DNA of 41,007 nucleotides from an uncultured Candidatus Saccharibacteria bacterium (GTDB lineage Bacteria > Patescibacteriota > Saccharimonadia > Saccharimonadales > Saccharimonadaceae): NCBI GenBank assembly GCA_947165975.1, contig CAMVCL010000008.1, positions 1-41,007 on the forward strand. The letters run 5' to 3'. Positions 1 to 41,007 of this stretch are shown one piece after another; position 1 is the stretch's first letter; each line of letters begins with the position of its first letter. Both the position numbers and the translations under genes were made by a program. Under the pieces are notes generated by a model. The model had not been told where the DNA came from, made no database searches, and saw only the letters and a list, made by a program, of their open reading frames with translations.

Positions 1-1
1 T

Positions 2-1879
2 AATACTTCAAATACGGTGCGAAGCGTTCTATTTACTTTTGTTTTGATCTGTTTTGCTGGGTTTTTGATTACTAATATGCGTTATGGTGCGATCGAGAAG
101 AAAGAGGTGCCAATTTCGGATGTGATTTCAAGAGCAAATGACCCTAATGGTAATATTTCAAAGATTACCGTTATTGGAAGTACGCTTGAAATAACCTTGA
201 AGGATAATGATCAGCCAACTGAAACTTCTCGTAAGGATGTTTCCGGGACATTATATGAGCAAGGTCTAGTGAATCATTGCGAAAATTTGGAAGGTGACGA
301 ATTAAAACAGTGTCAAGAAACTTATCCAACAATTGAATACAAAGAAGATGTAAACGCATGGGGAATTATGTTGGATGTCATGTTGACAGTATTGCCAATT
401 GCGGCTTTAGTGATTTTCTTTGCATGGATGATGCGTCAGGCTAATGCAGCGAATAATCAATCTATGTCGTTTGGTAAGTCTCGTGCTCGGTTATATGGTC
501 CTGATAAAAAGAAAGTTACTTTTAAAGATGTGGCCGGAAATGAATCAGCCAAGCAGGATTTGACTGAAATTGTTGATTTTTTGAAAAGCCCTAAAAAATA
601 TGAAAAATTGGGGGCTAAAATTCCACGTGGTGTATTGTTAGCAGGTGATCCTGGTACTGGTAAAACTTTGATGGCGCGTGCAGTAGCAGGTGAAGCTGAT
701 GTACCGTTTTTCTCAATCTCGGGTTCAGAATTTGCTGAAATGTTCGTGGGTGTGGGGGCATCAAGGGTGCGCGACTTGTTCTCAAAGGCTAAGAAAAATG
801 CTCCTTCGATTATCTTTATAGACGAGATTGATGCGGTGGCACATAAACGTGATGCAAGAGGTGGTGCTGGTCGTGAAGATGAACAGACTTTGAACCAGAT
901 TCTAGTTGAAATGGATGGTTTTGACAATGATTCTGGTGTGATAGTAATGGCGGCGACTAACCGAGTCGATATGTTGGATAAGGCCTTATTGCGTCCAGGA
1001 CGCTTTGATAGGCACGTAAATGTAACTTTGCCAGAACGAAAGGATAGATTAGAAATCTTGAAAGTTCATTTCAAAGGTAAACCAATTGAAGAGAATGTTG
1101 ATCTTGAAGCTTTAGCAAAGAAGACAGCTGGTTCATCAGGTGCAGATTTGGCGAATATTGCAAATGAAGCGGCTATAACAGCAGCGCGTGAAGGCCACAA
1201 GGCGATTTTAAATAAAGATGTTGTTGAAGCGTTTGAACGTGTGGCGATTGGACCAGAACGTAAGTCGAAGGTAATGAATGATAAAGAACGTAAGATTACG
1301 GCCTATCATGAAGCCGGCCATGCAATTGTTGGACACGTATTGCCAGATTCTGATCCTGTGCATAAAGTAACAATTATTCCACGTGGCTCAACTGGTGGTG
1401 TAACTTGGTTTTTGCCTCCAGAAGATAGGAGCTATAAGAGTATTTATGAACTGAAAGATATTTTGGCAAGAGCAATGGGTGGCCGTGTTGCAGAAAAATT
1501 AATCTTTGGAGTTGATGCAGTGACGACTGGTGCTTCCTCGGATCTTCGTAATGTGGCAGAGTTGGCTAAGTCGATGATTGTAGAAGAGGGTATGGGCGAT
1601 GATACTAGAAACTTAGTGTTTCCAAACGAAGCAACTGGTTATTATACGATTACGACCGGTAAGCCGTATTCTGAAAAAACTGCTGAGGCTATCGATGCTG
1701 AAATCAAGAAATTATCAAATGAAGCGGCTTCTAGGGCCGAGAATGTCTTAAAGGCCAATAAAGCGATTCTGGATAAACTTGCAGAAGAATTATTAGCACA
1801 TGAGACATTGGAAGAGGCTGAACTAGAGCCGATTTTGAAAAACACCAAATTGCCGGAAACCGCAAAATTACATAAATAA
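2..1879 (+). CDS. ftsH: ATP-dependent zinc metalloprotease FtsH (5' end outside window)
   Basis: Membrane-anchored AAA+ protease that degrades misfolded membrane and regulatory proteins. The frame is open back to base 2, so the true start probably lies upstream; the first start codon in the window is a GTG at 17, and residue numbers count from it. There are two membrane segments (about residues 4-20 and 117-138) around a short extracytoplasmic domain. The AAA module follows, with Walker A GDPGTGKT at 210-217, Walker B ending D269-E270, and the second region of homology ATNR...RPGRFDR. The zinc site HEAGH is at 431-435, with a probable third ligand D509. The usual second Walker A residue is Pro; here it is Asp. 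The next gene begins a few bases downstream, so the two may be cotranscribed. Identity is certain; only the N-terminus is unknown. Confidence 0.97.
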   Translation, partial: NTSNTVRSVLFTFVLICFAGFLITNMRYGAIEKKEVPISDVISRANDPNGNISKITVIGSTLEITLKDNDQPTETSRKDVSGTLYEQGLVNHCENLEGDELKQCQETYPTIEYKEDVNAWGIMLDVMLTVLPIAALVIFFAWMMRQANAANNQSMSFGKSRARLYGPDKKKVTFKDVAGNESAKQDLTEIVDFLKSPKKYEKLGAKIPRGVLLAGDPGTGKTLMARAVAGEADVPFFSISGSEFAEMFVGVGASRVRDLFSKAKKNAPSIIFIDEIDAVAHKRDARGGAGREDEQTLNQILVEMDGFDNDSGVIVMAATNRVDMLDKALLRPGRFDRHVNVTLPERKDRLEILKVHFKGKPIEENVDLEALAKKTAGSSGADLANIANEAAITAAREGHKAILNKDVVEAFERVAIGPERKSKVMNDKERKITAYHEAGHAIVGHVLPDSDPVHKVTIIPRGSTGGVTWFLPPEDRSYKSIYELKDILARAMGGRVAEKLIFGVDAVTTGASSDLRNVAELAKSMIVEEGMGDDTRNLVFPNEATGYYTITTGKPYSEKTAEAIDAEIKKLSNEAASRAENVLKANKAILDKLAEELLAHETLEEAELEPILKNTKLPETAKLHK

Positions 1880-1892
1880 GAAAGGAGTGGAA

Positions 1893-4349
1893 GTGGAGAG
1901 GTTACTGGATTATTTTGTACCAAAAAAATATGTTTTGGATCTCGGAATTAACAAATTCGAGAAGAAGACGAGCGGTGTAGTAATAATAAATGGCGAAGCT
2001 TTGCAAGATACTATTAAATTTCATGCTGTTGGTATGGAAATTAAACAGGTTATAGTAAATGAAAAAGAATTAAAAAATAAAATTGTTAACGATGTTTTAA
2101 TTATTGAAGATGTGCCTTTAGGTGAGATTGAAATCTTAATAACTTTTGATGGAAAACTAAATGAAAACATGGAGGGGGCGTATTTATCAACTTACGATTA
2201 TGAAGGTGAAAAGGAAATCATCGTTGCGACGCAATTTGAGAGTCATTACGCAAGACAGGCTTTTCCTTGTATTGATGAACCTGCAGCAAAAGCTGAATTT
2301 GAATTAAAAATTACGGTGCCGGAAATAGATGGAGAATTGGTGCTGGCGAATACTCCAGTAAAGGAGATTAAGAAGTTCCATAAGGTACCGGATGGTAAAT
2401 ATGCCGTTTTTTATAATGATGATAGCAATAAAACTTCTGCAAAATATATCGAATATGATTTTGAAGTAACTCCGAGAATGTCCACCTATCTACTTGCATG
2501 GGTGATTGGAAAAATGCACGGTAAAACTGTAACTAATGAACATGGTGTTAGAATCACGACTTATTGTGCTTTAAACCAAGATGTTGATAGTGTTGATTTT
2601 GCTAATGAGATTGCGGCACGTAGTTTAGAATTTTATGATGATAATTTTGGTACGCCTTATCCATTGAAGAAATTAGATCAGGTGGCATTACCAGATTTTG
2701 AAGCTGGGGCGATGGAAAATTGGGGATTAGTCACTTATCGTGAATCAATGCTTTTGGCTTCGTCTGATGCGACACTAGGAACGCGAAAATCGGTAGCTTT
2801 AACTGTGGCACATGAGTTATCGCATCAATGGTTTGGTGATCTTGTGACGATGAAATGGTGGGACGATTTGTGGCTGAACGAATCATTTGCTAGCGTAATG
2901 GAGTATTATGCAGTAGATGCGATTCATCCAGAGTATAAAATATTTGAATCATTCTTTACTGGTGATTGTTGTGCTGCATTACTACGTGATGCATATACTG
3001 GAGTGCAATCAGTACATCAAGACGTGCATGATCCAGAGGAAATCGCGACTTTGTTTGATGGAGCAATCGTGTATGCTAAGGGTGCGCGATTGATGTTGAT
3101 GTTGATTAGATTAATGGGGTGGGAAGACTTTTGTAAAGGTATAACTGATTATTTTAAAAAGTTTGCATATAAAAATACCGTAGGAGATGATTTATGGGAG
3201 AGCCTTTCTCCTTATGCGAAGTTTGAACCAAGAGAATTAATGCATGCCTTTATTGATAAGCCTGGGTATCCAGTAATAACAAATTTGGAAGGAAATTTTG
3301 AAAAGTTTAGTCAGCAGAGATTCTTATTGGATGGTCCTTGCGTAGATGATGAGTGGCCGTTGCCTGAAGTATCGGAAGATATGAGTGGACATTATGTGTT
3401 GAATTTGACGAGTGATGAATTTGAGAGCAGGCTTTCAAAGTTTAATGAACTCAAGTTAGAAGAAAAATTAAGATTATTGATTGACAGGGATTTAATTACA
3501 AAAGCTGGGTTGCAAAGTGCAGCGTCATTAGTATCGCTTGCAAAAGAGTTTAAAGATGAGAATGCGGCAGCAGTTTGGAATAAAATTGCAGGATTAGTAG
3601 GGAACTTAAAAGTATATGTGGACGATGAATCTGTTGAAGAAAAGAACTTGAAAAAGTATGTATTTGATTTAGTTAATAGTAAACTGGTTGAAGTTGGAAT
3701 GGTGACTAATAAGGATGATGATGAAAATATGATTCGGCTTAGAGCAAATTTGATGGCATTGGATTACTATGCTGAGGATGTTGATCGATTTAAACAATTA
3801 GTAGAGATGTATAACGATGATTACGCTAAGATGGATGCGGAAATAAGGAGCGATATTCTGAGTGCGAAAGTTTATTTAGAGCCAGATGTGGTAGGTGACT
3901 TCTTGGAAAAGTATAAGAATATTGCTGATCCGGATGTGAGATTTGATTATTTAGCGGCGGTGACTATGGTGAAGGATGAGAAAGAACTAAATAAACTAAT
4001 AACACTATTGGGTGAAAATGAGATTGTAAAACCACAGGATCAATTCTATTTGTTTATTTGGTTGTATCGTAATCCTAAATGTAGAGCGCAGGTGTTTGAT
4101 TGGTTGACGAAAAATTGGGATTTAGTACGACGCATTAGTGGTGATAAATCTCTTGATAATTATCCGACTGCGATTGCGCATCTTGCACGCACGGAAGAAG
4201 AATATAATAAGTATCGTAAATTCTTTGAGCCAATGATGAATAATTCATCTTTGAAGAGAGCGGTGGGGATTGGTTTAAATGAGATTAAAGCTAGAATAGC
4301 GTTGATCTCTAAGTATGGAGATGAAGTGGCCGAAGCTTTAGCTGAATAA
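1893..4349 (+). CDS. pepN: M1-family aminopeptidase (aminopeptidase N-like)
   Basis: Zinc aminopeptidase that removes N-terminal amino acids from peptides. Counting from GTG 1893, the exopeptidase motif GAMEN is at 272-276, the zinc site HELSH at 307-311, and the third zinc ligand E330 lies 18 residues on in WLNES. Y394 (YAKGA) matches the transition-state tyrosine. A long helical C-terminal region follows; total 818 aa, near the family norm. An in-frame GTG at 1887 is also possible, but the Shine-Dalgarno AAAGGAG (1881-1887) overlaps it, while 1893 sits 5 nt downstream of the motif, so I prefer 1893. No signal peptide is visible, so it is probably cytoplasmic. In an organism with little amino-acid synthesis it could feed the arginine pathway downstream; that link is inference. 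Confidence 0.95.
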   Translation: MERLLDYFVPKKYVLDLGINKFEKKTSGVVIINGEALQDTIKFHAVGMEIKQVIVNEKELKNKIVNDVLIIEDVPLGEIEILITFDGKLNENMEGAYLSTYDYEGEKEIIVATQFESHYARQAFPCIDEPAAKAEFELKITVPEIDGELVLANTPVKEIKKFHKVPDGKYAVFYNDDSNKTSAKYIEYDFEVTPRMSTYLLAWVIGKMHGKTVTNEHGVRITTYCALNQDVDSVDFANEIAARSLEFYDDNFGTPYPLKKLDQVALPDFEAGAMENWGLVTYRESMLLASSDATLGTRKSVALTVAHELSHQWFGDLVTMKWWDDLWLNESFASVMEYYAVDAIHPEYKIFESFFTGDCCAALLRDAYTGVQSVHQDVHDPEEIATLFDGAIVYAKGARLMLMLIRLMGWEDFCKGITDYFKKFAYKNTVGDDLWESLSPYAKFEPRELMHAFIDKPGYPVITNLEGNFEKFSQQRFLLDGPCVDDEWPLPEVSEDMSGHYVLNLTSDEFESRLSKFNELKLEEKLRLLIDRDLITKAGLQSAASLVSLAKEFKDENAAAVWNKIAGLVGNLKVYVDDESVEEKNLKKYVFDLVNSKLVEVGMVTNKDDDENMIRLRANLMALDYYAEDVDRFKQLVEMYNDDYAKMDAEIRSDILSAKVYLEPDVVGDFLEKYKNIADPDVRFDYLAAVTMVKDEKELNKLITLLGENEIVKPQDQFYLFIWLYRNPKCRAQVFDWLTKNWDLVRRISGDKSLDNYPTAIAHLARTEEEYNKYRKFFEPMMNNSSLKRAVGIGLNEIKARIALISKYGDEVAEALAE

Positions 4350-4382
4350 GTATTCAAACTAGATATATTACCATAATCATGA

Positions 4383-4388
4383 TATACT
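4383..4388 (+). promoter_or_regulatory. Possible -10 (TATACT) for the secreted FISUMP protein
   Basis: TATACT lies 22 nt before the ATG at 4411, in the 61-nt gap after pepN. No convincing -35 or TGn extension is seen, and the Shine-Dalgarno is weak (AGTAGG). Tentative. Confidence 0.35.
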
Positions 4389-4410
4389 TATTTTGTAAGT
4401 AGGTTAATGC

Positions 4411-6411
4411 ATGAAAAAAATAAACACTTTTTTGAGAAATAGGGCAAAATATAGTTTGTTTTTGATTGCCGGTGTAGTGGTATCGTTTGCTATTGTTAAT
4501 AATACTTTTGCTGATGATTATAGTCTCACCCTCACTTCTTCAGGTCCTCAGAGTATTAATGTATCAGGTAGTTCTGGTACTGCCATTAGTTCTGACTCTA
4601 TTAATGTATCTACTACATGTAGGTATGGTTATAACTTTACTATTAATACTTCAGTTAACAACAATAACTTATATTTAAATGGTGATTCATCTAATAATGC
4701 ATCAGGTACTTACTTCTCTCCAGTAGATGGTACTACTGCTCTGAATAGCTCTACTAATAAATGGGGCTATTATTATAATAATAGTGCATCCAATACTCCA
4801 ACTAGTACTAGTATCTTTTCACCAGTACCTACTCTAAATAATCCTGCTACGGTTAAAACTCCATTAACTACCCCTGCTTCTTCCAATATTAATGATAACT
4901 TTAAAATCTACTATGGTGTTAATTCTGCTCCTGAAATGAGCGTTGGCACTTATAAGATGATTCCTGATACTAATAACTCTAATAATGATGGGACTATTGT
5001 CTATACTGCTACGATGGCTGAAGCTTGTATTGCTTATACGGTGCACTTTAGTCCTTCTGGTTATTTTGAAGGTAATCTTATTACTGGTGGTGGTACGATG
5101 AGTGACCAGACTATTTATGAAGGTGTGTCTACGTCGCTCGCAAATGTGGCATTTAATAATCCTACTAGGATTGGAAATGTAGACTATTACTTTGCTGGTT
5201 GGAACACTGCTCAGGATGGTTCTGGTATGTCGTATTACAATACGGAGGATGTGACTGATTTAGTAGCTGCAGGCAATAGTATAACTCTTTATGCTATGTG
5301 GACAGACTGTCGCTCTAATAGGGTTTGTTATTCTGCCAATGTTTCTAATATGAGTGAAGTAGAAGGTATGATGGGTGGTTGGGGTCAGCCTGTGCCAAGC
5401 TCAGCTGAATCTGTTTCGATGTATGCTCCTAACTTTAAACGCAGTAATTACGGTTTTGTCGCTTGGAATACTAGGCCTGATGGTTCTGGTGTTAATTATG
5501 GGCCCAATCAAAGGCTTAATTTTACTGCTGGGCAGTATAGCACTGGTGGGCTTAAACTTTATGCTCAATGGGTTGAAAGTATTGGTAATATGCAAAACTG
5601 GTCTGATTGTAAGAATATGAATATTGGAGATGTGACTGCGCTTAAAGATATTAGGGATAATGATGTTTATGCTGTGGCCAAACTTGTAGACGGTAAATGT
5701 TGGATGATAGAAAACTTGAGATTAGCCAATAAAGATGATGATAATAATGACATTAATCTTTCTTCTTCTAATACCCATAATCCATCTTTACCACTTACAA
5801 ATACTTATAATGTGGATCCGATTCAAGCTATAACATCTAATCATCTTTCTATACCAATTGATCCTACTCAAACTTCTTGGTGTAAAAATAATTCTTCTGC
5901 TTGCATTGATCAGTCCATGGTTGCTACTAATAATACTACTATTTTTATAGATAATACATTGGCATCACAGACTGAAAATATATACAGTTATGGTAATTAT
6001 TATAATTGGTATTCAGCTACGGCTGGCCACGGTTTATATAATCTATCTAGTGGTGATGTGGTTGGTGATATTTGCCCACTTGGTTGGCGTTTACCAACTG
6101 GGGGTTCTGCTGCAGCGGATTATGGAAATCTCGATGTGGCTATGGGCGGAACTGGTAGTTTTCAACAAAATAATGAAGCTGTTGATAGATGGCTATCATA
6201 TCCTAATAATTTTGTTAAGTCTGGATGGGTTAGCGATTCAAGGATAGGCAATCGCGGAGCGTCTAGTTATTATTGGTCATCTTCGGTTATAGATAATAAA
6301 ACTGTTTACAGCTTGCGTATTGATAGTGATGGAAGTATTTATCCTGGTGCAAATAATGTTAATTTTTTGAAAAATAATGGATATGCTGTTCGTTGTGTCT
6401 CTAGTGTTTAA
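4411..6411 (+). CDS. Secreted InlB-repeat / FISUMP-domain surface protein
   Basis: Large exported protein, 666 aa. A basic N-terminus, a hydrophobic core and TFA|DD (probable cleavage after A34) make a clear signal peptide. Residues 35-200 are rich in Ser, Thr and Asn. Two InlB B-repeat/Flg_new-like units follow (about 208-297 and 300-388), each with the FAGWNT or FVAWNT...DGSG...LYA.W pattern. Residues about 400-666 resemble the Fibrobacter succinogenes major paralogous (FISUMP) domain: GKCWMIENLRL, CPLGWRLPT, YYWSSS and a final YAVRCV. There is no C-terminal anchor or LPXTG motif. Such domains are common in Saccharibacteria exported proteins and are assumed to act in surface binding. Function is unknown; adhesion to the host bacterium is inference. 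A strong terminator follows. Confidence 0.85.
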   Translation: MKKINTFLRNRAKYSLFLIAGVVVSFAIVNNTFADDYSLTLTSSGPQSINVSGSSGTAISSDSINVSTTCRYGYNFTINTSVNNNNLYLNGDSSNNASGTYFSPVDGTTALNSSTNKWGYYYNNSASNTPTSTSIFSPVPTLNNPATVKTPLTTPASSNINDNFKIYYGVNSAPEMSVGTYKMIPDTNNSNNDGTIVYTATMAEACIAYTVHFSPSGYFEGNLITGGGTMSDQTIYEGVSTSLANVAFNNPTRIGNVDYYFAGWNTAQDGSGMSYYNTEDVTDLVAAGNSITLYAMWTDCRSNRVCYSANVSNMSEVEGMMGGWGQPVPSSAESVSMYAPNFKRSNYGFVAWNTRPDGSGVNYGPNQRLNFTAGQYSTGGLKLYAQWVESIGNMQNWSDCKNMNIGDVTALKDIRDNDVYAVAKLVDGKCWMIENLRLANKDDDNNDINLSSSNTHNPSLPLTNTYNVDPIQAITSNHLSIPIDPTQTSWCKNNSSACIDQSMVATNNTTIFIDNTLASQTENIYSYGNYYNWYSATAGHGLYNLSSGDVVGDICPLGWRLPTGGSAAADYGNLDVAMGGTGSFQQNNEAVDRWLSYPNNFVKSGWVSDSRIGNRGASSYYWSSSVIDNKTVYSLRIDSDGSIYPGANNVNFLKNNGYAVRCVSSV

Positions 6412-6423
6412 TAAATGAATTCA

Positions 6424-6452
6424 AAAAACACACTCGAGCTGAGTGTGTTTTT
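6424..6452. terminator. Bidirectional intrinsic terminator
   Basis: Perfect hairpin: AAACACACTC (6426-6435), loop GAGCT, GAGTGTGTTT (6441-6450), with A-runs on the left and T-runs on the right. It works for the FISUMP gene (+) and for proS (-), which converge here. Confidence 0.9.
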
Positions 6453-6461
6453 ATCGTGATA

Positions 6462-7694
6462 TTACTTGCAGGATTTTTTGAAATCTTTGAGTGAGACTAG
6501 TTTAGATTTACCAGACTTTCGATCAGTGATTTCGACAGAATCTTTTTCTAGAGTTTTGTCAGAGACGACGACGCGATAAGGAATACCGATGAGATCGGCG
6601 TCGGCGAATTTTTCACCTGGGCGGAGATCACGATCATCGAGGATCATGAGTTCTTCGTGGTTCTTATAGAGTTTTTCAGCAGCTTTGGCGCCTTTGTCGT
6701 CGATACCAATTAAGTAATATTTATATGGAGCGACGGCTTCTGGCCAGTAGAGACCTTTGTCGTCAGAAAAGTATTCTGCAAGTACACCTACTAAGCGAGA
6801 GATACCGATACCGTAGCAACCCATATAGATTTCACGACGTTCGTTATTTTCATCAGTATATTTGAGGTCTAGAGGCAAGCTAAATTTGGTACTGAGTTTA
6901 AAGATATTACCAACTTCGGCGGCAGTATCTTCGATGAGATCAGATTTCTTAATGCCAAATTCTTTTAATACTTCAGGAATGACAACTTCTTTGTTTAGGA
7001 CAATAGCTTTGTCTTTAGTGTAATAAATTGTATCTTCTCCGACTGGGAGTAGGGTTTGAAATTCGTGAGAGAATTTGGAGAAGATACCACCAGAAGCGAA
7101 ACATGGGAAAGTCACATCGCCTAGGCCAAGACGTTCATATACGTTAATGTAGGCCTGAAAGACTTTGTCATAGAATTTGTCTAAATCTTCTTGGGAAGTA
7201 TGAAAACTATATAAATCTTTCATTAGGAATTCACGACCACGCATGATGCCAGATTTAGCCCGTTTTTCATTTCTAAATTTGGTTTGGAATTGATAAATAG
7301 CGAGTGGAAGATCTTTATAACTGCTAATGTATTCTTTCATCATGTTGGTAATTGGTTCTTCGTGAGTAGGAGCAAGCCCAACCATACCACCACTAGAAAC
7401 TTCAGTCTTAAACCAAATGTCGACTTCTTGATCGGACCAGCGGCCGGTTTTTTCCCATAGTTCGGGATTTTGAAGAGCAGTAAACTGCATTTCTTCGCAG
7501 CCGATTTTGTTAAGCTCGTCACGAACGATATCTTCGATATTATTAATGACACGCATACCAAATGGTAGGTAGTCATAGACACCGGCCATTTCTTTATGGA
7601 TAAAGCCGGCACGAGTAAGTAGGGCGCCGTTTGTTGCTGTTTCTTCCTTGGGTGCCTCGCGCAAGGTTTTGATGAAAGTTTTTGACATTCTCAT
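6462..7694 (-). CDS. proS: Prolyl-tRNA synthetase, compact form without the editing domain
   Basis: Class II synthetase that charges tRNA-Pro. Recognised by the TRAGFIHKEMAGVYDYLPFG motif-1 region, the motif-2 region (PTHEEPIT, then KFRNEKRAKSGIMRGREFLMKD) and motif 3 YMGCYGIGISRL, followed by an anticodon-binding domain. At about 410 aa it is far shorter than the usual bacterial enzyme (about 570 aa): the insertion (INS) editing domain that normally lies between motifs 2 and 3 is absent. I start at ATG 7694 (MRMSKTF); ATG 7688 is an alternative, and an ATG at 7715 lies upstream of the -10 and is unlikely. No Shine-Dalgarno is present. It shares a divergent intergenic region with pgi. Confidence 0.95.
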   Translation of the reverse strand: MRMSKTFIKTLREAPKEETATNGALLTRAGFIHKEMAGVYDYLPFGMRVINNIEDIVRDELNKIGCEEMQFTALQNPELWEKTGRWSDQEVDIWFKTEVSSGGMVGLAPTHEEPITNMMKEYISSYKDLPLAIYQFQTKFRNEKRAKSGIMRGREFLMKDLYSFHTSQEDLDKFYDKVFQAYINVYERLGLGDVTFPCFASGGIFSKFSHEFQTLLPVGEDTIYYTKDKAIVLNKEVVIPEVLKEFGIKKSDLIEDTAAEVGNIFKLSTKFSLPLDLKYTDENNERREIYMGCYGIGISRLVGVLAEYFSDDKGLYWPEAVAPYKYYLIGIDDKGAKAAEKLYKNHEELMILDDRDLRPGEKFADADLIGIPYRVVVSDKTLEKDSVEITDRKSGKSKLVSLKDFKKSCK

Positions 7695-7703
7695 AATTAT
7701 ATT

Positions 7704-7732
7704 ATTATACCCCATATTGAAAGCTCGGTCAA
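7704..7732 (-). promoter_or_regulatory. proS promoter (TTGACC-17-TATAAT)
   Basis: On the minus strand the -35 TTGACC (7727-7732) and -10 TATAAT (7704-7709) are exactly 17 nt apart. The -10 ends 9 nt before ATG 7694, so the mRNA should be leaderless or nearly so. Confidence 0.75.
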
Positions 7733-7743
7733 TGTGATATAAT
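7717..7743 (+). promoter_or_regulatory. pgi promoter
   Basis: -10 TATAAT at 7738-7743, with a weak TTGAAA at 7717-7722 (15-nt spacer). It is divergent from, and interleaved with, the proS promoter. The leader is about 16-17 nt and carries the Shine-Dalgarno GGAGG (7757-7761). Confidence 0.6.
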
Positions 7744-7765
7744 TAAAACAGATATTGGAGGTATT

Positions 7766-8893
7766 ATGATAAAAGTTAATTTTGAGCCTAAAGTTGATAT
7801 TGAAAAAACGACAGAGATTTTGAAATCGATTGCGAGAGATAAGATGGGTGGTTGGTTTGATTTACCCCGAAAATTCAATATGGGTGATTTCATGAAGATT
7901 AAGGAAGCAGCTAAAAAGATTCAAGAAGAAAGTGAATATTTGGTTTGTATTGGAATTGGTGGTTCATATTTAGGTCATCGAGCTCTAATCGAAGCTTTGA
8001 GGCCAAAATCCGAGACCAAAATTATTTATGCTGGAAATTCTTTGAGTCAGCGAGAATTGGATTGGGCTCTTAAAAAAGTAGGTGATCATGACTTTTCGAT
8101 TAATGTAATTTCAAAGTCTGGTACGACTTTGGAACCCGCGGTGGCATTTGCGGAATTCAAGAAGAAGTTAATTGAGAAATATGGAGAAGAAGAGGCTTAT
8201 TCACGTATTTATGCGACAACTGACAAAAAACAAGGTGCCTTGCATGATGAAGCTGAAGCTTGCGGATATACTCGATTTGTAGTGCCAGATAATATCGGTG
8301 GGCGTTATTCGGTACTTACGGCAGTGGGATTATTACCGTTGGCGGTTGCTGGCGTAGATGTAGATAGATTATTGGAAGGTGCGGCCGAGGCTGCTGAGAA
8401 TGTGATTGAGCCGGCTACGAAATATGCTTGGATGCGTTACGATCTAGGCAAGAAAGGATTTGATACAGAGGTGTTTGCAAGTTTTGAGCCTTGCACTATG
8501 TATTTTAACGAGTGGTTGAAGCAATTATTTGGCGAGTCGGAAGGGAAAAATAGACAAGGTATTTTTCCTGCTTCGGTAATCTATTCTACGGATCTTCATT
8601 CATTGGGTCAATTTATGCAGGATGGACGACGTAACTTATTTGAAACTATTATTGATTATCCGACCGATGAAATGAATGCCAAAGTGGTACAAGCCGTAAG
8701 AGTGGCACATCTAGATGGTGGAATTCCGGTATTGGATATTGAAGTATCTTCGTTTGACGAATATGGATTCGGTGAATTGATCTATTTCTTTGAGCTTGCC
8801 TGTGCGATTTCGGCAAAATTATTTGGCGTTAATCCATTCGATCAACCTGGCGTAGAAGCCTATAAAAATGAATTAAAAAAATTGATGGCGTGA
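7766..8893 (+). CDS. pgi: Glucose-6-phosphate isomerase (short form)
   Basis: Interconverts glucose 6-phosphate and fructose 6-phosphate in glycolysis. Diagnostic segments are CIGIGGSYLGHRA, the phosphate-binding SKSGTTLE and the signature ESEGKNRQGIFPASVIYSTD-LHSLGQ, which carries the catalytic Glu. At 375 aa it is shorter than the common bacterial forms (about 445-550 aa), yet the core signatures are intact. GGAGG lies 4 nt before the ATG. Its last codons overlap a hairpin that serves as terminator for the opposite-strand tRNA. Confidence 0.95.
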   Translation: MIKVNFEPKVDIEKTTEILKSIARDKMGGWFDLPRKFNMGDFMKIKEAAKKIQEESEYLVCIGIGGSYLGHRALIEALRPKSETKIIYAGNSLSQRELDWALKKVGDHDFSINVISKSGTTLEPAVAFAEFKKKLIEKYGEEEAYSRIYATTDKKQGALHDEAEACGYTRFVVPDNIGGRYSVLTAVGLLPLAVAGVDVDRLLEGAAEAAENVIEPATKYAWMRYDLGKKGFDTEVFASFEPCTMYFNEWLKQLFGESEGKNRQGIFPASVIYSTDLHSLGQFMQDGRRNLFETIIDYPTDEMNAKVVQAVRVAHLDGGIPVLDIEVSSFDEYGFGELIYFFELACAISAKLFGVNPFDQPGVEAYKNELKKLMA

Positions 8894-8902
8894 TCTGCCA
8901 TC
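8874..8902 (-). terminator. Terminator of tRNA-Leu/arcC inside the pgi 3' end
   Basis: Stem GATGGC (8884-8889) / GCCATC (8897-8902) with a 7-nt loop. Read on the minus strand it is followed by AATTTTTTTAA. It sits 4 nt beyond the tRNA CCA end and overlaps the pgi stop. The plus strand has no T-run, so it should act only leftward. Confidence 0.65.
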
Positions 8903-8906
8903 ATTG

Positions 8907-8993
8907 TGGTGCCCGCTAAGAGATTTGAACTCTTACAGTATTGCTACCACTAGCACCTGAAGCTAGCGCGTCTACCAATTCCGCCAAGCGGGC
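8907..8993 (-). tRNA. tRNA-Leu (CAG)
   Basis: 87-nt class II tRNA with encoded CCA (8907-8909 on the complement). The acceptor GCCCGCT pairs with AGCGGGC and A is the discriminator. D-loop GGTAGAC, anticodon loop TTCAGGT (anticodon CAG), a long variable arm and T-loop GTTCAAATC all fit tRNA-Leu. Confidence 0.95.
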
Positions 8994-9001
8994 TCCACAG
9001 T

Positions 9002-9010
9002 ATTATAACA
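9002..9010 (-). promoter_or_regulatory. Extended -10 promoter for tRNA-Leu
   Basis: TGT-TATAAT on the minus strand (TATAAT at 9002-9007), 8 nt before the tRNA 5' end, in the 21-nt gap after arcC. It would let the tRNA be transcribed independently of arcC. Confidence 0.6.
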
Positions 9011-9014
9011 TATT

Positions 9015-9953
9015 CTATCTGGTGACGATAGTGCCGGCTTTGCCTTTTAGGGCATCTTTTAGATGATCAATATCGGTGATGATACCAGTACCACCTGCTT
9101 CTGCGAATTTAGTGGCAGCTTCAACTTTAGGTAGCATGGAACCGGCTTTAAAGTAACCGTATTTTTTGAGATGATTAGCTTCTTTAGCGGTGAGCTGATC
9201 TAAGGCTTTTTGTTCTGGCGTGCCGAAGTTAATGTAAACATTTGGTACAGCTGTAACTGAAACGAAAATATCAGCTTTAACTAGCTCGGCAAGTTTTTCT
9301 GCAGCGTAGTCTTTGTCGATGACGGCATCGATGCCCTTGAGGCGCTTTAAAACTTTGGTGCGCACTACTGGGATGCCGCCACCACCGGCAGCGATTACAA
9401 TAACGCCTTCTTTTACTAATTCAATGATAGATTTCTTTTCAACAATATCTATTGGCTTAGGGCTCGGTACTACACGACGCCAGCCACGCCCGGCGTCTTC
9501 TTTGACGGTCCAGCCGTTTTGTTTGGCAAGAGTCTTGGCTGTCTTCGCATCGTAGAATTGACCAATTGGTTTGGACGGATTTTTGAAAGCTGGATCATCG
9601 CGACTGACTACTACTTGAGAGACCACGGTTGCAACTTTTTTGTTTTTACCTTTTTTAACAAATGCATTATTGATGGCTTGAGTTAGCCAGTAACCGATTT
9701 GTCCTTGGCTCATAGCCACAGCGGTTTCAAGTGGCATAGCTGGGGCTTTTTCGGTTGAAGCAGATTCTTCATGAATCAAAATGTTACCAACTTGTGGTCC
9801 GTTGCCATGGGCAACTATTATTTCATATTTGTCTGCAAGTTCGGCAATAGCTTCGCCAACTTCGACTGCAACTTTTTTTTGAGCTTCGGCAGTGGCTTCG
9901 CCGTTTTTTTGTAGGGCATTGCCGCCGAGTGCTAATACGATACGTTGTTTCAT
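9015..9953 (-). CDS. arcC: Carbamate kinase
   Basis: Converts carbamoyl phosphate and ADP to ATP plus carbamate (then NH3 and CO2), the energy-yielding last step of both the arginine and agmatine deiminase routes. The 312-aa protein has the amino-acid kinase start RIVLALGGNAL, the segment VAHGNGPQVGN, PSPKPIDIVE, AAGGGGIPV and VIDKDYAAEKLA. The frame extends upstream to 10031, but ATG 9953 is the true start: it matches the family N-terminus and lies 6 nt after a TATAAT. It is the only carbamate kinase in the window and is divergent from arcB. It probably serves both the arc and agu gene sets, because the agu set lacks its own kinase here. Confidence 0.97.
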   Translation of the reverse strand: MKQRIVLALGGNALQKNGEATAEAQKKVAVEVGEAIAELADKYEIIVAHGNGPQVGNILIHEESASTEKAPAMPLETAVAMSQGQIGYWLTQAINNAFVKKGKNKKVATVVSQVVVSRDDPAFKNPSKPIGQFYDAKTAKTLAKQNGWTVKEDAGRGWRRVVPSPKPIDIVEKKSIIELVKEGVIVIAAGGGGIPVVRTKVLKRLKGIDAVIDKDYAAEKLAELVKADIFVSVTAVPNVYINFGTPEQKALDQLTAKEANHLKKYGYFKAGSMLPKVEAATKFAEAGGTGIITDIDHLKDALKGKAGTIVTR

Positions 9954-9959
9954 GCGTTT

Positions 9960-9968
9960 ATTATAGCA
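9960..9968 (-). promoter_or_regulatory. Leaderless extended -10 promoter of arcC
   Basis: Minus strand TGC-TATAAT (TATAAT at 9960-9965), then 6 nt, then ATG at 9953. No Shine-Dalgarno is present. Predicted transcription start is at or near the A of ATG. Confidence 0.75.
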
Positions 9969-9976
9969 TAAAGTCC

Positions 9977-10005
9977 TTGTGTTTAAAATGAACTTGGTAT
10001 ATAAT
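9977..10005 (+). promoter_or_regulatory. arcBAD promoter
   Basis: TTGTGT (9977-9982), 17-nt spacer, TATAAT (10000-10005). The leader is about 20 nt with AAGGG at 10021-10025, 6 nt before the arcB ATG. Divergent from the arcC promoter. I see no clear ArgR-like operator in the 78-nt gap. Confidence 0.65.
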
Positions 10006-10031
10006 GATAATATATAAATAAAGGGCATCAA

Positions 10032-11033
10032 ATGAATTTTTATGGAAGAGATTTCTTGCGGATTCTAGATTTTAGTGAGGAAGAGCTTCACTATATGCTA
10101 GCAATGGCGAAGAAATTTAAAGAAATGAAACATGAGGGGCAAAACCATAAGTTTTTCCCAAATAAAAACATAGCAATCCTATTTGAAAAGACTTCTACTA
10201 GAACAAGGTGCTCGTTCGAAGTGGCGGGTTATGATTTAGGGATGGGTGTGACTTTTTTGGATCCTTCTGGTTCACAGATGGGACACAAAGAGTCTATTGC
10301 TGATACTGCAAGAGTTTTAGCTAGGTTGTATGACGGAATTGAATATAGAGGCTTTGATCAAAAGATTGTAGATGATCTGGCGAAATATTCGGATGTGCCA
10401 GTATGGAATGGTCTTACGGATGAATGTCATCCAACGCAAGCATTAGGGGATTTTTTGACTATCCAGGAACATTTTGGTGAATTAAAGGGTCTTACTTTAG
10501 CATTTGTGGGTGATACGCGAAATAATGTAGCCAACTCATTGATGGCAATGAGTGCCAAAATGGGTGTTAACTTTATTGCGTGTGGTCCGAATGAATTGAG
10601 GCCGTCTGATGAAATTATTAATAAATGTAGACCAATTGCGGAGAAGAATGGTAGTACAATTAGTATTACTTCTGATGTTGCAGCATTGAATGGAAAAGCT
10701 GATGTTATTTATACTGACGTTTGGCTATCGCTAGGTGAGCCTCAAGAGAAATGGGGCGAGAGAATTGAGCTACTTAAACCATATCAAGTAAATAGTAGTT
10801 TAATGAGTGGCGCAAAAGATACAGCCATTTTCTTACATTGTTTGCCTTCATTCCATGATTTAAATACATCGATCGCCCGTGACGTGAATAAGGTTTTTGG
10901 AATTACAGAGATGGAAGTTACTAATGAAGTTTTTGAATCGGAACGTTCATTGGTGTTTGAACAAGCTGAAAACCGTATGCATACAATTAAATCGGTGATG
11001 TTTTTAACGTTATATAATAAGGAGGAAAAATAA
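10032..11033 (+). CDS. arcB: Ornithine carbamoyltransferase (catabolic)
   Basis: In the arginine deiminase pathway it phosphorolyses citrulline to ornithine and carbamoyl phosphate. The 333-aa protein carries the carbamoyl-phosphate motif STRTR (55-59), HPTQ (133-136) and the ornithine-loop motif HCLPSFHD (HCLP at 269-272). GSQMGHKESI and YDGIEYRGF are typical of ornithine carbamoyltransferases and differ from the aguB paralogue in this window. The catabolic role follows from the operon: arcA begins on the last base of the arcB stop (TAATG overlap at 11033), with a strong AAGGAGG Shine-Dalgarno, so translation is coupled. Confidence 0.97.
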   Translation: MNFYGRDFLRILDFSEEELHYMLAMAKKFKEMKHEGQNHKFFPNKNIAILFEKTSTRTRCSFEVAGYDLGMGVTFLDPSGSQMGHKESIADTARVLARLYDGIEYRGFDQKIVDDLAKYSDVPVWNGLTDECHPTQALGDFLTIQEHFGELKGLTLAFVGDTRNNVANSLMAMSAKMGVNFIACGPNELRPSDEIINKCRPIAEKNGSTISITSDVAALNGKADVIYTDVWLSLGEPQEKWGERIELLKPYQVNSSLMSGAKDTAIFLHCLPSFHDLNTSIARDVNKVFGITEMEVTNEVFESERSLVFEQAENRMHTIKSVMFLTLYNKEEK

Positions 11034-12262
11034 TGAAGAACTCAATTTCAAATTTTAGTGAAATTGCGCCTTTGAAAAAAGTATTAATGCATCGTCCTGG
11101 TGAGGAATTTTTGAATTTGACTCCGAATACATTGGAACGATTGCTATTTGATGATATTCCATATCTTAAAATAGCGCAAGAAGAACATGATGCATACGCA
11201 AATGCTTTGAGGGCTGAAGGTATTGAAGTTGTATATGTTACCGACTTAGCAGCTGAAGCAATTGAAGCGGGTGGACGTACTGTGCGTAGAAAGTTTTTGG
11301 AACAATTCATTAGTGAAGCTGGTGTGACTTCACCAAAAGTAGCAAAACATTGTTTTGATTTCTTGAATTCAATTAAAGATACGCGTGACATGGTAAAAAA
11401 ATGTATCGCCGGTATCGATATTTCTGAATTGAAAAAACTTGGAAAAATCTCGGGTTTTTACGCTACGCGTGATACTGGTAAAATGGTTATTGATCCAATC
11501 CCTAACATTTTATTCCAACGGGATCCAATGGCAACAGTTGGACATGGTGCGACTTTACACAAGATGTGGGCAGTAACTAGAACGCGCGAGTCGATTTTTG
11601 CTGAATATATATATAAATATCATCCATTCTATGATCATACGAAACTCTATTACGATCGTACCGAGCCTTATTGTATAGAAGGTGGCGATATTCAGGTTTT
11701 GTCTAAAGAGGTGGTAGCGATTGGTATTTCGCAACGAACTGAGCCAGATGCTATCGCGAATTTTGCTAAAGCTCTATTTAAAGACAAGAGTAATGAATTT
11801 AAATATGTTTTAGGCATTGATATACCAGATGAACGTAGTTTTATGCATTTAGATACTGTGATGACGCAAGTAGATGTAGATAAATTTGCGGTTCAAGATG
11901 CTATTATGGATATTTCTACAATTTATGAGATTACACCTGGTAGCGGTGGTGAAGTTGAGATTGTAGAAATTCACCAAAACTTGCAGAAGACTTTGGAAAA
12001 GTATTTACATTTACAACATGTTGAATTAATCAAATGCGGCAATGGGCGTAGAATAGATGCGGAGCGCGAACAGTGGAGCGATGGAGTAAATCTTCTCTGC
12101 ATCCGTCCTGGCGTAGTGGTTGCTTATGACCGAAATTTTGTAACTAACCAGGCATTACGTAGGCATGGTATTAAAGTGATTGAAATTCCTAGCTCTGAAC
12201 TATCAAGGGGGCGTGGTGGTTCACACTGTATGAGTATGGCATTAGTCAGAGAGGAGGAATAA
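11033..12262 (+). CDS. arcA: Arginine deiminase
   Basis: Hydrolyses arginine to citrulline and ammonia, the first step of the pathway. The 409-aa length is normal. It has LKKVLMHRPG near the N-terminus, FQRDPMA, EGGDIQVLS, HLDTVMTQVD and the C-terminal SRGRGGSHCMSM with the catalytic cysteine C399. It overlaps arcB by one base; arcD follows after 57 nt. Ammonia production could also raise the local pH, a known benefit of this pathway in oral and gut bacteria. Confidence 0.98.
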   Translation: MKNSISNFSEIAPLKKVLMHRPGEEFLNLTPNTLERLLFDDIPYLKIAQEEHDAYANALRAEGIEVVYVTDLAAEAIEAGGRTVRRKFLEQFISEAGVTSPKVAKHCFDFLNSIKDTRDMVKKCIAGIDISELKKLGKISGFYATRDTGKMVIDPIPNILFQRDPMATVGHGATLHKMWAVTRTRESIFAEYIYKYHPFYDHTKLYYDRTEPYCIEGGDIQVLSKEVVAIGISQRTEPDAIANFAKALFKDKSNEFKYVLGIDIPDERSFMHLDTVMTQVDVDKFAVQDAIMDISTIYEITPGSGGEVEIVEIHQNLQKTLEKYLHLQHVELIKCGNGRRIDAEREQWSDGVNLLCIRPGVVVAYDRNFVTNQALRRHGIKVIEIPSSELSRGRGGSHCMSMALVREEE

Positions 12263-12319
12263 GGTAGGCGATAAGATATTCATTTAAAACAACTAATATA
12301 AAATTTAAAGGAATTAAAA

Positions 12320-14077
12320 ATGTTTAGGAAGAAAAATCGTAGTAAAAGACGTAGTCGTGCAATGCTCTCAGCGTACTCGATTATCATGATTTTGATTATC
12401 TTGCTGGGTATTTTATCGCACGTATTACCAAAAGCTCAATATATGGCTGCTCCGCTCGAAGATGAATCGAGCGAGGAAGTTGGTGCGCTTGGAGCAGAAT
12501 CGGCTAGTGTGAATGGAGAGGCTCCAACTGATGAACCTCCAGTAGTGGCTTCTGGAGAGGAATCCACGGCTGAAGAGCCAGGAATTGGAGTTGAAGAATC
12601 TGATTTTTTGGTTATCGGGAATGAAGAGGAATCGGTAGGAGCTGAAGAAGAAACTACTACCACAACTGGTGAAGAGACTGTAGCAGCTGAAGAAGCTGTA
12701 ACCTATAAAACTCTCGCAGAATGTGAGGAAGTTAACGGTGAAGAAGGCTGTGTAATTGTTGATGGTTCTGGTGTAGAAGGCGCTAAACTTTATCAAGTTT
12801 TGATGGCTCCTATCCTTGGTTTTGAGAATGCCATTGATGTTTGTATCTTTGTGATGGTGCTTGGTGGATTCCTTGCTATGATGGCAAAGACTAAGGCGCT
12901 TGAGACTGGGATCAAGATTCTAGTTAAGAAAATGCATGGCAAAGAGTATTTATTAATCTTGATGTTAATGTTCATTTTCTCGGTTTTAGGCAGTACTTAT
13001 GGATTTCTCGAAGAAAGCGTAGGATTTTACGTTTTGATTGCTGCAACTATGTATGCTGCAGGAATGGATCCGTTGGTGGGTGTTGCAACAATTTTGCTTG
13101 GTGCAGGCTCGGGTGTGCTCGGTTCAACTATTAATCCTTTTGCAACTGGTGTAGCAATTTCTGCAATGAAAGATGCTGGTATTGAATTCAACCAAGGTAC
13201 AGTAATTTTCATTGCCGTAGTTCTATGGCTAACTACCTTAGCGATTTCAGCTTTCTTTGTAATACGCTATGCGAAGAAAGTTCAACGTGATAAAGGCTCG
13301 ACTTTCTTAAGTTTACGCGAGCAGGCGATGGCTGAAAAGCGTTATTCAAAATACTTGCATTCAAAGGAAGATAGCGATAAATTAACTGGTAAGCAAATAG
13401 CTTCATTGATAGTGTTTGGTTTATCATTCTTAGTAATGATTATCGGATTTATTCCATGGGGTGATTTTGGTGTTACGTTCTTTGACAGTTGGACTGGTTG
13501 GTTAACTGGCGCACCGCTTGGTGGTTGGTGGTTCTATGAAGCAGCTCTTTGGTTCTTGCTTGCTTCTATCGTACTTGCGATCATTAATCGTCAAGGAGAG
13601 CATGGATTCGTTGATACTTTTATTGACGGTGCAGACGATATGATTGGTGTCGTGCTTGTGATTGCAGTTGCACGTGGTGCTTCTGTGCTTATGGCACAAA
13701 CCTCACTCGATAATTTCATTATTTATAATGCTTCTGATTTCTTGGCTACTTTGCCAGAACTCGTATTTGTACCGATGAATTATCTTTTGCATATCGTATT
13801 GTCAATATTAGTACCATCATCATCTGGTCTTGCTACTCTTTCAACACCAATTATTGCGCCAGTGGCTGCTAACCTTGGTTTTAGTACCGAAGTAGCTGCA
13901 ATGACAATTGTGTCAGCGAATGGTCTGGTTAATTTAATTACACCAACTTGCGGCGCAATCATGGCTGGTCTTGCGCTTGCTAAAGTCGATTATTCGACTT
14001 GGTTTAAGTGGGGAATTAAAGTTGTTGGTTGTATTGCGGTAGCTAATATAATTGTTCTTTGTTTGTTCTCATTATAG
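12320..14077 (+). CDS. arcD: YfcC-type arginine/ornithine transporter with expanded acidic loop
   Basis: Multi-span permease of the YfcC / C4-dicarboxylate-carrier-like family, which includes ArcD-type arginine:ornithine antiporters; it probably exchanges arginine for ornithine. The first membrane segment is about residues 16-37. Typical motifs include GGFLAMM.KT, GSTYGFLEESVGFYVL, LGAGSGVLGSTINPFATG, PSSSGLATLSTPIIAP and VNLITPT. Unusual: at 585 aa it is longer than typical relatives because of an insert of roughly 110 residues (about 43-155) after the first membrane segment, extremely rich in Glu, Thr and Ser, with two Cys near its end. Topology places the insert outside the cell. It follows arcA with AAAGGA before the ATG and ends at a strong terminator. 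Family certain; substrate inferred from context. Confidence 0.88.
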   Translation: MFRKKNRSKRRSRAMLSAYSIIMILIILLGILSHVLPKAQYMAAPLEDESSEEVGALGAESASVNGEAPTDEPPVVASGEESTAEEPGIGVEESDFLVIGNEEESVGAEEETTTTTGEETVAAEEAVTYKTLAECEEVNGEEGCVIVDGSGVEGAKLYQVLMAPILGFENAIDVCIFVMVLGGFLAMMAKTKALETGIKILVKKMHGKEYLLILMLMFIFSVLGSTYGFLEESVGFYVLIAATMYAAGMDPLVGVATILLGAGSGVLGSTINPFATGVAISAMKDAGIEFNQGTVIFIAVVLWLTTLAISAFFVIRYAKKVQRDKGSTFLSLREQAMAEKRYSKYLHSKEDSDKLTGKQIASLIVFGLSFLVMIIGFIPWGDFGVTFFDSWTGWLTGAPLGGWWFYEAALWFLLASIVLAIINRQGEHGFVDTFIDGADDMIGVVLVIAVARGASVLMAQTSLDNFIIYNASDFLATLPELVFVPMNYLLHIVLSILVPSSSGLATLSTPIIAPVAANLGFSTEVAAMTIVSANGLVNLITPTCGAIMAGLALAKVDYSTWFKWGIKVVGCIAVANIIVLCLFSL

Positions 14078-14090
14078 AGATAAACATAAG

Positions 14091-14120
14091 CAAAAAATAG
14101 CCTTGCGGGGCTATTTTTTG
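14091..14120 (+). terminator. arcBAD terminator
   Basis: AAAAAATAGCC (14092-14102), loop TTGCGG, GGCTATTTTTT (14109-14119). The aguB promoter begins within a few bases of the T-run. Confidence 0.9.
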
Positions 14121-14129
14121 TGGTATAAT
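14121..14129 (+). promoter_or_regulatory. Leaderless extended -10 promoter of aguB
   Basis: TGG-TATAAT (TATAAT at 14124-14129), then GTGCTT, then ATG at 14136. No Shine-Dalgarno. Directly abuts the arcD terminator. Confidence 0.8.
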
Positions 14130-14135
14130 GTGCTT

Positions 14136-15152
14136 ATGGATAAATACACTCTTTCTCATAAATTGCCAACAAAAAAAGATTTTATTGATACGGCAGATTT
14201 TGATCAGTCGGAAATCAATGATATTATTAATGTATCTCGAATTGTACGTGATTTTATTAAAGATGGTGGATATTTGAACTCACTTTATCACAAAACTTTG
14301 GCGATGTTGTTTGAGCAAAAATCTACTAGAACAAGAGTGTCTTTTGAGACTGCTATGGTGCAGTTAGGTGGTCACGCTTTGAATTTGGCTCCAGGTGCAA
14401 TCCAATTAGGCGCGCATGAAACGATTGAAGATACTGCTATGGTACTTGGGCGGATGTGTGATATGGTGATGTCAAGAGTCGATAGGCATGAATCAATCGA
14501 AGCATTAGCAAAATATGCTAAGGTGCCAGTACTTAACGGTATGAGTGATCGCGTTCATCCAACTCAGGGTATCGGCGATATGATTACAATATATGACCAT
14601 TGGCCGGAAGGGAAGAAAGCTAATGAAATTAAGGTTGTTTTCGTGGGAGATGCCACTCAAGTTTGTAATACGCTTTGTGAAATAACTACGAAGCTGGGTT
14701 TTCATTTTGTGCATTATGGGCCAGCTAACCACAAAATTGATGATGAATGGTTAGAAATTGGCAGAAAGAATGTTGAACAATATGGCGGTTCATGTATGTG
14801 GTCAGAAGATCCGGAGTGTTTGAAGGGTGCAGATTTTATATATACGGACGTTTGGTATGGTTTGTATGACAAGGAGACGCCAAAAGAAGTTTACATGGCT
14901 GATTTTTATCCTAAATATCAAGTAAATGATGAGATGATGCAAGCGACTGGCAATCCAAATGTAAAGTTCATGCATTGTTTGCCAGCAAATCGGAACGAAG
15001 AAGTGACGGATTCGGTGTTAGATGGTCCGAATTCTGCAGCATGGGATGAAGCGGAGAACCGCTTGACGGCACAGAGGGGGTTAGTATTATATTTTGGCGG
15101 GGTTGGACAATCCACGCTGGATTATATAAAAGAAAGAAAGGAGGCTAATTAA
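14136..15152 (+). CDS. aguB: Putrescine carbamoyltransferase (agmatine deiminase pathway)
   Basis: Phosphorolyses N-carbamoylputrescine to putrescine and carbamoyl phosphate. The 338-aa transcarbamylase has STRTR at 63-67, HPTQ at 141-144 and HCLP at 280-283. The stretch HCLPANRNEEVTD...DEAENRL and the extended C-terminal helix are those of putrescine rather than ornithine carbamoyltransferases. The neighbours fit: a permease and agmatine deiminase follow in the enterococcal-type aguB-aguD-aguA order. The frame is open from 14052, but ATG 14136 sits 6 nt after TATAAT, while upstream positions fall in the arcD terminator. aguD overlaps by one base (TAATG), with AAAGGAGG upstream. A second ornithine carbamoyltransferase is the alternative, less likely. 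Confidence 0.9.
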   Translation: MDKYTLSHKLPTKKDFIDTADFDQSEINDIINVSRIVRDFIKDGGYLNSLYHKTLAMLFEQKSTRTRVSFETAMVQLGGHALNLAPGAIQLGAHETIEDTAMVLGRMCDMVMSRVDRHESIEALAKYAKVPVLNGMSDRVHPTQGIGDMITIYDHWPEGKKANEIKVVFVGDATQVCNTLCEITTKLGFHFVHYGPANHKIDDEWLEIGRKNVEQYGGSCMWSEDPECLKGADFIYTDVWYGLYDKETPKEVYMADFYPKYQVNDEMMQATGNPNVKFMHCLPANRNEEVTDSVLDGPNSAAWDEAENRLTAQRGLVLYFGGVGQSTLDYIKERKEAN

Positions 15153-16615
15153 TGCCTAAGAAGAAATATAAATTCAGGCTGTTTTCAGCTGTGCTTGCGA
15201 CAGTCTGTATAATTTTGGTGGGAGATGCGGTAGCACCTACTGCGGCCATCGGTAATTCGATGTACGTATGGTGGGCAATTATGCTTATCGGTTTCTTCGT
15301 GCCTTACGCCTTGATTTCGGCGGAGCTTGGTACTCAATATCCGTCTGAAGGTGGTATGTACACCTGGATTAAGAAGGCGTTTGGAAAAAAATGGGCATCA
15401 CGTGTAGCCTGGTTTTATTGGGTGAATTATCCTTTGTGGATTGCTTCGCTTGCTGACCTTATTACTACAATGTTGATGCAAATGTTTGGTATCGACATGG
15501 AAATCTGGATGGTATTAGCTATTCAAGTTGGCTATATTATCTTGGTTACGATACTTGGCATGCTTAGGATATCGCAGTCAGACTGGGTATCAAATATTGG
15601 CGCTGTCATTAAGATGCTCCTTTTATTAGGTATTGGCGTCCTAGGCTTCTATGTATTATTCACAAAAGGTACAGCAAATCCAGTGGAATCGTGGCATGAC
15701 TTGGTGCCTTTAGCTTCCGCAGATGGGGGAATCGATTGGGCTGGCTTATCATTTGTGTCATTAATTATTTTCAACATGCTTGGCTTTGAAGTGGTTGGAA
15801 CATTCTACGATGATATGGATAAACCTAAAAAACAAATACCTCAAGCAATTATTCTTGGTGGTATTTTGATTGCGGTTTTCTACATTCTCCCATCGTTTGG
15901 TATGGGTGTAGGTACTGCGTTTGAAGATATCGAAACCAATACTGGTTTCTTGGATTCTTACAATGTATTAATGGCGAATGCAGGATTCACTGAAGCAGCA
16001 ATCCAATCTATTACAATAGTAGCGGGCGGTTTGTTTATATTAACTTTGATTTCGAATATTTCCTCGTGGAATTTCGGTGTTTATTCAGTAATTGCGTTTG
16101 CAGCGGAAGATGGGATGTTCCCGAAATCTTGGAAGAAACGTAATAAAGATGGCGTGCCTTACATGGTAGGCATTTGGACTGGTATAATCTCAATTATTCT
16201 GGCCGTTGCTGGTATCGTGTTGGCATATGTATTTCCTGATTGGGAAGATTTGCAGAATATGTTCTGGGCATTCTTCGATTTGTCACTAGTTTGTCTATTG
16301 TTGTCATACATTCCGATGTTTGCAGCATTTATCAAATTACACAAAAAAGGTCAACAAACCAAGAATGGTTACTGGGTTAAGGTTGGGCCTGTGATGCGAT
16401 GGTTGATGGGTATTGTACCGCTAGTATTACTTGGTATATCATTACTCTTTACCTGGGTGCCAGAATTCAATATGGAAGCGATCGAAGGGAATATGACGCT
16501 ATTGGTTAGTTCTGCGGTTTGTATCGTGATTGGTGAGATTATGGTTGCGAATATGTCAAGAAAGGATAGACAGAAAAAAATTGCACGAAAATCTCGAGCG
16601 TCACTAAAACGATAA
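15152..16615 (+). CDS. aguD: APC-family amino acid/polyamine permease (probable agmatine:putrescine antiporter)
   Basis: 487-aa polytopic protein with about 12 hydrophobic segments and a basic C-terminal tail. SAELGTQYPSEGGMYTWIKKAFG is the APC-superfamily helix 2 signature. Its place between putrescine carbamoyltransferase and agmatine deiminase, with a coupled start, implies agmatine uptake in exchange for putrescine. The family is clear from sequence; the substrate is inferred from context. Confidence 0.88.
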   Translation: MPKKKYKFRLFSAVLATVCIILVGDAVAPTAAIGNSMYVWWAIMLIGFFVPYALISAELGTQYPSEGGMYTWIKKAFGKKWASRVAWFYWVNYPLWIASLADLITTMLMQMFGIDMEIWMVLAIQVGYIILVTILGMLRISQSDWVSNIGAVIKMLLLLGIGVLGFYVLFTKGTANPVESWHDLVPLASADGGIDWAGLSFVSLIIFNMLGFEVVGTFYDDMDKPKKQIPQAIILGGILIAVFYILPSFGMGVGTAFEDIETNTGFLDSYNVLMANAGFTEAAIQSITIVAGGLFILTLISNISSWNFGVYSVIAFAAEDGMFPKSWKKRNKDGVPYMVGIWTGIISIILAVAGIVLAYVFPDWEDLQNMFWAFFDLSLVCLLLSYIPMFAAFIKLHKKGQQTKNGYWVKVGPVMRWLMGIVPLVLLGISLLFTWVPEFNMEAIEGNMTLLVSSAVCIVIGEIMVANMSRKDRQKKIARKSRASLKR

Positions 16616-16629
16616 AAATAATATATAAT

Positions 16630-16658
16630 AGTAGTGGGTGGGGGACCCACTACTTTTT
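16630..16658 (+). terminator. Hairpin with short T-run between aguD and aguA
   Basis: Perfect 10-bp stem AGTAGTGGGT (16630-16639) / ACCCACTACT (16645-16654), loop GGGGG, then TTTT. A TATAAT (16624-16629) lies directly before it. Probably a partial terminator or attenuator, or a processing stem that sets the aguA transcript level. Confidence 0.65.
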
Positions 16659-16676
16659 AATAATAATGGAGGTAAT

Positions 16677-17771
16677 ATGAAATTAAGTTCAACCCCAAAG
16701 CAAGATGGATTCTATATGCCATCTGAGCTTGCTCCACACAAATGTACTTATTTATTGTGGCCAGAACGTCCAGATAATTGGCGTGGTGGTGCAAAGCCTG
16801 CGCAAAAAGCTTTTCGTGAAGTAGTTGAAAAAATCGCTAAGCACGAACCAGTTGTATTGGGTGTTAATCAATCTCAGTATGCGCATGTCTTAGGCATGAA
16901 TATGCATAATGTTCATGTTGTTGAGATATCAAACAATGATTCATGGATTCGTGATACGGGTGCTACGATGGTTGTAAATGGTAATGGTGAAATGCGCGCT
17001 GTGGATTGGGGCTTCAATGGCTATGGAGGTCTAGTAAATGGTATTTATTTTCCGTGGGATCTCGATGATTTAATTGCAGCAAAAATGGCTGCTATCGAAG
17101 GCGTGGATAGGTATCGTACTGACGATTTTGTTCTCGAAGGTGGATCTGTGCATTCGGATGGCGAAGGTACTTTATTAGTTACAGAAGAAACGCTGCTTGA
17201 TGAGGGGCGCAATCCAGGTAAATCGAAAGAAGAAATTGAAAAATATCTTTTGGATTATTGTGGTGCAGAAAAAGTATTATGGATTCCTTATGGTATCTAT
17301 AAAGATGAAGACACGAATGGCCATGTTGATAACATTTGTCAATTTGTTGCGCCGGGTAAAGTTGTGTTAGCTTGGGAAGATAATCCCGAAGATCCGCAAC
17401 ATGAGCGTTCTCAGGCTGCTTTCGACTATCTTAGTAACGAGACTGATGCACGTGGAAGAAAAATTGAAATTCATAAAATACACGTACCGAATGTTGTTAC
17501 CATTACTAAGGAAGAATCTGAAGGAGTCGATGTAGTCGAAGGTACATTCCCCCGCAATGAAGGTGATCGATTGCCGGCTTCTTATATCAATTATTATAAT
17601 TGTAATGGAGCAATCATTTTGCCAGTATTCAATGATCCACATGATGAAGCGGCGGTGCAAACTTTGCAATCGTTGTTCCCGGATCGTGTAATTGAGACTG
17701 TTTATGCGCGTGAGATTTTGTTGGGTGGTGGTAATATACACTGTATTACTCAACAAGTACCGAAGGTCTAA
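16677..17771 (+). CDS. aguA: Agmatine deiminase
   Basis: Hydrolyses agmatine to N-carbamoylputrescine and ammonia. The 364-aa length matches the family. Key segments are LLWPERPDNWR, NDSWIRDTGAT, the GFNGYGG stretch, EGGSVHSDGEGT, NGHVDNICQF and the C-terminal GGGNIHCITQQ with catalytic C356. ATG 16677 is chosen because GGAGG (16668-16672) lies 4 nt upstream and MKLSSTPKQDGFYMP matches the family N-terminus; the GTG at 16638 falls inside a hairpin. It completes the aguB-aguD-aguA set and ends at a strong terminator. Confidence 0.97.
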   Translation: MKLSSTPKQDGFYMPSELAPHKCTYLLWPERPDNWRGGAKPAQKAFREVVEKIAKHEPVVLGVNQSQYAHVLGMNMHNVHVVEISNNDSWIRDTGATMVVNGNGEMRAVDWGFNGYGGLVNGIYFPWDLDDLIAAKMAAIEGVDRYRTDDFVLEGGSVHSDGEGTLLVTEETLLDEGRNPGKSKEEIEKYLLDYCGAEKVLWIPYGIYKDEDTNGHVDNICQFVAPGKVVLAWEDNPEDPQHERSQAAFDYLSNETDARGRKIEIHKIHVPNVVTITKEESEGVDVVEGTFPRNEGDRLPASYINYYNCNGAIILPVFNDPHDEAAVQTLQSLFPDRVIETVYAREILLGGGNIHCITQQVPKV

Positions 17772-17787
17772 AAATCAATTATTAAAG

Positions 17788-17828
17788 AAAATTGAGTTGA
17801 TAATTATTATCAGCTCAATTTTTGTTTT
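17788..17828 (+). terminator. aguA terminator
   Basis: Long stem: AAAATTGAG (17788-17796) pairs with CTCAATTTT (17814-17822), extended by TGATAA/TTATCA around loop TTA. TTTGTTTT continues the T-run. Confidence 0.88.
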
Positions 17829-17853
17829 AGTTAAGACAGAATTAAAATGATTA

Positions 17854-17862
17854 TGTTATAAT
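17854..17862 (+). promoter_or_regulatory. Leaderless extended -10 promoter of gpmI
   Basis: TGT-TATAAT (TATAAT at 17857-17862), GTATTT, ATG at 17869. A 4-of-6 -35 match, AAGACA, lies 18 nt upstream. No Shine-Dalgarno. Confidence 0.78.
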
Positions 17863-17868
17863 GTATTT

Positions 17869-19464
17869 ATGGATAAACTACAGTTTGATGGGCCTGTGGT
17901 CCTTGCGATATTAGATGGTGTGGGATTAGCACCGGATTCACCGGGTAATGCGGTTTCTAAGGCGCGAACTTCTTTTTTGGGGAAAGCTTCGCAGCGTTAT
18001 TTACATGTGGCGCTTGAAGCGTCTGGTGAAGCAGTGGGATTATTGCCTGGACAAATGGGGAATTCTGAAGTGGGACATAATACGATGGGCTGTGGTCGTG
18101 CGATTAAACAAGGGATTGCTCATATTGAAGAAGCTTTTTCAAATGGAGAAATATTTAACTCTGAAGCATGGCGTAATGCGATTGATAGGATGCATATTGG
18201 CGCTGGGGCAAACACTTTACATTTTGCGGGGATTTTTTCAGACGGAGGAGTACATAGTCATATTTCACATTTGGAACAAATGATCGAAAAAGCTTATGGC
18301 GAAGGTGTGCGCAAAATGCGCATTCATGCGATTTTTGATGGTCGTGATGTGCCGCCACAATCAGAACCAAAATATCTTCATAGAATTGAAGAATTTGCTA
18401 AGAAATTTTCTGATGCCGATATTCGGGTTGCTTCTGGTGGTGGTCGGATGGTGTGCGTAGCGGATAGGTATGAGAATGATTGGCAGGTAGTAGCTCGTGG
18501 TTGGGATATGATGGTGAATGGGGAGGCTGACTATTTCTTTAAATCAACAGATGAGGCTATTTCGACTTTACGTCGAATTGATCCAAATGTACAGGATCAA
18601 TATTTACCAGCTTTCGTAATCGTTAATGATAATGACGAGCCGGTCGGTCAAATAAAAAAAGGTGATGCACTTATTTATTTTGATTTTAGAGCAGATCGCG
18701 CAATTGAAATTGCTATGGCGTTTACATATTGGGACTTTCCATATTTCAATCGTGGCAGTTATAAACCGGATGATGTATATTTTGTTGGTATGACAGAGTA
18801 TAATACTGATACACATGTGCCAGAACATCAATTAGTAAAACCGGTGTATATTAATGATACGCTAAATCGATTCTTGGGTGCTCGTGGTTTGTCACAGTTG
18901 GCTATTTCTGAGACTGTAAAATTCGGTCATGTAACATATTATTTTGATGGCAATAGTTATGATAAAGCAGAAGGTGAAGATTTTATTCAGATTGATTCCT
19001 ATACGGAACCTTTCGAAACGAGACCATGGATGCGTAGTGCTGAAATTACGGATGCCGTTCTTGAAAATATGGCAAAATATAAGCTTGTGCGTATTAATTA
19101 TCCTGGTGGCGACATGGTTGGGCATACTGCTGATATGGAAGCCACAATTGTTGCGATGGAGTCAATTGACTTGAGTTTAGCGCGTATTATGAAAAAGGTT
19201 GAAGAACTGGGTGGATGCTTGGTCGTAGTAGCGGACCATGGAAATGCAGAAGAATTATTGGATAATACTGGTAAGCCAAAAACGTCACATACAACGAATA
19301 GGGTACCATGTTTGATTTGTGACGGCACTGATAATAAGAATAAATACATATTGAATACTATCGAGAAGCCTGGTTTAGCTAATCTTGCTTCGACTTTGGC
19401 GATTTTACTCGGGCAAAATGATTACCCCGATACGTGGGAGCAACCATTAATTAAATTGAAATAA
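17869..19464 (+). CDS. gpmI: Cofactor-independent phosphoglycerate mutase
   Basis: Interconverts 3- and 2-phosphoglycerate through a phosphoserine in an alkaline-phosphatase fold with two metal ions. LAILDGVGLAP is at the N-terminus, the nucleophile S66 lies in GQMGNSEVGH, and IFDGRDVPPQS, RADRAIE, GDMVGHT and VVADHGNAEELLD are all present. It is 531 aa, slightly longer than the typical 510. It has its own leaderless promoter and converges with galU, with a single base between the two stop codons. Confidence 0.97.
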   Translation: MDKLQFDGPVVLAILDGVGLAPDSPGNAVSKARTSFLGKASQRYLHVALEASGEAVGLLPGQMGNSEVGHNTMGCGRAIKQGIAHIEEAFSNGEIFNSEAWRNAIDRMHIGAGANTLHFAGIFSDGGVHSHISHLEQMIEKAYGEGVRKMRIHAIFDGRDVPPQSEPKYLHRIEEFAKKFSDADIRVASGGGRMVCVADRYENDWQVVARGWDMMVNGEADYFFKSTDEAISTLRRIDPNVQDQYLPAFVIVNDNDEPVGQIKKGDALIYFDFRADRAIEIAMAFTYWDFPYFNRGSYKPDDVYFVGMTEYNTDTHVPEHQLVKPVYINDTLNRFLGARGLSQLAISETVKFGHVTYYFDGNSYDKAEGEDFIQIDSYTEPFETRPWMRSAEITDAVLENMAKYKLVRINYPGGDMVGHTADMEATIVAMESIDLSLARIMKKVEELGGCLVVVADHGNAEELLDNTGKPKTSHTTNRVPCLICDGTDNKNKYILNTIEKPGLANLASTLAILLGQNDYPDTWEQPLIKLK

Positions 19465-19465
19465 T

Positions 19466-20296
19466 TTATTTACCACAAACTACGTTGTTGGCATGTAGCC
19501 AGCCCTCTACCGAACCGCCGTCGAGATATTCACCAGTAGTTGGTGCGATACGCATGATGCCACCTTCTTTGATATATTCATCGATTGGGTCAGTGATCAT
19601 GTATTCTTGATCTTTTGGTCCAAAATTGTTTTCGTTGACATATTTAATAATTTTTTGTTGTAATTCTGGTGCGATAATATATTTGGAAACATTGATTAGA
19701 TTCGAAGGGGCTTCTTTTGGATTTGGTTTTTCGATTACATTGATAAGCTTCCCGTCTTTAACTGATAAAACTCCATATTTTTCAACTTTAGATTTATCAA
19801 TCTCGACGCCTAGAATGGCAGAATCGCTTGAATCTTTGATGGACTTAATGAGGGCTTCAGCGGCGGATTCGCCGTTTGGATTCCAAATAAAGTCATCTCC
19901 CATAAATACTAGAACTGGCTCATTGATATTATATTCCTCTACGACCATGGCGATAGGAACTGCAGTACCGTATTTGCCAGCCGGATCTTGAATGGTATAG
20001 TGAATAGTGACATCGTCTGGTAGGGTCTTGGCAAGCTTAAGCCTGTCTTCTTTGCCACGATCGATGAGATATTGATTAAGAGCTAGATTGTCTTTGTAAA
20101 ATTCTTTTACTTGGCATGGTTCTACATTTGAGATAACCATGTAAATATCCTTGACGCCTGCTTTGATTAATTCCTGTACGGAATAATCAACGAGCGGACG
20201 ATTGCCAACTGGGAGCATTGATTTTTCGATAATCTTAGTAATGGGCAGACGACGGGTGCCCCAACCGGCTACCGGTATAATAGCTTTTGTAATCAT
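19466..20296 (-). CDS. galU: UTP-glucose-1-phosphate uridylyltransferase
   Basis: Makes UDP-glucose for surface glycans. It is 276 aa, with the nucleotidyltransferase N-terminus AIIPVAGWGTRRLPITKIIEKSMLPV (usually AGLGTR; Leu replaced by Trp), LVFMGDDF and the C-terminal EYLDGGSVEGWLHAN. Downstream partners that would use UDP-glucose are not in the window. The ATG at 20296 lies 9 nt after a TATAAT and has no Shine-Dalgarno. Confidence 0.93.
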   Translation of the reverse strand: MITKAIIPVAGWGTRRLPITKIIEKSMLPVGNRPLVDYSVQELIKAGVKDIYMVISNVEPCQVKEFYKDNLALNQYLIDRGKEDRLKLAKTLPDDVTIHYTIQDPAGKYGTAVPIAMVVEEYNINEPVLVFMGDDFIWNPNGESAAEALIKSIKDSSDSAILGVEIDKSKVEKYGVLSVKDGKLINVIEKPNPKEAPSNLINVSKYIIAPELQQKIIKYVNENNFGPKDQEYMITDPIDEYIKEGGIMRIAPTTGEYLDGGSVEGWLHANNVVCGK

Positions 20297-20305
20297 AATA
20301 AGAAC

Positions 20306-20314
20306 ATTATATCA
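20306..20314 (-). promoter_or_regulatory. galU extended -10 promoter
   Basis: Minus strand TGA-TATAAT (TATAAT at 20306-20311), 9 nt before the galU ATG. It lies back to back with the -10 of the divergent ANL-enzyme gene. Confidence 0.65.
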
Positions 20315-20320
20315 TAATTG

Positions 20321-20329
20321 TGTTATAAT
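20321..20329 (+). promoter_or_regulatory. Extended -10 promoter of the ANL-enzyme gene
   Basis: TGT-TATAAT (TATAAT at 20324-20329), then a 24-nt stretch with GAGG (20345-20348) 5 nt before ATG 20354. Confidence 0.65.
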
Positions 20330-20353
20330 ATATTTATTCGAAGCGAGGTAAAT

Positions 20354-22057
20354 ATGTTAAAAATCAAGAATCAGAAGCGCGACCCGTTGGTGCCGCCCAT
20401 TAGCGTATCAGCATTATTTAATTTATCGAGTTTCCGTCATTGGGATGATGTGGTGGCGAATCAGAAAGAAATTGATTTTACTAGGCGTGAATTAAGAAAG
20501 GACTGTAGGACTTTAGCAAGAGCCTTTTTGGCACTTGGAGTTAAAAAAGGTGACATTATTACGGTCGCTACTGGCCGTTCGATGTATGAAAACATTTTAA
20601 TATTCTTAGCAGCAAATCGACTTGGTGCAATTGTGTCGTTTTTGGATGAAAAAACACCTCGTGATACTTTATTACATTATTTAGATGAATTTCAGTCTCC
20701 GATAGTGATCACATATAAATATAATGATCGCAGGATTAAAGAGTTGAAACGTGACGCAGAAACAGTTAAACATGTGATCAATTTGGATGGTAAGACTGTT
20801 GACGAAGGAGGGCCAGACGATGGACAGACTGAAGATGTGGAAGTTTTTGCTCTAGATGGATTTTGGGTAGGTAAACAAAATATTAAGGATATAGCTTCTT
20901 CTCGTCGTGGGTGGATTCCGAAACATATGTTTGCGGCGAAGCGTGAAGCCTTAATCTCGTTTACTTCTGGCTCGACTTCGGGTCCTAAACCTATGGTATT
21001 TACGAATAAAAATTTGATTGCTTCGGCGATTTATTCTAAAGTGGCTTCTGGTGTGAAGATGTGGGATAAGGAATTGCATACCTGGATGAGTTATGTAAAA
21101 TTTGATTGTCCGTATGGTTTAGTTGTTTCAGTCTTGGCACCAATCTGTGGCGGTGGTGAAGTTATTTTGACACCAGATATTGATGATGATAACTTAGATT
21201 ATTACATCGGAAAAAATCCTAATACAATCTTCGGTATTCCCCCATTGCTTGAAGCAATGCCTTTATTGAAGAAAGATACCGATATTAGTGAATTAAAGAT
21301 GTTTGCTTCGGGTGGCGAACGTTTGGAGAAGAATGCGTCATTATCGGCATTAGAGTTTTTTAAATCTCGTGGTCTTGCTCATGTTAAGATTAGTAATGGT
21401 TATGGTGTGGGTGAGGCGTTGGGGTTAATTTCTACAGCAGTTGGTAATACTGCCTATAACCCTGATTCAGTGGGTAAAATTCCAGCCGGTGCGCATGTAA
21501 TGGTTTTAGATCCAGAAACTGGTGAGGAATTAGACTTTGGAAAAACTGGTTTACTGTATGCGACTGGTAAGCATGTCTTAAGTCGTTATTATAATCGCCC
21601 AGAGCTAGATGATGAGAAGATCATCAAGATACATGGACGCAAATATGTGAATACAGGCGATTTGGCATATGTGTCAGAAACCGGCTATATAACTCTGGTA
21701 GGGCGGGCAACTTTCTTTATTAATAATTTGCCGGCGAAAGTTTATTATGAAGTGGTACGGACGGCAGTAAGTAAATCAGAATTAGTGAAGAAATGTTATG
21801 TGGTGAAAGGTCCTGATGCTAAATTGAAATTGGCTTCGTATGCTTTTGTGGTGACACAAGAAGGTGTAGGGCATAACAATGAGGTGAGAAGAGCAATAGT
21901 GAAAAAAGCAACGGAACCATTTAATTTAGGTCGACGTCGAATAACGCTGAAATCTTACGAGATTCCTCGTAAAGTTATCTTTTTGGACGAGATGCCTTTG
22001 ACGCGAGCCAATAAGATTGATTTTCGTAAACTTGAAAAAATTGCAAAGGAGATGTAG
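20354..22057 (+). CDS. ANL-superfamily adenylating enzyme (acyl-CoA synthetase/acyl-AMP ligase-like)
   Basis: 567 aa. The adenylation P-loop TSGSTSGPKP spans 204-213, GYGVGEAL resembles motif A5, NTGDLAYVSETGYITLVGR is motif A7, and the A10-type lysine K554 lies in LTRANKIDF. These motifs imply ATP-dependent activation of a carboxylate as acyl-AMP. Start ATG 20354 has GAGG upstream; the frame also opens at 20318, inside the promoter. No carrier protein, thioesterase or fatty-acid gene is nearby, so the substrate and the acceptor are unknown. Candidates are a scavenged fatty acid, an amino acid for cell-surface modification, or an aryl acid. Family assignment is solid; specificity is open. Confidence 0.82.
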   Translation: MLKIKNQKRDPLVPPISVSALFNLSSFRHWDDVVANQKEIDFTRRELRKDCRTLARAFLALGVKKGDIITVATGRSMYENILIFLAANRLGAIVSFLDEKTPRDTLLHYLDEFQSPIVITYKYNDRRIKELKRDAETVKHVINLDGKTVDEGGPDDGQTEDVEVFALDGFWVGKQNIKDIASSRRGWIPKHMFAAKREALISFTSGSTSGPKPMVFTNKNLIASAIYSKVASGVKMWDKELHTWMSYVKFDCPYGLVVSVLAPICGGGEVILTPDIDDDNLDYYIGKNPNTIFGIPPLLEAMPLLKKDTDISELKMFASGGERLEKNASLSALEFFKSRGLAHVKISNGYGVGEALGLISTAVGNTAYNPDSVGKIPAGAHVMVLDPETGEELDFGKTGLLYATGKHVLSRYYNRPELDDEKIIKIHGRKYVNTGDLAYVSETGYITLVGRATFFINNLPAKVYYEVVRTAVSKSELVKKCYVVKGPDAKLKLASYAFVVTQEGVGHNNEVRRAIVKKATEPFNLGRRRITLKSYEIPRKVIFLDEMPLTRANKIDFRKLEKIAKEM

Positions 22058-22082
22058 ATTCCTTCTGTTACTGCGTTTATTG

Positions 22083-22091
22083 TGGTATAAT
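22083..22091 (+). promoter_or_regulatory. Extended -10 promoter of the 22121 gene
   Basis: TGG-TATAAT (TATAAT at 22086-22091). The ATG at 22121 is preceded by AAAGGA, giving a conventional leader of about 23 nt. Confidence 0.6.
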
Positions 22092-22120
22092 TTAATCATA
22101 AGCTAAATAGAAAGGATAAG

Positions 22121-22813
22121 ATGGAGCCCGATCAAGATATCAATGTAGAGGCGACACCTGAGATAAAAAACGAAAGTAGTAGTGCCGATAAACCGAAGAA
22201 GAATATTGGCATAGCTATTGTTGTGATTGCTTTGGCTCTAGTGGCAGTGGGTGGAATTGGCTTTGGGATTTGGGCAGTATTAGATGGAAATCAAAAAGCT
22301 AAAGATTTAAATGTACAAATTGATACTCTAAAAGCGCAACTAGCCGAAAAAGACAATTCTGAAAACGTGGTCGTTGAATCAACAGAAAATGGCGAAACTG
22401 GGGTGGTGGTTAATGCGAAGGAATATATCTTTGTCAGTGAATGGGGCATAAAGATTAAAATTCCGAGAGAATTGAAGGATGTTAGCTATACTTATCATAA
22501 TGACGGGAACGGTATTGGTATGTTGGCGGTTGCTGGTGTTAGCTCTTCGAGTAGTAGTGATGATATTCCGGAATTTGCAAACCTCTTTGAGAACAATACT
22601 GGTTTAGGGGCAATTTCTCGAACACCGAAAGGAGCTGAAGTTTCAATAGCTTCACCCCCATCCCTAGTGTTTTCTGACAATAATTACGATTATTATTATT
22701 CCCATCCTCAAGCTGCGTTTTCAAATGATGAGGCTGAAATACAATTAGAAGTAGAAAGTACCGGGATTGTCGAGGATATGCTTAAAGACGAAGAAAATTA
22801 TTCAAAGATATAA
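22121..22813 (+). CDS. Membrane-anchored extracytoplasmic protein of unknown function
   Basis: 230 aa. Residues 1-27 are acidic and polar with a KPKK stop-transfer cluster. One membrane segment spans about 29-52. A short coiled-coil-like stretch follows (QIDTLKAQLAEKD), then an outside domain of about 150 residues with no motif I recognise. It has the same plan as the proteins at 31728 and 34927: cytoplasmic tail, one helix, small outside domain. Start supported by AAAGGA. Real gene; function unknown. Confidence 0.8.
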   Translation: MEPDQDINVEATPEIKNESSSADKPKKNIGIAIVVIALALVAVGGIGFGIWAVLDGNQKAKDLNVQIDTLKAQLAEKDNSENVVVESTENGETGVVVNAKEYIFVSEWGIKIKIPRELKDVSYTYHNDGNGIGMLAVAGVSSSSSSDDIPEFANLFENNTGLGAISRTPKGAEVSIASPPSLVFSDNNYDYYYSHPQAAFSNDEAEIQLEVESTGIVEDMLKDEENYSKI

Positions 22814-22836
22814 TTTAACAGGGGAAGTTTAGTTAA

Positions 22837-22863
22837 TTAGCACTCTTGACATGAGAGTGCTAG
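22837..22863. promoter_or_regulatory. CIRCE operator (HrcA binding site) upstream of clpC
   Basis: TTAGCACTC (22837-22845), nine bases, GAGTGCTAG (22855-22863). This matches the CIRCE consensus TTAGCACTC-N9-GAGTGCTAA at 17 of 18 arm positions. The nine-base spacer contains the clpC -35, so a bound repressor would block RNA polymerase. Confidence 0.92.
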
Positions 22864-22874
22864 TTTTGTATAAT
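22846..22874 (+). promoter_or_regulatory. clpC promoter (consensus TTGACA-17-TATAAT)
   Basis: Both hexamers are perfect, TTGACA (22846-22851) and TATAAT (22869-22874), with the ideal 17-nt spacer. The -10 ends 9 nt before ATG 22884. It is the best promoter in the window and overlaps the CIRCE element. Confidence 0.92.
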
Positions 22875-22883
22875 GAAGGTATT

Positions 22884-25352
22884 ATGCAGGAAGAATTTAG
22901 TGAAATAATGAATAGACTGTCTGAAAACGCAAGGTTTGCGCTACAGAAGGCAGACTATTATAGTAAAAGATACAACAATGGTTATATGGGTACGGAACAC
23001 CTGCTACTAGGAATAATGTCGATGGATAATTCGACGGGTGCAAAAATGTTGCGTGAGGAAGGTGCAACGACTGATGAAATTGAAAAAGCACTTAATAAGG
23101 TAGCGGTGGAAGTGCCGGGCTCTGATATGGCAATGATGTCGCTTTCAGAGGCGGTAATTTTGACTTTGAGAATGGCTCAAAACTATACTCGTGAACAGGG
23201 TTTGACAGTTATTGGGACAGAGCATGTTCTGTATGCTTTACTTTCGCAACCGAATTCGCGAGCTTCTTTGATTCTGACTGGTTTGAAGGTTGATACTGAA
23301 AAATTGATGGATGATATTGAAAGGTTGGTTGAAGAACAGACCAAAGATGAAAGATTAAAAGCCGAAAAGGCTAAATATTTAAAGAAGACTCCATTGCGTT
23401 TTTTGAATCGTTATGGAAAGGATTTAACTGAAGAAGCCAAGCAAGGTCACCTTGACACAGTGATTGGACGCGAAAATGAGATTGAGCGTGTCGTGACAGT
23501 TCTTTCGCGGCGTACTAAGTCTAATCCAGTATTGATTGGTGAGGCAGGCGTTGGTAAGACAGCCATTGTAGAAGGATTGGCAACTAGGATTGCTAATAAT
23601 GAAGTGCCGGGTAATTTAATTGGAAAACACATTTATCAGGTCGATTTATCTTCGTTGGTGGCAGGGACTAAATTTCGTGGCGAATTCGAGGAGAGAATTA
23701 AGGGTGTAATCGATGAAGCTACTGGTGATGATTCAATACTACTATTCATTGATGAAATTCATCTACTTTCTGGAGCGGGATCATCTGAAGGATCAATGGA
23801 TGCAGCAAATATCTTGAAGCCAGCTTTGGCACGTAATTCAATTAATCTGATTGGCGCAACCACACTGGATGAATATCGTAAATCAATCGAAAAAGACAAA
23901 GCTTTGAGTCGTCGTTTTCAGACTGTAATGGTTGAAGAACCGTCTGCTGCAGTAACTTTAAGAATCCTAAAAGGTATTAAAGAACACTACGAAAAACATC
24001 ATGGTGTAGTTATCCCAGATGAGATGCTTGAGGTTGCAATTACAATGGGGCAACGCTACATTAACGATAGATTTATGCCTGACAAGGTGATTGACATCAT
24101 TGATGAAGCGTCAGCAATTTGTAAAGTGGCTGCAGATAAAAAAGGTGGTGGTAAGTATAAAAAAATGAAGATTGAAAAATCTACATTAGAAAATAAGATT
24201 ACCGAAGCTGCAGAAAATGAAAATTATGAAAAAGCGGCTGAGTATAAGACTCAATTAGCTAAATTAGAACAGGAAATTAAAGCTCTGGAAAAGGCTGGAG
24301 TAAAGGAGACCGAGAACCCGACATTGACGGAGGAAAACTTGGCTACAGCAGTTTCTCTGAAGACTGGGATTCCGGTTTCTAAGGTACATGGTTCCGAAAT
24401 GAAAATGTTGCTGGATTTAGAAAATCATATTAAAGAGTCGATTATCGGTCAAGATGAAGCTGTTAATGCTGTAGCGAAAGCAATTCGTCGAGGACGTAGC
24501 GGAATTGCGGATCCTAGACGTCCGATTGGCTCGTTCTTGTTTATGGGGCCGACTGGTGTTGGTAAGACTGAATTAGCGCGTGTTATCGCGCGTGAAGTGT
24601 TTGGTGGTGAAAATGCCTTAGTTAAGATTGATATGTCGGAATTTGGCGAAAAGCATAATGTCTCTCGTTTGGTGGGTGCGCCAGCTGGATATATCGGTTA
24701 TGATGATGGTGGTAAATTGACTGAAGCAGTGCGCCGTAAGCCTTATTCGGTGATTTTGTTTGATGAAATTGAAAAAGCGCATCCGGATGTTTTTAATTTA
24801 TTGCTTCAGATTTTGGAAGATGGCGTATTGACGGATGGACAAGGTAATAAGATTAAGTTTAATAATACGATCGTAATTTTGACTTCGAATTTGGGCTCGG
24901 CGGATATGTATCGTGAGTCAGAATTAGGTTTTACAGCAAAAACTACTAAAGATAAGAAAGCATTAGAGCAGGAATATGAGGAAAACAAGTCTTATGCGAT
25001 GAAGGCTTTAAAGAAAGTGATGCGCCCAGAGTTGATTAATCGTTTGGATAATATCTTAGTGTTTCATGCGCTCACTCGTAAGAATGTGGAGAAGATTTTT
25101 GACAATTTGATTAATGATTTGAAAAAGCGTTTAGCGACAAAAGGTATTGGTTTGAAGATTGACGCTGAAGCTAAGGATTATTTAATCAAAGAAGGGTATG
25201 ATCCTAAAAATGGAGCGAGACCTTTGCGTCGTAAGATTGAAGACGAAGTCGAATCATTATTGTCAGAAGATATTATTTCGGAGAAATTGCAAAAGGGTGA
25301 TATTCCAGTTTTGAAATTGGTAAATAAGAAACTTAAATTAGTAAAGGAGTAA
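22884..25352 (+). CDS. clpC: Clp protease ATPase subunit ClpC
   Basis: Double-ring AAA+ unfoldase that feeds ClpP. Counting from ATG 22884 (822 aa), a Clp-N repeat domain covers about 10-150, the first Walker A GEAGVGKT is at 219-226 with LLFIDEIH downstream, a UVR-like coiled region spans about 425-465, the second Walker A GPTGVGKT is at 555-562, and a Clp D2-small domain ends the protein. The frame opens at 22851 inside the CIRCE element, upstream of the -10, so that start is excluded. ATG 22884 is 9 nt after the -10 and lacks a Shine-Dalgarno; ATG 22908 is a fallback. clpP follows one base after the stop. The operator predicts heat-shock regulation by HrcA. Confidence 0.97.
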
Positions 25353-25353
25353 T

Positions 25354-25935
25354 ATGAAAGATTATTTAGTGCCTACAGTAGTAGAAGAAACTAATAAAGG
25401 CGAACGGGCTTATGATATTTATTCTAGATTGCTTAATGATCGGATTGTTTTTCTTGGCGAAGATGTTAATTCACATACGGCGAATCTAGTAATCGCGCAA
25501 CTTTTATATTTAGCACATGAAGATTCCAAAAAACCAATCAAGCTCTATATTAATTCCCCTGGTGGATCTGTATATGATGGATTGGCTATTATTGATACGA
25601 TGAATTATATTGAACCAGATGTGGAAACAATTGGTATTGGTTTACAAGCATCGATGGGGGCGATGTTGTTGTCGTCTGGCGCTAAGGGAAAAAGATATTG
25701 TTTGCCGAATTCTCGTATAATGATCCATCAACCGTCTTCTGGCACTGAGGGTAAGATTACTGATCAGGAGATAATGTTGCGCGAAGGAGTATTCCTAAAG
25801 AAGCGTTTAGCGGAAATCTTTGCAAAAAATACTGGTAAGGAATTGAAGCAAGTGGAGAAAGATATGGATCGTGATAATTGGATGAGCGCAGAAGAAGCTA
25901 AAAGTTATGGGATTATTGATGAAATAATCAAATAG
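25354..25935 (+). CDS. clpP: ATP-dependent Clp protease proteolytic subunit
   Basis: Serine peptidase that forms the chamber served by ClpC. It is 193 aa. The catalytic triad is S100 (QASMGAM), H125 (MIHQPS) and D174 (MDRDNWMS). [14 protein letters not shown] forms the oxyanion and substrate strand. The Shine-Dalgarno AAAGGAG lies inside the clpC 3' end, and the gap is one base, so clpC and clpP form one operon. A long palindrome follows. Confidence 0.98.
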
Positions 25936-25952
25936 AGTTGATGAATCAATGA

Positions 25953-25987
25953 AAAATTATACCATATATAATATATGGTATAATTTT
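25953..25987. repeat. 35-bp perfect palindrome: clpP terminator and rnhA promoter
   Basis: 17-bp perfect arms (25953-25969 and 25971-25987) around one central base. Each arm carries an extended -10, TGG-TATAAT: plus strand TATAAT at 25979-25984, minus strand at 25956-25961. As RNA it folds into a long A/U-rich hairpin ending in UUUU, which could terminate clpP. The plus -10 is 6 nt before the rnhA ATG at 25991. Confidence 0.85.
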
Positions 25988-25990
25988 GAT

Positions 25991-26425
25991 ATGAAAATAC
26001 TATGGACTGATGGTAGTGCTTCTCCGAATCCTGGGCCTGGGGGATATGCGGTGATTGAAGTTGACAATGATGTTGCCACGCCGGTTGTTTTAGGCCAAGA
26101 AAAAGACACGACCAATATTCGTATGGAAGGTTCCGCAATGATTGCGGCGATTAAGTATGCAAGTGGAGAAAGCTGTGAAATTCATTCAGATTCGGAATTT
26201 TGGATTAATGTGTTAACTAAATGGGCTTCAGCTTGGCAGGCGAACGGATGGAAAAAAAAGACTGGTGAAATTAAGAATTTGGATCTAGTGCAAGAATTGT
26301 ATGAATTGTATAGTAAAAATGATGTGAAGTTAGTGTGGGAAAAAGGTCATGACGGAATTGCTTATAACGAAATGGCTGACGAATGGGCAAATCGAGCAAG
26401 AAAAGGCGAGGAACTGCGATCATAA
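25991..26425 (+). CDS. rnhA: Ribonuclease HI
   Basis: Cuts the RNA strand of RNA-DNA hybrids. 144 aa. The acidic active site is complete: D7 (WTDGS), E46 (RMEGSA), D67 (HSDSEF) and D130 (EMADEWA). H120 in KGHDG is the usual catalytic-loop histidine. The frame opens at 25949, inside the palindrome; ATG 25991 is 6 nt after TATAAT and gives the family-standard N-terminus, so the mRNA is predicted leaderless. It has no obvious functional link to its neighbours. Confidence 0.95.
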   Translation: MKILWTDGSASPNPGPGGYAVIEVDNDVATPVVLGQEKDTTNIRMEGSAMIAAIKYASGESCEIHSDSEFWINVLTKWASAWQANGWKKKTGEIKNLDLVQELYELYSKNDVKLVWEKGHDGIAYNEMADEWANRARKGEELRS

Positions 26426-26452
26426 TAGAAGCTAGTTACAGTAGTAAAAATA

Positions 26453-26461
26453 TGGTATAAT
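26453..26461 (+). promoter_or_regulatory. tyrS extended -10 promoter
   Basis: TGG-TATAAT (TATAAT at 26456-26461). The leader is about 29 nt and ends in an AGGAAGG Shine-Dalgarno before ATG 26497. Too short for a T-box riboswitch. Confidence 0.65.
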
Positions 26462-26496
26462 ATAAAAATACAAAAACTAATAGAAAGGAAGGAATA

Positions 26497-27747
26497 ATGA
26501 AACTTTCGGAGGAGCTCATTTATCGTGGCTTTAAGGCCGAAACAACTATTGAAAATCCAGAGGATTTGGATACGCGAGAGAACAAGACTTTCTATTGGGG
26601 CGCTGATCCGAGCGCAGATTCTTTGACGATCGGAAATCTAGCGGCCGCTATGATGTGTGCCTGTTTTGTGAAGCATGGATATAAGCCATATCTTTTAGTA
26701 GGTGGCGCGACTGGTCAGATTGGCGATCCTAAAGATAATGCTGAGCGCGAACTAAAAGCGCTTGATGAAGTAGAGCATAACAAAAAATGCATCAAGGAGC
26801 AAATGGAACGCGTGATTAGCCCCGTAGCTAAAGATGGTATTTCGGTTACAATGGTGGATAATTATGACTGGTTTAAGAATATTAAATATTTGGATTTCCT
26901 GCGTGAAGTAGGTAAGGCTTTTTCGATGACACAGCTACTTGATCGTCAATTTGTGCAAAATCGAATTGGCGAGGGGAGTTCTGGTATTTCTTATGCAGAA
27001 TTTTCATATACTTTGATTCAGGGATATGATTTTTTGCATCTATATCGTGAACATAATGTTGCAATGCAGCTTTGTGGAGCCGACCAGTTTGGCAACTGTA
27101 CTTCTGGCGTACATTTGATTAAGAGGCTTGAAAATGGTTCGGCTGACGTGTGGTCTACGCCACTGATTATTGATCCGGTAACAGGCCGTAAGTTTGGCAA
27201 ATCTGAAGGAAATGCAGTATGGTTAGCTGCCACTGATAATGGCTCAGGCAACTATACTTCAATCTTTGATTTTTATCAGTTTTGGATGAATCAGCCGGAT
27301 GAGTCGGTAGAGTATTTGATTAAAATCTATACATTCCTATCTAAAGAAGAAATAGAGAGTATCTTAGCTGAACATCGCAAAGCTCCAGAGAGAAGGATTG
27401 CGCAGAAAGCTCTTGCGCGCGGTGCAACTGAAGTGGTACATGGCAAGAAGGCGGCTGATGCAGTAGAAGCTTTAACGGAAAAGCTATTTGATTCGAAGAC
27501 CGATTTCAAAGAATTCACCGAAGATGAAATAATTGAATTTGCTGAATATTTACCAACTGTCAAAAAAGGTATTAAATTAGTAGACGCTTTAGTCGAGAAT
27601 GGCTTGGCAGAATCAAAGAAAAAAGCTCGTGAATTTATGACTCAGGGAGCGATTACGATTAATGGCGAAAAAATCTCAGAAGATGTTTCCATTAAACAAA
27701 CCGCGATCATTAAGAAGGGTAAGAATAAATTCTTGATTATAAAATGA
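26497..27747 (+). CDS. tyrS: Tyrosyl-tRNA synthetase
   Basis: Class I synthetase, 416 aa. The HIGH box is the variant TIGN (44-47) within GADPSADSLTIGN; the KMSKS box is KFGKS (232-236). A C-terminal S4 RNA-binding domain is visible (LVDALVENGLAESKKKAREF...GAITING). First gene of a likely operon: the methyltransferase start ATGA overlaps the tyrS stop by 4 nt, and rpmA follows. Confidence 0.96.
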   Translation: MKLSEELIYRGFKAETTIENPEDLDTRENKTFYWGADPSADSLTIGNLAAAMMCACFVKHGYKPYLLVGGATGQIGDPKDNAERELKALDEVEHNKKCIKEQMERVISPVAKDGISVTMVDNYDWFKNIKYLDFLREVGKAFSMTQLLDRQFVQNRIGEGSSGISYAEFSYTLIQGYDFLHLYREHNVAMQLCGADQFGNCTSGVHLIKRLENGSADVWSTPLIIDPVTGRKFGKSEGNAVWLAATDNGSGNYTSIFDFYQFWMNQPDESVEYLIKIYTFLSKEEIESILAEHRKAPERRIAQKALARGATEVVHGKKAADAVEALTEKLFDSKTDFKEFTEDEIIEFAEYLPTVKKGIKLVDALVENGLAESKKKAREFMTQGAITINGEKISEDVSIKQTAIIKKGKNKFLIIK

Positions 27748-28976
27748 GATTTTTAGCGATACTAGGCAGGCAACCAGAAATATCAATTTCAGAACTAACT
27801 CTGAGCGGGTCTTGCCAGATTTCCTCCTCCATTTCGCAAAAATTCAATGGTGGACATTCTTCGAGCTTGTCATCCGCTTATGTTAAGTTTGTATCTGATA
27901 AAAAACTAGACATAAATAAATTTGGGGGGGTTATGAAATTGGCGGTGGAATTAGAACGAAAACCTTTGGATTTTTTGCAGTCATTACCAGAAGGAAAGAT
28001 TACGTTTGGTGTATCGGATTATTCTAAGAAAGCCTCGCGCAAGACAGCAATAGCTGAAGCCTTAAAATTGAAAAGAGTATTAGTAAAACATGGCCGAAGT
28101 GTGAGAGTGGTTGAGAATAAAGAAGCGGCTTTGTCTACAGCTGCATCTTTACATAATGGATTGTCTGGTAAAAATGAACGTAAGATTGAATTGATTAAGG
28201 TTGATGATGATTGGTATAAGGTGATCGGCGTTCAAGATATTGATGCTTATGCGAAAAGAGACCAAGTGAGACCAGCGCGCGATGCAAAAGTGGGAATGTT
28301 ACCACCAAAACTTGCACAGATTTTGATCAATTTATGTGGACCTCTTTCAGGAGGTTCCGTTGTTTTGGATCCGTTTTGTGGAACTGGTGTAGTTTTGCAA
28401 GAAGCATTACTTATGGGGTACCGGGCGTATGGAACCGATATTAATGAACGGATGGTTCGATTTAGTAAGAGGAATCTTGAATGGTTGACGAAAGATAGAA
28501 ATAGTTGTTTTGAGGGAGTTCGGAGCCTAGCAAGGCGAGGAGATATAGCGCTGACTACTCGTGGCGACGAGTCGGTCGTACACGCCCCGAAAAATGATCT
28601 ATTCTATCTTTCTGTTGGTGATGCAACGTCTTTTAAATGGAAACAGCCGATTGACGCGGTGGCGTGTGAAGGGTATTTAGGTAAACCGATGTCGCAGATT
28701 CCTACGGAAATGGCATTAAAAGAACAGAAACAGGAATGTGGCGCGATTATCTTGGGGTTTTTGAGAAATTTAGCGGGACAGATTAAGAGTAATACGCCAG
28801 TAACGATAGCGGTGCCGGCATGGTTGCGTGAAAGTGGGGAATATTCGAGACTGGATATTCTTGACGAAATTGAAGAACTGGGGTATAATGTTAATAATAA
28901 ATCGCGCGAGGGGCTTTTTTATCATCGTGATAAGCAAATCGTTGCGAGAGATATATTAATTTTAAGGAAAAAATAG
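27744..28976 (+). CDS. THUMP-type RNA methyltransferase (Trm11/TrmG10-like)
   Basis: 410 aa. It begins LAILGRQPEISISELT, the start typical of Trm11/TrmG10-like tRNA guanosine methyltransferases. A THUMP-like region follows, then a Rossmann methyltransferase with motif I DPFCGTG (209-215) and GTDIN as the acidic loop. Motif IV, where relatives have (D/N)PPY or EPYLG, reads C308-E-G-Y-L-G, so the first proline is lost. The substrate is probably tRNA, but site and activity are unproven. ATGA overlap with tyrS implies translational coupling. Confidence 0.78.
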   Translation: MRFLAILGRQPEISISELTLSGSCQISSSISQKFNGGHSSSLSSAYVKFVSDKKLDINKFGGVMKLAVELERKPLDFLQSLPEGKITFGVSDYSKKASRKTAIAEALKLKRVLVKHGRSVRVVENKEAALSTAASLHNGLSGKNERKIELIKVDDDWYKVIGVQDIDAYAKRDQVRPARDAKVGMLPPKLAQILINLCGPLSGGSVVLDPFCGTGVVLQEALLMGYRAYGTDINERMVRFSKRNLEWLTKDRNSCFEGVRSLARRGDIALTTRGDESVVHAPKNDLFYLSVGDATSFKWKQPIDAVACEGYLGKPMSQIPTEMALKEQKQECGAIILGFLRNLAGQIKSNTPVTIAVPAWLRESGEYSRLDILDEIEELGYNVNNKSREGLFYHRDKQIVARDILILRKK

Positions 28977-29249
28977 ATGTCACATGTAAAAGCTGGCGGT
29001 ACCGCCAAAAATGTTCACAATAATGCTGGCCAGCGCCTCGGCGTAAAGCGTTTTGGTGGCCAAAAAGTTAAGAATGGTGAAGTCATCGTTCGTCAAACTG
29101 GTGCTACGAAAATTGCTGGTCCAGGTACTTATATGTCGCGCAACTTTACGATTCATGCTGCCAAGGATGGTGTAGTGACTTTTGTGAAGACTAAGAAGAC
29201 TCACTTTTCTGGCAAATCTTTGCCGCGTGTACGTGTAGAAGTACGCTAA
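28977..29249 (+). CDS. rpmA: 50S ribosomal protein bL27
   Basis: 90 aa, located near the peptidyl transferase centre. QRLGVKRFGGQKVKNGEVIVRQ and GPGTYMSRNFTIHAAKDGVVTF are bL27 signatures. The N-terminus is MSHVKAGGTAKN, so there is no Firmicutes-type cleavable extension. Its ATG directly follows the TAG stop of the methyltransferase, with AAGGA about 9 nt upstream. rplU, its usual partner, is not here. Confidence 0.97.
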   Translation: MSHVKAGGTAKNVHNNAGQRLGVKRFGGQKVKNGEVIVRQTGATKIAGPGTYMSRNFTIHAAKDGVVTFVKTKKTHFSGKSLPRVRVEVR

Positions 29250-29252
29250 GAG

Positions 29253-29278
29253 TAACCCCGTAATGGGGTTATTTTTTT
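29253..29278 (+). terminator. tyrS-rpmA operon terminator
   Basis: TAACCCC (29253-29259), loop GTAAT, GGGGTTA (29265-29271), then seven T. The next promoter begins 2 nt later. Confidence 0.9.
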
Positions 29279-29279
29279 G

Positions 29280-29288
29280 TGGTATAAT
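29280..29288 (+). promoter_or_regulatory. Leaderless extended -10 promoter of the 29295 gene
   Basis: TGG-TATAAT (TATAAT at 29283-29288), TTTGTT, ATG at 29295. Same terminator-promoter-start layout as at 14091-14136. Confidence 0.8.
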
Positions 29289-29294
29289 TTTGTT

Positions 29295-30341
29295 ATGGCT
29301 AAAAATAAACGCCTTGGTTTCTCAGTTCGAACAATTTTGATTGTTTTGACGATTATTCTAGTTTGTTATGTAGTTTATCAGAACTGGGCTGACATTTTAG
29401 AGACTCTTAAACATTTACATGAAGCAAATGGTTTTATTTTAGTGCTTTTGATTCCGGAACAATTATTTATGTATTTTGCCTGTGGACAGATCTTTTTTTC
29501 TTATTTGAGACATCGAAAGAACGTTAAAAAGTTTTCTGATAAAGAGGTCTTAAAAATTTCTACAGAATTAAACTTTGTAAATCATGCTGTTCCGGCTGGT
29601 GGAATTGGGGGTTTGGCATTTTTGACTTATAGGATGGCGCCATTTGGTGTAACTGCAGGGCAAGCGAGTTTTTTATACGTTTTTCGCTATGCAATTACCA
29701 CTGTAATTAATTATGCTCAGGCTTTAGTTGCGATTTTAGTGTTATTAACACTAAACATGATTCCGCCTGAAGCTTATTGGATTATTCCGGTAGCTCTTTT
29801 AATGAATGCTGGTGTGTTGGGGTTTTTAGGCGTAGTGATTTATATAGCTAGTAATAAAACACGAATTGATTTTTGTTCTAAAACACTCTCACGACTACTT
29901 AACTCTTTCGTTAAGATAATTACATTTGGATATAAAAAGAAAATTATGAATGATACGAAGATCGGCACTTATTTTGTAGATATCCATGAAAGTGTAAAAA
30001 TTGCAAAAGAGAATAAACAATCTTTGAAAGGCCCAATTTTTTGGGGTTTTGTCTATAGCTTTTTAGAGGTAGGAACTTATTGGTTGGTGGCGATTTCGCT
30101 GGGTCGTCCAGAGTTGTTGCCGTACATTATGATTGGCGAAGCAATTGGTTCGGTATTTGACGGTATTGTGCCATATGGATTATATGAACTAGGTATGGCG
30201 GGCGTAATGATTGCTCTTGGCGTTGATTTTCCGACCGCAACAATTATTACCGTGATGACACGTGTGATTACTCTACTTTTCACAATTGCTTCCGGTTCAA
30301 TACCATATTATGATGCAATTAAGGAGAAGGATGAAAGATAG
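29295..30341 (+). CDS. Flippase-like integral membrane protein (LPG synthase TM-domain/UPF0104 family)
   Basis: 348 aa with about 8 hydrophobic segments and no soluble domain. The NHAVPAGGIGGLAFLTYRM segment and the FDGIVPYGLYELGMAGVMIALGV segment are typical of the lysylphosphatidylglycerol-synthase membrane-domain family, which includes lipid flippase-like proteins. The C-terminal aminoacyl-transferase domain of MprF is absent. ATG 29295 is chosen over an upstream in-frame start at 29277, which precedes the -10. xseA overlaps its 3' end by 11 nt. The precise substrate is unknown. Confidence 0.82.
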   Translation: MAKNKRLGFSVRTILIVLTIILVCYVVYQNWADILETLKHLHEANGFILVLLIPEQLFMYFACGQIFFSYLRHRKNVKKFSDKEVLKISTELNFVNHAVPAGGIGGLAFLTYRMAPFGVTAGQASFLYVFRYAITTVINYAQALVAILVLLTLNMIPPEAYWIIPVALLMNAGVLGFLGVVIYIASNKTRIDFCSKTLSRLLNSFVKIITFGYKKKIMNDTKIGTYFVDIHESVKIAKENKQSLKGPIFWGFVYSFLEVGTYWLVAISLGRPELLPYIMIGEAIGSVFDGIVPYGLYELGMAGVMIALGVDFPTATIITVMTRVITLLFTIASGSIPYYDAIKEKDER

Positions 30342-31488
30342 TTTTACTCCAACCGAGTTTGTGAGCGTAGTTAATCAAACACTCGAATATGCATATTCTT
30401 CAGTCTTAATCACGGGTGAGGTATCTAGTTTTAAAATAAACCAAGGTAAATGGGTATTCTTTGATTTAAAAGACGAAGAAACTAGTGTTTCTTGTTTTAT
30501 GACGTTATGGTCTTTACGTCAGCCGTTAGAAGACGGAATGAAAGTAACGGTGCGAGGTGTACCGAAATTGACTAGGTGGGGTAAGTTTTCGATTACAGTC
30601 TCTCAAGTGGTGCCGGTGGGCGAGGGGAGTTTAAAAAAGGCTTTCGAGCTATTGAAGAAAAAACTTACAGCTGAAGGACTTTTTGAAGTTAGTAAAAAAC
30701 GAGCTTTGCCTATTGATTTAACGAAGCTGGGTGTTATTTCGTCCACTCAGGCGGCTGGCTATGCAGATTTTGTTAAAATTTTAAATGCGCGTTGGGGAGG
30801 GATTGAAGTTCAGGTGGCGCATACACAAGTACAAGGAATGGATGCGCCAGACCAAATAATCAGAGCATTGAGATATTTTAATGAACGGGGCGATGTGCAG
30901 GTAATTGCTATCTTGCGTGGTGGTGGTTCAGCGGACGATTTGTCATGTTTTAATGATGAAAAATTGGTTAGAGAGATTGCAGCGTCGAAGATCCCAGTGA
31001 TTACGGGAATTGGTCACGAAGTTGACGAATCATTGTCGGATTTGGCGGCGGATGTGAGGGCTTCAACTCCGTCTAATGCTGCAGAAATGTTGACTAGGGA
31101 CCGTGTGGAAGAAAAAACCAAACTTATTCGCGTTATGAATCGTACAGAACAAGTGGTGGTTCAGGAGATTGACCGAGCTCTTGATGCTAATGCGGAGAAA
31201 GTTAGACGTGTTTCTAATGCTGTTTTAGCAAAATATATTGGACCATTGATAATTGATAATCGAAATAAGATAAAACAGGTTTTTGAAAGAATCAATAATG
31301 AATATAATACAGCCTGGAATGATTTGAGTCAGAAGCAGAAAATCTTAACAGTTTTAAATCCAGAAAAAGTCTTAGAACGTGGTTATGCAATTTTGTCTGG
31401 TAAAATTTCACCGGGCGAGATAATCAACATTACGACCATTAATAAACAAATCGAAGCAGAAATTAAAGCAATCAAGGAAAGGAATTAA
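30331..31488 (+). CDS. xseA: Exodeoxyribonuclease VII large subunit
   Basis: Catalytic subunit of exonuclease VII, which degrades single-stranded DNA. 385 aa. An N-terminal OB-fold (GEVSSFKINQGKWVFFDLKD) is followed by the conserved catalytic region (TSTQAAGYADF-like, ILRGGGSADDLSCFNDEKLVREIA, TGIGHEVDESLSDLAADVRASTPSNAAE). The coiled-coil region is shorter than in E. coli (456 aa). ATG 30331 has AAGGAG upstream and gives the family N-terminus; an upstream ATG at 30286 lies deep in the preceding gene. xseB starts directly after the stop. Confidence 0.95.
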   Translation: MKDSFTPTEFVSVVNQTLEYAYSSVLITGEVSSFKINQGKWVFFDLKDEETSVSCFMTLWSLRQPLEDGMKVTVRGVPKLTRWGKFSITVSQVVPVGEGSLKKAFELLKKKLTAEGLFEVSKKRALPIDLTKLGVISSTQAAGYADFVKILNARWGGIEVQVAHTQVQGMDAPDQIIRALRYFNERGDVQVIAILRGGGSADDLSCFNDEKLVREIAASKIPVITGIGHEVDESLSDLAADVRASTPSNAAEMLTRDRVEEKTKLIRVMNRTEQVVVQEIDRALDANAEKVRRVSNAVLAKYIGPLIIDNRNKIKQVFERINNEYNTAWNDLSQKQKILTVLNPEKVLERGYAILSGKISPGEIINITTINKQIEAEIKAIKERN

Positions 31489-31686
31489 ATGGTAGAAAAA
31501 ATTAGTTTAAATCAAAAAATCGAAGAATTAGATAAGAAAGTCGAATGGTTTTATTCTGATGAGTTCAAATTGGATGAGGCGGTAGATAAATATAAGGAGG
31601 CGACTAAAATAGCTAAAGAAATTGAAAAGGACTTAGATGAACTAAAAAATGAGATTGAAGTTCTGACAGAAGATTTTAGTAAATAA
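31489..31686 (+). CDS. xseB: Exodeoxyribonuclease VII small subunit
   Basis: 65 aa, helical and charged, with the family pattern LNQKIEELDKKVEWFYSDEFKLDEAVDKYKEA. It binds XseA to form exonuclease VII. The ATG directly abuts the xseA stop, with AAGGA just upstream, so the pair is translationally coupled. Confidence 0.93.
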   Translation: MVEKISLNQKIEELDKKVEWFYSDEFKLDEAVDKYKEATKIAKEIEKDLDELKNEIEVLTEDFSK

Positions 31687-31691
31687 TATTA

Positions 31692-31721
31692 TTGACTGAA
31701 AAACAGTGGAAATGATATAAT
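31692..31721 (+). promoter_or_regulatory. Leaderless promoter of the 31728 gene
   Basis: -35 TTGACT (31692-31697), 18-nt spacer, TGA-TATAAT (TATAAT at 31716-31721), GTGGTT, ATG at 31728. No Shine-Dalgarno. Confidence 0.78.
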
Positions 31722-31727
31722 GTGGTT

Positions 31728-32528
31728 ATGGATAATTCTAATTTTCCGCCGATGCAATCAATGAATGGCGGACAACCGATGCAGCCTTCTCAGCCGATGC
31801 AACCCATGGGTCAATATCAGGCCCCAAATGGTATGCCAATGGTGCAACAAGTTCAGCTGATGCCCGAAGAAAAGAAAGATATTGCTGGTCTAGTAAAGAC
31901 GATTGTTATTATAGTAGTTTCATTAATTGCGGTAACTTTTATTGGCTTGTTTATTTGGATGACCATGGAGAAGAATAGTATTCAGGAAGATATTGATGGG
32001 CAAATTAGCGTCGCTGTGGCTGCCGCTAAAGATGAACAAGCAACTAAAATGGAAAAGGACTTTTCGGAACGAGAAAAATATCCATACAAGCCTTTTGCTG
32101 GTCCAGCAGATTATGGTCAATTATCGTTTGAATATCCAAGGACTTGGAGTGTTTATATAGCTAAGGCTGCAAATACAGGTGGAGATTTTAATGCCTATCT
32201 CAATCCTAATCAAGTTGACGCTATCGATAAAGAAAATGTTAACGCTTTGAGAGTGACAATTCGTAATGAAGGGTTTGATAAGGTTTCGGCGGAATATCAG
32301 AAAGCTATGGATAAGAAAAATTCGAATCTAACAATGACTTCTACGACGATTGGTCGTGATAATAATATTACAGCAAATCGTTATACTGGCACGATTCCAG
32401 ATACAGAATTCTCTGGTTATATTATTACTTTTAAGATTCGTGATAAAACTGCTATTTTGCAAACTGATTCAACTTTGTTTGGGAAAGAATTCGATAAGTT
32501 ACTTACCACTGTGAAATTTAACGAATAA
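31728..32528 (+). CDS. Membrane-anchored extracytoplasmic protein of unknown function
   Basis: 266 aa. The N-terminal 45 residues are rich in Met, Pro and Gln (QPMQPSQPMQPMGQ). One membrane segment lies at about 57-80. A charged helix follows, and then an outside domain (about 120-266) beginning LSFEYPRTWSVYIAK, a pattern seen in PsbP-like folds; that resemblance is tentative. Start ATG 31728 sits 6 nt after TATAAT. Similar plan to the proteins at 22121 and 34927. Real gene; function unknown. Confidence 0.8.
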   Translation: MDNSNFPPMQSMNGGQPMQPSQPMQPMGQYQAPNGMPMVQQVQLMPEEKKDIAGLVKTIVIIVVSLIAVTFIGLFIWMTMEKNSIQEDIDGQISVAVAAAKDEQATKMEKDFSEREKYPYKPFAGPADYGQLSFEYPRTWSVYIAKAANTGGDFNAYLNPNQVDAIDKENVNALRVTIRNEGFDKVSAEYQKAMDKKNSNLTMTSTTIGRDNNITANRYTGTIPDTEFSGYIITFKIRDKTAILQTDSTLFGKEFDKLLTTVKFNE

Positions 32529-32533
32529 TAACG

Positions 32534-32542
32534 TGTTATAAT
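32534..32542 (+). promoter_or_regulatory. Leaderless extended -10 promoter of the histidine kinase gene
   Basis: TGT-TATAAT (TATAAT at 32537-32542), GGGGGT, ATG at 32549. The six-base GGGGGT is too close to the ATG to act as a normal Shine-Dalgarno. Confidence 0.75.
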
Positions 32543-32548
32543 GGGGGT

Positions 32549-33235
32549 ATGGATGTGGAGGTTGATGGAATTTTGGTGGCAGCACACGAACTAAAGGCTC
32601 CTTTGGCGGTGCTTCGTCAACTAGCTTTATCGTTTGATGAAATGGATTCCACGAATGAACATATACGCACAGAGATGATTAGCGTATCTGAGCGTGCAAT
32701 GAAACAAGTTAATGATTTAGTTAAAATACGTAGATTAGAGGATGGTTTGTTCACGATGGAGCCTGTGGCGGTTCGTGCTGTTTGCGATGATGTGATGCGA
32801 GAACTTTATCATTTATTCAGACATAATCGACGAGATTTGTTTGTTAAATATTCTAACCGTTCACGTTTAGTGACTGCTAATAAGGATTTGCTTCACAGTG
32901 TGATATACAATTTTTTGCTTAATGCTATGCATTATTCTGGGGAAGACACGAGGGCGGAATTATTAGTAAAAGACTATCATGATACAGTTAGGGTTGTCGT
33001 GCGCGATTATGGTCCATCATTACCAATGGATGTCTGGCGTGAGATGAAAAGAGGGTGGATCGAGAAGCCGACCTCTATCGCTATGCGTCCTGGTTCGTCT
33101 GGTCTAGGTTTATTTATCGCTTCTAGATTCTCACGTTACATGAATGCTGATGTTGGCGCAGTGCGCCATCGTGATGGGACAAGTTTTTATGTAAATATGC
33201 CAATATCAAAACAAGCGAGTTTGTTTGAAATATGA
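32549..33235 (+). CDS. Soluble minimal sensor histidine kinase
   Basis: 228 aa. The H-box is at the very N-terminus (AAHELKAPLAVLRQ, phospho-acceptor H13). The HATPase region follows: N-box NFLLNA with N121 and N125, G1 VRDYGPSLP and G2 SSGLGLFIASRFSRYM. There is no membrane segment and no sensor domain before the H-box; the previous gene ends 20 nt upstream, so none has been missed. The signal must be internal or arrive through another protein. The ATGA overlap with the response regulator at 33232 marks them as a pair. Confidence 0.88.
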   Translation: MDVEVDGILVAAHELKAPLAVLRQLALSFDEMDSTNEHIRTEMISVSERAMKQVNDLVKIRRLEDGLFTMEPVAVRAVCDDVMRELYHLFRHNRRDLFVKYSNRSRLVTANKDLLHSVIYNFLLNAMHYSGEDTRAELLVKDYHDTVRVVVRDYGPSLPMDVWREMKRGWIEKPTSIAMRPGSSGLGLFIASRFSRYMNADVGAVRHRDGTSFYVNMPISKQASLFEI

Positions 33236-33579
33236 TTTTTGTGATTGATGATGACATAACTATGGCAGAATGCATTGCGAAGGCGTGTAAAAAAAAGACG
33301 CGAATTTTCGCTAATGCAATTGATGCTATGGAAAAAATTTCAAATGGGGAAATTCCTGAAATAATTTTTTTGGATATTTTATTGGATGGGCCAGATGGTT
33401 TTACTTTTTTGAATGAACTAATATCGTATTCGGATACAGCAAAAATACCGATAGTGATTGTCTCGTCGCTTGATCTTAGTGATTATGATTTAAGTGTTTA
33501 TGGTGTAGTGGGGGTTTTAGATAAGACTACAATGTTACCAAAGGATATTGCTAATTATGTTGAAGAGTATTGTAGATAA
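33232..33579 (+). CDS. Single-domain response regulator
   Basis: 115 aa, receiver only. Acidic pocket D6-D8, phospho-acceptor D48 (FLDILLDGPDGF), S78 and K98 (LDKTT) are all present. There is no DNA-binding or enzymatic output domain, so it must act by protein contact or as a phosphate sink. Cognate to the overlapping kinase. recO starts inside its 3' end. Confidence 0.9.
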   Translation: MIFVIDDDITMAECIAKACKKKTRIFANAIDAMEKISNGEIPEIIFLDILLDGPDGFTFLNELISYSDTAKIPIVIVSSLDLSDYDLSVYGVVGVLDKTTMLPKDIANYVEEYCR

Positions 33580-34249
33580 TAAGGATATACGAACCACGGG
33601 TTATGTTCTTCGACGTACGAGTTATGGCGAGGCTGACCGAATTTTAAGTCTGATTACTCCACATGGAAAATTAAATGTAATCGCAAAGGGGGTACGAAAA
33701 TCGAAATCCAAATTAGCTGGTAGCATTGAATTGTTTACACTTACCGATTACAATATCCATTTTGGCAAGTCTGAGCTAGGTGTGGTAACTGGTGCTAAAA
33801 TGATAAATCATTATGGTGGGATATTGAAAGATTTCCGTCGTATGGAACTAGCGGGGGTTGTGTTGAAAAAGATTAGCCAAGCTTCAGAGAACCTTGACAA
33901 TAATGAGTATTATGACATTACTAAACAAGTATTGGTTGGCTTAGATAAGGGATGGCCTGCAGACTTAATCGAAGCATGGTTTTGGCTACATCTAATAAAA
34001 TCGATGGGAGAGGAAATTAATTTATATCGTGATGTGGACGGCGTAAAATTGATGCCGGAAAAGAATTACTATTTTGATGGAATGCAATTAGCGTTTTCTG
34101 AGAACACGCAAGGTGATTATGGCGTAAATGAGATTAAAGTTTTGAGGTTGATGGCTACTTCTGAATTGAGATTAGTTAACCGTGTAAAAATAGATGATGA
34201 TATATTAGCTAAGGTTTTGAATGTGTCTCGTATGGTGGCGCATTTATGA
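33557..34249 (+). CDS. recO: DNA repair protein RecO
   Basis: Loads RecA on SSB-coated single-stranded DNA together with RecR. About 230 aa. The N-terminal OB-fold begins DIRTTGYVLRRTSYGEADRILSLITPHGKLNVIAKGVRKSKSKLAG, a clear RecO signature. No CxxC zinc motif is seen in the C-terminal half. The start is uncertain: ATG 33557 is 11 nt after AAGGA, and TTG 33548 is too close to it. It overlaps the response regulator by 23 nt. Confidence 0.92.
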   Translation: MLKSIVDNKDIRTTGYVLRRTSYGEADRILSLITPHGKLNVIAKGVRKSKSKLAGSIELFTLTDYNIHFGKSELGVVTGAKMINHYGGILKDFRRMELAGVVLKKISQASENLDNNEYYDITKQVLVGLDKGWPADLIEAWFWLHLIKSMGEEINLYRDVDGVKLMPEKNYYFDGMQLAFSENTQGDYGVNEIKVLRLMATSELRLVNRVKIDDDILAKVLNVSRMVAHL

Positions 34250-34255
34250 TATAAT
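34247..34255 (+). promoter_or_regulatory. ppa extended -10 promoter
   Basis: TGA-TATAAT (TATAAT at 34250-34255), where TGA is also the recO stop codon. The leader of about 20 nt carries AAAGGAG before ATG 34284. Confidence 0.65.
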
Positions 34256-34283
34256 TAGTAGATAACAAACAAAGGAGATATTT

Positions 34284-34883
34284 ATGGCAGACTTTAATAA
34301 AGTTTTGACGCCGGGGGATTATGAAAAAGGCGAGCTTAATGTCGTGATTGAAATTCCGACTGGTTCTAACCATAAGATAGAATGGGATCGTGAGCATGCT
34401 TGTTTCATGCTTGATCGCGTTGAACCAATGGCATTTGCAAAACCTTGTAACTATGGTTTTATCCCGCAAACTTTAGATGAAGATGGCGATGAACTTGATG
34501 TATTAATGATTACCGATCAGCCACTTACGACTGGTATTTGGATGAAGGGACGTATTTTGGGCGTGATGAGATTTGTTGATGGTGGTGAAGTCGACGATAA
34601 GATTATCTGTGTTCCTGATGATGATCGTAATAATGGTGACGCATATAAAACTTTGGAAGACTTGCCAGCGCAAACCTTGAAACAGATTGAATTCCACTTT
34701 AACCACTATAAAGATTTAAAGAAACCTGGCACTACAGAAGTAAAAGCTTTTGAAGATATCAAATCTGCTAAAAAGATTATCGCGGCTTCGATTGAGCGTT
34801 ATGAGGAAGCTCATCCAGAACTTAAACTTAAAAAAGGCGTTAAGAGCGCCGTAGATGAAGTCAAGAAGGCGATAAAGAGCTAA
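34284..34883 (+). CDS. ppa: Inorganic pyrophosphatase (soluble, family I)
   Basis: Hydrolyses pyrophosphate and so drives biosynthetic reactions. 199 aa. The family I signature is D-E-D-G-D-E-L-D-V-L (metal-binding aspartates), with VIEIPTGSNHKIEWD, NYGFIPQT and VPDDDRN also present. A strong Shine-Dalgarno and its own promoter, plus a terminator right after the stop, make it a single-gene unit. Confidence 0.97.
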   Translation: MADFNKVLTPGDYEKGELNVVIEIPTGSNHKIEWDREHACFMLDRVEPMAFAKPCNYGFIPQTLDEDGDELDVLMITDQPLTTGIWMKGRILGVMRFVDGGEVDDKIICVPDDDRNNGDAYKTLEDLPAQTLKQIEFHFNHYKDLKKPGTTEVKAFEDIKSAKKIIAASIERYEEAHPELKLKKGVKSAVDEVKKAIKS

Positions 34884-34886
34884 TTG

Positions 34887-34920
34887 ATCAAAAAACCTCC
34901 CTGATGGGAGGTTTTTTGAT
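34887..34920. terminator. Bidirectional terminator between ppa and the 34927 gene
   Basis: Perfect 15-bp stem: ATCAAAAAACCTCCC (34887-34901), loop TGAT, GGGAGGTTTTTTGAT (34906-34920). Serves both converging genes. Confidence 0.95.
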
Positions 34921-34926
34921 GAAGTT

Positions 34927-35451
34927 TTATTCTTCAGCTGATTCGGTTTCGTTAGTTTCTTCGGTTTCGCTGCCGTCGTCGGAATTTGTGTTTTTAAGCA
35001 TTTCCATGAATTCGATTTGTTGTTTAACTTCGGAGGCGGTCATACCTTCGTATTGATCTTCGCTATTAGTGATGACGATGTATTTACCGTTGAGTTCAGC
35101 ATCTTTTAGGGATTCGTCATCAGACTCTTTGAGCGCATCAAATGATTTTTTGGCTGTTTCGGCATCTGGATATTCGGCATAAGTTTTCATGCCGGTAATA
35201 TTGTCCCCTTCATAGGTATAAACGATATGTGTTTTGATAGGCATGTATTCTTGTGCGTCGTCGTCTGTTTCGAGGGAATCAGTCTCAATAGTTAAGACAT
35301 ATTTGGTGTCGTCAGATTTGAAGTAATTATCATTAAGACCACCATTTCGTGTAGCAACAATTGCTATTACGGCGATAATAACTACAACTGCAATAGCTGA
35401 GCAGATACCAATAATTAATTTTTTATTGTTTTTCTTAGCTCTGTTAGCCAT
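34927..35451 (-). CDS. Small membrane-anchored protein of unknown function
   Basis: 174 aa. A basic N-terminus (RAKKNNKK), one membrane segment at about 12-33, then an acidic outside domain with VYTYEGDNITGMKTY and AETAKKSFDAL, ending in a Glu/Ser/Thr-rich tail. No lipobox. AGGAG lies 6 nt before the ATG. Resembles short anchored proteins described as DUF-like lipoproteins in other bacteria, but I do not recognise a named family. Confidence 0.78.
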   Translation of the reverse strand: MANRAKKNNKKLIIGICSAIAVVVIIAVIAIVATRNGGLNDNYFKSDDTKYVLTIETDSLETDDDAQEYMPIKTHIVYTYEGDNITGMKTYAEYPDAETAKKSFDALKESDDESLKDAELNGKYIVITNSEDQYEGMTASEVKQQIEFMEMLKNTNSDDGSETEETNETESAEE

Positions 35452-35490
35452 GTTTTTCTCCTATTATTTAATATAATCTTAACATAAGTA

Positions 35491-36834
35491 TTATAAATTG
35501 GCAATGTTCACCCTAGTTTGTTCGGTAGTGTCGCGATCGCGAATCGTGACTGTATTGTCTTCTAATGTGTCAAAATCTATTACTATACATTTTGGTGTGC
35601 CGATTTCATCTTGTTTGCGGTAGCGCTTACCAATGTTACCCGAATCATCCCAAGTAACGTGACTATATTTTTTCTTAAGAATATCGTAGACTTCTTTAGC
35701 TTTTGACACTAGCTCTGGTTTGTTTTTGAGGAGTGGGGAAACACAGAACTTGAAAGGAGCAAGATTCTCCGAAAGTTTCAAAACAATGCGTTTCTCACCA
35801 TTTATCTCGTCTTCGGTATATGCATTGGAGATAACGGCTAGAATCAGACGTTCGACGCCAATAGATGGCTCAATGACGTGTGGGATAAAGGTTTCGCCTG
35901 TTTGTTTGTCACGATATTCCATTGATTTGCCAGATTCTCTTGCTATATTCGATAAATCAAAATCGGTGCGATAGGCAAGACCCATAAGCTCTTCCTCGCC
36001 ATTAGGATAATCAAACATGAAATCGATGGTGCGTTTAGAATAATGTGCACGATCTGCTTCTGGAACTTCGAGTTCATGTATCTCCTCCTTAGGTAGGCCG
36101 AGAATATTCTCTAAAAATTCGTGACTTAGTGCGCGCATTTTTTCGAAGTTTTCTTCCCAAGTGTCTGGATGGACAAAGTATTCGATCTCCATCTGGCTAC
36201 ATTCGCGGTCGCGAAGGATGAAATCACGTGGACTGATCTCGTTGCGGAAGGCTTTACCCTGTTGAGCAATACCGAACGGCAAGTTTGGGTAGAATGTATC
36301 TAAGACGTTCTTGTAATTTACGAAGATACCCTGAGCGGTTTCGGGGCGAAGATAGGCAATGTTTTTCTCGCTAACTTCTTTGTCATCGCCTGGTAAGACT
36401 GCGCCAACATGGGTAGAAAACATCATATTGAATTTACGAATTGGCCCCCAGTTTTCTTTGCCACAGACTGGGCATTTGGTGTGAGTGGCATGAAATTCTT
36501 CGGTGGTAACAGATTCATTAATGTTGTCGGCGATTTTGTCGGCGCGAAAACGTGACTTGCATTCTTTGCATTCGACTAAAGGATCTGCGAAAGTTGCAGT
36601 GTGACCACTGGCGACCCAAGTGCGAGGGTTCATGATAATGGCAGCATCTAGACCATACATATCGGTGCGATCTTCGACAAAGAATTTCCACCATGCGTCC
36701 ATTATGTTTTTCTTAAGCGAAGTGCCTAGCGGACCGAAGTCCCAAGTACCAGCCATCCCGCCATAAACGTCGCTTCCCTGAAAAATGAATCCACGGCGTT
36801 TGCATAAGCTTACAATATCATCTAATTTATTCAT
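35491..36834 (-). CDS. glyQS: Glycyl-tRNA synthetase (single-chain alpha2 type)
   Basis: Class II synthetase, 447 aa. GFIFQGSDVYGGMAGTWDFGPLG is the N-terminal signature. CKECKSRFRAD and CPVCGKENWG form a likely zinc knuckle. IAQQGKAFRNEISPRDFILRDREC-SQMEIEYF covers motif 2, and PHVIEPSIGVERL is motif 3. An anticodon-binding domain ends the protein. This is the eukaryote/archaeal-like single-chain form, not the alpha2beta2 GlyQ/GlyS enzyme. Start ATG 36834 is 6 nt after TATAAT and has no Shine-Dalgarno. Confidence 0.97.
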   Translation of the reverse strand: MNKLDDIVSLCKRRGFIFQGSDVYGGMAGTWDFGPLGTSLKKNIMDAWWKFFVEDRTDMYGLDAAIIMNPRTWVASGHTATFADPLVECKECKSRFRADKIADNINESVTTEEFHATHTKCPVCGKENWGPIRKFNMMFSTHVGAVLPGDDKEVSEKNIAYLRPETAQGIFVNYKNVLDTFYPNLPFGIAQQGKAFRNEISPRDFILRDRECSQMEIEYFVHPDTWEENFEKMRALSHEFLENILGLPKEEIHELEVPEADRAHYSKRTIDFMFDYPNGEEELMGLAYRTDFDLSNIARESGKSMEYRDKQTGETFIPHVIEPSIGVERLILAVISNAYTEDEINGEKRIVLKLSENLAPFKFCVSPLLKNKPELVSKAKEVYDILKKKYSHVTWDDSGNIGKRYRKQDEIGTPKCIVIDFDTLEDNTVTIRDRDTTEQTRVNIANL

Positions 36835-36840
36835 ATCATT

Positions 36841-36849
36841 ATTATAACA
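36841..36849 (-). promoter_or_regulatory. Leaderless extended -10 promoter of glyQS
   Basis: Minus strand TGT-TATAAT (TATAAT at 36841-36846), AATGAT, ATG at 36834. Confidence 0.75.
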
Positions 36850-36876
36850 CTTATCCCAGATAATAATGTTCTAATA

Positions 36877-36885
36877 TGGTATTAT
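36877..36885 (+). promoter_or_regulatory. Probable extended -10 of the ABC transporter gene
   Basis: TGG-TATTAT (TATTAT at 36880-36885), 9 nt before ATG 36895; TATATA (36883-36888) is an alternative with 6 nt. No Shine-Dalgarno, so the mRNA is probably leaderless. Confidence 0.5.
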
Positions 36886-36894
36886 ATATATTAT

Positions 36895-38679
36895 ATGAGT
36901 AAAAATAAAAAAGAGAAGAAGCCTATTAGGGTAAAGCGAACGCTTTACTATTTTTGGAAGGCTTTAATGCAATATAAAGTTCGTACTATCTTGATATTAC
37001 TTTTGGTGCCATCATGGATTTTTCTTTCAAATATCGTGGTGCCATATGGTACTTCGGAAATAGTCGGCAAATTGTCTAGTGGCGATTTCGAGATTGAGAA
37101 TTATACGGGTATCCTTCTTTTAACGATTCTGTCAGCAGGATTTAACAATTTGGTTGTGATTCGTGCGATTGATTGGCTAGACTGGTCATTGGATGCGAAG
37201 TGTGGCGAGTATTTGAGTAAGTTAGCTTTTAATGCGGTTATCAATCAATCAATGACTTTCCATAATGAACATTTTTCGGGCTCTTTGACTTCGGCAGCCA
37301 ATAAATTGCCCAATGCTTTTATTAATTTGAAATCAAACTTCGTATGGGATATCTTCCCTCTGATTTTGACACTTGTCTTTTCGGTGGGAGCAGCGGCGGT
37401 GGTTTGTTTGCCTTTCGCAATCATGCTAGCTGTTTACGCAGCAATTTACATGACCGTGGCAATAGTCACTTATTATAAAACGATGCATTATGATTCGGCT
37501 TTGGCCAATGCAGAAAATAAACAAACTGGACAATTAGCCGATTCGATCACTAATGAGATTTCGGTAAAATCATATGCTCGGGAGAAATATGAATTTAAGC
37601 GTTTTAGTCGTGATACACATCGAACTCATGATGCAACAATGGATGTGGCGAAAGTGTCGTTTTGGCGTAATATGTCGATGAATATAGTAAATATGGTGAC
37701 TTATGCTGCGCTTTTGATTTTGATTGTTTTAAGCCACGATATGTTTGGTCTTGCGATTTCTAGTATTGTATTCTTGTATTCAGTGTCAAATTCATTACTT
37801 TCGAACGTATGGACGATCAATCATATATTGCGAGCAATCAATCGTTCATTTGGAAATGCTAGTGAGATGGTGGAGATCTTAGATATGCCATATATCGTTG
37901 ACGACAAGAATGATATTCGCTTCAAGGTCAAGGAAGGTGCGGTAGATTTTAGCCATATTGATTTTCAACACCATGATCAAAAAACTAAGTTATTTGAAAA
38001 TTTTGATTTGAATATTCCGGCTGGGAAAACTGTGGGGCTTGTAGGGATTTCTGGTTCAGGAAAAACTACATTGACTAAATTACTACTAAGATTTGACGAT
38101 GTTACGGCTGGAGCGATTTATATTGACGGTAAGGACATTAGGGATGTAACACAGCAAAGTTTACGCGAAGCGATTGCTTATGTACCGCAGGAATCCTCAT
38201 TATTTCATCGTTCGGTGTTTGAAAATATTGCCTACGGAAAACCGGATGCTTCTAAGGATGAGGTAATTAAGGCGGCAAAATTAGCTAATGCGGACGAATT
38301 TATTCGGGACCTGCCAGACGGCTATGATACGTTAGTGGGGGAGCGTGGCGTTAAATTGTCTGGTGGACAAAGACAACGAATCGCGATAGCGAGAGCCATC
38401 TTGAAAGATGCTCCGATTTTGGTGCTTGATGAGGCGACTTCGGCATTAGATTCAGAGTCTGAAGCATTGATCCAGGAAGCTTTGACTAATTTGATGAAAG
38501 GTAGAACTTCTATTGTGGTGGCACATCGTTTGTCTACAATTGCTGGACTAGATGAGATTGTGGTATTAGATGAAGGAAGGATTGTTGAGCAGGGGTCGCA
38601 TCATGAATTACTGGATGCTGATGGGGAATATAAGAAACTCTGGTCAAGACAGAGTGGCGCGTTCTTGGAAGAGAATTAA
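36895..38679 (+). CDS. ABC transporter, fused membrane and ATPase domains (exporter type)
   Basis: 594-aa half-transporter that would work as a dimer. The membrane domain (about 25-330) has six hydrophobic segments. In the ATPase domain, Walker A GISGSGKT is at 384-391, the signature LSGGQ at 488-492 and Walker B ends D512-E513 (LVLDEATSALD), with the H-loop in VVAHRLSTI. It belongs to the MsbA/multidrug exporter group; lipid, peptide or drug export cannot be told apart from sequence alone. Confidence 0.93.
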   Translation: MSKNKKEKKPIRVKRTLYYFWKALMQYKVRTILILLLVPSWIFLSNIVVPYGTSEIVGKLSSGDFEIENYTGILLLTILSAGFNNLVVIRAIDWLDWSLDAKCGEYLSKLAFNAVINQSMTFHNEHFSGSLTSAANKLPNAFINLKSNFVWDIFPLILTLVFSVGAAAVVCLPFAIMLAVYAAIYMTVAIVTYYKTMHYDSALANAENKQTGQLADSITNEISVKSYAREKYEFKRFSRDTHRTHDATMDVAKVSFWRNMSMNIVNMVTYAALLILIVLSHDMFGLAISSIVFLYSVSNSLLSNVWTINHILRAINRSFGNASEMVEILDMPYIVDDKNDIRFKVKEGAVDFSHIDFQHHDQKTKLFENFDLNIPAGKTVGLVGISGSGKTTLTKLLLRFDDVTAGAIYIDGKDIRDVTQQSLREAIAYVPQESSLFHRSVFENIAYGKPDASKDEVIKAAKLANADEFIRDLPDGYDTLVGERGVKLSGGQRQRIAIARAILKDAPILVLDEATSALDSESEALIQEALTNLMKGRTSIVVAHRLSTIAGLDEIVVLDEGRIVEQGSHHELLDADGEYKKLWSRQSGAFLEEN

Positions 38680-38687
38680 ATAGTACA

Positions 38688-38729
38688 CTAGATATGGCGT
38701 GCTAGATGTGGTGTACCGGATATAGTCCA
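38688..38729. repeat. Three degenerate 14-bp tandem units between the ABC transporter gene and hisS
   Basis: Units at 38688-38701, 38702-38715 and 38716-38729 follow the pattern C(T/C)(A/G)GAT(A/G)T(G/A)G(C/T)(G/C)(T/C)(G/A). An inverted pair GTACAC (38683-38688) / GTGTAC (38711-38716) overlaps. No T-run, so not a normal terminator. Meaning unclear. Confidence 0.4.
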
Positions 38730-38732
38730 GTT

Positions 38733-40067
38733 TTAGTCGGCCCAGAAATCTTCTGGATTACTAACAACTTCGATATTAACTGTGTTTTCTTCGCCAGTTT
38801 CAAAGTTTTTGGCGCGTAAGGTTTTGGCGCCGATTTCAGATTCACCGATGACGATGCCATGAGTAGCGAGTTTGGCGGCATATGATAATTTGTCGCCAAG
38901 TTTTTTATTTAGAAAAACTACTGTAGTGCTGAGATTTTTGTCACGTAACTTGGTGGCAACATTCATAGCTTCATCATATTCATGTTCAGAAACGGGAATA
39001 ATGGCATAATCAACTAATTCTTTATTTCTTGATTTAATAAGTGATTTTTCGTTAAGGATGTAGAACAAGCGTGTGAGACCGATGGAACCTCCGACGCCTG
39101 GGAAGGATTTTTCAGAAAAATGCTTGGTAAGATTTTCGTAGCGGCCACCACCACAAACTGAGCCGATATTCTTATGTTCCGGTAGAATGAATTCGAATAC
39201 TGTACCAGTGTAATAATCGAGTCCGCGAACGATTTTGAGGTCGGCAGTAATTTGCTCGGTAAGACCGATTGACTCAAGTAGATATAAAACTTGGTCAAGC
39301 TCGGTGACACCTTCGGCGAAAGTCGAGTTTTCGATTTCCAATTCGTTAAGTGTCGATACTATGGTTGAACGGTGACCGTTTAATTCGATTAGAGTAAAGA
39401 TATCTTTAATAGTAGTTTTGTTTAAATCTAGCTCTTCGAGGGCGACTTTAGTCTGTTCCGGTGTGACTTTTTCGGCATGATCAATGATATTCATGATTTC
39501 GGCAGAAAGAGCAGTAAGATTATGTGCTTCCATAAAGCCAGTAAGGATTTTACGATTGCTGATACGTGCTAAGACTGGAGTATCGAGCTCAAAGGATTTA
39601 AAAGCATCTAGCAACGTTGAAATAACATCTGCATCGTATGCAATTGGAAGTGATTCGCGACCAATCACGTCAACATCACATTGATAGAATTCACGAAAGC
39701 GGCCTTTTTGGGCGCGTTCACCACGGAAATTGGTGCCAATCTGAGAAACCTTAAAGGGGAAGGCTAGATTGTTTTCATGTTCAATGACATAGCGGGCTAA
39801 TGGCACGGTGTGATCGAATCGTAGGGCTTGGCTAGCGCCTTCGGCGGATTCGGCAGTTTTAACAACTTTGTAAATTTGCTTTTCAGTATCGCCGCCAGCT
39901 TTAGCTAGAAGGATTTCGGTTCGTTCGATTGAGGGTGTTTCAACATCAAAGAAGCCATGAGATTTATAAACTTCAGCAATTTTGTTTTTAAGGTTATTAA
40001 AAATGGCTTGGGTTTCAGGCAATAATTCCTGAGCGCCAGAAATTGGAGAAGTATTAAATTTTTTCAT
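38733..40067 (-). CDS. hisS: Histidyl-tRNA synthetase
   Basis: Class II synthetase, 444 aa. SGAQELLPET replaces the usual RGT.D at the N-terminus. Motif 2 region FRGERAQKGRFREFYQCDVDVIG, the HisA motif RGLDYYTGTVFEF, CGGGRYENL and motif 3 VGGSIGLTRL are present, followed by an anticodon-binding domain. ATG 40067 sits 7 nt after TATAAT without a Shine-Dalgarno. Confidence 0.97.
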   Translation of the reverse strand: MKKFNTSPISGAQELLPETQAIFNNLKNKIAEVYKSHGFFDVETPSIERTEILLAKAGGDTEKQIYKVVKTAESAEGASQALRFDHTVPLARYVIEHENNLAFPFKVSQIGTNFRGERAQKGRFREFYQCDVDVIGRESLPIAYDADVISTLLDAFKSFELDTPVLARISNRKILTGFMEAHNLTALSAEIMNIIDHAEKVTPEQTKVALEELDLNKTTIKDIFTLIELNGHRSTIVSTLNELEIENSTFAEGVTELDQVLYLLESIGLTEQITADLKIVRGLDYYTGTVFEFILPEHKNIGSVCGGGRYENLTKHFSEKSFPGVGGSIGLTRLFYILNEKSLIKSRNKELVDYAIIPVSEHEYDEAMNVATKLRDKNLSTTVVFLNKKLGDKLSYAAKLATHGIVIGESEIGAKTLRAKNFETGEENTVNIEVVSNPEDFWAD

Positions 40068-40074
40068 ACTTTTT

Positions 40075-40083
40075 ATTATACCA
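40075..40083 (-). promoter_or_regulatory. Leaderless extended -10 promoter of hisS
   Basis: Minus strand TGG-TATAAT (TATAAT at 40075-40080), 7 nt, ATG at 40067. Confidence 0.7.
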
Positions 40084-40151
40084 TACTGGTATTTGAAAAG
40101 TTTTTGGTGATTTTATATTTCTTATTATTTCTCATGAGAGACATTTTTTAG

Positions 40152-40180
40152 GTGACAAAAATTGGAAAATATGTTATAAT
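40152..40180 (+). promoter_or_regulatory. Promoter of the tandem-HTH gene
   Basis: GTGACA (40152-40157), 17-nt spacer, TATAAT (40175-40180) with TGT before it. The leader is about 47 nt with AAGGGG (40221-40226) 7 nt before the ATG, the longest leader seen in the window. Confidence 0.75.
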
Positions 40181-40233
40181 TTACTTTTGAGTGGGCGTAC
40201 TTTTAGAATTAGGATAGTGAAAGGGGCATTATT

Positions 40234-40833
40234 ATGAAACAACTAAGTATTCCTAAAAGTCAAAATACTGAAGAAATTGCACAATTAATAAGGGAAAAGA
40301 GAGAATTGCTGAAGAAGAGTTTGAAAAAGGCTCATAGAAAAGATTTTTCGATAAGAGTAGTCGCAAAAAGAGTGGGTATTAGTCCAACTCATTTAGAGAG
40401 ATTAGAACATGGTGAGCGTGATTTATCTACAATTAATATAATCTATGGCATTTCGCGTGAATTAAATATACCACTTAATCAATTAGTAAAAGTGTATCTT
40501 GGTCTTTCTGATGAAGAGGAAAGAAGATGCTTCCTTGTAGATGGTGGAGCCTATTATGATATAGACAATAGTCGGATTATTAAAAATAAATCTGCTAAGC
40601 TTCTAGAAAAACGAGGGTACAAAGTTACTGAACAGGAAGTAGCAACTAAATTAGGTTGCTCAAAGTCTCATTTCAATCATTATAAGAGCGGTCGTAGAAA
40701 ATTTAAGGATATTCGTTTATTATATGGTTTATCGGAATTATTTGATGTACCACTATATGTATTTATTAGAAATGAATTAGGGATTACTGATGATGAAATA
40801 GCGAGGGTGATTAACTTAGATATAAGAGAATAG
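40234..40833 (+). CDS. Tandem helix-turn-helix (XRE-like) DNA-binding protein
   Basis: 199 aa with two related Cro/C1-type HTH units. The first spans about 40-86 (RVVAKRVGISPTHLERLEHGERDLSTINIIYGISRELNIPL). The second spans about 130-177 (QEVATKLGCSKSHFNHYKSGRRKFKDIRLLYGLSELFDVPL). Each is followed by a matching tail (GLSDEEERR and GITDDEIAR), so the whole half was duplicated. No sensor, protease or toxin partner is adjacent, and no membrane segment. Probably a transcription regulator; targets unknown. Confidence 0.85.
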   Translation: MKQLSIPKSQNTEEIAQLIREKRELLKKSLKKAHRKDFSIRVVAKRVGISPTHLERLEHGERDLSTINIIYGISRELNIPLNQLVKVYLGLSDEEERRCFLVDGGAYYDIDNSRIIKNKSAKLLEKRGYKVTEQEVATKLGCSKSHFNHYKSGRRKFKDIRLLYGLSELFDVPLYVFIRNELGITDDEIARVINLDIRE

Positions 40834-40851
40834 AATGCTATCCTATAATAA

Positions 40852-40878
40852 AACCACTCATTTGTGAGTGGTTATTTT
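40852..40878 (+). terminator. Terminator after the tandem-HTH gene
   Basis: AACCACTCA (40852-40860), loop TTTG, TGAGTGGTT (40865-40873), then ATTTT. Confidence 0.85.
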
Positions 40879-40916
40879 CATACAAATTCTTTTTATTTAG
40901 GTATATTTTAAAAATA

Positions 40917-40925
40917 TGTTATAAT
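40917..40925 (+). promoter_or_regulatory. Extended -10 promoter near the window end
   Basis: TGT-TATAAT (TATAAT at 40920-40925). The ATG at 40930 is followed at once by TAA and cannot be a gene start. The next in-window ATG with an open frame is at 40961. Confidence 0.55.
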
Positions 40926-40960
40926 GGTTATGTAATTAGGCAATACTAGAAAAACTGTCC

Positions 40961-41007
40961 ATGACAAAAGAAAAACATGCAATATTAGCTCCAATAGGAC
41001 TAGGTCT
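40961..41007 (+). CDS. 5' end of an unidentified gene (cut by window edge)
   Basis: ATG followed by 14 open codons (MTKEKHAILAPIG...) to the window end, 35 nt after a TATAAT. No clear Shine-Dalgarno. Too short to identify; the promoter and terminator before it support a new transcription unit here. Confidence 0.35.
   Translation, partial: MTKEKHAILAPIGLG

Follow-up and report, generated by a model that had tools for sequence, protein, structure and literature searches.

A perfect palindrome between clpP and rnhA in a Saccharibacteria genome as a candidate fused terminator and leaderless promoter

Can the bases that end one bacterial message also start the next? This question is raised by a perfect palindrome lying in the gap between the codirectional genes clpP and rnhA of an uncultured Candidatus Saccharibacteria bacterium, for which an earlier sequence-only reading had proposed three jobs at once. 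Here we report an analysis of this locus within its window, by which we mean the whole 41,007-nucleotide stretch of DNA under study. The window is one of the 31 contigs that make up a genome of 882,197 bases. The upstream gene clpP (Pfam CLP_protease; 25354-25935, plus strand), with its stop codon at 25933-25935, is followed by a plus-strand spacer at 25936-25952 whose sequence varies among the palindrome-bearing relatives, then by the palindrome, and finally by rnhA (Pfam RNase_H; 25991-26425, plus strand), predicted to start leaderless at the ATG at 25991. The nearest RnhA relatives among the matches listed are Saccharibacteria assemblies, many of them from the gut of sheep, goats and other ruminants. 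An RnhA relative is present in 41 of the 60 relatives, yet in 7 of the 25 genera searched. The only Rfam match in the window is a tRNA at 8910-8993, and a search of a phage collection gave no match.

The palindrome occupies positions 25953-25987 and reads AAAATTATACCATATAT-A-ATATATGGTATAATTTT, with two 17-bp arms that are 100% complementary around a single base. No perfect inverted repeat in the window (gap 0-10) is longer; in 100 dinucleotide shuffles of the window the longest such repeat ranged from 8 to 12, against 17 observed, which bears out the 35-bp perfect palindrome that had been read from the sequence. The left arm, AAAATTATACCATATAT (25953-25969, minus strand), would form the 5' strand of a putative hairpin in plus-strand RNA, and the right arm, ATATATGGTATAATTTT (25971-25987, plus strand), its 3' strand, while also carrying the putative extended -10 element of rnhA. 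The folding energy of the RNA is about -17 kcal/mol on either strand, compared with a shuffled mean of -5.6. Both strands of the palindrome contain TGGTATAAT, at 25976-25984 on the plus strand and at 25956-25964 on the minus strand, the latter copy constituting a possible antisense promoter in the left arm; the window as a whole holds 8 copies of this motif versus a shuffle mean of 0.55.

A perfect palindrome over a -10 element is a classic site for a dimeric regulator, and the palindrome had been suggested to bind one; it would then be an operator, for a repressor or an activator, covering the rnhA -10. However, the own genome contains a single ATTATACCA-N(0-30)-TGGTATAAT pair, the palindrome itself, rather than several sites, and among relatives the promoter motif and its complement are what stays invariant, with variation at the centre of the palindrome. 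The suggestion thus found no support, and we regard a dimeric operator as very improbable. A wider version of the pattern occurs at three distinct places in the genome, the palindrome, C6:6400-6426 and C2:3157-3181; C6:6400-6426 (L003), a second near match, was rejected because it reads as a plain promoter-like TATATGATATAAT ahead of an ATG and lacks the full left arm.

The evidence for a promoter in the right arm comes from rnhA orthologues. A TATAAT element preceded by TGG, without a consensus -35, lies at 25979-25984 (plus strand) as a putative leaderless rnhA promoter, and the ATG at 25991 begins six bases past it; the intervening TTTGAT (25985-25990, plus strand) forms the spacer from the -10 to the start codon, and its T run is the putative terminator tail. 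For comparison, rnhA upstream regions were drawn from the RnhA matches listed, including 80 further fetched stretches, duplicates were removed, and a -10 element was scored when at least five of the six letters of TATAAT were found 5-8 nt before the start. Such an element is present in at least 85 of the 133 distinct rnhA upstream regions among the matches listed, a lower bound because the start codon may be wrongly placed in a few of the fetched stretches, and its distance from the start codon is mostly 6 (68 regions) or 7 (15 regions). The remaining 48 upstream regions fail the rule, several of them showing a Shine-Dalgarno-like sequence. A promoter scan found no -35/-10 pair at the palindrome's rnhA promoter, which would therefore be of the extended -10 type. 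The comparison supports the prediction that the rnhA promoter is leaderless and conserved, palindrome present or absent, and in this respect it agrees with the sequence-only reading.

To what, then, does the left arm owe its presence? clpP stands immediately before rnhA in 29 distinct junctions, and the palindrome occurs in 7 of them, namely those of the window, L006, L036, L060, L061, L066 and L092. All 29 junctions were scored for a hairpin with a T tail, under a rule that allowed the tail to overlap up to five stem pairs. None of the 16 junctions with gaps of at most 25 nt has such a structure; most show a -10 element abutting the clpP stop, and L086 and L321 show a Shine-Dalgarno-like sequence. 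Among the 13 junctions with gaps of at least 48 nt, all but L273 pass, the 12 comprising the seven palindromes and five other hairpins (that of L081 weak), although the split between long and short gaps is partly built in because a hairpin hardly fits into a short gap. Judged by this comparison, clpP-rnhA gaps with room appear to hold a terminator-like hairpin (12/13). On the minus strand, a hairpin with a tail is found in two of the seven palindromes, that of the window and, weakly, that of L066.

The seven palindromic junctions share more than their gene order. All seven have the same left-arm core, AATTATACCAT, with TGG and TATAAT intact in every left arm, while identity at four-fold sites of clpP and rnhA among the same species is 31-59%. 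In plus-strand RNA, 103 of 104 stem cells are paired, 13 of them as G-U, and one is unpaired; the 13 G-U pairs would be A-C mismatches on the minus strand. Covariation of the arms across relatives, which had been put forward as a check, is not significant against 500 shuffles: its score was reached by 36 of them and the two-sided pair count by 303. A TTT directly after the -10 is present in 7/7 palindromic junctions versus 4/78 other rnhA promoters among the matches listed and 7/107 unselected non-palindromic leaderless promoters, these being raw counts uncorrected for the relatedness of the seven. The two motifs are 10-12 nt apart in all seven, compared with 5 of 114 other mirrored sites in the genus, and at least five pairs beyond the motifs are formed in all seven, compared with 12 of those 114. 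What comparison of the sequences demonstrates is a conserved promoter, hairpin potential kept in seven species and a linked T tract.

Conservation in close relatives, named beforehand as part of a refuting test, gave a divided answer: the palindrome is kept in seven species and missing from others of the same gene order, a patchy distribution. In the best ClpP plus RnhA tree (26 rows, weakly resolved) the seven do not form one clade and four or more changes are required to explain the palindrome, while the well-supported branches force just one, so that a single origin of the palindrome with later losses is a possible reading of the tree. Since template switching can copy a sequence into an inverted copy, the left arm might instead be a functionless by-product of mutation, an inverted copy of a fixed promoter arm. 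Patchiness is consistent with such an origin, as are a tandem left-arm copy in L066 and a separate codirectional palindrome before the methionyl-tRNA synthetase gene of L237. The latter (L237:1501-1529) reads ATTATACCATACT-GAA-AGTATGGTATAAT, precedes a leaderless gene and has no T tail, indicating that arms of this kind need not come with terminator features. A mutational accident does not account well for a left-arm core that stays identical over seven species whose four-fold sites have diverged, for the inner-stem G-U pairs kept in L066 and L092 despite an imperfect DNA palindrome, or for the linked T tract, and we consider it rather unlikely. In L066 the left arm stands twice in tandem upstream of rnhA, as a 14-base unit AAATTATACCATGC, an arrangement that would give two antisense -10 elements.

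The explanation we favour, with somewhat better than even confidence, is that terminator and promoter are fused where clpP ends: the 3' arm and T tract of an AU-rich hairpin would double as the -10 element and spacer of rnhA. In RNA transcribed from clpP, the arms would form about 14-16 pairs to give an AU-rich hairpin with a short U-rich stretch behind it, and together these would end the clpP transcript, or trim and protect it. In DNA, the right arm would serve as the extended -10 element of the leaderless rnhA promoter and the T-rich stretch as its spacer, with rnhA RNA beginning at the gene's ATG or close by; transcription fired leftward by the left arm may be a by-product. The constancy of the left arm would reflect its need to pair with the right arm, which is held fixed by the promoter, and the same bases would probably help to end clpP RNA and to start rnhA RNA. 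Against this fusion it must be said that the constancy of the left arm fits an antisense promoter too.

Termination at the palindrome itself is the part of this proposal that we infer. A stable RNA hairpin (-17 kcal/mol) stands shortly past the clpP stop codon, as in an intrinsic terminator, and TTT follows the -10 in 7/7 palindromic junctions, but the same bases also pair with the left arm. The UUUU tail noted earlier does exist (25984-25987); it lies inside the right arm, however, and so overlaps the base of the stem, and beyond the full stem GAT alone precedes the rnhA start codon in the window. Instead of being GC-rich, the stem contains two G-C pairs, and a canonical terminator scan of 25300-26600 (threshold of at least 3 G-C pairs and 5 T in 8) found none. 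The claim of a clpP terminator draws strength from the junction comparison and the T tract while failing the canonical scan, and the palindrome may work like an intrinsic terminator without being filed as a canonical one.

Intrinsic terminators, including two-way ones with an upstream A tract, resemble the palindrome in having a hairpin and a T-rich stretch just past a stop codon. According to PMC12207403, intrinsic terminators have a stem of at least 4 and a loop of 3-13, limits within which the hairpin of the palindrome falls, and upstream A tracts are linked to two-way terminators. The palindrome departs from this in that the A tract of the window is replaced by GG in L006, L036, L060 and L061. 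The palindrome further differs from intrinsic terminators in its AU-rich stem with two G-C pairs, in a tail that overlaps the stem and in a 3' arm that is also a -10 element. A different arrangement is seen at the clpP-rnhA junctions of L047 and L051, where another perfect palindrome, ACTATATATAATATATAGT, follows the clpP stop, and past it come a larger hairpin that has a T run, then a promoter with a Shine-Dalgarno-like sequence.

The chief competitor to the fused element is a two-way promoter, in which antisense transcription into clpP is the reason why the left arm is kept, and the hairpin arises incidentally from two extended -10 elements that face apart. This possibility, which we hold to be fairly unlikely, takes its strength from the rest of the genus. 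The mirrored pair ATTATACCA-N(0-30)-TGGTATAAT is present in 88 of 174 genomes, compared with 3 of 174 for the opposite arrangement. A script-based, crude scan classified the 121 mirrored-pair sites listed, 114 of them other than clpP-rnhA; 83 of these 114 are flanked on each side by a leaderless ORF, a tRNA or an ORF no more than 70 nt away, as would be expected of a motif that works in both directions, and in the other 31 such a signal is missing on one or both sides. Spacings cover 0-30 nt, with 15 and 24 nt commonest. Outward-facing extended -10 pairs are found mostly between divergent leaderless genes or between a gene and a tRNA. From these patterns TGGTATAAT very probably functions as a promoter whichever strand it is on, so an antisense start in the left arm is possible, and the intact TGG and TATAAT of all seven left arms agree with it.

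At the junction itself the two-way promoter fares less well. There is no leftward gene at clpP-rnhA, the left arm is missing from 22 of the 29 distinct junctions, and both the T tract and the narrow 10-12 nt spacing are left unexplained. Towards the 3' end of clpP, third codon positions show no clear excess of conservation in the palindromic species (0.59 versus 0.50-0.65 elsewhere), the final clpP bin comprising 21 comparisons, which is too small. The proposed antisense promoter into clpP is made possible by the mirrored pairs that serve divergent genes elsewhere in the genus, yet nothing at this junction points to it in particular. The full threefold role, in which one 35-bp element ends clpP RNA, starts rnhA RNA and fires antisense into clpP, strikes us as unlikely; if true, the choice of polymerase between the arms would tie Clp protease output to RNase H output.

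Hairpins that overlap leaderless promoters also occur at divergent promoters (24 of 63 with at least 8 pairs), because the motif pair is itself palindromic; the set is biased, many of its loci having been fetched for the motif, and it serves for examples only. A search beyond this junction for mirrored -10 pairs that have a T tail found them in 84 of 174 genomes, and among the 30 loci listed, two are clpP-rnhA palindromes (L360 and L372), five have leaderless ORFs on both sides and about nine have a tRNA gene alongside, by coordinates. The palindrome shares its ATTATACCA...TGGTATAAT core with these divergent leaderless promoter pairs of the genus and differs from them in setting: the divergent pairs mostly lie between genes or tRNAs and are spaced 0-30 nt apart, while clpP and rnhA are codirectional and their motifs are 10-12 nt apart. 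In E. coli, a single -10 element is shared by the two directions of a bidirectional promoter, with starts mostly 18 and also 10 or 23 bp apart, as described in PMC12825309. Compared with that description, the symmetry of the palindrome could likewise permit polymerase to start both ways, but it has two separate -10 elements, with estimated starts about 42 bp apart.

Among the papers listed in the library searched, judged by titles and abstract openings, none on promoters (including leaderless ones) or terminators of Saccharibacteria or the candidate phyla radiation describes such an element, and none on overlapping or embedded promoters and terminators does. The fused terminator and promoter is probably a case of genome compaction assembled from known parts. 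If true, a reduced genome would have compressed its signals until the bases that end one message also start the next, and AU-rich terminators in Saccharibacteria could slip past standard terminator scans. Mirrored extended -10 elements would, if the reading of the genus is true, be a simple sequence code for its divergent leaderless promoters.

The window itself offers an unfused counterpart. At 29254-29295, a GC-rich terminator, AACCCC...GGGGTT followed by T7, is succeeded a few bases further on by the leaderless promoter TGGTATAAT and an ATG, so that here too a terminator and the leaderless promoter of the next gene fit within about 45 bp. At that site the stem and T run precede the -10, whereas in the palindrome the stem, tail and promoter share bases. 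A near-perfect inverted repeat at 34884-34923, AAAAAACCTCCC...GGGAGGTTTTTT, looks like an ordinary two-way terminator.
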